Positions 1 to 57,770 of a DNA stretch of 57,770 bases are shown here, piece after piece. Under the pieces are notes generated by a model. It did not search any database and was not told the DNA's origin. It saw nothing but the letters and a program-made list of their open reading frames with translations. This DNA is from Methyloversatilis sp. (GTDB lineage Bacteria > Pseudomonadota > Gammaproteobacteria > Burkholderiales > Rhodocyclaceae). The stretch lies in the NCBI RefSeq assembly GCF_030696805.1, contig NZ_JAUYRO010000086.1, positions 1-57,770 of the forward strand. The letters are read 5' to 3'. How positions within the stretch are numbered: the first letter of the stretch is position 1; the number at the start of each line of letters is the position of its first letter. A program made the position numbers and the translations under genes.

Positions 1-11
1 CGATGCCCAAC
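1..11 (+). repeat. REP-like element, truncated by the window edge
   Basis: The first 11 bases (CGATGCCCAAC) are the 3' end of the 31-bp repeat found complete elsewhere in the window. The rest would lie to the left of the window. With the inverted copy at 50-80 it would form a head-to-head pair. Confidence 0.75.
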
Positions 12-49
12 AAACTGATGCCACCGAGTGCGACGTGTATCGAGCTCTT

Positions 50-80
50 GTTGGGCATCGCTGCGCTCACCCCAACCTAC
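50..80 (-). repeat. REP-like 31-bp element, complete copy
   Basis: This is an exact minus-strand copy of the 31-bp family whose plus-strand ends are GTAGGTTGGGG and GCGATGCCCAAC. It lies downstream of nirD. GTTGGG and CCCAAC near its ends can pair, as in REP/BIME elements. No RAYT transposase is in the window. Confidence 0.9.
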
Positions 81-152
81 GGGACCGCGCTCACCCCAAC
101 CTACGGGACCGCGCTCACCCCAACCTACGGGGCCGCGCTCACCCCGAACAAC
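81..152 (-). repeat. Three tandem 24-bp partial copies of the REP-like element
   Basis: Directly after the full copy, a 24-bp unit (GGGACCG, then CGCTCACCCCAACCTAC) occurs at 81-104 and 105-128. A diverged third unit lies at 129-152, where ACCTAC has become GAACAAC. Each unit keeps only the outer part of the REP and lacks the GTTGGGCATCGCT arm. It looks like a local slippage expansion between the nirD stop and the complete element. Confidence 0.85.
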
Positions 153-169
153 GGGGCGTACGCTGTGGG

Positions 170-487
170 TCAGGCTTTCAGCAGTACCTGTCCTTTCTCG
201 ATCTTCACTTCGAAGCTGCGTGTGCAGCCGACGTCCGGTGCGACGGCGTCGCCCGAGTCAAGCTGTATCTTCCAGCTGTGCAGCGGGCAGGTGACGGTGT
301 TGCCATGCACGATGCCCTGCGAGAGCGGGCCGCCCTTGTGCGGACACTTGTCGTGCACTGCGAACACCGCGCTGTCATTGCGGAAGATGGCGATGTCACC
401 GGTGTCGCTGCGCACGACGCGCGAGCCCAGGTGAGGTATGTCTTCGAGCGCGCAGACCGGCGCCCAGGTGGAGGTTTCGATGCTCAT
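170..487 (-). CDS. nirD: Nitrite reductase (NADH) small subunit NirD
   Basis: This 105-residue Rieske-like protein is the small subunit of the cytoplasmic assimilatory NADH-nitrite reductase. A complete [2Fe-2S] Rieske signature is visible: Cys48-Pro-His50 and Cys67-Pro-Leu-His70. Many enterobacterial NirD proteins have lost these ligands, so this one may still bind a cluster. The ATG at 487 follows AGGAA at good spacing. It lies 128 bp downstream of nirB in the same direction and is probably co-transcribed with it across a structured spacer. A REP cluster follows the stop codon, and no U-tract terminator is seen. Confidence 0.93.
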   Translation of the reverse strand: MSIETSTWAPVCALEDIPHLGSRVVRSDTGDIAIFRNDSAVFAVHDKCPHKGGPLSQGIVHGNTVTCPLHSWKIQLDSGDAVAPDVGCTRSFEVKIEKGQVLLKA

Positions 488-514
488 GAGGGTTCCTGTA
501 TGTGTATCTGGAGG

Positions 515-595
515 GGCTGGGGGCTAGGGGTGAGGGGCTAGGGAACAGGCGCGGCTTTGCCGCGCGAGAGGTGGTGCTGTTGCCAGCCCCCAGCC
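515..595. repeat. Inverted repeats in the nirB-nirD spacer
   Basis: The spacer between nirB and nirD carries an 11-bp inverted repeat (GGCTGGGGGCT at 515-525, AGCCCCCAGCC at 585-595). It encloses a perfect 7-bp hairpin with a 3-nt loop (549-565, GCGCGGC/GCCGCGC). A second G-rich block around 526-545 can pair alternatively with 598-612. In the mRNA this gives a strong intercistronic structure that could set the nirB:nirD ratio or 3'-end stability. There is no U-tract, so it is not a standard terminator. Confidence 0.6.
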
Positions 596-615
596 TCTGG
601 CCCCTCATCCCTTAA

Positions 616-3084
616 TCAAGCCGTCATCGCCTGCTTGATGGCGATGCTGCGGAATTCGCGGCCCAGTTCGGAGTTCGCATCGGCCTGCGCGCGTTCCAGC
701 CACGGGTCCTTGTAGTCCTGCAATGCGAACAGCAGCCGCTCGTACAGTGCCTTGCGGCTCTCCGCGTCGTCGACCACCTTGCCCTTCACGTAATCGAGGC
801 CGACGCGGTCGATGTAGTGCACCGTGCGTTCGAGGTACCAGCCTTCTTCGCGATACAGCTGCAGGAAGGCGCCGGAGTACTCCATCACCTCGTCGTCGCT
901 GGCCACCTTGCAGAAGAACTGCGCGACTTCGGTCTTGATGCCGCCGTTGCCGGCGACATAGATTTCATAGCCGGATTCCACACCGATGACGCCCACGTCC
1001 TTGATGCCGGCTTCGGCGCAGTTGCGCGGGCAGCCGGACACGGCCAGCTTCACCTTGTGCGGGCTGTACATGCCGAACAGCATCTTTTCGAGCTTGACGC
1101 CCAGACCCATCGACAGCTGGGTGCCGAAGCGGCAGTGCTCGGCGCCGACGCAGGTCTTCACGGTGCGCAGGCTCTTGCCGTAGGCGTGGCCCGACACCAT
1201 GCCGGCCTGTGCGAGGTCGGCCCACATGGCGGGCAGGTCGTCCTTCTTCACGCCCAGCAGGTCGATGCGCTGGCCGCCGGTCACCTTGACGGTCGGCACC
1301 TGATACTTCTCGGCCGCGTCGGCGATGGCGCGCAACTCATTCGGCGTGGTGAGTCCGCCCCACATGCGCGGCACCACCGAATAGGTACCGTCCTTCTGGA
1401 TGTTGGCGTGCGCCCGTTCGTTGATGTAGCGGCTCTGCGGATCGTCCTTCGCTTCGTGCGGCCAGCTCGACTGCACGTAGTAGTTGAGCGCCGGCCGACA
1501 GCTGGCGCAGCCGTTGGGCGTTTTCCACTGCAGTTCGCGCATCACGGTCGGGATTTCGATGTAATGGCGGTCGCGGATCGCGGCGCGCACGTCGCCGTGG
1601 TTCATGTCGGTGCAGCCGCACATCGGCTTCGAGGTGGAACTGGCGGGCGTGTAGGCGCCGCCGATGCACGAGGCGAGGATCTGTTCGACCAGGCCGGTGC
1701 ATGAGCCGCAGGAACTTGACGCCTTGGTGTGCTTGCGTACGTCGTCCAGCGAGAACAGGCCCTTTTCCTTGATCGCCTTGACGATGGTGCCCTTGCACAC
1801 GCCGTTGCAGCCGCACACTTCGGCCGTGTCCGGCATCGACGCGGCCTGGGTCTGGCCCTTGTGGCCGACGTCGCCCAGATGGTTCTGGCCGAACATCAGG
1901 TGGTCACGCACCGCGTGGATGTCCTGGCCGTCCTTGATCAGCTGGAAGTACCAGGCGCCATCCGCCGTGTCGCCGTACAGGCAGGCGCCGACCAGACGTT
2001 CGCCTTCCAGCACGAGCCGCTTGTAGACGCCACCCGACGGGTCGTGCAGCACGATGTCGTCGCAACCCGGGCCGCCGGTGAAGTTGCCGGCCGAAAACAC
2101 GTCGATGCCGGTCACCTTCAGCTTGGTCGAGGTGACCGAACCCTTGTAGGTGCCGATACCGTATTGAGCGAGGTGATTGGCACACACCTTGGCCTGTTCG
2201 AACAGCGGTGCAACCAGACCGTAGGCGATGCCGCGATGGCTGACGCATTCGCCGACCGCATAGATCTTCGGGTCATAGGTCTGCATCGTGTCGTTGGCGA
2301 CGATGCCGCGGTTGCAGTGAATGCCGGCCGATTCGGCCAGCGTGGTGTTCGGGCGGATTCCCGCCGCCATCACGACCAGATCGGCCGGAATCGTTTCGCC
2401 GCTCTTGAAGCGCACGGCTGATACGCGGCCGTCCGGTCCGGCAATCAGCGACTCGGTCTGTTTCTCCAGCAGGAAGGCCAGCCCCTTTTTTTCCAGCGAG
2501 GCCTGCAGCATGTCGGCCGACGGCCGGTCGAGCTGGCGCTCCATGATCCACGCGCCCAGATGCACCACAGTCACGTGCATGCCGCGCAGCGCCAGGCCGT
2601 TGGCCGCTTCAAGACCGAGCAGGCCAGCGCCGATCACGACCGCGTGCCGGTGGCTCGCCGCCGCCTCGATCATCGCATCGGTGTCGGCGATGTCGCGATA
2701 GGCGATCACGCCCGGCAAGTCCTTGCCCGACACCGGCAGGATGAAGGGATTGGAGCCGGTCGCAAGGAGCAGGCGGTCGTATTCGGCCTCGGTGCCGTCT
2801 TCCGCCACCACCTTGCGTGCGATGCGGTCGATCTTCACGACCTTCTTGCCCGCGTGCAGCGTGATGCCGTTGTCACGGTACCAATCCCAGTCGTTCAGGA
2901 TGATGTCCTGCACCGTCATTTCACCGGCCAGCACCGGTGACAGCAAGATGCGGTTGTAGTTGGGATGTGGTTCCGCGCCGAACACCGTGATGTCGTACAT
3001 CCCCGGCGCAATCTTGATCAGCTCTTCCAGCGTGCGACAGCCCGCCATCCCGTTGCCCACCATCACAAGACGTTTCTTTTGCAT
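616..3084 (-). CDS. nirB: Nitrite reductase (NADH) large subunit NirB
   Basis: This 822-residue enzyme reduces nitrite to ammonium with NADH in the cytoplasm. The order is an N-terminal FAD/NAD(P) pyridine-nucleotide oxidoreductase module (about 1-390, starting at a VGNGMAG dinucleotide fold), a BFD-type [2Fe-2S] domain near residue 420 (CGCNGVC and SCGSC), then sulfite/nitrite reductase ferredoxin-like and siroheme domains. The siroheme/[4Fe-4S] cysteines are visible as CVGAEHC and GCPRNC near residues 640-685. The ATG at 3084 was chosen because AGGAA precedes it and the family begins there. An in-frame extension to 3225 has no family-like sequence. Together with the NtrC/sigma-54 signals upstream, this indicates nitrogen assimilation rather than respiratory ammonification. 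Confidence 0.95.
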   Translation of the reverse strand: MQKKRLVMVGNGMAGCRTLEELIKIAPGMYDITVFGAEPHPNYNRILLSPVLAGEMTVQDIILNDWDWYRDNGITLHAGKKVVKIDRIARKVVAEDGTEAEYDRLLLATGSNPFILPVSGKDLPGVIAYRDIADTDAMIEAAASHRHAVVIGAGLLGLEAANGLALRGMHVTVVHLGAWIMERQLDRPSADMLQASLEKKGLAFLLEKQTESLIAGPDGRVSAVRFKSGETIPADLVVMAAGIRPNTTLAESAGIHCNRGIVANDTMQTYDPKIYAVGECVSHRGIAYGLVAPLFEQAKVCANHLAQYGIGTYKGSVTSTKLKVTGIDVFSAGNFTGGPGCDDIVLHDPSGGVYKRLVLEGERLVGACLYGDTADGAWYFQLIKDGQDIHAVRDHLMFGQNHLGDVGHKGQTQAASMPDTAEVCGCNGVCKGTIVKAIKEKGLFSLDDVRKHTKASSSCGSCTGLVEQILASCIGGAYTPASSTSKPMCGCTDMNHGDVRAAIRDRHYIEIPTVMRELQWKTPNGCASCRPALNYYVQSSWPHEAKDDPQSRYINERAHANIQKDGTYSVVPRMWGGLTTPNELRAIADAAEKYQVPTVKVTGGQRIDLLGVKKDDLPAMWADLAQAGMVSGHAYGKSLRTVKTCVGAEHCRFGTQLSMGLGVKLEKMLFGMYSPHKVKLAVSGCPRNCAEAGIKDVGVIGVESGYEIYVAGNGGIKTEVAQFFCKVASDDEVMEYSGAFLQLYREEGWYLERTVHYIDRVGLDYVKGKVVDDAESRKALYERLLFALQDYKDPWLERAQADANSELGREFRSIAIKQAMTA

Positions 3085-3106
3085 TGTTCGATTCCTGCAG
3101 AAAACC

Positions 3107-3125
3107 GACCGCAAATCGTGCGGTC
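3107..3125 (-). promoter_or_regulatory. Inverted repeat just upstream of nirB
   Basis: A perfect 7-bp dyad with a 5-bp spacer (GACCGCA-N5-TGCGGTC) ends 22 nt before the nirB start codon. It could be an mRNA hairpin ahead of the ribosome site or an operator. No U-tract follows it. Confidence 0.4.
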
Positions 3126-3448
3126 TGCGATCCCGACGCGGCGCCGCACGTCTCTGGCCGACATTTCCCGACCGCAAGGACGTGCGAAGACCCGCGCCTG
3201 CAACATTGCTGGCACCGTCGGGCATTTCGTTTTTCAGGGCCGGATCACGCCGGTCAGCGATTTTTCTGCCGGTGAAAACCCGTCATTGGGCGTCCGAACC
3301 GGTTACTGCGAGATTGCGATGGGGGCGCTGGGCGTCCCATCGCACGATCGATAGACACCGATCCGGCCCGGATACGGTGCGTTACGGGTGCGGGCAAAGC
3401 CGCTGTTTCGAGTTCTGGCCTGTCTCGATCAACCCGCACCAGCCCGGG

Positions 3449-3470
3449 CACGATGCGGCGTTGCATCGTG
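3449..3470 (-). promoter_or_regulatory. ANTAR-like hexaloop hairpin in the nirB leader
   Basis: On the transcribed strand a perfect 8-bp stem (CACGATGC/GCATCGTG) closes the six-nucleotide loop AACGCC, with A at loop position 1 and G at position 4. That is the loop signature recognised by ANTAR RNA-binding antiterminators such as NasR/NasT in nitrate/nitrite-assimilation leaders. A classical target has two such hairpins and a terminator. Only this one is clean here, so the assignment is tentative. Confidence 0.4.
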
Positions 3471-3598
3471 TGTGCGCGGGCTGTTCAGAAAGGCTGCCGA
3501 CCGTTGAGCCGTGCCGAAGCCTTCTTGAATGTGCGGGTTCGATGCAGACCCGTTGCGTGTCGACCGCGTCACGCGGTCCGACTCGTCTCCAATCGTGA

Positions 3599-3614
3599 AG
3601 CAAGAACGTTGCCA
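3599..3614 (-). promoter_or_regulatory. Sigma-54 (-24/-12) promoter for nirBD
   Basis: The minus strand reads TGGCAACGTTCTTGCT. This matches the -24 TGGCA and -12 TTGCW elements with exactly 10 nt between GG and GC. The start site would be near 3588, about 500 nt upstream of nirB. An NtrC-type dyad lies about 150 bp further upstream, which is normal enhancer spacing. Confidence 0.72.
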
Positions 3615-3729
3615 GTTGGGGCAGGTGCTGCGGGGGTGCAGAGCCGACTTGCAAGTCTCCGATTTTAAAAAGGTAATTGGTTCTCGGCTTTTCGCAGGTA
3701 CTGCTCCGCGCGAGGCTGACATGCATTTA

Positions 3730-3746
3730 TGCACGATTTCGGTGCG
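3730..3746 (-). promoter_or_regulatory. NtrC-type enhancer site
   Basis: TGCACGATTTCGGTGCG fits the NtrC consensus (TGCAC-N5-7-GGTGCA) except for its last base. Its centre is about -150 relative to the predicted sigma-54 start for nirBD. It also lies about 30 bp ahead of the small ORF and chemoreceptor on the other strand, so a role there cannot be excluded. Confidence 0.65.
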
Positions 3747-3777
3747 TAAATTCTTGGTGCAGGTGCGTCAAGGAAAA

Positions 3778-3960
3778 ATGCCCGATGCCGTTAAGTTCAA
3801 CATGAACGGCCAGACAAGCATCAGCCCTCATCACCGCTGCAGCACGCGCCGACATGTGCTCGCCTGGTGCCTGCTGGCTGGCTGGCTGCTTTCGGCCGGC
3901 GGCCTCCTGCTGACGCACATGCAGCAGAACCCTGCCGGCGTTTGCGTAACGCGAAGCTGA
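3778..3960 (+). CDS. Possible small single-pass membrane protein
   Basis: This is a 60-residue reading frame with an ATG at 3778 preceded by AAGGA. A basic, His/Arg-rich N-terminus is followed by one hydrophobic segment (about residues 28-47, [19 protein letters not shown]). I do not recognise a family. It ends 26 bp before the chemoreceptor start on the same strand, so the two could be co-transcribed. It may be real or chance coding in a regulatory region. Confidence 0.3.
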
Positions 3961-3986
3961 GTTTCCGCATCTCACCGGAGCCACAA

Positions 3987-5474
3987 ATGAACGATCAGAT
4001 ACTCCATTCATTCAACGTCAGCGCCGACAAGGTCATGCTTGCCTCGGCCGGGCTCGGCGCGCTCGTGTGCGTCGCGGTCGGCGCCACAACCGGTCATCTG
4101 TTCACCTCGCTGCTGGTGGGCATACCGGCCAGTCTGATCCCGTTCGCGCTTTACAAGTTGTTGCCGGGGTCGCTTGTATCGAGACTGGCGTGCGCCAGTT
4201 CGTTCATGGTGCTGGCGGCGCTGTTGATCCAGATCACGGGCGGCATGGCGGAAGCGCATTTCAGCATCTTCGTGCTCCTCGCCTTTCTGCTTTATTACCG
4301 CGACTGGAGGCCCGTCGTGATGGCAGCCGCGCTGATCGCGGTGCATCATCTTGCCTTCAACTTCATGCAGGCTGCCGGTCTGGGCGTATCCGTCTTCAGC
4401 GACGGCGCCAGTTTCAACACGGTTCTGGTGCACGCCGCCTTCGTCGTCGTCGAGGCGGGCCTGCTCGTCTACATGTCGGTCGGCCTGCGCCGGGAAGCCA
4501 TACAGGCGGCCCGTGTAGGCGAGGCCGCCGAACGCATCGGGTCGGGCGATCTGGCGTCGGCCATCGTGCCCGACGCCGGCATGCCGCTGCTGGCCAGAAT
4601 GGAAAGCATGCGCAACCGTCTGGCCCAGACCGTCAGTCTGCTCGTGACCGAGTCGGCCAGTGCGCAGAAAGTCGCCGACGCGTTGCTGGTGAATGCAGAA
4701 AACGTAACCGCAGCGACCGGCCAGCAAAGCGAGGCGACACAGCGCATGGCATCGGCGGTGCAGGAACTGACGGCATCGATCCAGCAGATTGCGCAGAATG
4801 CCGAGGACGCGAGCGACCGCGTTCAGCGCAGCGGGCAATCGGCCGATCGTGGCGTGGCCGTGATGGACGAACTCGCCGGCGAAATACGTCAGACAGGCAC
4901 GGCGATTCTCGAGGTCGAAACCAGCATGCAGCAGATCGGTTCACAGTTCGAGAGCGTGAAAGCCATCGTTGCACTGATCAAGGACATTGCTGATCAGACC
5001 AATCTGCTCGCGCTCAATGCCGCCATCGAGGCGGCTCGGGCTGGCGAACAGGGCCGAGGGTTTGCAGTGGTGGCAGACGAAGTGCGAAAGCTCGCGGAAC
5101 GCACACGTCTGGCAACAGAAGATATCGCGCGCACGGTCGTCAGCATGCAGGCGAGCAAGGACTGTGCGCTGTCCAGCGTGGCCAACACGGTGAGCACCGC
5201 GAAACGCGGTGTCGACCGGGTGGGGGAAGTCGGCGTGTCGATTGCATCTGTCTCGACCGACATCAGTGAAATGATGTCCATCGTGATCGGCATTTCCGAA
5301 TCGATGAAGGAGCAGACTCAGGCGGCTGCGGATATCGCGGCAGGGGTCGAACAGGTTGCCGCTCTGGCGGACAGCACGGCATCCACCGCAGCGGAAGACC
5401 GCGCCACCGCGGCACAGCTGAACACCATGGCGCAGGCGCTGGTCGCCGCGGGCAGTCAGTTCAGGGTGCGTTGA
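3987..5474 (+). CDS. Methyl-accepting chemotaxis protein with six-helix membrane sensor
   Basis: This 495-residue transducer signals to the CheA/CheW array. It has no periplasmic ligand domain. Residues 15-185 form about six hydrophobic helices with conserved-looking polar residues inside the membrane: Glu89-x-His91 and the pair His120-His121. The cytoplasmic part has coiled-coil helices and an intact hairpin tip ([20 protein letters not shown], followed by [18 protein letters not shown]). The ATG at 3987 has CGGAG upstream; the open frame extends further left without coding character. The buried Glu/His set suggests sensing of a metal, haem-bound gas or membrane state, which is inference. 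Its 3' end overlaps the convergent ybiB by 14 bp. Confidence 0.9.
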
Positions 5475-6405
5475 GCACCTCGCGTCCCCGGGGCGCCGTT
5501 GCCAGCGTCAGGCAGGCCTCGAACTGGGCGCGCAGCGACTCCGGCAACGGCAGTCGTCCATGCAAAAGATCGGACACCTGACGTGCATTGGCCTCGGCCT
5601 CTATGCCGTCTTCGGGCTGGGTCGGCGCGACGCCTGCGTCCTGCGCATCGCAAAGCACCCGTACCTCGCCATCGAAGAAGCCGGTCATCGGCGGCCGGCG
5701 CGCCGGATTGGCATAGGCCTCGCCTTCGGTTCCGCGCAGCAGCATCGAATGGCCGCCATCCAGACGCAGGAACTGCGTCATCTTGTCCAGATACTCCGGA
5801 TGCGTCACCGGCACGACGCGCACGCTGCGTCCAGGCAGCGGATCGATCATCTTGGTCATCGAATGCGCCGAATTGCGCACGCCCAGCTGCGGCCGCAGCG
5901 ACAGCAGCGCGTCCAGCCCCGGACTGAGTTTTGCGACCTGGATGCAGGCGATGCGCCCGTGCGCGAGCAACTCGCCTGCGTGTGCGGCGCTGTCGGCCAG
6001 CGGCAGGTCGAGCGCGGCCAGCAGCGCAAACGGATCGGCCCGGCTGTCGAAGTCGAAGTGGCCGTGGATCAGCACCGGCACCCCTTCGCGCGCCAGCATC
6101 ATGGCCAGCAGCGGCATCAGGTTGGGACGGCGGCGCGCGCCGTTGTAGGTCGGCAGCACCACGGTACGCGGGCCGGGCGGGGCGTCGATGCGCGTCAGGC
6201 GCGCGTCGAGCGCGGCTTTGAAACCCAGCAACTCGTCCACTGATTCGCTCTTGATGCGCATCGCGAGCACGATGGCGCCAAGCTGCAGCGGGGGCACGCG
6301 ACCGTCGAGCATGTCGCCGAACAGCGCCTGTGCGTCTTGGTGCGACAGCGCGCGCGCGCCCTTTGCGCCGCGGCCGATTTCCTTGATCTGTTTCGTGTAG
6401 TCCAT
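5461..6405 (-). CDS. ybiB: YbiB-type nucleic-acid-binding protein (TrpD2 family)
   Basis: This 314-residue protein resembles anthranilate phosphoribosyltransferase and has the N-terminal helical bundle ([26 protein letters not shown]) typical of the glycosyltransferase 3 fold. E. coli YbiB, the family model, binds nucleic acids rather than making tryptophan. The central segment [20 protein letters not shown], followed by [15 protein letters not shown], is characteristic of the YbiB group. The ATG at 6405 was chosen by homology length; an in-frame ATG 27 codons upstream adds an unrelated tail. It is divergent from the dehydrogenase pair and convergent with the chemoreceptor, overlapping it by 14 bp. 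No trp genes are nearby. Confidence 0.85.
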
Positions 6406-6506
6406 GGGCCGGATTATGCCCGCGCGGGCGCTGCGGTCGGCTGCGTTATAGTCGTCAGTCCCTGCAGCGCCGGTACAGTCGCGCACAACGAATCGAGGAG
6501 AACAGC

Positions 6507-7391
6507 ATGAAGATTGGTTTCATCGGACTGGGACTGATGGGGCGGCCGATGGCCGGCCACCTTGCTGCGGGCGGCCACAGCCTGCATCTGTGGGCACGAC
6601 GTCCGGAGTCGCTGGCGCCGTTCCGCGACAGCGCTGCGACGCTGCACACGTCGATCGCCGAAGTGGCGCGCGAGGCCGACATCGTATTTTCGATGGTCGC
6701 CGACGCGCCCGACGTCGAAGCGGTCGCGCTCGGCCCGCAGGGTGTGGCCGAAGGTGCGGCCGGGCGTACGGATATGATCTTCGTCGACATGAGCACCATC
6801 GCGCCCGACGCCGCGCGCTCGATCGCGGCACGGCTGGCGGCCAAGGGCGTGGCGATGATCGACGCACCGGTATCGGGTGGTGAAGTGGGCGCCATCAACG
6901 CGGCGCTGACCATCATGGCCGGCGGACCGCAGGACGCCTTCGACCGTGTGCTGCCCCTGTTCCAGCTGATGGGCAAGAACGTGACCCGGGTTGGCGACAG
7001 CGGTGCCGGACAGGTGGCCAAGGCGTGCAACCAGATTCTCACCGGTGTCGGCGTGCTGGCGCTGGCCGAAGCCTTTGCCTTCGCCGAAAAGAGCGGCGTC
7101 GACGCGGCACGCGTACGCGAGGCGCTGCTCGGCGGCTTTGCCTACAGCCGCATCCTGGAGAATCACGGCCAGCGCATGCTGGACCGCAATTTCAAGCCGG
7201 GCTTCAAGTCGTGGATGCACCAGAAGGATCTGCGCATCGTGATGAACGAGGCGCACCAGATGGGGCTGGCGCTGCCGGCCGCTGCGGCTGCGGCGCAGAT
7301 GCTCAATGCCATGGTCGGCCAGGGCCTGGGCGAGGAAGATTCCATCGCCGTACTCAAGGTGCTGGAAGGTCTCGGCGGCATCGAAGGATGA
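6507..7391 (+). CDS. Beta-hydroxyacid dehydrogenase, tartronate-semialdehyde reductase-like
   Basis: This 294-residue NAD(P)-dependent oxidoreductase belongs to the 3-hydroxyisobutyrate / 2-hydroxy-3-oxopropionate reductase family. The N-terminal Rossmann motif GFIGLGLMGRPMAGHL, the substrate motif DAPVSGGEVGA and the catalytic-lysine region GAGQVAKACNQ are all intact. GAGGAG stands 8 bp before the ATG. A likely substrate is tartronate semialdehyde or a related 2-carbon-branched acid, because hydroxypyruvate isomerase (hyi) is also in this window, but substrate cannot be read from sequence. It overlaps the next gene by ATGA, and that gene is a paralogue. Confidence 0.88.
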   Translation: MKIGFIGLGLMGRPMAGHLAAGGHSLHLWARRPESLAPFRDSAATLHTSIAEVAREADIVFSMVADAPDVEAVALGPQGVAEGAAGRTDMIFVDMSTIAPDAARSIAARLAAKGVAMIDAPVSGGEVGAINAALTIMAGGPQDAFDRVLPLFQLMGKNVTRVGDSGAGQVAKACNQILTGVGVLALAEAFAFAEKSGVDAARVREALLGGFAYSRILENHGQRMLDRNFKPGFKSWMHQKDLRIVMNEAHQMGLALPAAAAAAQMLNAMVGQGLGEEDSIAVLKVLEGLGGIEG

Positions 7392-8257
7392 AGGCCGGCT
7401 TCATCGGCCTGGGCGCGATGGGGCGCGCGATGGCCGCCAATCTGCTGCGCGCCGGCCATGACGTCGCCGTTTGGGCGCGTCGCGCCGAGTCGATGGCGCC
7501 GCTGGTCGCGCTCGGCGCCCGTGCTGCCGCCTCACCTGCGGACTGCGCGCGCGGGGCGGATGCCGTGCTGTGCATGGTGACGGCGGGACCGGACGTGCGT
7601 CAGGTCGCGCTCGGCGCCGACGGCGTGATCGAAGGCGCGTCGCCCGGCTGCGTGTTCATCGACCACAGCACGATTCCGCCCTCCACCGCGCGCGACATCG
7701 CCGCTGCGCTGGCCCGACGCGGCATCGACATGCTCGATGCCCCCGTGTCCGGCGGCGAACGGGGCGCAATCGACGCCAGCCTGTCCATCATGGCGGGCGG
7801 CGATGCGGCGGTGTTCGAGCGCATGCGGCCGCTGCTGTCGTCGGTCGGCCGTACGCTGGTGCATGTCGGGCCGAATGGCGCCGGCCAGGTCGCCAAGGCG
7901 TGCAACCAGCTTCTGCTGTGTGCCTTCATCGAAGCGGCGGCCGAGGCGGCGCGGCTGGCCAGCGCGAACGGTGTCGATTTCGGCACGGTACGCGAGGCGG
8001 TGATGCACGGCTCGGCGGGATCCAGGGCACTCGACCTGTTCGGCGGCAGGATGGCCGCGCGCGATTTTTCGGCCGGCGTTCAGGCACGCCTGCACCACAA
8101 GGACATGGGTATCGTAATGGGCGAGGCGGCGTCGCTCGGCCTGGCGCTGCCGCTGTCGGCCGCCGTATGGCAGCAGCTCAATGCGCTGATGGGGCAGGGC
8201 GGCGCGAGCCGCGACACCTCGGCGCTGCTGACCGTACTCGAAGCATCACAGACCTGA
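7388..8257 (+). CDS. Second beta-hydroxyacid dehydrogenase (tandem paralogue)
   Basis: This 289-residue protein starts at the ATG overlapping the stop of its neighbour (ATGA), so the two are translationally coupled. It has the same family landmarks: GFIGLGAMGRAMAANLL, DAPVSGGERGAID and GAGQVAKACNQ. The two proteins align end to end but differ in about half their residues, which points to an old duplication with different substrates rather than a recent copy. The active-site lysine is kept in both. The histidine kinase gene begins 14 bp downstream, so all three may be one transcript. Confidence 0.87.
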   Translation: MKAGFIGLGAMGRAMAANLLRAGHDVAVWARRAESMAPLVALGARAAASPADCARGADAVLCMVTAGPDVRQVALGADGVIEGASPGCVFIDHSTIPPSTARDIAAALARRGIDMLDAPVSGGERGAIDASLSIMAGGDAAVFERMRPLLSSVGRTLVHVGPNGAGQVAKACNQLLLCAFIEAAAEAARLASANGVDFGTVREAVMHGSAGSRALDLFGGRMAARDFSAGVQARLHHKDMGIVMGEAASLGLALPLSAAVWQQLNALMGQGGASRDTSALLTVLEASQT

Positions 8258-8271
8258 GGGCGGCGCGCCCG

Positions 8272-10317
8272 ATGCGACTGATTTCAGCCTTGCGTGGGGG
8301 TTCCGTCCGGGCGCGCCTGCTGCTGCTGGTGCTGGCGCCACCGTTGCTGATGCTGCCGCTGCTGATCGGGCTGGTGGTGTACTGGGGCAATTCGGCTTAC
8401 GACCGCTTGCTGGTATACAAGGTGAACGCCGAACTGACGATTGCCCGTCAGTACCTCGACCGGGTGCTCGAAGCGCAGAAGCTGGCGGTGGCCGGGCTGG
8501 CCGGATCGGGCCGCCTGCGCAGCGCCCTGGGCGACGATGCGACGCTGGGCGCCATGCTGGCGCAGCAGGCGACGTCGCGCCGCTTCGACTACCTGCACCT
8601 GATCGACGATGCCGGCCGCGTCATCGCCAGTTCCACCGACGAATACGGTCCGCATCGTACGCACCCCGGCGACACGCCGCGGAGCCACTGGCCGGTGGTT
8701 GCTGCGGCGCTGGCCGGTGAAGCGCAGGTGGCGCTGTCCATCTTCAGCGCGCCGGAGCTTGAGCAGATCGGTCCGCCGCTGCGCGAGCGGGCCCGTCTGG
8801 CCATCGTGCCGACCGAAAATGCTCGTCCGGACCCGCGCACTGAGGAAGAGCGCGGCATGATGATCCATGTCGCCAGTCCGGTGGTCGATGCCCAGGGGCG
8901 GCAGATCGCGGTGCTCGAAGGCGGTCAGCTGCTGAACCGCAATCTCGACTTCGTCGATACGATCAATGATCTGGTCTACAACGACGGCGCGCTGCCGCTC
9001 GGTTCGCGCGGCACCGCCACGCTGTTTCTCGACGACGTGCGCATCGCCACCAATGTGCGCATGTTCGGCGGTGACCGCGCGCTCGGCACGCGCGTGTCGG
9101 CGGCGGTGCGGCATCGCGTGCTCGACAATGGCGAGCGCTGGCTGGACCGCGCTTTCGTCGTGAACGACTGGTATGTATCCGGCTACGAGCCGGTGGTCGA
9201 CGGCGAGGGGAGGCGCGTCGGCATGCTGTACGTCGGTTTTCTCGAAGCACCGTTCCGCGACGTGAAGCAGAACATCCTGGCGGCATTGATCGCGCTGTTC
9301 GCGCTCATCATGGCGACCGGGGTCGTGCTGTCGCTGCGCGGAGCGCGCAGCATCTTCCGGCCGATCGAGCGCATGGACGCAACGATCAGCGCGGTCGAGC
9401 AGGGCGACGCCGCGGCGCGCACCGGTACCGTATCGGGCGGCGAGGAAGTGGCCCGTCTCGCGGCCCATCTCGACACCCTGCTCGACACCGTGGCGGCGCG
9501 CGAGGCGGAACTGAAACAGCTCAACGCCGAACTTGACCACAAGGTCGTCGAGCGCACGGCCGAACTGCGGCAAACCCAGCGCCAGCTGGTCCGCTCGGAG
9601 AAGCTGGCAGCGATCGGCCAGTTGACCGCCGGCGTGGCACACGAGATCAACAACCCGATCGCCGTCATGCAGGGCAATCTGGACCTGATGCGCGAACTGC
9701 TGGGCGACGCCGCCAGTGGCGTTGCGACCGAAATCCGTCTGCTCGACGAACAGATCAACCGCATCCGGCTGATCGTCACGAAGCTGCTGCAGTACGCGCG
9801 GCCGGGTGAATTCGCCGGCTACATCGACGACGTGGACGTGTCTGCGCTGCTGCGCGATACAGTGCCGCTGGTGCTGCACCAGGTGCCGGCACCTGCGGTC
9901 GAGATCGTGTTCGATCTGCAGGCGAAGACGCGCGTGCGCATCAACCGCGACGAACTGCAGCAGGTGCTGGTCAACCTGATGGTCAATGCGCTGCACGCCA
10001 TGCCCGGTGGCGGTACGCTGACACTGGTCAGCCGCGAGCGCGGCGAACCGGCCGGCGCGGGGCATGGTGTCGATATTCTGGTACGCGACACCGGTCACGG
10101 CATCGCTGCGGAAAATCTTGGCCGCGTGTTTGATCCGTTTTTCACGACCAAGCGCGCCGAAGGCACCGGACTTGGCCTGTCCGTGTCACTCGGCCTGGTC
10201 GAGCGCTACGGCGGCAGCATCACGGTGAGCAGCACACCGGGCGAGGGCAGCTGTTTCACCGTGCATCTGTTGGCCGAGCCGGTGTTCCGCGGCAGCGATG
10301 GCGTGCCGCTCAGGTGA
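8272..10317 (+). CDS. Membrane sensor histidine kinase with double-Cache-type periplasmic domain
   Basis: This 681-residue kinase has a first transmembrane helix at about 10-40, a large periplasmic Cache-like sensor (about 45-325) with the usual FDYLHLIDDAGRVIASS strand, and a second helix near 330-355. A HAMP segment, a coiled coil, and a His-box with HEINNP (phospho-accepting His457) follow. The ATPase domain has N, G1 (DTGHGI) and G2 (GTGLGLSVSLG) boxes. The HEINNP box and the Cache domain resemble DctB/NtrY-like kinases that sense small carboxylates or other nutrients. No response regulator is adjacent, so its partner is unknown. The ATG at 8272 lies 14 bp after the dehydrogenase stop. 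Confidence 0.88.
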   Translation: MRLISALRGGSVRARLLLLVLAPPLLMLPLLIGLVVYWGNSAYDRLLVYKVNAELTIARQYLDRVLEAQKLAVAGLAGSGRLRSALGDDATLGAMLAQQATSRRFDYLHLIDDAGRVIASSTDEYGPHRTHPGDTPRSHWPVVAAALAGEAQVALSIFSAPELEQIGPPLRERARLAIVPTENARPDPRTEEERGMMIHVASPVVDAQGRQIAVLEGGQLLNRNLDFVDTINDLVYNDGALPLGSRGTATLFLDDVRIATNVRMFGGDRALGTRVSAAVRHRVLDNGERWLDRAFVVNDWYVSGYEPVVDGEGRRVGMLYVGFLEAPFRDVKQNILAALIALFALIMATGVVLSLRGARSIFRPIERMDATISAVEQGDAAARTGTVSGGEEVARLAAHLDTLLDTVAAREAELKQLNAELDHKVVERTAELRQTQRQLVRSEKLAAIGQLTAGVAHEINNPIAVMQGNLDLMRELLGDAASGVATEIRLLDEQINRIRLIVTKLLQYARPGEFAGYIDDVDVSALLRDTVPLVLHQVPAPAVEIVFDLQAKTRVRINRDELQQVLVNLMVNALHAMPGGGTLTLVSRERGEPAGAGHGVDILVRDTGHGIAAENLGRVFDPFFTTKRAEGTGLGLSVSLGLVERYGGSITVSSTPGEGSCFTVHLLAEPVFRGSDGVPLR

Positions 10318-10359
10318 GGCGCGCCGGATGGCTCCAGCGCATCCTCCGCGGCGGGCCCC

Positions 10360-11565
10360 TTACCTCACGATCGAAAAACCGACCCGGAACTGGGCCGGTC
10401 CGCTGCGGTTGTAGTCGACCAGGCTTTCGCCATAACCATTGAAATACTGGAAGTGCAGGAAGCCGCCGGCGCCTGCATCTGCGATCAGCAGGCGCCTGAG
10501 CCGGTACGACAGATCGATCTGCAGCGAACCCTGGCTGCCCGGATAGCTTTCGGCCTTGAGCAGCCAGCCGTCATCGTTGCCCACCTCGACGCCGAGCAGT
10601 GCATAGCCGCGGTAGCGCGAAATGTCGCGGTTGGTCGGGTCGCGGTCGGTGTAGTCGAACACCTTCAGCGAGGCACCGACATGGGTGTTGTGATCAACGT
10701 CCCAGCGCCACGACGGCTTCACGAACAAGGTGTCGATCGAGCGGGATTCGTCGGCGTCGCGACCGTTGGACTGGTGCTCGTAACCGGCCTGCGCGGTGAA
10801 GGTGTGGCGCGAACCGATCTGCCGGTACGGACCGAATTCGTAGAAAAAGCTGGGCTTGTAGACGCTGTCGCGGAACGGCTTGGAATCGGTGCTCCAGTCC
10901 CAGATCGACGTTTGCGTGTAGCCGAAATGCAGGCCGGTCAGCACCTCGCCGACCGGAATTACGGTCGCCCAGCCGTCCGGGTCGAACAGCCGGAATTTGA
11001 ATGACAGCTGGAAGCGCGCCGTGGTGTCGCCGCGCGAGCCGGCGACGAAATACACCGGTTCGTGCGTGGACAGGCCGAGCCGGGTGCGGCCAAGATTCAC
11101 GACGCCGGTCGGCTCATCAGCGGCGACGTCTCCGTTCGCGGCCTTGACGGCGGCCGGTGTCGTGACGCCCACGGCGCCGGTTGCCAGCGGCGCCGGCTTC
11201 AGTTGCACCAGCAGCACGCTGGACGCCGCGCTGGTCAGTTCGATGCGACCGGTACCTTCGAGATCGGTCGGGAATACCGCCGCATATTCGCGCCGGCCGG
11301 CCTCGGCCGGCGCACTCGCGCGCAACGCGACGTCGGCGGCCCGCACGCCGACGATGACGCGTGCCTTCAGATCGTCAGGCAAGGCTTCCCCTGCTGTAGA
11401 AATGACGGTCAGTGTCAGCGGCAGGCCCGGCTCGATCTGCGTCTGGCGCGTGGCAAGCAGCAGATCCGCCTGGGCGGGCAGGGTGGTCAGTGCCGCAAGC
11501 AGTCCGGCCAGCAGACCGATGGTCGGTCGGGAGAGTAAAAAAGGAGGGCGGGAAGTGCTGTGCAT
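10360..11565 (-). CDS. pldA: Outer-membrane phospholipase A PldA
   Basis: This 401-residue outer-membrane enzyme removes acyl chains from phospholipids that reach the outer leaflet. Residues 1-33 are a signal peptide ending in AQA. Residues 34-150 are an extra N-terminal region with a beta-rich domain and a linker. The OMPLA barrel follows. The catalytic motif HQSNGRD places His264 and Ser266 as nucleophile pair. The residue 14 after His264, where E. coli has Asn156, is Asp278, by my alignment. The C-terminus ends in a barrel strand (QFRVGFSIVR). It lies downstream of amtB with a 106-bp gap and may be a separate unit. Confidence 0.88.
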   Translation of the reverse strand: MHSTSRPPFLLSRPTIGLLAGLLAALTTLPAQADLLLATRQTQIEPGLPLTLTVISTAGEALPDDLKARVIVGVRAADVALRASAPAEAGRREYAAVFPTDLEGTGRIELTSAASSVLLVQLKPAPLATGAVGVTTPAAVKAANGDVAADEPTGVVNLGRTRLGLSTHEPVYFVAGSRGDTTARFQLSFKFRLFDPDGWATVIPVGEVLTGLHFGYTQTSIWDWSTDSKPFRDSVYKPSFFYEFGPYRQIGSRHTFTAQAGYEHQSNGRDADESRSIDTLFVKPSWRWDVDHNTHVGASLKVFDYTDRDPTNRDISRYRGYALLGVEVGNDDGWLLKAESYPGSQGSLQIDLSYRLRRLLIADAGAGGFLHFQYFNGYGESLVDYNRSGPAQFRVGFSIVR

Positions 11566-11671
11566 GGGAAAGCTCCGTGGAAGACCGCGCGATTGTGCGC
11601 CCTCCCGGCGCCTCCCGCTGTCGCCGGCCCCGCACTCCGACCGTCACCGCCCGCCTACAGGGACCGTCGCT

Positions 11672-12874
11672 TCACCATGACGTTTCCCGTTCGGGTGACG
11701 CGCTGATCCGGTGAATGGCGAGGTCGGCGCCCTCGTGCTCCTGTTCCGGATCGAGCCGGATGCCGACGACAGCCTTCAGCAGACCGTAGATGATGAAGCC
11801 GCCGCCCAGTGCGATCAGCACGCCGGCGACGCTGCCCGCCAGTTGCGACAGGAAGCTCACGTTGCCCAGACCGCCCAGTGCCTCCATGCCGAAGATGCCG
11901 GCTGCGATGCCGCCCCAGGTGCCGCACAGGCCGTGCAGCGGCCACACACCGAGCACGTCGTCGATCTTCCAGCGGTTCTGGGTCAGCGTGAACATCCACA
12001 CGAACAGCCCGCCGGCGACCGCGCCGGTTGCCAGCGCACCGAGCGGATGCATCAGGTCCGATCCGGCACACACGGCGACCAGTCCGGCCAATGGTCCGTT
12101 GTGCGTGAAGCCCGGGTCATTGCGGCCGGCGACCAGCGCAGCCAGTGTGCCGCCGACCATGGCCATCAGCGAATTGACCGCCACCAGGCCGTTCACGCCT
12201 TCGAGCTTCTGGGCGCTCATGACGTTGAAGCCGAACCAGCCCACGGTCAGTATCCAGGCGCCCAGTGCGAGGAAGGGAATGCTCGACGGCGGATGCGCCG
12301 AAATGCCGCCGTCGCGCGAGTAGCGTCCGCGTCGGGCGCCGAGCAGCAGCACCGCGGCGAGCGCGATCCAGCCTCCGACGGCGTGCACCACGATGGACCC
12401 TGCAAAATCATGGAACGGATGGCCGAATTGCGCCTCCATCCACGACTGGAATCCATGGTTGCCGTTCCAGACCATGCCTTCGAAGAACGGGTAGAGCAGG
12501 CCGACGATCAGCGCCGTGGCAGCCACCTGCGGCCAGAAGCGCGCCCGCTCGGCGATGCCGCCGGATACGATGGCCGGAATGGCCGCCGCGAAGGTCAGCA
12601 GGAAGAAAAATTTCACCAGGTCGTAACCGCTCGACTGGGTCAATGCGGTCGCGCTGCCGAAGAAGCTGACACCGTAGGCGATGCCGTAGCCAACGAAAAA
12701 GTACAGCAAGGTCGATACGCAGAAATCGACCAGAATCTTGACCAGTGCATTGACCTGATTCTTGCGCCTGACCGTGCCGACTTCGAGAAAGGCAAATCCG
12801 GCGTGCATCGCGAGCACCATGATGGCGCCGAGCAGTACGAACAGCACATCGGTCGATGTCTTGAAACTTTCCAT
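11672..12874 (-). CDS. amtB: Ammonium transporter AmtB
   Basis: This 400-residue Amt/Rhesus channel of the inner membrane has about 11 helices. The pore histidine is seen in HDFAGSIVVH, and the second conserved segment is GSDLMHPLGALATG. GGAGGAATC stands directly before the ATG at 12874. The start further upstream at 12934 has no family sequence. Unusually, no glnK/glnB gene accompanies it on either side. A sigma-54 promoter and NtrC-type sites precede it, so it is expected to be induced under nitrogen limitation. Divergent from it is gdhA, which would assimilate the imported ammonium. Confidence 0.94.
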   Translation of the reverse strand: MESFKTSTDVLFVLLGAIMVLAMHAGFAFLEVGTVRRKNQVNALVKILVDFCVSTLLYFFVGYGIAYGVSFFGSATALTQSSGYDLVKFFFLLTFAAAIPAIVSGGIAERARFWPQVAATALIVGLLYPFFEGMVWNGNHGFQSWMEAQFGHPFHDFAGSIVVHAVGGWIALAAVLLLGARRGRYSRDGGISAHPPSSIPFLALGAWILTVGWFGFNVMSAQKLEGVNGLVAVNSLMAMVGGTLAALVAGRNDPGFTHNGPLAGLVAVCAGSDLMHPLGALATGAVAGGLFVWMFTLTQNRWKIDDVLGVWPLHGLCGTWGGIAAGIFGMEALGGLGNVSFLSQLAGSVAGVLIALGGGFIIYGLLKAVVGIRLDPEQEHEGADLAIHRISASPERETSW

Positions 12875-12907
12875 GATTCCTCCACGATTCACCGTGGCGG
12901 TGCGAAA

Positions 12908-12923
12908 AGCAAAGAGCGCACCA
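12908..12923 (-). promoter_or_regulatory. Sigma-54 (-24/-12) promoter for amtB
   Basis: The minus strand reads TGGTGCGCTCTTTGCT. GG and GC are exactly 10 nt apart and -12 is a perfect TTGCT. Transcription would start near 12897, leaving a short leader of about 22 nt to the amtB ATG. Confidence 0.7.
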
Positions 12924-12949
12924 GCTAAAGGCATTCATGACGGAGGGAT

Positions 12950-12966
12950 TGCACCGTTCGTGTGCG
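12950..12966. promoter_or_regulatory. NtrC-type site 1 (amtB/gdhA gap)
   Basis: TGCACCGTTCGTGTGCG contains the dyad GCAC-N7-GTGC with the outer T of the NtrC consensus. Its centre is about -61 from the predicted amtB start. Confidence 0.55.
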
Positions 12967-12999
12967 GAAACGCTGTTTCATCGAGGGCACGCCATCATA

Positions 13000-13016
13000 T
13001 GCACTGCTGCAGTGCG
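13000..13016. promoter_or_regulatory. NtrC-type site 2 (amtB/gdhA gap)
   Basis: TGCACTGCTGCAGTGCG is a second GCAC-N7-GTGC dyad, 50 bp (about five helical turns) from site 1, centred near -111 for amtB. Confidence 0.6.
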
Positions 13017-13066
13017 GGAGAATTTCCCGTTTTGGGTTGCCTGTCGCTGCCCACATCACGCGGTAT

Positions 13067-13083
13067 CGCACCAGAAAAGTGCG
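13067..13083. promoter_or_regulatory. NtrC-type site 3 (amtB/gdhA gap)
   Basis: CGCACCAGAAAAGTGCG is a third GCAC-N7-GTGC dyad, lacking the outer T. It lies 72 bp before the gdhA start codon, so it could act on gdhA as well as, or instead of, amtB. Confidence 0.45.
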
Positions 13084-13154
13084 AATCAACGTAATTTCCC
13101 TCAGAATGCGCGCCCTTGGTGCATTGAATGTCCTGACTCTTCCTGGAGAAACGA

Positions 13155-14498
13155 GTGAAACACAGCAATTTCGGAGCATTCATCGCCCACGTCGACACCC
13201 GTAATCCGGGGCAGCCGGAATATCTGCAGGCGGTGACCGAGGTCATGGAAAGCCTGTGGCCGCATATCGAAACGCACCCGCATCTTGCCGAACACGCGCT
13301 GCTCGACCGGCTGGTCGAACCCGAGCGGGTGTTGATGTTCCGCGTGTCCTGGGTTGACGACAAAGGTGACGTTCAGGTCAATCGCGGTTACCGCATCCAG
13401 CACAGTTCGGCCATCGGCCCGTACAAGGGCGGCATCCGCTTTCATCCATCGGTGAACCTGTCGATCCTCAAGTTTCTGGCTTTCGAGCAGACCTTCAAGA
13501 ATGCACTGACCACGCTGCCGATGGGCGGCGGCAAGGGCGGTTCGGACTTCGATCCGAAAGGCCGCAGCCCGGGGGAGGTGATGCGCTTCTGCCAGGCCTT
13601 CGTGTCGGAACTGTTCCGTCACATCGGGTCCGACACCGACGTGCCCGCGGGCGACATCGGCGTCGGTGGCCGGGAAGTCGGCTTCATGGCAGGCATGATG
13701 AAAAAGCTCAGCAACCGCGCCGACTGCGTGTTCACCGGCAAGGGCCTCAGTTTCGGCGGTTCGTTGATCCGGCCGGAGGCGACCGGCTATGGCACGGTGT
13801 ATTTCGCCGAGGAAATGCTCTGCCATGCCGGACAGTCGATGGACGGCATGCGCGTTGCGGTATCCGGTTCGGGCAATGTCGCGCAGTACGCAATCGAAAA
13901 GGCAATGGCCTTTGGCGCGCGCGTCGTGACGGCGTCGGATTCAGCCGGTACGGTGATCGATGAAGACGGCTTCACGCCGGAAAAGCTGGCCATCCTGATG
14001 GACCTGAAGAATCGCGCCTACGGTCGCATCAGCGATTACGCGAAGCAGGTCGGCGCGCGCTTCGAAGCCGGTGTGCGCCCCTGGCAGGTGCCGGTCGGGT
14101 TGGCCTTGCCATGCGCGACGCAGAATGAACTCGACGAGCGCGACGCCCGCACGCTGATCGCCAATGGCGTGAAGTGCGTGGCCGAAGGTGCGAACATGCC
14201 ATCGACCCTGGAAGCGGTGCGGGCATTCGAAGCGGCCGGCGTGCTGTATGCGCCGGGCAAGGCGTCGAACGCCGGCGGCGTCGCGACTTCGGGTCTGGAA
14301 ATGAGCCAGAACGCGATCCGGATGTCGTGGACGCGCGACGAAGTCGACGCCCGCCTGCTGCACATCATGCAGGGCATCCACGCCGCCTGCCTGCAGTACG
14401 GCAAGCGACCGGATGGCCGCCTGAGCTATGTCGACGGCGCCAACATCGCTGGCTTCGTCAAGGTGGCGGACGCCATGCTGGCGCAGGGCGTGATCTGA
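13155..14498 (+). CDS. gdhA: Glutamate dehydrogenase (NADP-type, 450-residue class)
   Basis: This 447-residue enzyme aminates 2-oxoglutarate to glutamate. The GTG start at 13155 follows TGGAGAA at good spacing. The substrate and catalytic region is intact: YKGGIRFHPSVN, then LPMGGGKGGSDFDPKG with the catalytic-type lysine 127, then the dinucleotide fold VAVSGSGNVAQYAIEKA. Length and motifs fit the hexameric bacterial anabolic form; NADP use is inferred from that class. It is divergent from amtB across a 280-bp gap containing three GCAC-N7-GTGC sites, linking ammonium import and fixation. It is convergent with bufC, 53 bp apart. Confidence 0.95.
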   Translation: MKHSNFGAFIAHVDTRNPGQPEYLQAVTEVMESLWPHIETHPHLAEHALLDRLVEPERVLMFRVSWVDDKGDVQVNRGYRIQHSSAIGPYKGGIRFHPSVNLSILKFLAFEQTFKNALTTLPMGGGKGGSDFDPKGRSPGEVMRFCQAFVSELFRHIGSDTDVPAGDIGVGGREVGFMAGMMKKLSNRADCVFTGKGLSFGGSLIRPEATGYGTVYFAEEMLCHAGQSMDGMRVAVSGSGNVAQYAIEKAMAFGARVVTASDSAGTVIDEDGFTPEKLAILMDLKNRAYGRISDYAKQVGARFEAGVRPWQVPVGLALPCATQNELDERDARTLIANGVKCVAEGANMPSTLEAVRAFEAAGVLYAPGKASNAGGVATSGLEMSQNAIRMSWTRDEVDARLLHIMQGIHAACLQYGKRPDGRLSYVDGANIAGFVKVADAMLAQGVI

Positions 14499-14551
14499 CG
14501 GACATCGCGCAGGAGCGCCTGTACGCGGTGCGGGCGAGCCTGTGCGTGTGG

Positions 14552-15319
14552 TCAGGGCTTGTTCGCTGCGACGACGAGCAACTCGTCATCGAGCCAGCGC
14601 GCCAGCCAGCCGCCGATCAGGGTCCGGGCATCTTCGGCGGTGACCGATGCGCACGCAGCGGCGAACGGGGTGCCGGATGCCATCGCCTCCAGCATGGCGG
14701 CTTCGTCGTCGCCGACCGACCGGAAGTGTGGCTGGAAGCCCTTGCGCCACACGAGCAGGCGGCCCGGCTGCGCCAGCACTTCGACCGGCGGCGGGGCTTC
14801 GCTGCGGTCCATCGCATGCCACAGGTCCAGCGTGTTGCGCGTGACAAACAACCATTGCGCCGTCGGGTGCAGGCGGAACACGACCTGCGCCCAGTCGTCG
14901 CCGTCGAAACTGCCGAGAATTTCGCCGGTGACCGGTTCGGCGTCGGCACCGTCGAAGGCCTGACGCAGGGCCCAGTCGAGCCGGGCCAGTTCCGACACCT
15001 CCGGGTCGTCCGGCCACGCCGCGCCCAGCCAGTCGGCGAAGCTGTCGCCGAAGGGCCGCAGGCTGAACTGGCTTGGCGGGTGGTCGGCGATCCAGGCAAG
15101 CGCGGTCGCTTCGAAACGCTCGTCGCCCAGCCACGCCCAGGTCTTGTCGAAGCTGTCCTTGAGCGTGTCGAGCAGGCGGACGCGGTAGGCATTGAAATAG
15201 ATCTGTGCGCGATCGGCCTTCGCCAGACCGCCGGCGTCGGCCAGGGTGTTCAGGAAGTCGTTCGGCCTGTCGTGCAGGTAATCGATGAATTGCGTCTGCT
15301 GGCTGGCGAGCGCGCTCAT
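14552..15319 (-). CDS. bufC: BufC-type partner protein (DUF2063, MbnC-like)
   Basis: This 255-residue protein has the DUF2063 N-terminal helical segment ([26 protein letters not shown]). DUF2063 proteins act with DUF692 iron enzymes to modify cysteines in a precursor peptide, as MbnC does with MbnB in methanobactin synthesis. The gene starts inside the end of bufB (ATGA overlap, 15316-15319), so the two are translationally coupled and probably made in equal amounts. It is the last gene of the operon and convergent with gdhA. Expected role: recognition of the precursor leader and support of the BufB active site. Confidence 0.85.
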
Positions 15320-16173
15320 GCGACGGCCTTTTCGAACGGTGCGCCGCGTTCGGCACGGATCGCGATGCGGCGGGCACGGTCGAGTTCGTGCAGTAGTTCG
15401 GGCAGTTCCGGAATGTGGTCGTCGCGTTCGATCATCGTCGCCACGTTGCCGAACATGCCGCAGGCAATTTCATACAGCGCCCACACTTCTTCGCACACCG
15501 GATGGTCGTGCGTGTCGACCAGGTGGTCGTCATGCGTCGAATGACCGGCCAGATGGATCTGCTGGATGCGGTTGGCTGGCATCGCTTGCAGGAAGTCGAG
15601 CGCGTCGAAGCCGTGATTGACGCTGCTGACATGGATATTGTTCACGTCGAGCAGCAGCAGGCAATCCGCCTCGTCGGCCACCCTGCGGATGAAATCCCAC
15701 TCGGTCGAGTCCGACATGCCGTAGCACAGATAGCTCGACACATTTTCGAGCACCAGCCGGCGCCCCAGTTCGTGCTGGACCTGACCGATCTTGCGCACCA
15801 GCAGGCGGGCGGATTCTTCGGTGTACGGCAGCGGCAGCAGGTCATGCGAATTGCGGCCGTTGAAGCCGGTCCAGCATAGGTGATCGGAAATCCACAGCGG
15901 ATCGATGCGGTCCGCCAGCCCCTTCAGTCGGGCGAGGTAGTGGCGATCAACCGGTTCGTCGGAGCCGATCGACAGCGCGACGCCGTGCATGGCCATCGGG
16001 TAGTCGGCGCGCAGCCGGTCCAGCATGGCCATCGGCTTGCCGCCGTCGACCATGAAGTTTTCGGAAACGATTTCCAGCCAGTCGAGCGGCGCCCGCTGTT
16101 CGAGCAACGCGGCGTAGTGGGCAGGGCGCAATCCCAGTCCGAATCCGGGTGATTCACGGGTCAAATTGTTCAT
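15316..16173 (-). CDS. bufB: BufB-type multinuclear iron oxygenase (DUF692, MbnB-like)
   Basis: This 285-residue TIM-barrel enzyme is of the DUF692 family, which holds two or three iron ions and oxidises cysteine to thiooxazole- or oxazolone/thioamide-type groups. Candidate metal ligands are in the expected order: His63 ([10 protein letters not shown]), His98 (ISDHLCW), Glu143 (VLENVSS), Asp176 and Asn178 (LDVNNIH), His207/His211 (IHLAGH), His222 and Glu249 (MIERDD). The ATG at 16173 has AGGA upstream; an ATG 12 codons earlier lacks a ribosome site. It lies 121 bp after the bufA stop and overlaps bufC by 4 bp. Confidence 0.9.
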
Positions 16174-16256
16174 GGGAGCGGTCCTGACAACCGGCGACAT
16201 GGCATGCAAGGAAGAGCCGTTCGCGACCGGGCCCCATGCCCTTGCAGGCGCGGAAT

Positions 16257-16270
16257 CCGTTCGCGAACGG
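16257..16270. repeat. Palindrome in the bufA-bufB spacer
   Basis: CCGTTCGCGAACGG is a perfect 14-bp palindrome, and its left half recurs at 16217-16226. In the operon mRNA a hairpin here could protect the bufA message and give more precursor than enzyme. Confidence 0.45.
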
Positions 16271-16294
16271 CGCGAAGCGACAACGGGAGCGTTC

Positions 16295-16588
16295 TTACTT
16301 GGCGACCAGATCGCCGATGGTGCCGCCCTGCGTCAGGCAATCCTTGGCCGGAATGCCCTTGAAACCGTGGCCCTTGCAGGCGTTCTGACCCTTGCAGCTG
16401 TGCTCTGCAGTGGCGCAGTCGCTGTTGCCCTTGCAGGCGTGCAGGCCGTAGCAATGCACCTTGTCGCTGGCACCGATGGCCATGCCCTTCGAACCTGCCG
16501 GGGCATCCGCGGCAAATACCGAACCGGACAGGGCGAGCGCAGCGGCGGCAGCGGCAATCGAAGCACCGAAATTCATTGTGGACATCAT
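16295..16588 (-). CDS. bufA: BufA2-type bufferin precursor, copper-binding RiPP
   Basis: This 97-residue precursor has a signal peptide (about 1-24, [10 protein letters not shown]) and a mature part with six cysteines in a regular pattern: [34 protein letters not shown]. This pattern matches the BufA2 group of periplasmic bufferin-type metallophores, whose cysteines are converted by BufBC into copper-binding heterocycles. Export is via the Sec pathway by its signal, so modification probably happens before export. AGGAG precedes the first of two adjacent ATGs. The 85 bp after the stop contains a perfect 14-bp palindrome (16257-16270) and, in the same frame, one more Ala-Cys-Lys-Gly, perhaps a relic of a longer peptide. 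Confidence 0.86.
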
Positions 16589-16676
16589 GTTCTCCTGGGT
16601 AATGGGGGTGTGCCTGTAGGGCTGAGCAAGAACGGCATCCGCCGGCCGTCGGCCCGCGCAATGCGCTCTCCCGCCA

Positions 16677-16705
16677 CTAGACCCGGACGCCATCGCCATG
16701 CTTAC
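16677..16705 (-). promoter_or_regulatory. Possible ECF-sigma promoter for bufABC
   Basis: The minus strand has GTAAGC, 17 nt, then GTCTAG, about 89 nt before the bufA ATG. An A-tract (GAAAAAAATC) lies just upstream. The GTAA and GTCTA elements resemble promoters of ECF sigma factors, which control several bufferin-type operons. No sigma gene is in the window, so this is by eye only. Confidence 0.35.
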
Positions 16706-16737
16706 TTCACCCGGAGATTTTTTTCGCTGCCCTCGCG

Positions 16738-17988
16738 TCAGGGCTTTTTCAGTACTTCGTCATCGGACGGTGTCGCCCAGGGCAGCTGCTGCTTCTGCGC
16801 CTCGTCATGCCAGCGCTCCTCTTCTTCGTGGATGTAGCGCTGCGTCGTGCGTGCGTCGGTATGACGGGCGTCCTTCTGCACGAAGCGTTCGTTCATGCCG
16901 CTGTCGAGCTTGGCCGTAATGCCGGTGTGGCGTCCCCAGTGGGCCGAGGCGGCGCGCAGCTTTTCGCGCTTGTGTTCCGATGCCTCGGGCAACAGGTCGG
17001 CGGCGGCGTTGAACAGTTTTTTCAGGATCTGGTTGAGCCGGCGCGCGGTGATCGGGCTGCGGTCCTTGATCGACACCAGCAGCGGCGTGAGGTCGGTGCG
17101 TTTCGGCATGGCGCTCAAGCCCAGATGTTTCCGGTAGCGCACCAGCGCATGCACCATGTCATCGGCCACCGGCACCCTGGCCTGCTTGCCGCCCTTGCCC
17201 ACGACATGCCACCACCAGCGGCCGCGCTCTTCGCGAAAGCTGTTCATGCGATGCGATTCCAGTTCGCCGGCACGCGGCGCCAGCATGTAGAGCAGGGCGG
17301 CGACGAAGCGCGCGCGTTCGTACTCGTCGCGTTCGCCGTCTGTTTCGCGCGGCAGGGCTTCAATGGCACGGGTGACGGCGTGCCACATTTCGGCGTCGAG
17401 AAAACGCTCGATCTTCTGCATTTCCTCGGTCTGCGCGATGACCTGGGCCGGCCCGGTCGCCGCCATGTTCAGCTTGCGCCGGCGCTGCCGGATCAGACCG
17501 AGCGGGTTGCCCGAGAGGTAGCCGGCGTCCACCAGGTAGGCCATCAGCGAGTTGATCGCCGCAATCGACGTGAGCACTGCCGAATCCGACAGCGGGCCGA
17601 CGAAGGGCCGCCATGCGGGCTTCACGCGCGGCACTTTGGGTGCGCACCACAGCTTGGCCGGCTGCGGATCGGCCAGAAAGTGCAGATAGCCTTCGAAGTC
17701 CTGCCGGTTCAGGCTGGACAAGGGCTTGCCGCATTCGATCAGCGACCACAGCAGCAGCCGCTCGCACTCGCGCTGGTAGATGCGGTGCGTGCCGGGCGAC
17801 TGTTCGTACTCGGTCAGAAAGCAGCGGATGGCGTCGACGTCGTTCGAGGCACTGATCTGCAGCCGCGCAGCGTCGGCGCGGTTCACGCCGGCGTGACCGT
17901 CGAGCGCGGCCGGCACCGTGATTTCGTCCAGCGGACGGATCGGAACCGGGCTTTCCGGCGTTACGGGCAGGGCGCTTTCGGTATTCAT
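16738..17988 (-). CDS. Lone tyrosine recombinase / integrase
   Basis: This 416-residue protein has an N-terminal SAM-like DNA-binding part (about 60-165) and a C-terminal tyrosine-recombinase domain. The catalytic set is visible: Arg in LAPRAGELESH, Lys in GKGGKQARVP, the box HWGRHTG (His-x-x-Arg), His in DARHTDARTTQ and the nucleophile Tyr in RYIHEEEE. Thus it looks active. The ATG at 17988 starts the family-like part. No excisionase, phage or conjugation genes, tRNA or clear att repeats are nearby, so it seems a stand-alone chromosomal recombinase of unknown target. It sits upstream of bufA in the same direction, 149 bp away. Confidence 0.85.
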   Translation of the reverse strand: MNTESALPVTPESPVPIRPLDEITVPAALDGHAGVNRADAARLQISASNDVDAIRCFLTEYEQSPGTHRIYQRECERLLLWSLIECGKPLSSLNRQDFEGYLHFLADPQPAKLWCAPKVPRVKPAWRPFVGPLSDSAVLTSIAAINSLMAYLVDAGYLSGNPLGLIRQRRRKLNMAATGPAQVIAQTEEMQKIERFLDAEMWHAVTRAIEALPRETDGERDEYERARFVAALLYMLAPRAGELESHRMNSFREERGRWWWHVVGKGGKQARVPVADDMVHALVRYRKHLGLSAMPKRTDLTPLLVSIKDRSPITARRLNQILKKLFNAAADLLPEASEHKREKLRAASAHWGRHTGITAKLDSGMNERFVQKDARHTDARTTQRYIHEEEERWHDEAQKQQLPWATPSDDEVLKKP

Positions 17989-18208
17989 GGCAGCGTTCGG
18001 CGGGCAGTGTTGCAGGGGCAGGGCAGGTGGATGGTAACCGGCTTGTGGAACCATCCGGCGATTGCCCGGGTCAGGTTCGCGTCAGCAAACAACGCGATCA
18101 TCGGGACCGATAAAAACGCAAGCCTGTCGTGCTCCGACCGTCGAGACATGCGGCGCAAACAGGTTATCCTTCGGCCGGTCCGATGCACAGCCCGACCCCG
18201 CTTTACCC

Positions 18209-21025
18209 ATGAATCCACTTGCCACCATAGTGCTGCTGCCTCTTCTGGCAGGCACGTTGCTGTGTTTCGGCCTTGGCCGTGACAACTCGTCCGCCCGCCG
18301 CACGCTGACCGCTCTGGCGGCGGGGAGCGTGACGGTTGCCGCGCTCGCGCTGCTGTTGTCGCTTGCGCCGCAGATACTGGCCGGTCAGACGCTGATCGCC
18401 CACACCGACTGGGTGCCGTCGCTCGGCCTGTCCATCGGCTGGCGGCTCGACGGCCTCGCGCTGTTGTTTGCGCTGCTGATCACCGGCATCGGCCTGCTGA
18501 TCGTCATCTACGCGCATTTCTATCTGGCGGCATCGGACCCGGCCGGCAAGTTCTACACGCTGCTGATGCTGTTCATGGCCGCCATGCTGGGTGTGGTCAT
18601 GTCGGACAACATCATGCTGCTGGTGGTGTTCTGGGAACTGACCAGCGTGTCGTCCTTCCTGCTGGTCGGCTACTGGGGCCACAAGGAAGAGGCGAGGGCC
18701 GGTGCTCGCATGGCGCTGGCGGTCACCGGAGGTGGCGGTCTGGTCATGCTGGCCGGCTTCGTGTTGCTCGGTCAGGTCGCCGGCACCTACGAACTGAGCG
18801 AGCTGCTGACGCGCGGCGACATCATCAAGGCCGACCCGCTGTATCCGCTGTTGCTCGGGCTGATTCTGGTCGGCTGCTTCACCAAGAGCGCGCAGGTGCC
18901 TTTCCACTTCTGGCTGCCGGAAGCGATGGCGGCACCGACGCCGGTGTCGGCCTATCTGCATTCGGCCACCATGGTGAAGGCCGGCGTGTTCCTGCTGGCG
19001 CGGCTCTATCCGGCGCTCGGCGGTACCGACCTTTTCGAGGCAGTGGTGGCCAGTTTCGGTCTGGCCACGGTCGCCTTCGCCGCCTGGGTGGCAATCTTCA
19101 AGCACGACATGAAGGGCCTGCTGGCCTACTCGACGGTCAGCCATCTCGGCTTCATCACCTTCCTGATCGGGCTGGGTTCGCCGCTGTCGGCGGTGGCCGC
19201 GGTGTTCCACATCCTGAATCACGCGACCTTCAAGGCAGCGCTGTTCATGAGCGCCGGCATCATCGACCACGAAACCGGCACGCGCGACCTGCGTCGTCTG
19301 GGCGGGCTTTACCGGCTGATGCCCTGGACGGCCACGTTCGCCATGACGGCCGCCGCGGCGATGGCCGGCATTCCGCTGTTCAACGGTTTCCTGTCGAAGG
19401 AAATGTTCTTCCATGAAGCGGTCGAGTCGACGCTGCCGTGGGGTGTGGCCGTGCCGGTCATCGCCACTTTTGCCGGCATCTTTTCAATGGCGTATTCAGT
19501 GCGCCTGGTGCACGCGACCTTCTTCAACGGCGCGCCGAAGGATCTGCCGCCGGATGCGCATCCGCACGACCCGCCGATCGGCATGCTGGCGCCGGTCGCG
19601 CTGCTGGCCGTGCTGTGCGTCGTCGTCGGCGTGTTCCCGGCCGTGACCTACGGCCCGCTGGTGCAGGTCGCGGCCAGTGCGCTGCTCGGCACCGCTCCGC
19701 CCGAATATCACCTGGCGATCTGGCACGGCTTCAACCTGCCGCTGCTGATGAGCGCCATTGCGGTGGCGGGCGGTCTCGCGCTGTACTTCGCATTGCAGAA
19801 ATCGTTCGGCCTGCCCGCCTACACACCGCAGCGCTGGTCCGGCAAAGCCAGCTTCACCTGCCTGATGGACAGCCTGTTCACGTTCGCCGGCAAGCTCACC
19901 GGCCGCCTCGAAAACGGCTCACTCCAGCGATCGCTGGCACTGATGGTGCTGCTGGTGCTGGTGCTGGCGGCGGCCCCTTTCGGTGCAGCGGACAGCCTGC
20001 CCCAGGCCGGCAGCCGTTCGCTGCTGGACGCACCGCCACTGGCCATCGTCGTGTGGGCGCTGCTGCTTGCTACGGGTGCGGCATTGGTCTGGACGCATCA
20101 CGCACGCTTTCAGGCGGTCGTGCTGACCGGCGTCGTCGGCATGGTGACAGCGCTGACCTTCGTCGCGCTGTCGGCGCCCGATCTTGCGCTGACCCAACTG
20201 TCGGTCGAAGTGGTGTCCACGGTGCTGCTGCTGATGGGGCTTGCGCTGCTGCCGCAGACCACGCCGCGCGAATCGACGTCGCTGCGCTATGGCCGCGACG
20301 CCGCGCTGGCGCTGGCGGCCGGCGGCGGCGTGGCGGCGCTGGCCTGGCTCATGCTGACACGTGACCATTCATCGATTTCCTGGTTCTTCCTCGACAACAC
20401 CCTGCCCGGCGGTGGCGGCACCAACGCGGTGAATGTGATCCTGGTCGATTTCCGCGGCTACGACACCTTCGGCGAAATCACCGTGCTCGGCATCGCTGCG
20501 CTGGGCGCGCTGGCCCTGCTCGACGGACTGCGCGTGAAGCGGCCGACAGTCGATACGGCGGGGCGTGCCTGGACCTTCGAACAGCAGCCGCTGTTGCTGC
20601 GGGTGGCGGCGCGCATCGTGCTGCCGCTGGCGCTGGTCGTATCGGCCTACATTTTCTGGCGCGGGCACAACCTGCCGGGCGGCGGTTTCATCGCCGGGCT
20701 GGTCACCGCCGTGGCACTGGTGCTGCAATTCATGGCGCTCGGTCAGGCGCGTGCCGAATCGGCGCTGCATGGTGCGGCCGGGCGGCGCTTCAGCCGCTGG
20801 ATCGGCAGCGGCCTCGCGATCGCCGGGCTCACTGGTGTCGGCGCCTTTGTCTTCGGCAAACCTTTCCTGACCAGCGCACACGGACACCCGACGGTTGCGG
20901 TGCTGGGCGAACTGCCGTTGGCCAGCGCAGCAGTCTTCGACCTCGGGGTGTACATCACCGTGGTCGGTGCAACGCTGCTGATGCTGTCGGTGCTGGGCGC
21001 CGCCAGCAAGGAGAATCACGGATGA
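18209..21025 (+). CDS. mrpA: Mrp Na+(K+)/H+ antiporter subunit A, fused to subunit B
   Basis: This 938-residue membrane protein is the largest Mrp subunit and is related to complex I NuoL. The N-terminal part (about 1-500) has the proton-translocating helices with VFWELTSVSSFLLVGYW, SAQVPFHFWLPEAMAAPTPV and the lateral-helix-type segment. A DUF4040 part follows (about 620-690). From about residue 775 to the end it carries a complete MrpB-like domain (SAYIFWRGHNLPGGGFIAGL). There is no separate mrpB, so this is the fused, six-gene type seen in Sinorhizobium Pha. The ATG at 18209 lacks a good ribosome site. The end overlaps mrpC by ATGA. Confidence 0.93.
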   Translation: MNPLATIVLLPLLAGTLLCFGLGRDNSSARRTLTALAAGSVTVAALALLLSLAPQILAGQTLIAHTDWVPSLGLSIGWRLDGLALLFALLITGIGLLIVIYAHFYLAASDPAGKFYTLLMLFMAAMLGVVMSDNIMLLVVFWELTSVSSFLLVGYWGHKEEARAGARMALAVTGGGGLVMLAGFVLLGQVAGTYELSELLTRGDIIKADPLYPLLLGLILVGCFTKSAQVPFHFWLPEAMAAPTPVSAYLHSATMVKAGVFLLARLYPALGGTDLFEAVVASFGLATVAFAAWVAIFKHDMKGLLAYSTVSHLGFITFLIGLGSPLSAVAAVFHILNHATFKAALFMSAGIIDHETGTRDLRRLGGLYRLMPWTATFAMTAAAAMAGIPLFNGFLSKEMFFHEAVESTLPWGVAVPVIATFAGIFSMAYSVRLVHATFFNGAPKDLPPDAHPHDPPIGMLAPVALLAVLCVVVGVFPAVTYGPLVQVAASALLGTAPPEYHLAIWHGFNLPLLMSAIAVAGGLALYFALQKSFGLPAYTPQRWSGKASFTCLMDSLFTFAGKLTGRLENGSLQRSLALMVLLVLVLAAAPFGAADSLPQAGSRSLLDAPPLAIVVWALLLATGAALVWTHHARFQAVVLTGVVGMVTALTFVALSAPDLALTQLSVEVVSTVLLLMGLALLPQTTPRESTSLRYGRDAALALAAGGGVAALAWLMLTRDHSSISWFFLDNTLPGGGGTNAVNVILVDFRGYDTFGEITVLGIAALGALALLDGLRVKRPTVDTAGRAWTFEQQPLLLRVAARIVLPLALVVSAYIFWRGHNLPGGGFIAGLVTAVALVLQFMALGQARAESALHGAAGRRFSRWIGSGLAIAGLTGVGAFVFGKPFLTSAHGHPTVAVLGELPLASAAVFDLGVYITVVGATLLMLSVLGAASKENHG

Positions 21026-21363
21026 ATGTGAGCATGGAGTTTCTGGTCGCCAGCGGCATCGGGTGGGTCACCGCCTGCGGGGTGTTCCTGATGCTGCGCG
21101 GCCGCAGCTTTCCGGTCGTGCTCGGCCTGACGCTGATCGGCTACGCGGTGAATGTGTTCATCTTCGCGATGGGCCGGCTGTGGACCGGCGCGCAACCCAT
21201 CATCGGCAACGGCGAGGTGGTGGCCGATCCGCTGCCGCAGGCACTGGTGCTGACCGCCATCGTCATCGGTTTCGCCACCACCGGCTTCGTCATCGAACTG
21301 GCGCTGCGCAGCCATCACGAGTCGGGGACCGACCAGGTCGACGGCAAGGAGCCTGGCGCATGA
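21022..21363 (+). CDS. mrpC: Mrp antiporter subunit C
   Basis: This 113-residue subunit is homologous to NuoK, with three hydrophobic helices. The family segment DPLPQALVLTAIVIGFATTG is intact. Its start overlaps the mrpA stop and its stop overlaps the mrpD start (both ATGA), showing tight translational coupling. Slightly acidic and hydrophilic C-terminal tail. Confidence 0.94.
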   Translation: MNVSMEFLVASGIGWVTACGVFLMLRGRSFPVVLGLTLIGYAVNVFIFAMGRLWTGAQPIIGNGEVVADPLPQALVLTAIVIGFATTGFVIELALRSHHESGTDQVDGKEPGA

Positions 21364-22976
21364 GCATGCTCAGCCTGCTTTCGCCGCATCTGCCGGTACT
21401 CACCGTGCTGCTGCCTGCCTTCACCGCAATGCTGCTGGTGCTGATCGGCGACAGCCGCGAACGCCTGGTACTGACGCGGCGCATTGCGCTGGCGTCGGTC
21501 ACGCTCGGCCTCCTGCTGGCGCTCAAGCTTGCGCTCGACGCGAATGGCGGCGAGTTGCGCGTGTATCGCGTCGGCGACTGGCCGGCACCGTTCGGCATCG
21601 TGCTGGTGGTCGACCGGCTGTCGGCACTGATGCTGGTGCTCACGCAGGCGGTCGCGCTGCCGGTGCTGCTGTATGCGAGCGGCGGTTGGGACAGTCACGG
21701 CCGCCACTTCCATGCGCTGATCCAGTTCCAGCTGATGGGTCTGTGCGGCGCCTTCGTCACCGGTGACCTGTTCAACCTGTTCGTGTTTTTCGAAGTGCTG
21801 CTGATCGCGTCCTACGTGCTGCTGGTGCATGGTCAGGGCAAGGAGCGCTTCCGCGTCGGCGTGCAGTACGTGGCGATCAATCTTGCCGCGTCGGCGCTGT
21901 TCCTGATCGGCGTGGCACTGATCTATGCGGTGACCGGCACGCTGAACATGGCCGATCTGGCGCAGCGCGTGCCGCTGGTTACCGGCGACGAGGCGCTGGT
22001 GCTGAAGGCGGCGGCGCTCATCCTGCTGGTGGTGTTCGGTGTCAAGGCAGCCATGTTGCCGCTCTACCTGTGGCTGCCGGCGACCTATGCCGCGGCCAGC
22101 GCGCCGGTGGCGGCACTGTTTGCCCTGATGACCAAGGTCGGCGTGTACAGCATCGTGCGCGTGCACGGCGTGATTTTCGGTGCAGACGGCGGCGCCTCGG
22201 CACTGGTGGCCGAGCCCTGGCTGCTGCCGCTGGCGCTGGGCACCAGCGCGCTTGCGGTGTTCGGCGCGCTGGCGGCGCAGACCTTGCCGCGGCTGGTCGC
22301 CTACCTCACGATCGCGTCGGTCGGTACGATACTCGCGTCGCTCGGCCTGTTCAGCACCGCAGCCTGGTCCGCCGCGCTGTATTACATGGCGCACAGCACG
22401 CTGGTCATCGCCGCGCTGTTCCTGCTGGTCGAACTGGTGGCTTCGCAACGGGGCGACGCCGACAGCCGGCTCGAAGCCGGCGCGCCCGTGGCGCAGCCGG
22501 TCCTGCTCGGGCTGATGCTCCTGCTCGCTGCGGCTTCGGCCGCGGGGCTGCCGCCGCTGCCCGGCTTCATCGGCAAGCTGATGGTGCTGCAGGCGTCCAG
22601 CGGTCACGATGCGCAGGTGTGGATCTGGATCGTCGTGCTGTCGGTGGGTTTCCTGACACTGGTCGGGCTGGCGCGCGCCGGCAGTCTGCTGTTCTGGAGC
22701 ACACGACCCGAACTGGCCGGCACGGGCACGGCCGCCGGCGCCAGCAGCAAGCTGGTGCTCGCCACGATCGCTCTGCTGGTCGGCGGCGTTGCGATGACAG
22801 TGCTGGCCGATCCGCTCAAGCGCTACACCGATGCCGCGGCCGCACAGCTGACCGACCATCGCGCCTACTCGCTCGGTGTGCTGGGCGGCGAGGGCGTCGA
22901 CACCACGCGGCCCTATGTTTTCCCGCGACCGGCGGCAGGCGCGCCAGCCGGGCAGGGTACGGAAGGAGGGCCGTGA
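21360..22976 (+). CDS. mrpD: Mrp antiporter subunit D
   Basis: This 538-residue NuoN/M-like antiporter subunit has about 14 helices. Conserved functional segments include FNLFVFFEVLLIASYVLLV (with the key membrane glutamate), GVKAAMLPLYLWLPATYAAA (with the key lysine) and the following proline-rich helix. It works with MrpA as an ion-translocating module in the inner membrane. The ATG at 21360 overlaps the mrpC stop. The stop shares one base with the mrpE start. Confidence 0.94.
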   Translation: MSMLSLLSPHLPVLTVLLPAFTAMLLVLIGDSRERLVLTRRIALASVTLGLLLALKLALDANGGELRVYRVGDWPAPFGIVLVVDRLSALMLVLTQAVALPVLLYASGGWDSHGRHFHALIQFQLMGLCGAFVTGDLFNLFVFFEVLLIASYVLLVHGQGKERFRVGVQYVAINLAASALFLIGVALIYAVTGTLNMADLAQRVPLVTGDEALVLKAAALILLVVFGVKAAMLPLYLWLPATYAAASAPVAALFALMTKVGVYSIVRVHGVIFGADGGASALVAEPWLLPLALGTSALAVFGALAAQTLPRLVAYLTIASVGTILASLGLFSTAAWSAALYYMAHSTLVIAALFLLVELVASQRGDADSRLEAGAPVAQPVLLGLMLLLAAASAAGLPPLPGFIGKLMVLQASSGHDAQVWIWIVVLSVGFLTLVGLARAGSLLFWSTRPELAGTGTAAGASSKLVLATIALLVGGVAMTVLADPLKRYTDAAAAQLTDHRAYSLGVLGGEGVDTTRPYVFPRPAAGAPAGQGTEGGP

Positions 22977-23482
22977 TGGCGACCGAAACATCCCACCCCA
23001 AGCGCTGGCTGGCGCACCCTTTCATGTCGGCCATCATCGCTGCCAGCTGGCTGCTGCTGCAACAGTCGTTCGCCGTGCCGCAGCTGATCACCGCCACGGT
23101 GCTCGCGCTGCTGCTGCCACGCGTACTGGCGGGTTTTCTCGGACCGCAGGTGAAGGTTTCGTCCTGGGCAACCGTTGTGCGCTTCACCGGCATCGTGCTG
23201 TGGGACATCGTGGTGTCCAACATCACGGTCGCGAAGATCGTGCTCAATCCGATGCGCGAACCGCGCCCCGCGTGGGTGCCGGTTCCGCTGGACATCCGGC
23301 ACCCGAACGGCATCGCCTTGCTGGCGACCATCATCACGACCACGCCGGGCACGGTGTCGTGCGTGATCGACGAGGCGCGCCATGAAATCCTGGTGCATGC
23401 GCTCGACTGCAGTGACCCGGCCGCGATGGCGCAGGACATCAAGAACCGTTACGAACGACCGCTGCGGGAGATTTTCGAATGA
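22976..23482 (+). CDS. mrpE: Mrp antiporter subunit E
   Basis: This 168-residue subunit has two or three N-terminal helices and a cytoplasmic domain with the family motif ITTTPGTVSCVIDEARHEILVHALD (split here as ITTTPGTVSC and HEILVHALDC). GGAAGGAGGG gives a strong ribosome site even though the gene touches the previous stop, suggesting extra translation initiation. Its end overlaps mrpF by ATGA. Confidence 0.93.
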   Translation: MATETSHPKRWLAHPFMSAIIAASWLLLQQSFAVPQLITATVLALLLPRVLAGFLGPQVKVSSWATVVRFTGIVLWDIVVSNITVAKIVLNPMREPRPAWVPVPLDIRHPNGIALLATIITTTPGTVSCVIDEARHEILVHALDCSDPAAMAQDIKNRYERPLREIFE

Positions 23483-23748
23483 TGCCGCTGGCCCTCGACA
23501 TTGCCGTCGCCGCTGTTGCACTGGCCATGCTGCTGTGCGCATTCCGCCTGTTCCGCGGCCCTGAAGTGACTGACCGCCTGCTGGCGCTCGATACGCTCTA
23601 CATCAATGTGGTGGCATTGGTCGTGCTGCTGGGCATCCGCCAGCAGACCGAACTGCTGTTCGAGGCGGCGTTGATCGTCGCCATGCTGGGTTTCGTGTCG
23701 ACGGTGGCGCTGGCGCGTTATCTGACGCGCGGCGACGTGATCGAGTAA
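23479..23748 (+). CDS. mrpF: Mrp antiporter subunit F
   Basis: This 89-residue subunit has three hydrophobic helices. The family motif FRGPEVTDRLLALDTL is clear. The start overlaps mrpE by four bases. It ends 11 bp before mrpG. Confidence 0.93.
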   Translation: MMPLALDIAVAAVALAMLLCAFRLFRGPEVTDRLLALDTLYINVVALVVLLGIRQQTELLFEAALIVAMLGFVSTVALARYLTRGDVIE

Positions 23749-23759
23749 GGCATCTATAT

Positions 23760-24122
23760 ATGGACACACTGCATCCACTGGTCGACGCCCTGATATCGCT
23801 GATGCTCATCATCGGCGCGCTGTTCACGCTGGTCGGCGGCATCGGTCTGGCGCGCTTCGGCGATTTCTTCATGCGCCTGCACGCACCGACCAAAGCCACG
23901 ACGCTGGGCGTTGGTGGCGTGTTGATCGCCGCGATGGTCTACAGCTGGGCCAGCGGCCGCTTCGGGGTGCCCGAACTGCTCATCACATTGTTCCTGTTCA
24001 TTACCGCGCCCGTATCAGCCAATTTGATGGCGAAGGCTGCGCTGCATCTGAAGGTGCAATCAAAGGCAGGTCGTCCGGCGGGTATGAACGACGGAGCGGC
24101 AGCCCCGGGCAAGCAAGGCTGA
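23760..24122 (+). CDS. mrpG: Mrp antiporter subunit G
   Basis: This 120-residue last subunit of the operon has three helices and the typical segments GGIGLARFGDFFMRLHAPTKA and LFITAPVSANLMAKAAL (each split at less than 20 here). The long hydrophilic C-terminal tail is more variable in the family. An AT-rich inverted repeat 47 bp downstream may end the operon. Confidence 0.93.
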   Translation: MDTLHPLVDALISLMLIIGALFTLVGGIGLARFGDFFMRLHAPTKATTLGVGGVLIAAMVYSWASGRFGVPELLITLFLFITAPVSANLMAKAALHLKVQSKAGRPAGMNDGAAAPGKQG

Positions 24123-24168
24123 GCGGGCGAATGGGTCTTTACCAACCTTCGCTGCCCGGAGGCTTATG

Positions 24169-24192
24169 TTCTGAAAATTACTGTTTTCAGAA
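24169..24192. repeat. AT-rich inverted repeat downstream of mrpG
   Basis: TTCTGAAAA and TTTTCAGAA (9-bp perfect arms, 6-bp spacer) stand out in GC-rich surroundings. The sequence after it has no T-run in the plus direction, so it is not a standard terminator for mrp. It may be a weak terminator, a protein site or a relic of an inserted element. The rest of 24123-24346 holds nothing I recognise. Confidence 0.5.
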
Positions 24193-24346
24193 GTGATAAA
24201 GATGTTGGCGCGTCAGTGAATTCGGGCTGTCCAGTTCGGTTCTTTCACTGGCTGGCCGGTAGCTCCATGTTCCGCGCGGCAGGTGCGACCGGTCGATCGG
24301 CTCCGGACTGAATGGATTCGGATCGGAAGTGATCAGACTGCAATCG

Positions 24347-25327
24347 TCATCCTGCAGTAATCGCACGCCGGATTGCCGCCTGCGGCGCAGCGTCATCCAG
24401 CCTGACCTCGCCACCGAGCGGAATCACGCCGAGCGTCGCCCAGAGCGCGGTCAGATCGACCGGTGCCGGCGTGTCCTTCATCTGCGCATACAGAGTGGCC
24501 AATACGGATGTTCCGGTGGCGGCATCGGCGACCGACAGCAACTGTTCGACCGGCCAGCGATGCTCGATCGAACCCCCTTCAGCAAGCACGCCGCGCAGTG
24601 CATGCTGCAGCCCGTGATGGTTGCCCGTGGCCTCGCGGATGGCGATATCGGCCAGCAGACAGAACAGCGCACCGCCCCAGTAGGTTCGGCCCCACGTGTG
24701 TGTATGGTTCAGCCCCTCGTCACCCGGCTGTGGCAGCCCATGCGGCATGCCTCGCACAAAGCCGCTCCATAGGCTCGCCGGCGTCGACTGACCGATGCGC
24801 ACGCGCGCAACCGATTCGACATAGGTGGCGGTGCCCTCTTCCAGCCACACCTGATCGTCAGCCAGCGACGGCAGTGCCAGATGCGCCATTTCGTGCATCA
24901 ATACCCAGCTGTCGAGCATCGCCGCCGGGGTGACCGAGCGGCCGATCGGCATGCGGATGGCTGGGCCGCGATAGCTCCAGGTGGTGCCATTGATCCGGGA
25001 GCCGTCGGCAGAAATGAACAGCAGCCGGGTCTGCGGCACCGGAAAGCATCCGTAGAAATCGGCGATCGCGCGGGCGCTATGCGTCACCCAGCGCTCGATC
25101 ACCGCACGCTGAGCTGCTGGCAGATCGGCCGCGGCGGCCAGCCGTATGACACCACCCCTGACGTGCAGCTCGCGCACCGGCATCGTGTCGAAAGCGTCAT
25201 AGGGCATGCCGAAGCCGGACAGGCCCTCCGACCGCCAATCAGTGTGCGCAGGCGTGGCCGCGTGCAGCAATGCCGGAAGTCCGGCCACTGCGAGTGCTTC
25301 GAGACAAGTCCTGCGAGCGCGTTTCAT
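24347..25327 (-). CDS. Secreted zinc-peptidase-like protein (HExxH...E)
   Basis: This 326-residue protein starts at ATG 25327 behind GGGAGGGAGGGACC. It has a signal peptide of about 23 residues (ending ALLHAA), so it is exported. The motif HEMAHLALPSLADDQVWLEE contains HExxH and the third ligand Glu 18 residues later, the gluzincin arrangement also seen in peptidase_MA-like and M61-type proteins. It has no PDZ domain and I do not recognise a named family, so a protease role is inferred. It stands alone, divergent from the GGDEF/EAL gene, with its 3' end facing the mrp operon. Confidence 0.75.
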   Translation of the reverse strand: MKRARRTCLEALAVAGLPALLHAATPAHTDWRSEGLSGFGMPYDAFDTMPVRELHVRGGVIRLAAAADLPAAQRAVIERWVTHSARAIADFYGCFPVPQTRLLFISADGSRINGTTWSYRGPAIRMPIGRSVTPAAMLDSWVLMHEMAHLALPSLADDQVWLEEGTATYVESVARVRIGQSTPASLWSGFVRGMPHGLPQPGDEGLNHTHTWGRTYWGGALFCLLADIAIREATGNHHGLQHALRGVLAEGGSIEHRWPVEQLLSVADAATGTSVLATLYAQMKDTPAPVDLTALWATLGVIPLGGEVRLDDAAPQAAIRRAITAG

Positions 25328-25575
25328 GCGGTCCCTCCCTCCCGGCCATTCCGGGCAGGCCGCCGCAATCACATGATCAAGGTCGCCGCGCATCCGGTAC
25401 CGAAACGACCCGAATGCCCGCAGTTTCCTTACTTGTCGCAGCGCCGACCCGCCCGCGGTAGTGACTGCTGCACTGCAGTGCGTACGAAGGACGCGCGTCA
25501 TTCAATTCGGCGCAGTTCATGCCGTAAAGAAAGACTGACCGTTCACCTTTCCCCTCGTCGGCGGCTCTGCAACCC

Positions 25576-27696
25576 ATGCGCTTTCTGTCGAATACCCGGA
25601 TCGCCACCCGCCTGTCGCTCGCCTTTGGCGCCGTGCTGGCAACGATGGGTTTCATGATCCTGTTCTCGCTCGGTCAGATCGAAAACACGACCGGCTCCAG
25701 CCAACGGTTGGCGACCGCGAGCCTGAACATGGTCACGCTGGCGCGCGATGCTCAGGCCGCGGCGCAGGCGGGGGCCGTGCATCTGCACGAACTGTTCATC
25801 CTGCCAGCGCAGGCTCAGCGCATTCCGGTCTACCCATTGATCGACGCACAGGCGCGCAAGCGCGAGGCGGCGATCGCCGCCCTGCTCGCCTCGGAAGATG
25901 CTGCGTACTACCGCAGCCAGCTCGACAGCGTGGTGCATTACCGCGACCGCTACGTGGAGGCCTTCGACGCGACGGTCGAGGCGGTCGAACTCAATGCAGA
26001 CCAGGCGCGTGCGCCGATGATCGAACGCACCATGCCGGCACTGGAAAACATGCTGGCTGCACTCGATGCGCTGGTCACCGCTCAGTCGGAGCGCGCCGAC
26101 CAGAAGCTGCTCGGCATCAACACGCTCAAGGCGCAGAGCCGCAATGCCATCTTGTCACTCGGCGGCGTGGCGGTGCTGCTGGCTTGCCTGTCGGCGCTGA
26201 CCATCACGCGCTCGATCGCACGGCCGCTCGCGCAGACCGAAAAGCTGGCGCGCGACATTGCCGCCGGAGAACTGTGCAGTACGTTGCCGCCCGCCGGGAA
26301 GGATGAAGTCGGCGGATTGATCCGTGCGCTGGACGACATGCGCCATGGCATTGCGGCGCGCGAAACGCGGATTGCCGACCTCGCGTACAAGGACGGGCTG
26401 ACCGGTCTGCCCAACCGCACACTGTTCATCGATCGACTGCAGCAGGCGCTGGAGGTGGCGCGCCGCAACGCGCATCCGCTGTCGCTGCTGGTGCTCGACA
26501 TTGACCGTTTCAAGACGGTTAATGACGTGCTCGGACATCCGGTGGGTGACCGTCTGCTGATGCAGATCGCGCAGCGCCTGCAGTCAGTTGGCCTGAGTGA
26601 TTCGGACCTGCTGGCACGCATTTCCGGTGACGAGTTCCGGCTGCTGCTGCCCACGCAGGATGTCGATCAGGCGGTACAGGTAGCGCGCCGGCTGATCGGT
26701 GCGCTGCATCAGCCGATCGAACTGGATGGTCACGCAATCGATGTCAGTGCCAGTGTGGGCATCTCCAGTTTTCCGGCACATGGCGAAAGCGCCGATGTGC
26801 TCATGTCGCGCGCCGACCTCGCAATGTATGTGGCGAAACAGGGTGGTGACGGCTTCGTATGCTTCGACAGCATGCTGGAACGCAGCACCGATCAGGGTCT
26901 TTCTCTGCTCAGCGACCTCCGCCGTGCGGTCGAACGCGACGAATTGACACTGCACTTCCAGCCCAAGATCAAGCTGCCGGGACGGACCTGCGAATCGGTC
27001 GAAGTGCTGGTGCGCTGGCAGCACCCGACACGCGGCATGATTCCGCCGGACCAGTTCATTCCATTCGCTGAAGAGACCGGCTTCATCCGCAACATCACCT
27101 GTTGGGTGCTCGAAAGGGCCTGCTCTGTCGCAGCGGCGTGGGCGCTCGACGGCCGGTCGCTGGGCATCAACGTGAATGTATCGACCCGCGACCTGGTGAG
27201 CATGGACCTGCCGTCGGTGGTCGCCGGTGTGCTGGCACGCCAGGAACTGAACCCGGCCCTGCTGTGCCTCGAAATCACCGAGAGCGCCATCATGGGTGAC
27301 CCGGCGCTGGCGCTGGCTTCGCTTTCACGGCTCAACGAGATGGGCGTGCGGCTGTCGATCGACGACTTCGGCACCGGCTATTCGTCGCTTGCCTATCTGA
27401 AGAAGCTGCCGGTGCAGGAGCTCAAGATCGATCGCTCCTTCGTCATGAATCTCGACCGCGACAGCGGCGATGCGATGATCGTGCGCTCGACCATCGAACT
27501 GGCGCACAACTTCGGTCTGAAAGTGGTCGCCGAGGGCGTCGAGAACGAACACATCTGCCAGACCCTGATCCGCCTGGGCTGCGACGAGGCGCAGGGTTAT
27601 CACTTCGGCCGACCGATGCCAGCCGACGAATTCGAAGTCTGGTACCGGCAGTCGGCGACCTTCGCCGACGCCGTTCAGCGCGTCGCGCGCCTGTAG
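25576..27696 (+). CDS. Membrane GGDEF-EAL protein (c-di-GMP turnover)
   Basis: This 706-residue protein has a transmembrane helix (about 14-34), a periplasmic helical-bundle sensor (35-190), a second helix (about 195-215) and HAMP (216-270). A diguanylate cyclase domain follows with signature Ser350-GDEF, then a phosphodiesterase domain starting Glu476-Val-Leu. Other phosphodiesterase landmarks are complete (EITES, DDFGTGYSSL, KIDRSF, VAEGVE, QGYHFGRP). SGDEF and EVL are mild variants of GGDEF and EAL that are active in some relatives. Thus it may make, break or switch c-di-GMP. The 3' end overlaps the convergent dioxygenase by 22 bp. Confidence 0.9.
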   Translation: MRFLSNTRIATRLSLAFGAVLATMGFMILFSLGQIENTTGSSQRLATASLNMVTLARDAQAAAQAGAVHLHELFILPAQAQRIPVYPLIDAQARKREAAIAALLASEDAAYYRSQLDSVVHYRDRYVEAFDATVEAVELNADQARAPMIERTMPALENMLAALDALVTAQSERADQKLLGINTLKAQSRNAILSLGGVAVLLACLSALTITRSIARPLAQTEKLARDIAAGELCSTLPPAGKDEVGGLIRALDDMRHGIAARETRIADLAYKDGLTGLPNRTLFIDRLQQALEVARRNAHPLSLLVLDIDRFKTVNDVLGHPVGDRLLMQIAQRLQSVGLSDSDLLARISGDEFRLLLPTQDVDQAVQVARRLIGALHQPIELDGHAIDVSASVGISSFPAHGESADVLMSRADLAMYVAKQGGDGFVCFDSMLERSTDQGLSLLSDLRRAVERDELTLHFQPKIKLPGRTCESVEVLVRWQHPTRGMIPPDQFIPFAEETGFIRNITCWVLERACSVAAAWALDGRSLGINVNVSTRDLVSMDLPSVVAGVLARQELNPALLCLEITESAIMGDPALALASLSRLNEMGVRLSIDDFGTGYSSLAYLKKLPVQELKIDRSFVMNLDRDSGDAMIVRSTIELAHNFGLKVVAEGVENEHICQTLIRLGCDEAQGYHFGRPMPADEFEVWYRQSATFADAVQRVARL

Positions 27697-28424
27697 GTCA
27701 CCACCAGCACATCGCGCCAGGCCGGCTTCGACGGGTCCAGCGGATGGATGGGCGTCACGCCGTGCAGCGCGCGCTGGTCGTTCACCAGTGCCGCGTCGCA
27801 CGGTGCAGTCAGCGTGAAGCTGTCCAGAGGATCACCGTCGGGCGAAAAGATTTCGGTGGTGCCGCTTTCGACGTTCTCACGCCGCACCATCATCACCAGC
27901 ACGAAATCGACGCCGTCTCGATGCACGCCTTCCGGCGTCGGCTTGCCGGCACCGTCCGGCAGCGCCTCGATGCGGAACTGGTGCACCTCGATGTGCGCAG
28001 CCGAGCCCGGATGCAGGCGCTGGAACACGCCCAGGCCAAGCCGGATCGCGGTCTGCATCGTCGCGCCCTGCATCACCTCGGGCGCGATCGGCGCGAAATG
28101 GCGCGCGACGCCGCCGTTCAGATTGTTGTAGTCGAGGCTCTGGTAATGCGGCTGATGCGCTTCGAGCACCGCGTCGAGGCTGTCGGCCGGCGCGCTCAGC
28201 ACCGCGTAGCGCCGGCGCCGGTAGCGGCCGCCGTCCGCCATATAGGTATCGCGCTCCAGCGAGCCCCAGCTGGCAGCGAAACGGTCCCAGTCGTTGTTCC
28301 AGCCCGCTTCGAGGCTCGCCAGACCGTTCTTCGTGTGGTCAGCCGGCAGGAAGCAGAAATCATGCGTGGCAATACAGTCCGCGAGGGCATGCGGATCGTT
28401 GCCGTGAGTGGTGTGTGCGGGCAT
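27675..28424 (-). CDS. 2-oxoglutarate/Fe(II) dioxygenase family protein
   Basis: This 249-residue protein is of the 2OG-Fe_Oxy_2 (BsmA / free amino-acid hydroxylase) type. The iron ligands are seen as HRDGVD (His-x-Asp) and the distal His in HGVTPIHPL. The Arg needed for 2-oxoglutarate is probably in WRDVLVVTYRR. Members hydroxylate free amino acids such as isoleucine, but substrate here is unknown. The start is uncertain: ATG 28424 was chosen; ATG 28487 would add 21 residues. It is divergent from hyi (109 bp) and overlaps the GGDEF/EAL gene 3' end by 22 bp. Confidence 0.82.
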   Translation of the reverse strand: MPAHTTHGNDPHALADCIATHDFCFLPADHTKNGLASLEAGWNNDWDRFAASWGSLERDTYMADGGRYRRRRYAVLSAPADSLDAVLEAHQPHYQSLDYNNLNGGVARHFAPIAPEVMQGATMQTAIRLGLGVFQRLHPGSAAHIEVHQFRIEALPDGAGKPTPEGVHRDGVDFVLVMMVRRENVESGTTEIFSPDGDPLDSFTLTAPCDAALVNDQRALHGVTPIHPLDPSKPAWRDVLVVTYRRATR

Positions 28425-28532
28425 GAACGGAGACCGGGCGAAAAACGCGAAGCCGCAGACGATACTCCGCGCAACCGGACTACGCATGTCCGCCGCCAAT
28501 TAGAATCAGCGCCTCACCCGGAATGACGTCAC

Positions 28533-29321
28533 ATGCCCCGCTTCTGCGCCAACCTGTCACTGCTGTTTACGGAACAGCCCTTCGCAGGGCGCTACGCGGC
28601 CGCCGCGCGCGCCGGCTTCACCGGCGTCGAATGCCACTTTCCGTACGCCGAGCCGGCCGACGAGCTGACCGAAGCCTTGGGTGTCCATCGGCTCGAACAA
28701 GTGTTGTTCAATCTGCCGCCCGGCGACTGGTCGGCCGGCGAGCGCGGCATCGCCTGCCTGCCGGACCGGGTGGATGAATTCGAAACCGGTGTGGCGCAGG
28801 CGCTCGACTACGCGCGGGCGCTGGGTTGCCGACGCATCAACTGCCTGGCCGGTCTGGCGCCGGCCGGTGCCGAACGTGGCGAACTGCTGGCCGTGCTGGA
28901 ACGCAACGTGCGCTTTGCCGCGCGCGCGCTGTCGCGCGAAGGCATCGAACTGATGGTCGAGCCGATCAACACGCGCGACATGCCGGGCTTCTTGCTGAAT
29001 CGTTCGGCCGACACACTGGCGTTCATCGAACGGGTAGGCGAGCCGAATGTGAAGCTTCAATACGACGTCTATCACATGCAGATCATGGAAGGCGACCTCG
29101 CCCGCACCCTGCAGCGCGAACTCGCTCGCATCGGCCATGTGCAGATCGCCGACAACCCCGGCCGCCACGAACCGGGCAGCGGCGAAATCAATTACGCCTT
29201 CCTGTTCGACTGGCTCGATCGCATCGGTTACACCGGCTGGGTCAGCGCCGAATACATCCCGGCCGGCGACACTGCGGCCGGGCTGGGCTGGATGCCACCC
29301 CACCATCACGTTCGAGGCTGA
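28533..29321 (+). CDS. hyi: Hydroxypyruvate isomerase
   Basis: This 262-residue TIM-barrel isomerase interconverts hydroxypyruvate and tartronate semialdehyde in glyoxylate metabolism. The family landmarks are visible: NLSLLFTE near the N-terminus, VEPINTRDMPGFLL, QYDVYHMQIMEGDL, HVQIADNPGRHEPGSGEINY with metal ligands Glu/Asp/His, and the C-terminal WVSAEYIP. The usual partners gcl and glxR are not adjacent, but two GlxR-like reductases sit at 6507-8257. The ribosome site is weak (GGA 13 bp before ATG). A REP cluster follows it. Confidence 0.92.
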   Translation: MPRFCANLSLLFTEQPFAGRYAAAARAGFTGVECHFPYAEPADELTEALGVHRLEQVLFNLPPGDWSAGERGIACLPDRVDEFETGVAQALDYARALGCRRINCLAGLAPAGAERGELLAVLERNVRFAARALSREGIELMVEPINTRDMPGFLLNRSADTLAFIERVGEPNVKLQYDVYHMQIMEGDLARTLQRELARIGHVQIADNPGRHEPGSGEINYAFLFDWLDRIGYTGWVSAEYIPAGDTAAGLGWMPPHHHVRG

Positions 29322-29337
29322 GCAGGTCGCGTGCGTT

Positions 29338-29368
29338 GTTGGGCATCGCTGCGCTCACCCCAACCTAC
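29338..29368 (-). repeat. REP-like element, minus copy
   Basis: Complete 31-bp copy on the minus strand, 16 bp after hyi. With the plus copy at 29400-29430 it forms a 31-bp inverted repeat separated by 31 bp, able to fold into a long hairpin between the convergent hyi and tupA. Confidence 0.92.
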
Positions 29369-29399
29369 GACCCCGCCAGCACCTTGCCCGGCACCGACC

Positions 29400-29430
29400 G
29401 TAGGTTGGGGTGAGCGCAGCGATGCCCAAC
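29400..29430 (+). repeat. REP-like element, plus copy
   Basis: Complete 31-bp plus-strand copy. It is preceded by CCCGGCACCGACC, which also precedes the copy at 29515-29545, so the duplicated unit here is longer than the REP itself. Confidence 0.92.
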
Positions 29431-29455
29431 ACCCGAAGCCGCCCCCGCCCCCACC

Positions 29456-29486
29456 GCAGGTCGGAGGAAGCGCAACGATGCCCGAC
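29456..29486 (+). repeat. REP-like element, degenerate plus copy
   Basis: This 31-bp segment (GCAGGTCGGAGG...ACGATGCCCGAC) matches the family at 25 of 31 positions. Five of the six changes are transitions. It looks like an old, decayed copy between two intact ones. Confidence 0.7.
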
Positions 29487-29514
29487 AACCAAATCCCCCG
29501 CCCCGGCACCGACC

Positions 29515-29545
29515 GTAGGTTGGGGTGAGCGCAGCGATGCCCAAC
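29515..29545 (+). repeat. REP-like element, plus copy
   Basis: Complete 31-bp plus-strand copy just after the tupA 3' end (24 bp away). It could act as a stabilising or terminating hairpin for the tup transcript together with the inverted copy. Confidence 0.92.
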
Positions 29546-29568
29546 GCCCGCCTCAGATCGGCAGCGCC

Positions 29569-30399
29569 CTACTTCACCGCATTCGGAAAGAACAGCTGCT
29601 GACCGTCGATCCTGTAGTCGGCGATGGCAGCCTGCCCGTCAGCCGACACGACCCAGTCGATGAACGCCTGACCGTCGGCCTTCTTCACGTGCGGGTGCTT
29701 GTCCGGATTGACCAGAATCACGCCGTACTGGTTGAACAGCCGCTTGTCGCCTTCGACCGTCACGGTCAGGTCGGCGCGGTTTCTGAACGACAGCCAGGTG
29801 CCGCGATCGGCCAGGATGTAGGCGTTCATTGACGCTGCGGTGTTCAGCGCCGCTCCCATGCCGGACCCGGTGTCGCGGTACCAGGCGCCCTTGACCGCGT
29901 CGAGGTCGATGCCGGCGGCCGTCCACAGGCGCAGCTCGGCGGCGTGCGTGCCGCTCTTGTCGCCGCGCGACACGAACGGCGCCTGCGCCGCCTGTATCGT
30001 TTTCAGCGCATCGGTGATGTCCTTGACGCCAGCGGCTTTCGCCGGATCCGACTTCGGGCCGACCAGGATGAAGTCGTTGTACATGACCTCCTGGCGCTTC
30101 ACGCCGAAGCCTTCGGCGATGAATTTCTCTTCCGCCGCCTTGTCATGCACGAACACGACGTCGGCGTCGCCGCGACGTGCCATGTCGAGCGCCTGACCGG
30201 TGCCGAGGGCGACCACTCGCACTTCGATGCCGGTCCTGGCCTGGAACACCGGCAGCAGATGCTTGAACAGGCCCGACTGTTCGGTGGACGTGGTCGAGGA
30301 CACCGTGATGAAACGGTCGGCCGCGCGGGCGAAAGGCGCGCCCAGCGTGATCGCGGCGGCCACTGCCGTGGCGATGAAGGAACGGCGGATCATGCCCAT
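29569..30399 (-). CDS. tupA: Tungstate-binding protein of ABC transporter
   Basis: This 276-residue periplasmic binding protein has a signal peptide (about 1-26, ending ARA). The TupA signature STTSTEQSGLFKHLLP is at the mature N-terminus and supports tungstate over molybdate specificity. GGAGAG precedes the ATG at 30399, which lies within the last codons of tupC. It is the last gene of tupB-tupC-tupA. Tungstate would serve tungsten enzymes, or low-level molybdate uptake is possible. Ends close to the REP cluster. Confidence 0.92.
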   Translation of the reverse strand: MGMIRRSFIATAVAAAITLGAPFARAADRFITVSSTTSTEQSGLFKHLLPVFQARTGIEVRVVALGTGQALDMARRGDADVVFVHDKAAEEKFIAEGFGVKRQEVMYNDFILVGPKSDPAKAAGVKDITDALKTIQAAQAPFVSRGDKSGTHAAELRLWTAAGIDLDAVKGAWYRDTGSGMGAALNTAASMNAYILADRGTWLSFRNRADLTVTVEGDKRLFNQYGVILVNPDKHPHVKKADGQAFIDWVVSADGQAAIADYRIDGQQLFFPNAVK

Positions 30400-31097
30400 G
30401 CAAGCTCTCCTCTGAGGTAATTCCCGGCTTCGGCCGAGCGCGGTGCAGTAAAAAAATCGGCGACCGGCGTGTGTTCGGTGATGCGGCCGCTGTCGACGAA
30501 AACGATGTCGTCGGCCAGCCGACGCGCCTGGCCGAGGTGATGGGTAACCATGACGATGCTGCAGCCTTCATCGGCGATGACGCGGATCAGGCGTTCGACT
30601 TCGGCCGCCGCACCCGGATCGAGGCTGGCGGTCGGCTCGTCGAGGAAGAGCACGCGCGGGCGCAGCGCCCAGGCGCGGGCCAGTGCCGCGCGCTGCTGTT
30701 CGCCGCCGGACAGCACGCGCGCGGGCCGGTCGGCCAGCGCGGTCAGACCGACGCGTTCGAGCACATCGAGCGCCCGCGCGCGGCGCTCGGCCGACGGAAC
30801 GCCGGCCAGATCGAGCGCGTAGACGACGTTGTCGAGCACGCTTCGGCGCAGCATGACCGGCCGCTGGAACACCATGGCCTGCGCCGGGCGACCGCTGCCG
30901 CCGTTCCACAGGATGCGGCCGGCGCTCGGTTCGATCAGGCCGTGCATCAGGCGCATCAGCACGCTTTTGCCAGCGCCGTTGGGGCCGAGGATGAGCGTGC
31001 GCCGCCCTGCTTCGATGCGCAGCGACACGTCGCGGATGAGCGTGCGATCACCCGCGTCGTAGCGCAGAGCGTCGAGCGTGAGCAGTGCGTCAGCCAT
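30390..31097 (-). CDS. tupC: Tungstate ABC transporter ATP-binding protein
   Basis: This 235-residue ATPase powers the Tup importer. Walker A is GPNGAGKS, the signature motif LSGGEQQR, Walker B LFLDEPTASLD, and the switch histidine is in VTHHLGQ. The ATG at 31097 lies inside the end of tupB (stop at 31090), giving translational coupling. Its end overlaps the tupA start by 10 bp. Confidence 0.92.
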   Translation of the reverse strand: MADALLTLDALRYDAGDRTLIRDVSLRIEAGRRTLILGPNGAGKSVLMRLMHGLIEPSAGRILWNGGSGRPAQAMVFQRPVMLRRSVLDNVVYALDLAGVPSAERRARALDVLERVGLTALADRPARVLSGGEQQRAALARAWALRPRVLFLDEPTASLDPGAAAEVERLIRVIADEGCSIVMVTHHLGQARRLADDIVFVDSGRITEHTPVADFFTAPRSAEAGNYLRGELAWA

Positions 31098-31794
31098 GGC
31101 GACGTACCGCCCATTCGCGTACCGCGTGCGCCAGTGCGTTGAGCAGCAGCACGATGGCAATCAGGATGAAGCCGAGTGCCAGCGCCAGCGGCAGGTCACC
31201 CTTGCTGGTTTCCAGCGCAATGCTGGTGGTCATGACGCGGGTGACGCCGTCGATGTTGCCGCCGACGATCATCACCGCGCCCACCTCCGCCACCGCCCGT
31301 CCGAGGCCAGCCAGCACTGCCGTGCTGAGCGAGAAACGGGTGTCGACCAGCAGGGTGAAGGCGGCGCGCGGTGTCGAGGCGCCGAGCGAGCGCAGTTGTT
31401 CTTCGTAGTCGCGCCAGGCGTCGGCCACGATCTGACGCGACAGCGCGGCAACGATGGGTGTGATGAGAACCACCTGCGCGATCACCATCGCGGTCGGTGT
31501 GAACAACAGGCCGAAAGATCCGAGCGGGCCGGCACGTGACAGCAGCAGATAGACCAGCAGACCGATGACCACCGGCGGCAACCCCATCAGGCCGTTCAGG
31601 ATGACGGTCAGCGGCTTGCGACCGGGAAAGCGTCCGACCGCCACCGCCGCGCCGATCGGCAGGCCGACGCAGGACGCGAAAAAGACCGCCGTCAGGCTGA
31701 CCTGCAGGCTGAGCGTCACGATGCCCAGCAGTTGCGGATCGGCGGCGAGCACCAGCCCGCCCGCGGTCAGGAAGCTTTCGCTGAGTGTGCTCAT
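31090..31794 (-). CDS. tupB: Tungstate ABC transporter permease
   Basis: This 234-residue inner-membrane permease has about five or six helices and the coupling-helix motif (EQLRSLGASTPRAAFTLL, EAA-type loop). It is the first gene of the operon; the common order in other bacteria is tupA-B-C. The start is divergent from the ModE-like regulator, which is 120 bp away. Confidence 0.91.
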   Translation of the reverse strand: MSTLSESFLTAGGLVLAADPQLLGIVTLSLQVSLTAVFFASCVGLPIGAAVAVGRFPGRKPLTVILNGLMGLPPVVIGLLVYLLLSRAGPLGSFGLLFTPTAMVIAQVVLITPIVAALSRQIVADAWRDYEEQLRSLGASTPRAAFTLLVDTRFSLSTAVLAGLGRAVAEVGAVMIVGGNIDGVTRVMTTSIALETSKGDLPLALALGFILIAIVLLLNALAHAVREWAVRRHG

Positions 31795-31852
31795 GCCTGG
31801 CGGTCACCGGGCATGGTCCTCGGTAGTTTGATTCGCCGCCCTCGAAAACTCA

Positions 31853-31876
31853 TTATCTGCATTCTGAAACACATAA
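31853..31876. promoter_or_regulatory. Candidate operator between tupB and its regulator
   Basis: TTATCTG and CACATAA are 7-bp arms with one mismatch and a 10-bp spacer, in the AT-rich part of the 120-bp divergent gap. The position suits autoregulation and tup control by the ModE-like protein, but no binding consensus was available to test it. Confidence 0.3.
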
Positions 31877-31914
31877 GATCCGGGAAGCTATCGCTCTACG
31901 ACGAGGCTTCCTAT

Positions 31915-33003
31915 ATGTCAGAGATTGCCGTAACACCTCCGCGACTCGGAATCGAGTGGGATTTCGGCCCGGATGCGCCGGCCGGCATTGGCCGGCTGCT
32001 GTCGCTGCTCGCCGCGATCGAGGCGACCGGATCGATTGCCGGCGCCGCGCGCCAGAACGGTTTGTCGTATCGCAATGCGTGGGGGCTGATCAATGCCTGG
32101 CAGGGTTATTTCGGCCAGACCTTGATTTCGACCGCGCGCGCCAGTGGTTCGACGCTGGAGGACTTTGCCCGCCAGTTGCTGGCGGTCGACCGCGACGCCC
32201 GGCAGTCGCTCGCTGCCGCGCTGCGCACGGCCAGCCAGCCGATGCGTGCATTGCCGCGGCACGCATCCAGTGGTGTCGCGGGCGCCCTGCGCATCGCTGC
32301 CAGCCATGATCCACTGCTGAACGACCTGATCCGCCAGTTGCGCCACGACGGCCGGAGCGCAACCCTGAGCACGCACGGCAGCCTGGAATCGCTGCTCGCG
32401 TTGGCAGCACGCCGCTGCGACATCGCCGGCTTTCACTGTCCGATCGGCGAACTGGGTCGCGATATCTGGACGCTCTACCTCGCGCAGCACGGTCTGCCGC
32501 GTCTGCGTCTGCTGGGTTTCGCGCGCCGCAGGCAAGGCCTGATCCTCGCCCGCGGCAATCCCCGGGGTGTGCGCGGGATGAGTGATCTGATGCGTGCCGA
32601 CCTGCGCTTCGTGCATCGCCAGCCCGGCGCCGGCACACGGCTCGCGTTCGACCAGCTGGCGCGTCAGGCCGGACTCGATACCCGAGCGCTGAACGAGGGC
32701 GACGAAGAGCACACCCATGCTGCGGTGGCGGCACTGATCGCCAGTGACGAAGCCGATGCGGGGCTGGGGCTGGAGGCCTTTGCGCGACGGCTGGGCCTGG
32801 AATTCCTGCCGCTGTTCGAGGAAATGTACTTTCTGGCGCTGCGCGACAGCCCGGCGTCGCGTCAGACGCTCGATGTGCTGGGTAGCCTGTTGCGCCAGCG
32901 CGACTGGCGGACGCGGGCGCAGGACCTGAGCGGTTACACGCTGGACGAGGCCGGCGTCGGATACGGCGTGCCAGAGGCCGAACACCTGCTGTTCGGGCGC
33001 TGA
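31915..33003 (+). CDS. ModE-like regulator with periplasmic-binding-protein-type domain
   Basis: This 362-residue protein has an N-terminal ModE/LysR-type winged helix (about 20-85, LLAAIEATGSIAGAARQNGL then SYRNAWGLI). The remaining part is a PBP-like ligand domain (about 115-340, PF12727-like, as in molybdate/tungstate regulators). The normal ModE Mop domains are absent, so the ligand is likely bound in the PBP fold. It is divergent from tupBCA and presumably represses or activates that operon in response to tungstate or molybdate. GAGG lies 11 bp before the ATG at 31915. The frame is open further upstream but without coding character. Confidence 0.85.
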   Translation: MSEIAVTPPRLGIEWDFGPDAPAGIGRLLSLLAAIEATGSIAGAARQNGLSYRNAWGLINAWQGYFGQTLISTARASGSTLEDFARQLLAVDRDARQSLAAALRTASQPMRALPRHASSGVAGALRIAASHDPLLNDLIRQLRHDGRSATLSTHGSLESLLALAARRCDIAGFHCPIGELGRDIWTLYLAQHGLPRLRLLGFARRRQGLILARGNPRGVRGMSDLMRADLRFVHRQPGAGTRLAFDQLARQAGLDTRALNEGDEEHTHAAVAALIASDEADAGLGLEAFARRLGLEFLPLFEEMYFLALRDSPASRQTLDVLGSLLRQRDWRTRAQDLSGYTLDEAGVGYGVPEAEHLLFGR

Positions 33004-33014
33004 TCCGCTGCCCG

Positions 33015-34205
33015 TCAGCCCTGGCTGTCGCGGGTCTGCAGCAGTCTCGCGCGCACCGGATGGTGGCGCGGCAACAGTTCGACCAGGCGCTCCACCGCAT
33101 CGACCGCTTCGGGCGACTGACCGAGATGGGTCAGCAGCAGGTCCGGGTCATCGATGCGGAAGATGGCATCCGACAGCCGTGATTCGAGACAGTCGCGCCA
33201 GGTGCGCAGCAGCGGGCTTTCGGTCCGTGGCAGAAAGTCGCCGCGGTAACCGGCCAGCGCCGCCTCGACGCGACCGGCAGTGAGCGCCTGTTCCAGATCC
33301 ATGAAGTCAGCCTGCCAGTTCACCAGCAGTCGATACGGGCGCGAGCCGATCGCCCCGCCGAGGCGTTCGCGCAGTTGCGACACTTCGGTCTTCAGCGTGG
33401 CCACACCGACCGAGCGGTCGCCGTAGATGGCTGCGTGCAGGCGTTCCAGATCCAGACCTTCCGGATGCAGCGCCAGCAGGCACAGGATTTCGATCTGCCG
33501 CGGCGACAGTGGCAGCACCTTGCCGTGTATCGAGACCTGCGGCGTACCGAGCATGCGCAGGCGCAACACCGGCGCCTGACTGACCCCCTGAAGGGCCTGC
33601 GATACCCGCGCAGCGAAACGTTCGACCGCATGCAGCGCCAGCGGTGAATGGCGGTTCCACGTGGTCGACAGGTCGACCACGCCCATCACCTCACCGCTGA
33701 CCGTGTCGCGAACCGGGGCGGCGTAGCACACCCAGTCCTGCACCGCCGGAATGAAATGTTCGGCCGAAAAAACGCTTGCCGGGCGGCGATGACGCAGCGC
33801 AAGCGCCAGCGCATTGGTGCCGACGGAACGTTCGTCCCAGCGCCCGCCGGGCACGAAATGCACGCGCTCGGCGCGGGTACGCATGCTGCGGCTGCAGCCG
33901 GTCCACAGCAGGCGGCCATCGGCGTCGCTGACCGCTGCCACCATGCCGCTCTCGATCGCCACCGTTTCCAGTTCGTCGACGCAGGCGACCAGCGCCTGAC
34001 CGTAGGCAGAGCCGGACCAGTCCGGTGCGGTGTCGTCGAGCGGCGCCGCCGAGCAGGTTTCGGACACGGCTTCGCGCGAGCGTTGCCACGAGCCGGCGAT
34101 GTCCATGCCCACCACGACGATGTGTTCGCCGGTGCTGCGTTCACCGCGACGCAGCGATTCGATGCGCCGCCGGCGATCCGCCAGCCGGCCTGCCGTATTG
34201 TTCAT
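33015..34205 (-). CDS. GAF-domain transcriptional regulator with winged-helix C-terminus
   Basis: This 396-residue protein has an AcoR-like N-terminus and GAF sensor (about 50-190; [20 protein letters not shown], split, and [12 protein letters not shown]). From about residue 215 there is an OmpR/SARP-like winged helix ([19 protein letters not shown], ending LRERLGG). It lacks the sigma-54 AAA+ domain and Fis helix of true AcoR. It is divergent from the aldehyde dehydrogenase gene (121 bp) and likely controls it in response to a small alcohol, aldehyde or related effector. An inverted repeat GCACG-N6-CGTGC lies in the gap at 34237-34252. Confidence 0.82.
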
Positions 34206-34236
34206 ATGCCTCCTCCACCTACCGGATACCTACCCC

Positions 34237-34252
34237 GCACGGACTAGCGTGC
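34237..34252. promoter_or_regulatory. Inverted repeat in the GAF-regulator / aldehyde dehydrogenase gap
   Basis: GCACG-GACTAG-CGTGC is a perfect 5-bp dyad with 6-bp spacer between the divergent starts. It is a candidate operator for the GAF regulator. Short dyads like this also occur by chance. Confidence 0.35.
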
Positions 34253-34326
34253 AGGCCGACCCTGTGTTCTTGTGCCGCGCATTCGACGTCGGCCGCAGGG
34301 CAACCGATCATTCGAGGAGACAGATC

Positions 34327-35841
34327 ATGCGCTATGCCGACCCCGGTCAACCCGGTTCGAAACTCACTTTCAAGGCCCGCTACGACAATTTCATCGGCGG
34401 CGAGTGGGTACCGCCAGTTGAAGGCCAGTACTTCGACAATACGACACCGGTCACTGGCAAAGTGTTCTGCCAGGTTGCCCGTTCGCAGGCCGCCGACATC
34501 GAACTTGCGCTGGATGCCGCTCACAAGGCGCGCGAAGGCTGGGCCCGCACTGCGCCAGCGCAACGCGCCGCCGTGCTGTTCAGGATCGCCGACCGCCTCG
34601 AAGCCAATCTTGAGTTGCTGGCCGTCGCCGAAACCTGGGAAAACGGCAAACCGGTGCGGGAAACCCTGGCTGCCGACATCCCGCTCGCGATCGACCACTT
34701 CCGCTACTTCGCCAGCTGCATCAGGGCGCAGGAAGGCGCGCTGTCGGAAATCGACGAAACCACCGTCGCTTACCATTTCCACGAACCGCTGGGCGTTGTC
34801 GGGCAGATCATTCCGTGGAACTTCCCGATCCTGATGGCTGCGTGGAAAATCGCACCGGCTCTGGCTGCGGGCAACTGCATCGTGATGAAGCCGGCGGAGC
34901 AGACCCCGGTCAGCCTGCTGGTCCTGATCGAACTGATCCAGGACCTGCTGCCGCCGGGCATCCTGAACATCGTCAATGGTTTCGGCATCGAAGCCGGCAA
35001 GCCGCTGGCCACCAACAAGCGCATCGCAAAGATCGCCTTCACCGGGGAAACTACGACCGGGCGACTGATCATGCAATATGCTTCGCAGAACATAATCCCC
35101 TCGACCGTGGAGCTGGGCGGCAAGTCACCGAACGTGTTCTTCGACGATGTGATGGACGCCGACGACGACTACTTCGACAAGTGCCTGGAAGGTTTCGCGA
35201 TGTTTTCGCTGAACCAGGGTGAAGTGTGCACCTGCCCGAGCCGAGCGCTGGTCCAGGAAAACATTGCTGACAAGTTCATCGAGCGCGCCATCGCCCGCGT
35301 GAATCAGGTGCGCGGCGGTCACCCGCTCGATACCGACACCATGATCGGCGCCCAGGCCAGTTCCGACCAGCACGAAAAGATCCTGTCCTACATCGACATC
35401 GGCCGTCAGGAAGGCGCGGAAGTGCTGACCGGCGGCAGCGTGCGCAAGGAAGCGGAAGCGGGCGGTTACTACATCCAGCCGACCGTGCTGAAGGGGCACA
35501 ACAAGATGCGCGTGTTCCAGGAAGAAATCTTCGGCCCGGTGCTTGCGCTCACCACCTTCAAGGACGAAGCCGACGCGCTGGCCATCGCCAACGACACGCT
35601 GTACGGTCTGGGTGCCGGCCTGTGGTCGCGTTCGGTGCATCGCACCTACCGCATGGGACGCGCCATCCAGGCCGGCCGCGTATGGACCAACTGCTACCAC
35701 CTGTACCCGGCGCATGCCGCTTTCGGTGGCTACAAGCAGTCGGGCATCGGCCGCGAAAACCACAAGATGATGCTGGACCACTACCAGCAGACCAAGAATC
35801 TGCTGGTGAGCTACTCGACGAAGGCGCTCGGATTCTTCTGA
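34327..35841 (+). CDS. NAD-dependent aldehyde dehydrogenase (ExaC/AldB-type)
   Basis: This 504-residue tetramer-type aldehyde dehydrogenase oxidises acetaldehyde or similar aldehydes to acids. Asn165 (IIPWNFP), Glu262 (VELGGKSP) and the nucleophile Cys301 ([11 protein letters not shown]) are in place. The sequence ending [16 protein letters not shown] is typical of the group that works with PQQ or NAD alcohol dehydrogenases. CGAGGAG precedes the ATG at 34327. Divergent from a GAF regulator and followed by a DUF779 gene, the usual partner of this dehydrogenase group. Confidence 0.92.
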
Positions 35842-36025
35842 TCCTGCGAGGTGGCAGCGCGGTCCGGATCGCCGCGGCAAGGTGAGCCGGATCGGTGAAG
35901 GGGCGGACGGTCAGATCGTTCGCCTCTTCGTCCATCCGAGACTGTATCATTCATACAAAATATCAATTAATCATTGGTTTGAAGCTGTTATCTCGATTCA
36001 ATTTCATGATTTGCGAGGCAACATC

Positions 36026-36403
36026 ATGGTGACCCGCGTATCCGCCACACCGCTGGCGCTGGACTGGATAGACCGGCTGGCGCGCAAGCACGGCCCGCTG
36101 ATGTTCCATCAGTCGGGCGGCTGCTGCGACGGCAGCGCGCCGATGTGCTACCCGCAGGGCGAATTCACGCTCGGCAATTCCGATGTGCAGCTGGGCGAAA
36201 TCGGCGGCATGCCTTTCTGGATGAGCGAATCGCAGTTCGAGTACTGGCAGCACACCCACCTGATCATCGATGCAGTGCCCGGACGGGGCGCCGGCTTTTC
36301 GATCGAAGCGCCTGAAGGCATCCGCTTCCTGACCCGCTCGCGGCTGTACGAACCGCACGAAGAGGCCGAACTGGTGCTGCTGGGCGCGCCGGCGCACGGC
36401 TGA
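36026..36403 (+). CDS. DUF779 protein associated with aldehyde dehydrogenase
   Basis: This 125-residue protein has the DUF779 N-terminal block LMFHQSGGCCDGSAPMCY with a Cys pair and a third Cys, and the central FWMSESQFEYWQHTHLIIDA (in two parts). Its function is unknown; the family is often beside aldehyde dehydrogenases, as here. It starts 184 bp after the dehydrogenase at ATG 36026 behind GAGG. The gap is AT-rich (35950-36010) and may hold a separate promoter. The cysteines could bind a metal or react with aldehyde; this is inference. Confidence 0.85.
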   Translation: MVTRVSATPLALDWIDRLARKHGPLMFHQSGGCCDGSAPMCYPQGEFTLGNSDVQLGEIGGMPFWMSESQFEYWQHTHLIIDAVPGRGAGFSIEAPEGIRFLTRSRLYEPHEEAELVLLGAPAHG

Positions 36404-36430
36404 GGTGTGCGCCGCCGCCTTCCGACGGAC

Positions 36431-37657
36431 TCAGTCGGACTGCAGGAAGCGCTCGACCAGTCGCGTCCAGTAAGCCACGCCGAGCGGAATGACCGCATCG
36501 TTGAAGTCGTAGCGCGGGTTGTGCAGCATGCAGCCGCCGCCTTCTTCATGGCCGGGGCGCGACCCGCCATCCGGCCCGCCGCCATTGCCGAGCCAGATGT
36601 AGCAACCCGGCCTGCATTCGAGCATGTAGGCGAAATCTTCCGCTCCCATGCTCGGTGGATAGTTCGTGCGTACCGCCGCCTCCCCCATCAACTCGTGCCC
36701 GACGGCCGCGCAGAATGACGCCTCGGCCGGGCTATTCACGGTCGGTGGATAGCCGCGCCGGTAGCTGACCGCAACCGTCACGCCATGCGCCGCCGCCACA
36801 CCTTCCGCGACACGCCGGATGCCCGCTTCGAGCTGGTCGCGCACCTCGGGCGAAAACGCCCGTGCCGTGCCGCGCAGCGTGGCCGACTGCGGAATGACGT
36901 TGTAGGCCTCGCCGGCATGAAACTGCGTGATGCTGACCACGCCGCAATCCACCGGCGACACATTGCGCGACACGATGGATTGCAGCGCCTGCACGATGGC
37001 CGCGCCGGCCAGCACCGGGTCGGCGCCCAGATGCGGCATCGCGGCATGTGCGCCGCGACCTTCGATCACGATTTCGATCTCGTCGCTGCTGGCCATGGCC
37101 GGCCCGTCATGCACCGCCATTTCGCCGACCGGCAGGCCGGGCCAGTTGTGCAGCCCGAACACCGCCTGCATCGGAAAGCGCTCGAACAGGCCGTCCGCGA
37201 TCATCGCCGCAGCGCCGCCCCTGCCCTCCTCGGCCGGCTGGAAGATGAAATTCACCGTGCCGTCGAAACAGCGGGTCGCCGCCAGATACTCGGCCGCGGC
37301 CAGCAGCATCGCGGTATGGCCATCGTGGCCGCAGCCGTGCATGCGCCCGGAATGGGTCGAGCGATGGGCAAAGGTGTTCTGTTCGGTCATCGGCAGCGCG
37401 TCCATGTCGGCGCGCAGTCCGATGGCCGCCTTGCCGTGGCCTGCGCGAAGCACGCCGACCACACCGGTGCGGCCGATGCCCTCATGCACTTCGATGCCGG
37501 ACGCGCGCAGCGTGCGCGCCACGATCGCGGCGGTGCGCGTTTCCTCGTAAGCCAGTTCCGGATGGGCATGCAGGTCGCGCCGGATCGACGTCCAGCGGGC
37601 ATGCCGTTCGCCCAGTGCGTCGACCAGCGGATGCGCGCTTTTGTGGGCGCTGCTCAT
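36431..37657 (-). CDS. M20 amidohydrolase (hippurate hydrolase-like)
   Basis: This 408-residue peptidase-M20 family enzyme cleaves N-acyl amino acids. Dinuclear metal motifs are clear: RADMDALPM, MHGCGHDGHTAML, QPAEEGRGG, and HNWP. The dimerisation/lid domain lies in about 190-300, and the final metal His is in CMLHNPRYDFND. The ATG at 37657 has only a weak ribosome site and lies 10 bp after the MEKHLA gene stop, so it likely depends on upstream translation. Cytoplasmic, no signal peptide. Confidence 0.9.
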   Translation of the reverse strand: MSSAHKSAHPLVDALGERHARWTSIRRDLHAHPELAYEETRTAAIVARTLRASGIEVHEGIGRTGVVGVLRAGHGKAAIGLRADMDALPMTEQNTFAHRSTHSGRMHGCGHDGHTAMLLAAAEYLAATRCFDGTVNFIFQPAEEGRGGAAAMIADGLFERFPMQAVFGLHNWPGLPVGEMAVHDGPAMASSDEIEIVIEGRGAHAAMPHLGADPVLAGAAIVQALQSIVSRNVSPVDCGVVSITQFHAGEAYNVIPQSATLRGTARAFSPEVRDQLEAGIRRVAEGVAAAHGVTVAVSYRRGYPPTVNSPAEASFCAAVGHELMGEAAVRTNYPPSMGAEDFAYMLECRPGCYIWLGNGGGPDGGSRPGHEEGGGCMLHNPRYDFNDAVIPLGVAYWTRLVERFLQSD

Positions 37658-37667
37658 TGCAATGATC

Positions 37668-38114
37668 TCACTGCAATTCCTCGACTTCCGAAAACATCGC
37701 CGCCTGTCCGCAGAACTGGCCGTCCGCATCGAGCACCTTCCACACCGTGGCGTGGCTGATGCGGAAAAGCGTGCCGTCGCGGCGCACCCGCACGCCGCAG
37801 TAGTCGCTGATATAGCCCTGCTGGGTCACCATTTCGAGCAGGCGTGCCCGTTCGTCGCGTTCCGGCTCGCGCGCCGACAGGCGCGACGGCAGCGTGACGA
37901 ATTCGTCCCACGCGTAGCCGAACAGTCGCTGCGCGAACAGGTTGGCGTAATTGAATACCGGATCGCGCTGGGTGCCGTGCGACACCAGCGCGAAATGCGC
38001 GTTGTAAAGCGTGAGCGCATCCGACGGCAACCGCTGGCCGGTCAGGCGCTCGAAGCTCTCGGCCAGCAGACGGCTGTGTTCGCGCAGGAACTTGTGATCG
38101 GGCATTACGCTCAT
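37668..38114 (-). CDS. MEKHLA-domain (PAS-like) protein
   Basis: This 148-residue protein consists of one MEKHLA domain, a PAS-related fold: DPVFNYANLFAQRLFGYAW near residue 55 and RRDGTLFRISHATVWKVLD near the end. MEKHLA domains are usually in plant HD-ZIP III factors and small bacterial proteins, and their ligand is unknown. The start codon may be ATG 38114 or the Met three codons further in; neither has a clear ribosome site. Its start is just 24 bp from the divergent exonuclease start. It leads into the M20 gene. Confidence 0.82.
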   Translation of the reverse strand: MSVMPDHKFLREHSRLLAESFERLTGQRLPSDALTLYNAHFALVSHGTQRDPVFNYANLFAQRLFGYAWDEFVTLPSRLSAREPERDERARLLEMVTQQGYISDYCGVRVRRDGTLFRISHATVWKVLDADGQFCGQAAMFSEVEELQ

Positions 38115-38138
38115 GACGCGAACGATACCATCGCCACC

Positions 38139-39179
38139 ATGCGCCGCGACCTCATCACCCTGCGCCCTGAAGGGCTTTACTGCCCTGCCGGCGACTTCTT
38201 CATCGACCCCTGGCGGCCGGTCGAACGCGCCGTCATCACGCATGCCCACGCCGACCATGCGCGCACCGGGCACCGCCGCTATCTGGCCAGCGCCGAGGGC
38301 GAGCGGGTGCTGCGCGCGCGGCTGGGCGACATCACGCTGCAGACGCTGCCCTGGGGCGAACGCATATATATAGGGGATGCGGCAGTGTCGCTGCACCCGG
38401 CCGGTCACGTGCTCGGTTCGGCACAGATCAGGGTCGAGGTCGCTGGCGAGGTTTGGGTCGCCTCGGGCGACTACAAACTCGAGCCGGACGCGACCTGCAC
38501 GGCATTCGACCCGGTGCGGGCGCATACCTTCATCACCGAATCGACCTTCGGTCTGCCGATCTACCGCTGGCCGGCGCAGGACACGCTGTTCGCCGAACTC
38601 AACCAGTGGTGGCGCGGCAACGCCGACGCCGGGCGCGCCAGCGTGGTGTTCGCCTACGCGTTCGGCAAGTCGCAGCGCATCCTGGCCGGCCTCGATCCCG
38701 CAATCGGCCCCATCGTGTGCCATGGTGCGGTCGAGGCGCTGAACCGCGCCTACCGCGACAGCGGCGTCGCCCTGCCCGCCACCGTCATGGTGTCGGACGG
38801 CCTGGACGCCGCGGCGCTGCGCCGTGCGCTGGTCATCGCACCGCCGTCGGCGCAGTCCACATCGTGGATGAAGCGCTTCGCCGACTACGCCGACTGCTTC
38901 GCGTCAGGCTGGATGCAGGTGCGCGGCGCGCGCCGGCGGCGCGGCGTCGATCGCGGTCTGGTGATGTCGGACCACGCCGACTGGCCGGGGCTGCTGAGCG
39001 CCATCGGCGCCACCGGCGCCTCGCGCGTCATCGTCACCCATGGTCATGTGCAGCCGCTGGTGCGCTGGCTGACCGAACACGGGCTTGAAGCCGGCGCCTT
39101 TGCGACCACCTTCGGCCAGGATGCCGACGACGAAGATCCGCCGGCGGGCGTCGGTGCACCGACCGGCAACAGCGAGTGA
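38139..39179 (+). CDS. Ligase-associated DNA exonuclease (metallo-beta-lactamase fold)
   Basis: This 346-residue protein has a metallo-beta-lactamase/beta-CASP fold. Metal motifs are THAHADHARTGH (HxHxDH), HPAGHVLGSAQI and SGDY, followed by MSDHADW in the C-terminal part. It matches the ligase-associated exonuclease group, which occurs in operons with an ATP-dependent ligase, a DEXH helicase and a phosphoesterase for a presumed DNA repair route. The ligase is present at 41225 but separated by two PEP-CTERM genes. Helicase and phosphoesterase are not in the window. The start is 24 bp from the divergent MEKHLA gene. Confidence 0.88.
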   Translation: MRRDLITLRPEGLYCPAGDFFIDPWRPVERAVITHAHADHARTGHRRYLASAEGERVLRARLGDITLQTLPWGERIYIGDAAVSLHPAGHVLGSAQIRVEVAGEVWVASGDYKLEPDATCTAFDPVRAHTFITESTFGLPIYRWPAQDTLFAELNQWWRGNADAGRASVVFAYAFGKSQRILAGLDPAIGPIVCHGAVEALNRAYRDSGVALPATVMVSDGLDAAALRRALVIAPPSAQSTSWMKRFADYADCFASGWMQVRGARRRRGVDRGLVMSDHADWPGLLSAIGATGASRVIVTHGHVQPLVRWLTEHGLEAGAFATTFGQDADDEDPPAGVGAPTGNSE

Positions 39180-39357
39180 CCGGCCACGGTCTCGCGGCCG
39201 ATTGACGCCCGGTCCAGCGTCTGACTCCCATCGAAGGTGCCGACACCCCCGCCGGCATCTCGGGTCAGAGATAGTCCGAGAGGACTATCTGCTTTCATCA
39301 ACCGGCAATACTCCTGCGTCACCGTCCGGGCTCTTTCACGCGTCCCGGTGTCATTCC

Positions 39358-40269
39358 ATGTTCCGCAAACATCTCGCGGCCGCGCTCGTCCTGATTGCCT
39401 CTGGCTCTGCATCTGCCGCCATCAATCAACTTGATCTGGCCGACTACCGTCTGGTCGCCACCTATGACCTGCCGTCGGTTCAGGCGTCCGAAGCGTCGGC
39501 GGTTACCTGGAACTGGGATACCGACACGCTGTTCGTGCTCGGCGACGAAGGCGATTACGTCGTCGAGGTGAACAAGCAGGGTCAGCAGATCAGTTCGATG
39601 AACCTGTTCGGCTTCGACGACACCGAAGGGCTGAGCTATATCGGCAACGGTCAGTTCGTTCTCGTCGAGGAACGGCTGCAGGACGTCTATCGCTTCAGCT
39701 ACACGGCGGGCGGCGCGATCGGTCGCAACACGCTGCCTTCGGTGTCCGTTGGTCCGACGGTCGGCAATGTGGGGCTGGAAGGCCTGTCATACGACCCGCT
39801 GAGCGGCCGCTTCATCCTGGTGAAGGAAAAGACGCCGCAGGCGGTTTATGACGCGTCGCTCGACTTCACCACAGGCAGCGCCAGTGTGACCGAGCTGGTG
39901 CCGCCGGCCAACCCGTTCGTACGCCTGTTCGGCACGCTGGACCTGTCCGACGTGCAGACGCTGACCACTGTCGCGTCGCTGCGCGGCACCGCTGACCAGG
40001 ACAACCTGCTCATCTACAGCCAGGAAACGCCGCGTCTGATGGAAGTCACGCGCAGCGGCGAGGTGCTGAGCCAGTTCGACTTCTCTGCCATCGCTGACGA
40101 CGCCGAGGGCGTGACCATCGACGGCAACGGTGTCATCTACATCGTCGGCGAAACGCCCCGCCTGTATGTGCTGGCGCCCATGGCACCCGTTCCCGAACCT
40201 GAAGGCTGGGCGCTGCTGCTGGCAGGTCTCGGCCTGATCGGCGTCACCGCCCGCCGCCGTCTGTCCTGA
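39358..40269 (+). CDS. PEP-CTERM protein with SdiA-regulated (YjiK-like) beta-propeller
   Basis: This 303-residue secreted protein has a signal peptide (about 1-20, GSASA|AI), a beta-propeller of the SdiA-regulated/YjiK type (AVTWNWDTDTLFVLGDEGD, GFDDTEGLSYIGNGQFVLV, GLEGLSYDPLSGRFILVKEK, each split here) and a C-terminal sorting signal: VPEPEGWALLL, hydrophobic helix, then RRR. PEP-CTERM signals are cut by exosortase, which is not in the window. Its function is unknown; the propeller may bind a sugar or lipid phosphate. It is on the same strand as the next PEP-CTERM gene. Confidence 0.87.
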   Translation: MFRKHLAAALVLIASGSASAAINQLDLADYRLVATYDLPSVQASEASAVTWNWDTDTLFVLGDEGDYVVEVNKQGQQISSMNLFGFDDTEGLSYIGNGQFVLVEERLQDVYRFSYTAGGAIGRNTLPSVSVGPTVGNVGLEGLSYDPLSGRFILVKEKTPQAVYDASLDFTTGSASVTELVPPANPFVRLFGTLDLSDVQTLTTVASLRGTADQDNLLIYSQETPRLMEVTRSGEVLSQFDFSAIADDAEGVTIDGNGVIYIVGETPRLYVLAPMAPVPEPEGWALLLAGLGLIGVTARRRLS

Positions 40270-40298
40270 TCCGTTCAATCCAACAAGGAGGTCACACC

Positions 40299-40946
40299 AT
40301 GAACAAGCTTCTCGCAGCACTGCTCGTCGCCGGTTTCGCATCGCAGGCCCAGGCCGATGTCCGCATCACGGAGTGGATGTACTCGGGCGGCAGCGGCGAA
40401 TTCATCGAATTCACCAACCTGGGCACCTCGGCGGTCGATTTCACCGGCTGGAGTTATGACGACGACAGCCGTCTTGTCGGCGGATTCGACCTCAGCGGCT
40501 TTGGTCTGGTGGGTGCAGGCGAATCGGTCATCATCACCGAGATCGACGCAGCGACCTTCCGTCTCGACTGGACTCTGGCCGGCAGCGTGAAGGTGCTGGG
40601 TGGCTACACCAACAACATCGGTCGCGCCGACGAACTGAACCTGTTTGATGGCGCCGGCTCGCTGGTCGATCGCCTGACCTATGGCGACAACGCTGCTGCC
40701 GGTGGCCCGCGCACCCAGAACTTCAGCGGCCGAGCCACCTCGGCTGCCGCACTCGGTGCCAACGACGCAACGCTGTGGGTGCGGTCGTCGGTCGGCGACG
40801 TCGAAGGTTCATATGCATCGCTCAGCGGTGCTGTAGCCAGCCCCGGCGTCACGGCCTTTGCCGCTGCAGTGCCGGAACCCGAAACCTATGCCATGTTGCT
40901 GGCCGGTCTCGGTCTGATCGGCTTCATGGCCCGTCGCCGCGCCTGA
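40299..40946 (+). CDS. PEP-CTERM protein with lamin-tail (LTD) domain
   Basis: This 215-residue exported protein has a signal peptide (about 1-19, SQAQA|DV), one LTD domain (RITEWMYSGGSGEFIEFTN and GESVIITEIDAATFRLDW) and a PEP-CTERM tail (VPEPETYAMLLAGLGLIGF, then ARRRA). A near-perfect Shine-Dalgarno AAGGAGGT suggests strong expression. Bacterial LTD domains occur in surface proteins and nucleases; here no nuclease is attached. It ends in a strong terminator at 40967-40990. Confidence 0.88.
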   Translation: MNKLLAALLVAGFASQAQADVRITEWMYSGGSGEFIEFTNLGTSAVDFTGWSYDDDSRLVGGFDLSGFGLVGAGESVIITEIDAATFRLDWTLAGSVKVLGGYTNNIGRADELNLFDGAGSLVDRLTYGDNAAAGGPRTQNFSGRATSAAALGANDATLWVRSSVGDVEGSYASLSGAVASPGVTAFAAAVPEPETYAMLLAGLGLIGFMARRRA

Positions 40947-40966
40947 TCTTTCTGCGCGCAGACAGA

Positions 40967-40990
40967 CGCCGGCCGCTGGCCGGCGTTTTT
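40967..40990 (+). terminator. Rho-independent terminator after the LTD gene
   Basis: The 8-bp stem CGCCGGCC/GGCCGGCG with a 3-nt loop is followed by TTTTT. It ends the PEP-CTERM pair and so isolates the ATP ligase downstream from that transcript. Confidence 0.88.
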
Positions 40991-41040
40991 CGTAGACTGA
41001 TCAACTGTTGCTGCGCCCATCCCAATTGACTTGCTGCCCC

Positions 41041-41071
41041 GTAGGTTGGGGTGAGCGCAGCGATGCCCAAC
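41041..41071 (+). repeat. REP-like element, single plus copy
   Basis: Exact 31-bp copy located 50 bp after the terminator and 153 bp before the DNA ligase start. The rest of the 41072-41224 interval shows no gene, though an unlikely in-frame extension of the ligase runs through it. Confidence 0.92.
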
Positions 41072-41224
41072 GATCCCGCTGTGCCCGTTGGCGAGCGCGG
41101 CGCGCAGGGCCTCGCGGTCGAACTGCGCGCGCAGCGGCGGGATAGTGCGGCACTGCGGATCGAAGTGGCCGAACCACTGCACTGGCGCGCCATCAAACCG
41201 GCGTCCCCCGGTTACGATGATCCG

Positions 41225-42856
41225 ATGCAGCGTTTCGCCGCCCTCTACCTCTCACTCGACAGCAATACTTCGACCCGCCATCGCGTGCAGGCGATGCAGG
41301 ACTACTTTGCGCAGGTGCCGGCGGAAGACGCCGCGTGGGCGGTCTACTTCCTCGCTGGCGGCAAGCCACGGCAGGCGGTGGGCACCCGCGTGCTGCGCGA
41401 AACCGGCGCCCGTGCGGCCGGCATGCCGGACTGGCTGTTCGACGAATGCTACGAGGCGGTCGGCGATCTGGCGGAAACGCTGGCGCTGATCCTGCCGCCT
41501 CCGGGAGCCGTCAGCGACCTGCCGCTGCATCACTGGGTCGGCGTGCTGGGCGCCCTGCGCGCCTCATCCCCCGACGAAAAGCCCGGCCAGCTGATCGAAG
41601 CCTGGCACGTGCTGGGCAGCGGCGAGCGCTTCCTGTTCAACAAGCTCATCACCGGCGCGCTGCGCGTCGGCGTGTCACGCCTGCTCGTCACTCGGGCGTT
41701 GGCGGCGTTCGCGCGGGTGCCGGCCGAACTCGTCGCGCAGCGCCTGATCGGCTATCTGGCGGCCGACCCGGCGCGCACCGGCATGGGTGCCGCGCGTTTT
41801 GCCGCGCTGGTAGCCCCTGCCGGCGACGACGAAACCGGCATGCAGCCCTACCCTTTCTTCCTCGCCCATCCGCTGCAGACCGCTCCCGCCGAGTCGCTCG
41901 GGGATCCCGCCGACTGGCTGGCCGAGTGGAAGTGGGACGGCATCCGCGCCCAGCTGGTGCGCCGCGCCGGCGAGGCCGCGCTGTGGTCGCGCGGCGAAGA
42001 ACTGATCAGCGAACGATTTCCGGAATTGATCGAGGCGGCGGCTTCGCTGCCCGACGGCTGCGTGCTCGATGGCGAAGTGCTCGCCTGGCGTGGCGACGTA
42101 CCGCTGCCGTTTGCGCAGCTGCAGACCCGCATCACCCGCAAGCGCCTGACGCGCCGCCTGCTCGACGAAGTACCCACTGTTTTCATGGCGTACGACCTGA
42201 TCGAACACGACGGTGCAGACCTGCGTTCAGAGACGCAGTCCGCCCGACGCGGGCGGCTCGAAATTGTGCTCGCCGACACGGCGACGCCGGTGCTGCGCTT
42301 GTCGCCGTTGCTGCGCGGCGATTGGCGTGCGCTCGCCACAGAGCGGGATCTCGCCCGCGAGCGCGGCGTCGAGGGCCTGATGCTCAAGCGTGCCGACGCG
42401 CCTTACGGCATCGGCCGCACCAAACTCGACCCGCGCGGACAGTGGTGGAAATGGAAGATCGACCCCTACACGATCGACGCCGTGCTGATCTACGCCCAGC
42501 GCGGCCACGGCCGACGCGCCGGGCTTTACAGCGACTACACCTTTGCGCTCTGGTCGGTCGCCGCCGACGGCACGCGCACGCTGGTGCCGTTCGCCAAGGC
42601 CTATTCCGGCCTGTCGGACGCCGAAATGCGCGAGGTCGACGCCTTCATCCGCAGTCACACGATCGAACGCTTCGGCCCGGTCTGCTCGGTCACGCCCGAA
42701 CTGGTATTCGAACTGGGTTTCGAAGGCATACAGAAGTCGCCGCGCCACAAGTCCGGCATCGCGGTGCGCTTCCCGCGCATGCTGAGGCGGCGGCTGGACA
42801 AGCCTGCTGCCGAGGCGGATACGATTGACGCGCTGCGCGCGCTGATCGGCGTGTGA
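41225..42856 (+). CDS. ATP-dependent DNA ligase (ligase-associated system type)
   Basis: This 543-residue ligase has an N-terminal DNA-binding domain (about 1-210), a nucleotidyltransferase core with the AMP-lysine in EWKWDGIRAQL, and an OB-fold. Further motifs are visible: SRGEELISERFP, DGEVLAW, VEGLMLKR and WWKWKIDP. This length and layout fit the bacterial ligase that pairs with the exonuclease gene at 38139. It probably complements the essential NAD-dependent LigA in repair. The ATG at 41225 was chosen because homology starts there; sequence upstream runs into the REP. Confidence 0.9.
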   Translation: MQRFAALYLSLDSNTSTRHRVQAMQDYFAQVPAEDAAWAVYFLAGGKPRQAVGTRVLRETGARAAGMPDWLFDECYEAVGDLAETLALILPPPGAVSDLPLHHWVGVLGALRASSPDEKPGQLIEAWHVLGSGERFLFNKLITGALRVGVSRLLVTRALAAFARVPAELVAQRLIGYLAADPARTGMGAARFAALVAPAGDDETGMQPYPFFLAHPLQTAPAESLGDPADWLAEWKWDGIRAQLVRRAGEAALWSRGEELISERFPELIEAAASLPDGCVLDGEVLAWRGDVPLPFAQLQTRITRKRLTRRLLDEVPTVFMAYDLIEHDGADLRSETQSARRGRLEIVLADTATPVLRLSPLLRGDWRALATERDLARERGVEGLMLKRADAPYGIGRTKLDPRGQWWKWKIDPYTIDAVLIYAQRGHGRRAGLYSDYTFALWSVAADGTRTLVPFAKAYSGLSDAEMREVDAFIRSHTIERFGPVCSVTPELVFELGFEGIQKSPRHKSGIAVRFPRMLRRRLDKPAAEADTIDALRALIGV

Positions 42857-42950
42857 CGGAACGGGGCGGGAAGACTGGTCATTTCGGACTATGGACGGTG
42901 TGTATCGATGCGTTTATCCTATGCTTGATCGATTCCTCCGGAATATTTCA

Positions 42951-43673
42951 ATGCGTAAGTTATTCCATGCTGTCGGTTTGGCAGTCACTGTCTTCATGCC
43001 GGTGCCGGCACTTTCTTCCGTGTCGGGCAGCGTCGTCTGCAGTGGCGTCATGAACGTGTTCGAGGGCGATTCGACGAACCTCGTCTGCGGCGGCGACCTG
43101 TCGCTGAACGACGCCGTCATCAACGACCCGCTGAAGGTGGTGATCGAGGCCACCGGCAGGCTGACGCTGTTGCGCCTGCATGTTCAGGCGCCGCTGATCG
43201 AACTGGTCGCGTCCGCCATCGAGGTCGATGGGGCGTCGGTACTTTCCGGCGACGATATTCGCTTCATCAGCGGTCCGGGCGATGATCCGTCACTCCCTTC
43301 ACAGCCCCTGTCGCCCTCCTCTCATCCGATTGACTGGCAGGTTTTCAACATCGGTGACGTGATCGACCGGAGTGAAACTCTCGCCGGCCCGGGGGGTAAT
43401 ACGCTGTCCAGCCTGATTGTTCGGGGAGGTGCCTCGCTCCAGATGGGCGGTGGCAGTCCCGGCGACAGTGGCCGCATCGTCTTGATCAACAGCGGCGGCG
43501 TTCGCGTCCAGGGTGGCAGCCTCGTCGTTGCAGGGGCGCTGGAGGGGGCTGGCGGTGATGGTACGCCTCCCGTCTTCATCGCCGGCAATGTGCCCGAGCC
43601 ATCGCCTGCCCTGCTTCTCGCTGCCGGTCTGGGTGTCCTCATACTGCAGCGGCGAATGAAAATGGATTCCTGA
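42951..43673 (+). CDS. PEP-CTERM secreted protein, unknown function
   Basis: This 240-residue protein has a signal peptide (about 1-25), a repetitive Gly/Ser/Val-rich beta-type body, and a C-terminal VPEPSPALLLAAGLGVLIL helix followed by QRR, a PEP-CTERM sorting signal. The tail after the arginines (MKMDS) is unusual. The body is not assigned to any family. GGAA precedes the ATG at 42951. It is the third PEP-CTERM gene in about 4 kb. Confidence 0.8.
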   Translation: MRKLFHAVGLAVTVFMPVPALSSVSGSVVCSGVMNVFEGDSTNLVCGGDLSLNDAVINDPLKVVIEATGRLTLLRLHVQAPLIELVASAIEVDGASVLSGDDIRFISGPGDDPSLPSQPLSPSSHPIDWQVFNIGDVIDRSETLAGPGGNTLSSLIVRGGASLQMGGGSPGDSGRIVLINSGGVRVQGGSLVVAGALEGAGGDGTPPVFIAGNVPEPSPALLLAAGLGVLILQRRMKMDS

Positions 43674-43710
43674 TAGCCAGACCTTTCCCTGTCCGGCGTA
43701 TGCTTGGCCG

Positions 43711-44559
43711 ATGAGTACGTTGTACGGCATCGATTTCACTTCGTCTCCGTCGTCGCGCAAACCGGTCACCGTAGCCCGCGGGCACCTCGCCGACGACGGT
43801 ATCCTGATCCTCGAATCGATCGAGCGACTCCCCGCGTGGAGCGCCTTCGAAGCCTTCCTGATGCGACCCGGCCCGTGGCTGGGGGCGTTCGACTTTCCGT
43901 TCGGTCTGCCGCGCGAATCGGTGCTGGAACACGGCTGGCCGACCGACTGGGCTGGTATGGTGCGTGCCGTGTCGCAGCTTTCACGCAATGAATTCAAGGC
44001 TTTGGCCGATGCGGAACGGGCGCCTCGGCCTGTCGGACAGAAATATACCCATCGCGCGACGGACCGGCCGGCGGGCTCGCACAGCCCGATGAAATTCGTC
44101 AATCCACCGGTCGGCCGGATGTTTCAGGAAGGTGCGCGCCGCCTCCTTGAGGCCGGCGTACATCTGCCAGGCATGCATGGCGGAGACGGATTGCGCGTGG
44201 CCCTGGAGGCCTACCCGGGCTGGCTGGCGCGCCGCATCGTACCGGCGTCGTACAAGAGCGAATCGGCCGTCGGCCAGACGCAGGCTCGGCTGGCCAACCG
44301 CATGCTCATCATCGAAGCCTTGCAGCGCGGCGCACATCCGCTGGGTATCGTCCTGCGCTGCGACGACACAGCGCTGCTCGATTCGATGGCCACCGACGGC
44401 ACCGGCGATCTGCTCGACTGCGTGCTGTGCCTGATCCAGGCGGCCTGGGCCTGGACACGGCGCGATGCGGGCTACGGGTTGCCGCTGCAGATCGACCCGG
44501 TGGAAGGATGGATTGTCGGCGTTCAGCCCGCCAGTGCGCCGGACGGGCGGCAGCACTGA
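43711..44559 (+). CDS. DUF429 protein, predicted RNase H-like fold
   Basis: This 282-residue protein has the DUF429 N-terminal motif YGIDFTSSPS and GAFDFPFGLPRE, with acidic residues in places expected for an RNase H-like active site (Asp8, Asp61-type). Later motifs: EAYPGWLAR and TGDLLDCVLCLIQAAW. DUF429 proteins are predicted nucleases, but no substrate is known. No operon partner is obvious; it is convergent with nhaR, 109 bp away. Confidence 0.83.
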   Translation: MSTLYGIDFTSSPSSRKPVTVARGHLADDGILILESIERLPAWSAFEAFLMRPGPWLGAFDFPFGLPRESVLEHGWPTDWAGMVRAVSQLSRNEFKALADAERAPRPVGQKYTHRATDRPAGSHSPMKFVNPPVGRMFQEGARRLLEAGVHLPGMHGGDGLRVALEAYPGWLARRIVPASYKSESAVGQTQARLANRMLIIEALQRGAHPLGIVLRCDDTALLDSMATDGTGDLLDCVLCLIQAAWAWTRRDAGYGLPLQIDPVEGWIVGVQPASAPDGRQH

Positions 44560-44668
44560 ACCGTTTCGTCCTGGCATAGATGGCGGTTTGTCCAGCTGAA
44601 GTTGGCCTGCCGTTTCCCGATCGGCGACGGCGCGCGCTCAACTTTCGCATCGCGGACAGGGTCTGCTC

Positions 44669-45565
44669 CTACGACAGACCGGTACGATCCGATTCTTGCT
44701 GGCCGAGCACCTTCTGCACCAGCGGATGCTGCACGCGACGCTCGGCGGAAATGGCGTAGAAGTGCTCGACCACCTCGTCGCAGCGGCCGAGCAGCTGCAG
44801 GCCTCGCTGGCCGGTGAGTTCGTCGTGCGACCACTCGGTCGCCGGAAACGCCCCCAGACCGCTTTCGCCGAAGGTGGCCAGCAACGCGCTGTCCTCGAAT
44901 TCGCCCGCCACTCGCGGGCGCAGTGACTTGCGATCGAACCAGTCGTCGATGCGGGCACGCACCGCGGCGTGGCGGCTCGGCAGCAGCAGCGGCATCTGGT
45001 CCAGACAGGCCGGAAACGCCGCATCGGACAAGGCGCGCAGCGCGGGTGAGGCGTACCACATCAGCGCAGCTTCACCGAGCGCGTGGCTGTACACCTTCAG
45101 ATTCGGATTGACCGGCGCCGGGCGGTCGGCCAGCACCACGTCAAGCCGGTGCAGCGCGAGATCGGCCAGCAGGTCATTGAACTCCCCCTCGCTGCACAGA
45201 AGATGCAGGCCTTCGGTGTCGGTCGCAGGCAAGAGCAGATGGCGCGCCACCGGCTTTGGCAGGCCGTCGGAAATGCCAACCGACAGACGCACGCCCTGTG
45301 ACGACGCGGCTTCCCGCACCGCCAGCGGCAGCTGTTCGCCAAGCTGGAATATCTGTTCGGCGTAGCGCAGTGCCACGACGCCCGCGGCGGTCAGTTCAAC
45401 ACTGCGTCCGGATGGCTTGAACAGCGCGTGGCCAAGCGCAGCTTCGAGCGTGTGAATCTGCGTGCTGACGGTCTGCACCGCCATGTCGAGTCGCTCGGCC
45501 GCGCGCGCAATGCCGCCTTCCTTCGTCGCAACCCAGAAGTAATACAGATGACGGTAGTTGAGCAC
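44669..45565 (-). CDS. nhaR: LysR-type regulator NhaR
   Basis: This 298-residue LysR regulator has the typical NhaR N-terminus MLNYRHLYYFWVATKEGG and winged helix (AAERLDMAVQTVSTQIHTLE), followed by a ligand-binding domain. In E. coli NhaR answers sodium and controls nhaA. No nhaA is in the window, though the Mrp Na+/H+ antiporter lies 20 kb away. It is divergent from the HPF-like gene; the 109-bp gap is AT-rich and should hold both promoters. Confidence 0.9.
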   Translation of the reverse strand: MLNYRHLYYFWVATKEGGIARAAERLDMAVQTVSTQIHTLEAALGHALFKPSGRSVELTAAGVVALRYAEQIFQLGEQLPLAVREAASSQGVRLSVGISDGLPKPVARHLLLPATDTEGLHLLCSEGEFNDLLADLALHRLDVVLADRPAPVNPNLKVYSHALGEAALMWYASPALRALSDAAFPACLDQMPLLLPSRHAAVRARIDDWFDRKSLRPRVAGEFEDSALLATFGESGLGAFPATEWSHDELTGQRGLQLLGRCDEVVEHFYAISAERRVQHPLVQKVLGQQESDRTGLS

Positions 45566-45674
45566 AGATACACCCGAGTTCTAAAAATACGAAGTCAAAG
45601 TACTACAAAGGTGTGTTTAAAGGAACCCAAACGGCGCGTAAGGTAAGCGCTCGTTCATCCACAGGAGGACTGTC

Positions 45675-46019
45675 ATGCAAGTCATCGTCGAATCACGAAG
45701 TGCCGAAGCAAGTGCCCTGCGCAGCGTGGCCGAAAACCGGCTGCGCGTGGTGCTGCGGCGTCTCGCCTGGCGAATCCCGAAGGCGCGGGTCAGTCTGTCC
45801 GACCTGAATGGGCCGAAAGGTGGCGAAGACAAGCACGTGCAGGTGGAACTGAGGCTGACCGGCGCCCGCCCCGTCGTCGTGTCTGCCACCGGACGCAACT
45901 GGCGCAAGGCGATCGATACCGCCCTCGCCCGGGCGAGCCAGCGTGTGGTACGCACCATGCGCCGCGCCCGCCAGGCAACGACGATGGCAGCGCCGCACCA
46001 CGAACTTGAAGCGATCTGA
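45675..46019 (+). CDS. HPF/RaiA-family ribosome-associated protein
   Basis: This 114-residue protein looks like the short hibernation-factor type: an alpha/beta fold with basic residues (RLRVVLRRLAWRIPKARVSL; VVVSATGRNWRKAIDTALA). It would bind the ribosome in slow growth. It differs from standard HPF and is probably a beta-proteobacterial subgroup. ACAGGAGG precedes the ATG. A BI-1 gene follows after 19 bp, probably in the same operon. Confidence 0.75.
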   Translation: MQVIVESRSAEASALRSVAENRLRVVLRRLAWRIPKARVSLSDLNGPKGGEDKHVQVELRLTGARPVVVSATGRNWRKAIDTALARASQRVVRTMRRARQATTMAAPHHELEAI

Positions 46020-46038
46020 ATTCACAGGAGATATCTAC

Positions 46039-46734
46039 ATGGAACTGCGATCGAAACGCGGCGCCGACATCACCACGCTGCCCTATGAAGAAGCTGGCTC
46101 GATGCTGGCCGATGCGCCGCGCAAGGTGTTGCGCAATACCTACATGCTGCTTGGCATCAATCTGGCCTTCAGCGCGCTGATCGCCGGTACCGCCGCAGCG
46201 ATGGCGTGGCCGGCGCCTGGCATCCTGCTGACGCTGGCCGGCTTTTTCGGCCTGCTGTTCGCCATCAACCGCTTTCGCGACAGCGGCGTCGGCGTGCTGC
46301 TCACGTTCGCGCTGACCGGCTTCATGGGCTACACCATCGGCCCGCTGCTGTCGTCGGTCGTCGCATTGCCCGGCGGCGGCCAGATCGTGACGATGGCGCT
46401 CGGCGCCACAGCCGGCGTGTTCCTCGCGATGTCGACGTGGGCCAGCGTCACGAAGCGCGATCTGAGCGGCATGGGTGGCTTCCTGTTCATCGGTATGGTG
46501 GTGGCGATCCTGGCCGGTCTGGGCGCGATCTTCTTCCAGATGCCTGCGCTGTCGCTGACGGTGTCTGCGGCGGTGGTGCTGCTGATGGCCGGCATGATCG
46601 CCTTTGAAACCCAGCGCATCGTGCGCGGCGGCGAGACGAATTACGTCATGGCCACAACCGGCCTGTTCGTGTCGATCTTCAACCTCTTCACATCCTTGCT
46701 GCAGCTGTTCGGCTTCATGAGCAGCAGCGACTAG
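46039..46734 (+). CDS. Bax inhibitor-1 / YccA-family membrane protein
   Basis: This 231-residue inner-membrane protein has seven hydrophobic helices. BI-1 family features are present (LGATAGVFLAMSTWASVTK and GMIAFETQRIVRGGETNYV with the conserved acidic/aromatic part in helix 6-7, plus the final LFTSLLQLFGF). YccA in E. coli regulates the FtsH protease; others conduct Ca2+. CAGGAG precedes the ATG at 46039. A terminator follows after 23 bp. Confidence 0.9.
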   Translation: MELRSKRGADITTLPYEEAGSMLADAPRKVLRNTYMLLGINLAFSALIAGTAAAMAWPAPGILLTLAGFFGLLFAINRFRDSGVGVLLTFALTGFMGYTIGPLLSSVVALPGGGQIVTMALGATAGVFLAMSTWASVTKRDLSGMGGFLFIGMVVAILAGLGAIFFQMPALSLTVSAAVVLLMAGMIAFETQRIVRGGETNYVMATTGLFVSIFNLFTSLLQLFGFMSSSD

Positions 46735-46757
46735 TCTTCCAGCCGGACATTCCCCTT

Positions 46758-46792
46758 ATCCGCGCGCGGCTTGTCCGCCCGCGGATTTTTTT
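46758..46792 (+). terminator. Rho-independent terminator after the BI-1 gene
   Basis: ATCCGCG (46758-46764) pairs with CGCGGAT (46780-46786), followed by a T-run to 46792. This ends the HPF/BI-1 unit. Confidence 0.85.
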
Positions 46793-46921
46793 CGTCCGGA
46801 CCGCGCTGATACGGCCTTTTGGCAGAGCTGACCTCAAGCCGACCTGCCGATCATCCGTAATCAGAAGTTTGGGACAGATGCGCGGGCCGTCGTTCGCCAT
46901 GTCGTCGTGCAGGGGAAAGAC

Positions 46922-48085
46922 ATGCTTGAGAATTTGAGCGTGAAAAAGGCGTTCACGCTGTTCGGGGCGTCGTCGGCGCTGATCTGCTGCGCTGCATTCA
47001 ACATGGTTTCGGGCGGTGGCAACTGGCCGGTACAGATCGCCGTGTCGCTGCTGCTGCTTACGGGCGGCGCGCTGACCGGTCACTTCATGGGCCGCTTCTA
47101 CGGCGCACGCGCGGAAATCATCGTCGGCGGCCTTCATGCGCTGGCCAAGGGGCGGCTCGACCATCCGATCAATCTCGACGGCAAGGACGATTTCGCCTGG
47201 CTGGGCTACGAGTACAACTCGGCGCGCAAGGCAGTCAAGCAGCTGGTCGAACGGCTGCAGGCGCTGTCGACCACGCTTACCGGCTCGGCGGTGGAACTTT
47301 CACAAGCGTCGGGCGAAGCACGAGAAACGGTTACGCGTCAGCTCGATTCAATCCGCGCAGTGGGCAGCGCAATCGAACAGATGAGCGGCAAGATCCAGGA
47401 TGTGGAGTCGCTGTCACGCGAAGCCAGCGACCTGTCGCAGGCCGCAGGTGCCGCGTCTCAGACCGGCAAGCGGACGCTCGAAAGCGCGCTCGACAGTGTG
47501 CACGCAGCGTCCGGCAAGATGGCCGATTCCCTCACCGTGATCGAACGGCTGGTGGATGATTCGCGCGCCATCAACCGCATCAACGAACTGATCAAGGAAC
47601 TGTCGGACCAGACCAATCTGCTGGCGCTCAATGCGGCCATCGAAGCCGCACGCGCCGGCGAACAGGGACGCGGCTTTGCGGTGGTGGCCGATGAAGTCCG
47701 CCAGCTGGCGCAGCGCAGCCAGGCCTCGTCGAACGACATAAGCGAACTGGTGGTGCGCATTCGCGATGATGCGGAAGAGACCATCACCCTGGTGCGCGGC
47801 TCCAATGACGAAGTGACGGTGGCGACGCAGAACACCGCCGCCGCGGTGAGCGAGTTCGACGGCATCCTGCAGCGGCTGCAGGCGCTGTCCGGCAAGTCGG
47901 CGACCATCAGCGACAGCCTCGGCGCACAGAACGCGTCGGTCGGTGAAATCGTGCGCAATACCGAATTGCTGTTTTCGCTGTCCGAACAGAACGCGAATGT
48001 CGCCGAAGAAACTGCCCGTCAGGGTACCGAACTGGCCAGTTCGGCGCAGAACCTGCAGGATGCGGTACAGGTGTTCCGCGTCTGA
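46922..48085 (+). CDS. Methyl-accepting chemotaxis protein (short, membrane-anchored)
   Basis: This 387-residue transducer has two N-terminal transmembrane helices (about 15-30 and 37-55) with almost no periplasmic loop, then a HAMP-like segment and the signalling domain with an intact tip ([20 protein letters not shown] and [19 protein letters not shown]). It likely senses an internal or membrane cue. The ATG at 46922 follows GGGGAAA; a GTG five codons earlier is also possible. It ends at a terminator shared with htpG. Confidence 0.88.
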
Positions 48086-48100
48086 GCACGCATATCACGC

Positions 48101-48133
48101 AAAAAAAAGGCGCTTCGTTCTGAAGCGCCTTTT
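48101..48133. terminator. Bidirectional terminator between chemoreceptor and htpG
   Basis: AAGGCGCTTC and GAAGCGCCTT form a 10-bp stem with a 5-nt loop. T-runs on both strands (eight A before, four T after) allow termination in both directions for the two convergent genes. Confidence 0.92.
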
Positions 48134-48149
48134 GCATGCTTCAGCGCAA

Positions 48150-50087
48150 TTACGCTGAAGACTGTTCGCTGCTCATCGCCAGCATCAGCTGATTCATGCG
48201 GCGCACGAATATCGCCGGATCTTCGAGCGCGCCGCCTTCGGCCAGCAGGGCCTGATCGAACAGTACGGCCGCCCAGTCGTCGAAATGCGCGTTTTCATTG
48301 CGCAGCCGCTGCACCACCGGGTGCTGCGGGTTGATTTCCAGCGTGGGCTTCGACGCCGGCGCGTCGCGGCCGGCCGACTTCAGGATGCGCGCCAGATTGC
48401 CGCCGATCTCGAATTCGTCCGACACCAGGCAGGCCGGCGAATCGGTCAGGCGGTGCGTGATGCGTACCTCCTTCACCTGTTCGGCCAGCGTCGCCTGCAG
48501 GCGTTCGACCAGCGGCTTGAATTCGCCCTCGTCGCGTTCGCGCGCCTGCTTCTCGGCTTCGTCTTCCATCGCGCCCAGATCGAGCCCGCCCTTGGCGACC
48601 GACACCATCGGACGACCTTCGAACTCGGTCATGTTGCCGACCACCCACTCGTCGATGTGCTCGTGCATCAGCAGCACTTCGATGCCCTTCTTGCGGAACA
48701 CCTCCAGGTGCGGGCTGTTCTTTGCCGCCTTGAACGTCTCGGCGGTGACGTAGTAGATCTTGCTCTGGCCGTCCTTCATGCGCGACAGGTAGTCGGTCAG
48801 CGACACCGACTGCTCTTCGGTATCGAGATGTGTTGACGCAAAGCGCAGCAGCTTCGCGACGCGCTCGCGGTTGGCCGTGTCTTCGCCCACGCCTTCCTTG
48901 AACACATTGCCGAAGGCCTTCCAGAAGGTGGTGAATTTCTCCTTCTGCGCTGCGTCTTCGTTGTCGGCCAGGTCTTCCAGCACCGACAGGATCTTCTTCG
49001 TGCAGCCGGAGCGGATGGTGTCGATGTCACGCCCTTCCTGCAGGATTTCGCGCGACACGTTCAGCGGGAGGTCGGCCGAATCGACCACGCCGCGCACGAA
49101 GCGCAGATAGCCCGGCAGCAGCTTGTCGGCGTCGTCCATGATGAACACGCGGCGCACGTAGAGCTTCAGACCGTGCTTGGTCTTGCGGTCCCACATGTCG
49201 AATGGCGCGCGCGCCGGGATGTACAGCAGCTGGGTGTATTCGTGCCGGCCCTCGACACGCGCGTGCGACCAGGCCAGCGGCTCCTGGAAGTCGTGGCTGA
49301 CGTGCTTGTAGAACTCCTGGTACTGCTCTTCGGTGATGTCAGACTTCGAGCGGGTCCACAGCGCATTGGCCTGATTGACCGTTTCGTCCTCGTCGGTCGT
49401 GATCTGCTCGCCCTCTTTCCACTCTTCCTTCTTCATCACGACCGGCTGCAGGATGTGGTCGGAGTACTCGCGGATGATATGGCGCAGCTTGAAACCGGAC
49501 AGCAGTTCGTCCTGGTCTTCGCGCAGGTGCAGCACGATTTCGGTGCCGCGCGCCTCGAGTTCGATCTGTTCGACGGTGTACTCGCCTGCGGTGTCACCGG
49601 TCATCGAGCACGACCAGCGCACGCCGTCGGCGGTCGGCAGGCCGGCGCGCCGCGTGGTGACGGTAACCGTGTCGGCGACGATGAAGGCGGAGTAGAAACC
49701 GACGCCGAACTGGCCGATCAGATTCGCGTCCTTCTTCTGGTCGCCGGTCAGGCTGGAGAAAAATTCCTTGGTGCCGCTGCGGGCGATCGTACCGAGGTGG
49801 GAAATCGCCTCCTCGCGCGACATGCCAATGCCGTTGTCGGTGATCGTGATGGTGCGTGCGTCCTTGTCGAAGGCGACGCGGATTTTCAGGTCAGAGTCGG
49901 ATTCGAGCAGCGCCGGATCCGCAATCGCTTCGAAACGCAGCTTGTCGCAGGCGTCCGACGCATTGCTGATCAGTTCGCGCAGGAAAATGTCGCGGTTGCT
50001 GTACAGCGAATGGATCATCAGATGAAGCAGTTGCTTCACCTCGGCCTGGAAATTCATGGTCTGTGCGGCGGTGGCGGTTTCCGACAT
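48150..50087 (-). CDS. htpG: Molecular chaperone HtpG (Hsp90)
   Basis: This 645-residue cytoplasmic Hsp90 has the N-terminal ATPase motifs [39 protein letters not shown], and a middle-domain segment (SREILQE). Length fits the family. CGGAG precedes the ATG at 50087. A CTTGAA in the upstream region (50144-50149, minus strand) resembles half of a heat-shock promoter but lacks a matching -10. Divergent from the pseudouridine synthase. Confidence 0.95.
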
Positions 50088-50190
50088 GGCGACTCCGTGA
50101 TAAGAAATGACAATCGCGGAAGGTTGAGACTTCCCCCCGACATTTCAAGTCCCCGCTATGCTGTGCGGTCCACAGATTGTTGACTTCACG

Positions 50191-51816
50191 ATGACCACTC
50201 GTCCGAAACTGGGTTTGCCGAGCAAATCCGACAGCCCGACCACCTCGGACCGCGACCCGGCCCGCAAGCCGGTGCGCAACAGCACCGCCAAATCCCGGAC
50301 ATTGAGCCGCAATACCACCCAGGTTGCGCCCGCCGCCAAGACTCCTCGCGGCCGTGACGGCGCGCCGGCACATTCCCGTGCTGCGCCGGGTGAAAAAAGT
50401 GCGCGCGCGCCGGGCACTCGTCCGCCAAGGCGCGACGGCGATGAACGCGCACCGCGCCGCGACATGGGTGACCGGCCGCCCCGCAAGGATTTCTCCGATC
50501 GTCCCCCGCGCACCGATCGTGGCGAGCGCCCCGCCCGCGCCCCCGGTGCCGACGACGCGCCGAAGCGCCCGTGGACGCCGCGCCCCGAGCGCGACAGCCG
50601 TCCGCCACGTGCCGAAGGTGGCGAACGCGCGCCGCGCGGCAATTTCGCTGATCGCCCGCCGCGTACCGATCGCGGTGACCGCCCGGCCCGTGCGCCCGGC
50701 GCCGACGACGCGTCGAAGCGCCCGTGGACGCCGCGCCCCGAGCGCGACAGCCGTCCGCCGCGCGCCGAAGGTGGCGAACGCGCGCCGCGCGGCAATTTCT
50801 CCGATCGTCCCCCCCGCACCGATCGCGGTGAGCGCCCTGTCCGAGCGCCCGGTGCCGACGACGCGCAGAAGCGCCCGTGGACGCCGCGCTCCGAGCGCGA
50901 CAGCCGTCCGCCGCGTGCCGAGGGCAGCGAGCGCCCGCGCAGCGCAAAGCCCGCCGCTGCGCCGCTGCGCCCGGCCAAGCCGTGGGAAGAGCGCGACATG
51001 GACAAGAAAGGTCGCGTAAAGGCCGTGCCGGCCGAAGAAGGCGACGATCACCCGAAGGACGGCATCCGCGTGTCGCGCTGGCTGGCCGACCGTGGGGCGG
51101 CGTCGCGCCGGGAAGCGGACGACTGGATCGTGCGCGGCTGGGTGACGGTCGATGGTGAAGTCGCCGTGCTCGGCCAGCGCGTGCTGTCGCATCAGAAGGT
51201 CGAGGTGAACAAGGAAGCGCGCGCCGACCAGGCGCTGCGCGTCACCGTGCTGATGCACAAGCCGGTCGGTTTCGTCAGCGGTCAGGCCGAAGACGGCCAC
51301 GAGCCGGCCAGTGTGCTGTTCGTGCCGGAAAACCAGTGGATGGGAGACAAGTCGGGGCAGACATTCAATCGCAACCATCTGCGCGGTCTGGCACCGGCCG
51401 GCCGGCTCGACATCGATTCCCACGGTCTGCTGGTGCTGACGCAGGACGGTCGTGTCGCCCGCGTGCTGATCGGCGAGGATTCGACGATAGAAAAGGAATA
51501 CCTGGTGCGCGTGCGGGCGACGAAGTCGTTCGGCAACGGCCCGCTGTCCGAAGTCTTTCCGGCCGAATCGATTGCGCTGCTGAATCACGGTCTCGAGTTG
51601 GACGACCAGCCGCTCAAACCGGCGAAGGTGAGCTGGCAGAACGAAGAACAGATGCGATTCGTGCTGCGTGAAGGCAAGAAGCGGCAGATCCGCCGCATGT
51701 GTGACGCGGTCGGCCTTGAAGTGGTTGCGCTCAAGCGCGTGCGCATCGGCCGCATCCCGCTCGCCGACCTGCCGGTCGGCAAGTGGCGCTATCTGCGACC
51801 GGACGAAGCTTTCTGA
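50191..51816 (+). CDS. 23S rRNA pseudouridine synthase (RluB/RluF/RsuA family) with repetitive disordered N-terminus
   Basis: This 541-residue enzyme isomerises uridine in rRNA. The C-terminal 250 residues are standard: S4 RNA-binding domain (about 291-345, RVSRWLADRGAASRREADDW), then the catalytic domain with GRLDIDSHGLLVLTQDG, whose Asp is catalytic. The first 290 residues are low-complexity Arg/Pro/Asp-rich sequence with a 51-residue unit repeated (117-167, 168-218, part at 219-249). Most family members are under 320 residues. The start is ATG 50191 or ATG 50158; neither has a ribosome site. The exact rRNA position is not predictable, so no symbol is given. Confidence 0.88.
   Translation: MTTRPKLGLPSKSDSPTTSDRDPARKPVRNSTAKSRTLSRNTTQVAPAAKTPRGRDGAPAHSRAAPGEKSARAPGTRPPRRDGDERAPRRDMGDRPPRKDFSDRPPRTDRGERPARAPGADDAPKRPWTPRPERDSRPPRAEGGERAPRGNFADRPPRTDRGDRPARAPGADDASKRPWTPRPERDSRPPRAEGGERAPRGNFSDRPPRTDRGERPVRAPGADDAQKRPWTPRSERDSRPPRAEGSERPRSAKPAAAPLRPAKPWEERDMDKKGRVKAVPAEEGDDHPKDGIRVSRWLADRGAASRREADDWIVRGWVTVDGEVAVLGQRVLSHQKVEVNKEARADQALRVTVLMHKPVGFVSGQAEDGHEPASVLFVPENQWMGDKSGQTFNRNHLRGLAPAGRLDIDSHGLLVLTQDGRVARVLIGEDSTIEKEYLVRVRATKSFGNGPLSEVFPAESIALLNHGLELDDQPLKPAKVSWQNEEQMRFVLREGKKRQIRRMCDAVGLEVVALKRVRIGRIPLADLPVGKWRYLRPDEAF
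50539..50937 (+). repeat. 153-bp tandem repeat inside the pseudouridine synthase gene
   Basis: Two full 153-bp units (50539-50691, 50692-50844) and a partial third (50845-50937) code for 51-residue Arg/Pro-rich repeats beginning APGADDA-KRPWTPR-ERDS. The units are in frame, so copy-number change would not break the gene. Confidence 0.85.
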
Positions 51817-51861
51817 AGGTCGGTACCCTGTCACCAAGATGTAGACGAACTGCATTCTTCG

Positions 51862-51906
51862 TGTAACGCCTCGTTCGTAGTCTTCACACACTACGGAGGC
51901 GTTACA
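51862..51906 (+). promoter_or_regulatory. Hairpin that sequesters the ribosome site of the downstream membrane protein
   Basis: TGTAACGCCTC (51862-51872) pairs perfectly with GAGGCGTTACA (51896-51906), and CGTAGT (51876-51881) with ACTACG (51890-51895), around an 8-nt loop. A 3-nt bulge (51873-51875) separates the stems. GGAGG (51895-51899) and the first base of the ATG lie inside the stem, so translation would be blocked when it forms. No U-tract, so not a terminator. Confidence 0.7.
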
Positions 51907-52520
51907 TGAACGAATTTCTGAAGGCCCTGCACGTCCAGCGCTGGGATGACCACCGCTACTACCACCACAGCCGAATCAATCAGAGCCTGCACCTGATCAG
52001 TGCGCTCAGCTTTCTTGCGGCCTACGCAATGCTGTTCGTCGATCCGGCCGCCGCTGCGCTGCTCAGTTGGGGCGTCGCCATGGTGTCACGCCAGTCCGGC
52101 CACTTCTTCTTCGAACCCAAGGGTTACGACCACGTCAATCAGGCGACCCATGAATTCAAGGAAGACATCAAGGTCGGCTACAACCTGCGACGCAAGATCG
52201 TGCTGATGGCGGTCTGGGCGCTGGCCCCGGTCGTGCTGTACGTCGATCCGGCGCTGTTCGGTCTGCTCGAGCCGCATGCCGATACGCGCGGCTTCGTGCA
52301 CAACACGTCGCTGATCTGGCTGGCGGTGGGCATCGGCGGTCTGCTGTTCCGCACCGTGCATCTGTTCTTCATCCGCGACGTGCAGACCGGTCTGGTGTGG
52401 ATGACCAAGATCCTCACCGATCCCTTCCACGACGTGAAGCTGTACTACCGCGCCCCGCTGCACCTGCTGCGCGGCGAGCTGATCGACCCGCGCCACGCAC
52501 AGCATTCGGCGCAGGCCTGA
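51906..52520 (+). CDS. Polytopic membrane protein, His-rich (unassigned)
   Basis: This 204-residue protein has about four hydrophobic helices (around 27-45, 50-60, 100-118, 135-155). Polar His motifs are spread between: DDHRYYHHSRINQSLH, RQSGHFFFEPKGYDHVN and RTVHLF. The HxxxH-like spacing recalls membrane di-iron enzymes of the Mpo1/fatty-acid hydroxylase sort, but I cannot assign it. The Shine-Dalgarno GGAGG and start base are buried in a 17-bp hairpin (51862-51906), so expression is probably controlled. The 52521-52709 interval after it contains no gene that I can support. Confidence 0.75.
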   Translation: MNEFLKALHVQRWDDHRYYHHSRINQSLHLISALSFLAAYAMLFVDPAAAALLSWGVAMVSRQSGHFFFEPKGYDHVNQATHEFKEDIKVGYNLRRKIVLMAVWALAPVVLYVDPALFGLLEPHADTRGFVHNTSLIWLAVGIGGLLFRTVHLFFIRDVQTGLVWMTKILTDPFHDVKLYYRAPLHLLRGELIDPRHAQHSAQA

Positions 52521-52709
52521 GGCTTTGCTTTCGCGGCGGCGACGCTGCTCCCATGAAAGATGCAGCAGGAGACCATCTGCGGGAGCGACGATCCACGGTT
52601 CGCTGTATCGCCAGCGGGCTCCGCGATCAGTGCTCGCAGAATTCCCCGCTCCGGTCCCGTCGCGATCGTTGGTCTGACCCTCGCCTTCACCGCGTGTCAC
52701 GTCATGCGT

Positions 52710-54371
52710 TCAACCGCGCCGCGCAAACCGCTCCGCCAGCATTTCCCGCAGGATGCGGCGCTTGACCTGCTTGTTGCTCGCCCCATCGGGTACCCACCAC
52801 CAGCCATCGGCCTGCATGCGCTGCGCGGCTGCGACAAATCGTTCGCACACGGCATCGAATTCGACATCGCCGTAATTCAGGCTGAAGATGAGCCGGCCGG
52901 TGCCGACCCAGCTCAGCGCAAGACCTTCGGCGCGCAGGTAGTACTGCAGCATCCAGTTGTAGCGCGACGGCACGCTGTAGGTCACGGTCCAGATCGACGA
53001 CAGGTTCACCACCCGCACCGGCAGACCCGCCTCGCCCAGCAGGGCGTTCAGCTTCTCCGCGCGCGCATTCCAGCGTTCATCGAGGCCGTCGTACAGCGCA
53101 GCGATCTGCGGCGTGTCGAGCGCGAGCAGGAACTCGTTCATCGCGGCCATCACGTGCGGATGCGAATTGAAGGTGCCGCGCGCGAAACAGATGTCGGCCG
53201 GCCGGTCGTCGCGGTAGCGGCGCATCAGCGCCGCCTTGCCGCACACCACGCCGACCGGGTAGCCACCGCCGAGTGTCTTGCCGTAAGTGACCATGTCGGC
53301 GCGCACGCCGAAGTACTCCTGTGCGCCGCCAGGCGCGAGCCGGAAGCCGACGAACACTTCGTCGAAAATCAGCACGATGCCGCGCGCCGTGCACACCTCG
53401 CGCACCTGGCGCAGCCAGTCGGCGTAGGCGGCGCGATCGAAATGGGCGCGCCGGCCGCCATCCACCAGCGACGAGTCACCGGGCGCACCGGCATTCGGAT
53501 GCAGGGCCTGCAGCGGATTCACCAGTACGCAGGCAATGTCGCGCCGGGTGCGCAGCACGTGCAGCGTATCGGCGTGCATGTCCTTCAATGTGTAGGTGTG
53601 TTCGGCCGCAACCGGATTGCCGACGCCTGGCTGCACGTCGCCCCACCAGCCGTGATAGGCGCCGCAGAAGCGCACCAGGTGGCTGCGCCGTGTGTGGTAG
53701 CGCGCCAGACGTACCGCCTGCATGACCGCCTCGGTGCCGGACATGTGGAACGACACTTCATCCAGCCCGGAAATCGCGCACAGCCGTTTCACGTTGTCGG
53801 CCAGCAGCGGGTGAAAGCTGCCGAGCACCGGTCCAAGTGCTTCGACCTGCGCGTTGCCGCGCGCCATGCAGCCCTTGTAGAAATCGTAGCCGAACACATT
53901 GACGCCGTACGAGCCGGTCAGGTCGTAGGCGACGTTGCCGTCGAGGTCGGTGACGGTGACGCCGGACGACGACGCAACGAAATTGCCGGCCTTCAACCGC
54001 TCGCGCACATGGCGGCTGAACGGGAACGGCACGCGGTAGGCGCTGGTGAATTGCAGGTCGGACAGCATGGGCTGGACTTCTGCGGTCAGGGCGCGCGTCT
54101 TTGCGTAGCGCTCGCCGTACAGCGCGGCCAGACGTTCGAAGGCGAGGCGGCGCTGTTCGACCACGGCGGGCGGCGCGTCATCTGCCGCGAACACGTCAGC
54201 CGCGTCGAATTCGTAGAAAGGCAGCAGCTTGGCCACCCGCCGCGACATCTTGGAGTGGCCGGCGAGCGAGCGGTGCTTGGCGCGCGACAGTTCGAGCCGG
54301 CGCTTGACGCGCGGCAGCAGCGCCAGCAGCGCAGCGGCGCCAGCGACATAGAAAGGGAGGGCTTCGGTCAT
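52710..54371 (-). CDS. Membrane-anchored class-III aminotransferase (PLP enzyme)
   Basis: This 553-residue protein has a hydrophobic N-terminal helix (about 5-20), a linker (to about 100), then a class-III aminotransferase fold close to glutamate-1-semialdehyde aminomutases. PLP-site motifs are seen: SGTEAVMQAVRLAR, FDEVFVGFR and the PLP lysine in TYGKTLGGGYPVG. HemL itself is about 430 residues and soluble, so this is another enzyme. It is divergent from psd, with 35 bp between start codons, which suggests a shared promoter region and perhaps a role in lipid headgroup or amine metabolism. Substrate unknown. Confidence 0.85.
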   Translation of the reverse strand: MTEALPFYVAGAAALLALLPRVKRRLELSRAKHRSLAGHSKMSRRVAKLLPFYEFDAADVFAADDAPPAVVEQRRLAFERLAALYGERYAKTRALTAEVQPMLSDLQFTSAYRVPFPFSRHVRERLKAGNFVASSSGVTVTDLDGNVAYDLTGSYGVNVFGYDFYKGCMARGNAQVEALGPVLGSFHPLLADNVKRLCAISGLDEVSFHMSGTEAVMQAVRLARYHTRRSHLVRFCGAYHGWWGDVQPGVGNPVAAEHTYTLKDMHADTLHVLRTRRDIACVLVNPLQALHPNAGAPGDSSLVDGGRRAHFDRAAYADWLRQVREVCTARGIVLIFDEVFVGFRLAPGGAQEYFGVRADMVTYGKTLGGGYPVGVVCGKAALMRRYRDDRPADICFARGTFNSHPHVMAAMNEFLLALDTPQIAALYDGLDERWNARAEKLNALLGEAGLPVRVVNLSSIWTVTYSVPSRYNWMLQYYLRAEGLALSWVGTGRLIFSLNYGDVEFDAVCERFVAAAQRMQADGWWWVPDGASNKQVKRRILREMLAERFARRG

Positions 54372-54406
54372 GCCTCACGGAAATATCAGCGCGAGGTTAC
54401 GGCAAC

Positions 54407-55276
54407 ATGAATGACGCCAATCTGCCGGCCCGTCGGCGGCTGCGTGACGCGCTGAACTTCGCGCTGACCAACCGCGTGCCGCGCGCCGCACTGACCCGCT
54501 TCGCCGGCTGGTTCAGCCAGATCGAGCAGCCCATGGTGCGCGACGCGTCGATCGCGCTGTGGCGGATGTTCGGTGACGTTGATCTGTCGGAGGCGAAAAA
54601 GACGCGCTTCACCAGCCTGCACGACTGCTTCATACGCGAGCTGCGCGACGGCGCGCGACCGGTCGATGCCGATCCGCACACGCTGGTCAGCCCGTGCGAT
54701 GGCATCGTCGTGGCCTGCGGCCGAATCGACGGCGACACGCTGCTGCAGGCCAAGGGCCTGCACTACACGCTGGAAGAGCTGCTGGGCGACGCCGCGCTGG
54801 CGGCTCGGTTTCACGACGGCTGCTACGCAACCGTGCGCATCACGGCGTCGATGTATCACCGCTTCCATGCGCCGCACGATTGCCGGGTGTCGCACGTCAC
54901 CTACTTTCCGGGCGACACCTGGAACGTCAATCCACCGGCGCTCGCGCGGGTGGACAAGCTGTACTGTCGCAACGAGCGCGCGGCGATCACCACCGCGCTG
55001 GCCGATGGCACGCCTGTCCTGCTGGTGCCGGTCGCGGCCATCCTGGTGGCCAGCCTGCGACTGCACTGTCTCGACCTGCTGCTGCACGCCGGCTATCGCG
55101 GCCCGCACCGGCTGGCCTGCGATGCCACGCTGCACAAGGGTGAGGAAATGGGCTGGTTCCAGCACGGCTCGACCATTATCGTGCTGGCGCCGTCGACCAT
55201 GGCGCTGCACCCGCTGACGGTCATCGGCCGACGCATCCGGGCCGGCGAGGCGCTGATGCAGCTGCCGGGCCGGTAA
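54407..55276 (+). CDS. psd: Phosphatidylserine decarboxylase
   Basis: This 289-residue pro-enzyme makes phosphatidylethanolamine at the inner membrane. It self-cleaves at the Gly-Ser bond in FQHGSTIIV, where the new N-terminal serine turns into the pyruvoyl cofactor; E. coli has LGST, so the His is a variant. Asp in SPCDG and His in YHRFHAP complete the maturation triad. Length fits the long Psd group. Divergent from the aminotransferase and convergent with parC (12 bp). Confidence 0.9.
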   Translation: MNDANLPARRRLRDALNFALTNRVPRAALTRFAGWFSQIEQPMVRDASIALWRMFGDVDLSEAKKTRFTSLHDCFIRELRDGARPVDADPHTLVSPCDGIVVACGRIDGDTLLQAKGLHYTLEELLGDAALAARFHDGCYATVRITASMYHRFHAPHDCRVSHVTYFPGDTWNVNPPALARVDKLYCRNERAAITTALADGTPVLLVPVAAILVASLRLHCLDLLLHAGYRGPHRLACDATLHKGEEMGWFQHGSTIIVLAPSTMALHPLTVIGRRIRAGEALMQLPGR

Positions 55277-55288
55277 TCAGATCGGTGA

Positions 55289-57538
55289 TCAGCCCAGCTT
55301 CTTCCCCTTGGTCGCGCGCACGCCGCGCCACGCCATCAGCGCGGCTTCGTCCAGCGTCAGCGCTTTCGGGCGCCCGCGCGAACCGGGTACGTTCAGCACC
55401 AGCCGGCCGCGAAACAGATCCAGCAGGGCCAGCGACTCGCCATCGGGCAGGGTCATGATCTTCACGCCCTTGCCGCCGGACAGCGTCTTCATTTCATCGA
55501 GCGGGAACACCAGCAGGCGGTCACCGGCCATCGCCACGACCCAGGCGTCGTCCGGCTGCAGCCGCAGCGGCGGCAATGCAAGCGTGCCGTCGGTATTCAG
55601 GAAGGCCTTGCCGGCGCGGTTGCGGCTCACCATGTCTTCGATCGTGCAGACGAAGCCATAGCCGCCGTCCGACGCGACGAGGTAGCGGCTGCCGGGTTCG
55701 CCGGTCAGCACCGCGACCAGCTTCTTGCCCGCCAGATCGGCCAGCGACGACACCGGCACGCCGTCGCCCTTGCCGCTCGGCAGATCGGTCGGCTTGATCG
55801 TGTAGCTACGGCCATCGGCGTCGAGCAGGATGACTGGCCACACGGTGCGGCATTTCAGCACCGCCAGCGGACCGTCGCCCGCCTTCCAGGTCAATGCAGC
55901 CTCATCGACGTCATGACCGGCACGCAGGCGGCCGAAACCGCTGCGCGACACGATGACGGTGACGGCCTCGTCAATCTGCGGCACTTCGCGCGAGCGTGTC
56001 GCCTGCACGTCGGCATTCACCCGGGTGCGCCGTTCGTCGCCGAAGCGTTCGACGTCGGCTTTCACCTCGTCGCGCACGAAGCGGCGCAGTGCGGTGTCGC
56101 TGCCCAGGATGCCGAGCAGGCCGGTGCGTTCGGCATCAAGTGCGTCGCGCTCGGCCTGCAGCTTGATCGCTTCGAGCTTCGCCAGCTGGCGCAAGCGGAT
56201 TTCCAGCACGTCTTCGGCCTGCCGCTCGGTTATGCCGAAACCGGCCATCAGGTCGGCCTTCGGATCGTCGGCGGCGCGGATGATGGCGATCGCGCGGTCG
56301 ATGTCGAGCAGGATGGCCAGTCGGCCATCGAGAATGTGCATGCGCTCGTCGATGTCGGCGATGCGCTGGGTCAGCCGGCGCGACACGGCGGCGAGCCGGT
56401 AGTCGCACCACTGGCGCAGCACCGCCGGCAGGCCGATCTGGCCCGGCCGGCGGCGCGTGTCGAGCAGCGTGAGGTTCAGGCTGGTGTTGCACTCGAGGTC
56501 GGTATAGGCGAACAGGAAAGCCAGCAGGTCTTCCTGGCCCACCGCGCGCGACTTCGGTTCGATCACCAGTCGCACCGGATGACGCGCATCGGATTCGTCG
56601 CGCACCGAGTCGATCAGCGAAGTGGCCAGTGTTTTCGTGCGCGCCTGGTCGTCGCTGATCTTCTTCTTGTCGCCCTTGGGCCTGGGGTTCGCGAGATCGT
56701 CGATGCGGGTCAGGATGGCGCCGGTGCTCACACCGGGCGGCAAGGCGGTGACGACGATCTGCCACTGGCCGCGCGCCAGCGCCTCGACTTCGTAATTGGC
56801 GCGCATGCGGAACGAGCCGCGCCCTTCCTTGTAGGCGGCGACGATGCTCTCGCGCGACGAAATGAGCGTCGCGCCATTCGGGAAGTCCGGCCCCTGGAAG
56901 CAGTCGATGAGGTCGTCGTCGGGCATGCGCGGATCGACCAGCAGCCGGCAGATCGCCTCGCCGATTTCGCGCAGGTTGTGCGGCGGAATTTCGCACGCCA
57001 TACCCACCGCGATGCCGGATGCACCATTGGCCAGCACCACTGGCAGGCGCGCCGGCAGCAGCGCCGGTTCCTGCTGCGTGCCGTCGTAATTCGGCTGGAA
57101 GTCGATGACGCCCGCGTTCAGTTCCGACAGCAGCACGTGGCGCGCAAACGCGGTCAGCCGGCACTCTGTGTAACGCATCGCGGCGGCGTTGTCGCCATCC
57201 ATCGAACCGAAATTGCCCTGGCCATCGATCAGCGGATAGCGCAGCGTGAACGGCTGCGCCAGACGCACCATGGCCTCATACACCGACGAGTCGCCGTGCG
57301 GGTGGTACTTGCCGATCACGTCACCCACCACGCGCGCCGATTTCTTGTGCGCCGCATCGGGTCGCGCAAAGCCGTCCATCGCGAACAGGATGCGCCGCTG
57401 CACCGGCTTCATGCCGTCTTCCAGCCCCGGCAGCGCGCGCGAGGTGACGACCGACATGGCATAGGTCAGATAGGCCTGCGACGCATGCGCGTCGATCGGC
57501 ACGTCATCGATGTCGGGTTCGAACAGGGTGTCGCTCAA
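55289..57538 (-). CDS. parC: DNA topoisomerase IV subunit A
   Basis: This 749-residue topoisomerase subunit decatenates chromosomes. The DNA-cleaving tyrosine is Tyr123 ([10 protein letters not shown]). The quinolone-determining region reads [10 protein letters not shown], with Ser84 and Glu88 as in sensitive wild-type enzymes. The coiled-coil and C-terminal blades are shorter than in GyrA, and GyrA-box features are absent, so ParC is favoured. parE is not in the window; the REP pair lies directly upstream instead. Confidence 0.94.
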
Positions 57539-57570
57539 TTCAGGAACTCCAGTGACTCATTGCACATGTC

Positions 57571-57601
57571 GTAGGTTGGGGTGAGCGCAGCGATGCCCAA
57601 C
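57571..57601 (+). repeat. REP-like element, plus copy
   Basis: Exact 31-bp copy 32 bp upstream of the parC start, unusually on the 5' side of a gene. With the copy at 57685-57715 it forms a direct repeat 114 bp apart. The rest of 57539-57770 has no gene. Confidence 0.92.
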
Positions 57602-57684
57602 ATGCCAGCGTGGCAGTCGCGCGGAAACAGCTTGGCACCAGGCTGTCGCTCAACACCGGACCGGCGGTGACTCTCACGCTTTTA

Positions 57685-57715
57685 GTAGGTTGGGGTGAGC
57701 GCAGCGATGCCCAAC
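57685..57715 (+). repeat. REP-like element, plus copy
   Basis: Exact 31-bp copy, followed by CATGCC just as the copy at 57571-57601 is, so the flank was duplicated with it. It faces the inverted copy at 57755. Confidence 0.92.
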
Positions 57716-57754
57716 ATGCCATATGCCGGCCGAGTCGTGAAAGAGGCGGGTGAC

Positions 57755-57770
57755 GTTGGGCATCGCTGCG
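57755..57770 (-). repeat. REP-like element, minus copy cut by the window end
   Basis: The last 16 bases (GTTGGGCATCGCTGCG) are the start of a minus-strand copy that continues out of the window. Confidence 0.85.

Follow-up and report, generated by a model that had tools for sequence, protein, structure and literature searches.

Three adjoining genes in a 57,770-nt stretch of Methyloversatilis sp. DNA (hereafter the window) raise two questions, namely whether they make up a complete bufferin operon and how an operon with no regulatory gene beside it might be controlled. With respect to the first question, the original prediction placed a complete bufABC unit at positions 14552-16588, and all three genes are found there, on the minus strand and in the order bufA, bufB, bufC. 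Family membership, gene order, retention of the catalytic residues and conservation across the genus support this identification. We assign a probability of roughly 0.85 to the reading of the locus as a Buf2 bufferin operon, in both identity and working, with the chemistry, export and copper role of its product ascribed by kinship to the family. The second question is addressed through a spacer hairpin, a conserved promoter-like element and a candidate sigma factor encoded elsewhere in the genome.

Components of the Operon

The first gene, bufA (16295..16588, minus strand; ATG start, TAA stop), encodes a 97-aa precursor of the BufA2 type. The model search that had been set beforehand as a possible refutation places it inside the BufA2 family (NCBIfam NF050166, 101.8 bits, cut-off 60). 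Its six cysteines (positions 46, 52, 58, 65, 71, and 84) agree with the predicted count, and a KG after those at 52, 65, and 71 gives the three CKG motifs that had been noticed as repeats. The N-terminus carries a hydrophobic segment up to VFA-AD that, judged by eye from the sequence, looks like a Sec-type signal. Six is the cysteine count in 19 of the 20 operons compared; the remaining precursor, from genome G058, has seven, the extra one sitting in a lipobox-like signal. The G058 genome contains nine BufA2 matches and four DUF2282 matches. A sequence search of BufA against solved structures returned no relevant match.

The second gene, bufB (15316..16173, minus strand), encodes a 285-aa enzyme of the MNIO family, formerly DUF692, as predicted (PF05114, 351 bits, cut-off 25; NCBIfam NF050167, 368.9 bits, cut-off 310), and its relatives among PDB structures are 3BWW, 8HCI, and the MbnB entries. 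The alignment with 3BWW covers the motifs SDHL, LDVNN, VNHG, and IHxAGH, and a second, weak segment covers VDTH and ERD. The ligand-type His, Asp, and Glu positions of BufB are invariant in all 20 Buf2 enzymes aligned. The same 20 enzymes keep E-R-D-D (E249-R250-D251-D252 in BufB; assigned by motif, not structure), a site at which the Buf1 enzyme of the same genome reads E-W-D-T. In MNIOs of the Cys-Lys type, the residue after the proposed catalytic Asp is reported to be Asp in place of Phe (PMC13097082); the D251-D252 pair of BufB corresponds to this Cys-Lys-type residue, in agreement with the CKG motifs of the precursor. Membership in the oxazolin (Hvf) group was considered and rejected, with scores of 255.6 against a cut-off of 360 for HvfB and of 21.8 against 142 for HvfC, and a precursor motif that is CKG rather than EGKCG.

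The third gene, bufC (14552..15319, minus strand), encodes a 255-aa protein that scores 65.4 bits against DUF2063 (PF09836, cut-off 27.2), and it overlaps bufB, both as predicted. The sequence of BufC retrieved no relevant match among solved structures. An AlphaFold2 model (pLDDT 94.0), built from a 40-sequence alignment of the window protein and 39 of 57 usable references, all drawn from loci L100-L162, has as its best Foldseek match 3DEE, the gonococcal protein NGO1945 (E 2.5e-06, TM 0.64/0.79), and as its next closest TglHI. On the strength of this fold and of the domain match, BufC is predicted to be a type 1 (PME-1) partner combining DUF2063 with an RRE-type domain. The shared segment of bufB and bufC is 4 nt long (ATGA, 15316..15319, minus strand), a length found in 19 of the 20 operons compared, with 13 nt in the other (start codons chosen by rule); such an overlap suggests translational coupling of the two genes.

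Conservation, Neighborhood, and a Second Operon

The three genes occur together in all 13 Methyloversatilis genomes examined, the present one included, and each of the 13 encodes one BufB of the Buf2 type and one of the Buf1 type. The nearest named relatives are likewise from Methyloversatilis, in a comparison from which the window's own record may have been absent. Upstream of the operon lies a tyrosine-recombinase gene (16738-18054); because all 12 relatives have it beside the operon, we regard it as a constant neighbor rather than a mark of recent mobility. The downstream gene gdhA is present in only four of the 12 relative stretches fetched.

The original prediction described the unit as minimal, having neither a DoxX-like nor a sigma gene next to it. 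This is correct locally, but both kinds of gene are present elsewhere in the genome, and the operon is probably not regulated alone. A second bufferin operon is encoded on another contig (C47, about 2.2-4.6 kb of locus L034, minus strand) and consists of genes for a DUF2282 precursor, an MNIO, a DUF2063 protein and DoxX. This Buf1-DoxX operon has the same promoter motif as the window operon (see below), as does an unlinked sigma gene, and a 10-bp stem in the spacer between its first two genes.

A Recurrent Hairpin in the bufA-bufB Spacer

The 121-nt spacer between bufA and bufB contains a hairpin (16216..16271, minus strand) with 23 predicted pairs. The palindrome noticed originally is indeed a stem, running from 16271 to 16216, but the spacer as a whole is not more structured than its shuffles: its z-score is -1.08, with 24 of 200 dinucleotide shuffles equally low, and a second run gave -1.27. 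The outer stem hardly varies among five close relatives. Of 24 pairs, two are changed on both sides and 10 are disrupted in one or more of the five sequences; the covariation term is unfavorable, and covariation within the genus is weak.

Across BufA2 operons at large, the corresponding spacers have a median z-score of -2.76, and 79% of the 75 tested fall below -2. This set derives from 116 operons, 26 of which were dropped as near-identical, leaving 90, of which 15 lay outside the accepted range (under 40 or over 210 nt, or containing N); start codons were picked by rule, so that some spacer ends are uncertain. Within the same operons, z-scores below -2 are reached by 16% of 75 regions upstream of bufA, 5% of 150 windows within bufB, and 10% of 40 regions after bufC. 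Other spacers from the same loci and length range reach this level in 21% of cases where the flanking genes are codirectional (39 spacers), in 24% where they are convergent (21) and in 15% where they are divergent (13), and the difference between bufA-bufB and codirectional spacers has a Mann-Whitney p of 2.3e-10, to be read with the rows partly dependent and the control gene calls crude. The A-B spacers of Buf1 operons behave similarly, with 64% of the 25 tested below -2 (52 pairs, less seven that were near-identical or short, less 20 outside the range, 19 of them under 35 nt and one over 210). The recurrence of the hairpin is convincing across operons; that of the window, taken singly, is not. 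Stem sequences of distant operons seem, by eye, to be unrelated.

As for the function of this structure, a hairpin located between the precursor and enzyme genes could be a partial intrinsic terminator, that is, an attenuator setting the precursor-to-enzyme ratio. Its position and the effect to be expected are the same in this case, and TTTTT occurs somewhere in 16 of the 75 spacers. An attenuator nonetheless appears rather unlikely, since a U-tract immediately 3' of the main stem is found in only four of the 75 (a count that misses U-runs paired into the stem) and is absent after the hairpin of the window. Given the scarcity of U-tracts, the hairpin of most operons is likelier to protect the 3' end of the bufA message, or to insulate the translation of bufB, than to terminate transcription. 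We lean, by a small measure, toward the view that the bufA-bufB hairpin protects bufA mRNA or insulates bufB, and would in this way give an excess of precursor over enzyme. We found no prior description of such a hairpin in titles and the openings of abstracts, a search to which subscription papers were mostly inaccessible.

A Conserved Promoter-Like Element

The precursor gene had been predicted to have a promoter-like signal of its own, and a candidate ECF-type promoter, GTAAG-N17-GGTCTA, is located at 16678..16705 (minus strand) and ends, on its 3' side, 90 nt before the bufA ATG. An element of this kind is conserved across the genus: in an alignment of the upstream regions of 13 genus operons and one other member of the family, GTAAG is followed 16-17 nt on by GGGTCTA-like letters, and these conserved letters fall between the end of the recombinase gene and the ribosome-binding site. 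The strict form, GTAAG-N16/17-GGTCTA, occurs at two sites in the 4.19-Mb genome, one upstream of each bufferin operon. Over the 13 genomes it totals 22 sites, 13 at Buf1 and nine at Buf2 operons, which are unlinked, and all lie on the same strand as a bufferin bufB and 361-522 nt upstream of it; the reversed pattern, used as a control, has 82 occurrences across these 13 genomes. The four Buf2 promoters that lack a strict match deviate in the last letters. GTAAG-N16/17-GGTCT is present at the Buf2 promoters of 12 of the 13 genomes, the site in genome G004 missing the final T, and GTAAG-N16/17-[CG]GTC is present at those of all 13.

Among 115 regions upstream of BufA2 genes, the strict motif has 13 matches, all from the genus (four of these being repeats of records already counted), and none outside it. 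In the same 115 regions a SigF-type motif, GTAACC-N16-CGAA, precedes 12 operons, with no occurrence of its reversed control; some Buf2 operons outside the genus may thus be under SigF control.

All 13 genus genomes also have GTAAG-N16/17-GGTCT ahead of an ECF sigma gene, the 5' end of the element lying 60-63 nt before the codon that follows the presumed GTG start, while the DNA farther upstream diverges among many of the 13. In the present genome the sequence upstream of this gene reads GTAAGGTTGCGCACCCGCCACGGGTCTG. A relaxed form of the motif, searched in the own and genus loci fetched (645,140 bases on the two strands together, with overlaps counted), has 16 matches. Twelve fall at Buf2 promoters and one at a Buf1 promoter; the sigma promoter accounts for two more, as two loci contain the same site, and the last, in locus L195, is unassigned.

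The element, recognized here by its conservation, could also, instead of a sigma promoter, be the operator of a transcription factor that responds to copper. We consider this improbable: the spacing alternates between 16 and 17 nt, as in pairs of -35 and -10 elements, the two halves do not form an inverted repeat, the -35 is similar to GTAACC, its counterpart in SigF promoters, and the sigma gene itself is preceded by the element in all 13 genus genomes.

The Candidate Sigma Factor

If the element is a promoter, its reader has to be sought outside the window. Sigma region 4 is matched 28 times in the genome, 23 of these above the cut-off. The best match of any of these sigmas to a bufferin-locus protein is that of an ECF sigma from contig C37 (locus L191), which is 46% identical to the sigma of locus L161. 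In L161 (517-4125), bufA2 is followed on the same strand by genes for this sigma and a DUF3379 protein, and bufB and bufC are divergent; no match to any of the promoter patterns tried was found there. In the present genome the ECF sigma, DUF3379, and catalase-family genes are likewise consecutive (L244:4060-6385, on C37), the product of the gene after the sigma gene scoring 107 bits against DUF3379 (cut-off 33.2). The sigma scores 188.5 against PRK12517, slightly below the cut-off of 197, and its orthologues in the 12 other genus genomes are 84-100% identical over 160-172 residues. It is this sigma gene that is preceded by the conserved element.

The absence of a sigma gene beside the operon, together with the element upstream of the unlinked sigma gene, makes control in trans probable. 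The window operon is probably transcribed from the ECF-type promoter by this PRK12517-like sigma, which would drive its own gene and the Buf1-DoxX operon as well; we infer recognition of GTAAG-N16/17-GGTCT from the shared element, and the simplest reading is that of an autoregulated ECF sigma also serving both bufferin operons. The adjoining DUF3379 protein is likely to be the anti-sigma factor. In the literature searched, which misses most subscription titles, we found no earlier account of this regulator and no paper using the term DUF3379.

Another sigma of the same genome, of the TIGR02943 type (C37:11474-12040; 174.6 bits, cut-off 162.2), has some claim to the role: it is 37-42% identical to sigma proteins of nine bufferin loci fetched from other genomes, and at L238, G014, and L149, all three of which encode a sigma of this type, GTAAG...GACTAA lies upstream of bufA, with the same -35 and a different -10. 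That it is the regulator here is nevertheless improbable: only four of 13 genus genomes have a copy above the cut-off, against a motif present in all 13, a fifth carries one split by a TGA, and the upstream region of the gene in L244 is without the motif by the patterns tried. On account of its presence above the cut-off in only four of 13 genomes, we set it aside as general regulator. The TIGR02943-type gene, in this genome and in another of the genus (G012:C1:1052796-1053363), lies about 2.4 kb from the PRK12517-like sigma set and gives the impression of being lost. Another ECF sigma, at locus L187 and with matches in the genus, was considered and set aside; the relaxed motif has no match at its locus.

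Predicted Working and Significance

The PRK12517-like sigma, then, held in check by its DUF3379 neighbor as anti-sigma, would read the GTAAG-N16/17-GGTCT promoter and drive its own gene and the two bufferin operons, and the hairpin between bufA and bufB would leave the precursor more abundant than the enzyme. The iron enzyme BufB and BufC, with its DUF2063 and RRE fold, are expected to bind the precursor in the cytosol, where core cysteines, most likely those of the CKG motifs, would be converted to thiooxazole-type heterocycles. The modified peptide would leave via Sec and sequester excess copper in the periplasm. That the peptide is instead a methanobactin-like chalkophore for copper uptake is very improbable: MbnB proteins are among the relatives of BufB, but BufB scores 79.5 bits against the MbnB model (TIGR04159, cut-off 325), and the Sec signal peptide (judged by eye), the BufA2 equivalog match and the PME-1 partner fit bufferins.

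The operon itself is ordinary, one more member of a widespread copper-defense RiPP family. What the analysis adds is a testable hypothesis of control in a methylotroph genus, one that names a sigma gene and a likely anti-sigma, puts three promoters in each genome, and includes a spacer hairpin. We give an even chance to the broader proposal that the undescribed ECF sigma/DUF3379 pair is a dedicated copper-stress switch, serving its own gene, both bufferin operons and, by the strict motif, little else, and that bufA-bufB hairpins of unrelated sequence are a general device for precursor excess. If this holds, a lineage that lacks the SigF/NrsF pair has placed its bufferins under a different ECF system, and DUF3379 gains a probable role.

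Comparison with Known Systems

The window operon shares with the Buf2 (Buf_6/12Cys) bufferins, including Caulobacter BufA2B2C2, a six-cysteine precursor (in the window judged by eye to be Sec-exported), an MNIO, a DUF2063 partner, and the order ABC, as these are described in PMC12452194 and PMC13097082. For Buf2 peptides a mass loss at the modified cysteines and a 305 nm absorption band are reported. The captophorins (fontiphorin, oxazolin, and gonophorin) are comparable in the action of an MNIO and a PME-1 partner on cysteines, assigned here by family, but have Lys-Cys repeats where the BufA of the window has Cys-Lys (PMC13097082).

In the cluster descriptions available from PMC12452194, sigma and NrsF genes are reported in Buf1 and not in Buf2 clusters, and the window operon resembles the latter in having no linked sigma gene. 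It differs from other Buf2 operons in belonging to Methyloversatilis and in its probable control in trans by a PRK12517-like sigma with DUF3379. Loci L049, L053, L068, and L149, fetched for their Buf2 genes, contain TIGR02943-like sigmas somewhere within the fetched stretch, in contrast to the sigma-free Buf2 clusters of that report.

In Caulobacter, SigF is reported to drive both bufferin operons from GTAACC-N16-CGAA (PMC3511200) and to be induced by copper (PMC8224329), and Sinorhizobium RpoE7, related to SigF, to drive a DUF692 operon (PMC6180224). The likeness lies in one ECF sigma presiding, here by our reconstruction, over two bufferin operons, and in a -35 that starts with GTAA. The -10 differs, being GGTCT here and CGAA in Caulobacter, and a SigF-NrsF (ECF16) promoter was rejected for the window operon, whose site reads GTAAG-N17-GGTCTA. 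Control by NrsF was rejected as well: PF06532 has no match in the present genome, the Caulobacter control being positive, and the neighbors of the sigma gene are instead those for DUF3379 and a catalase-family protein. Finally, in gigPABT of C. metallidurans, with rpoQ-rsqA, an ECF sigma is assumed to control a bufferin-type operon (PMC10304878); the sigma gene described there is divergent from the operon and adjoins it, whereas the candidate sigma gene of Methyloversatilis is unlinked to the operons that it would serve.
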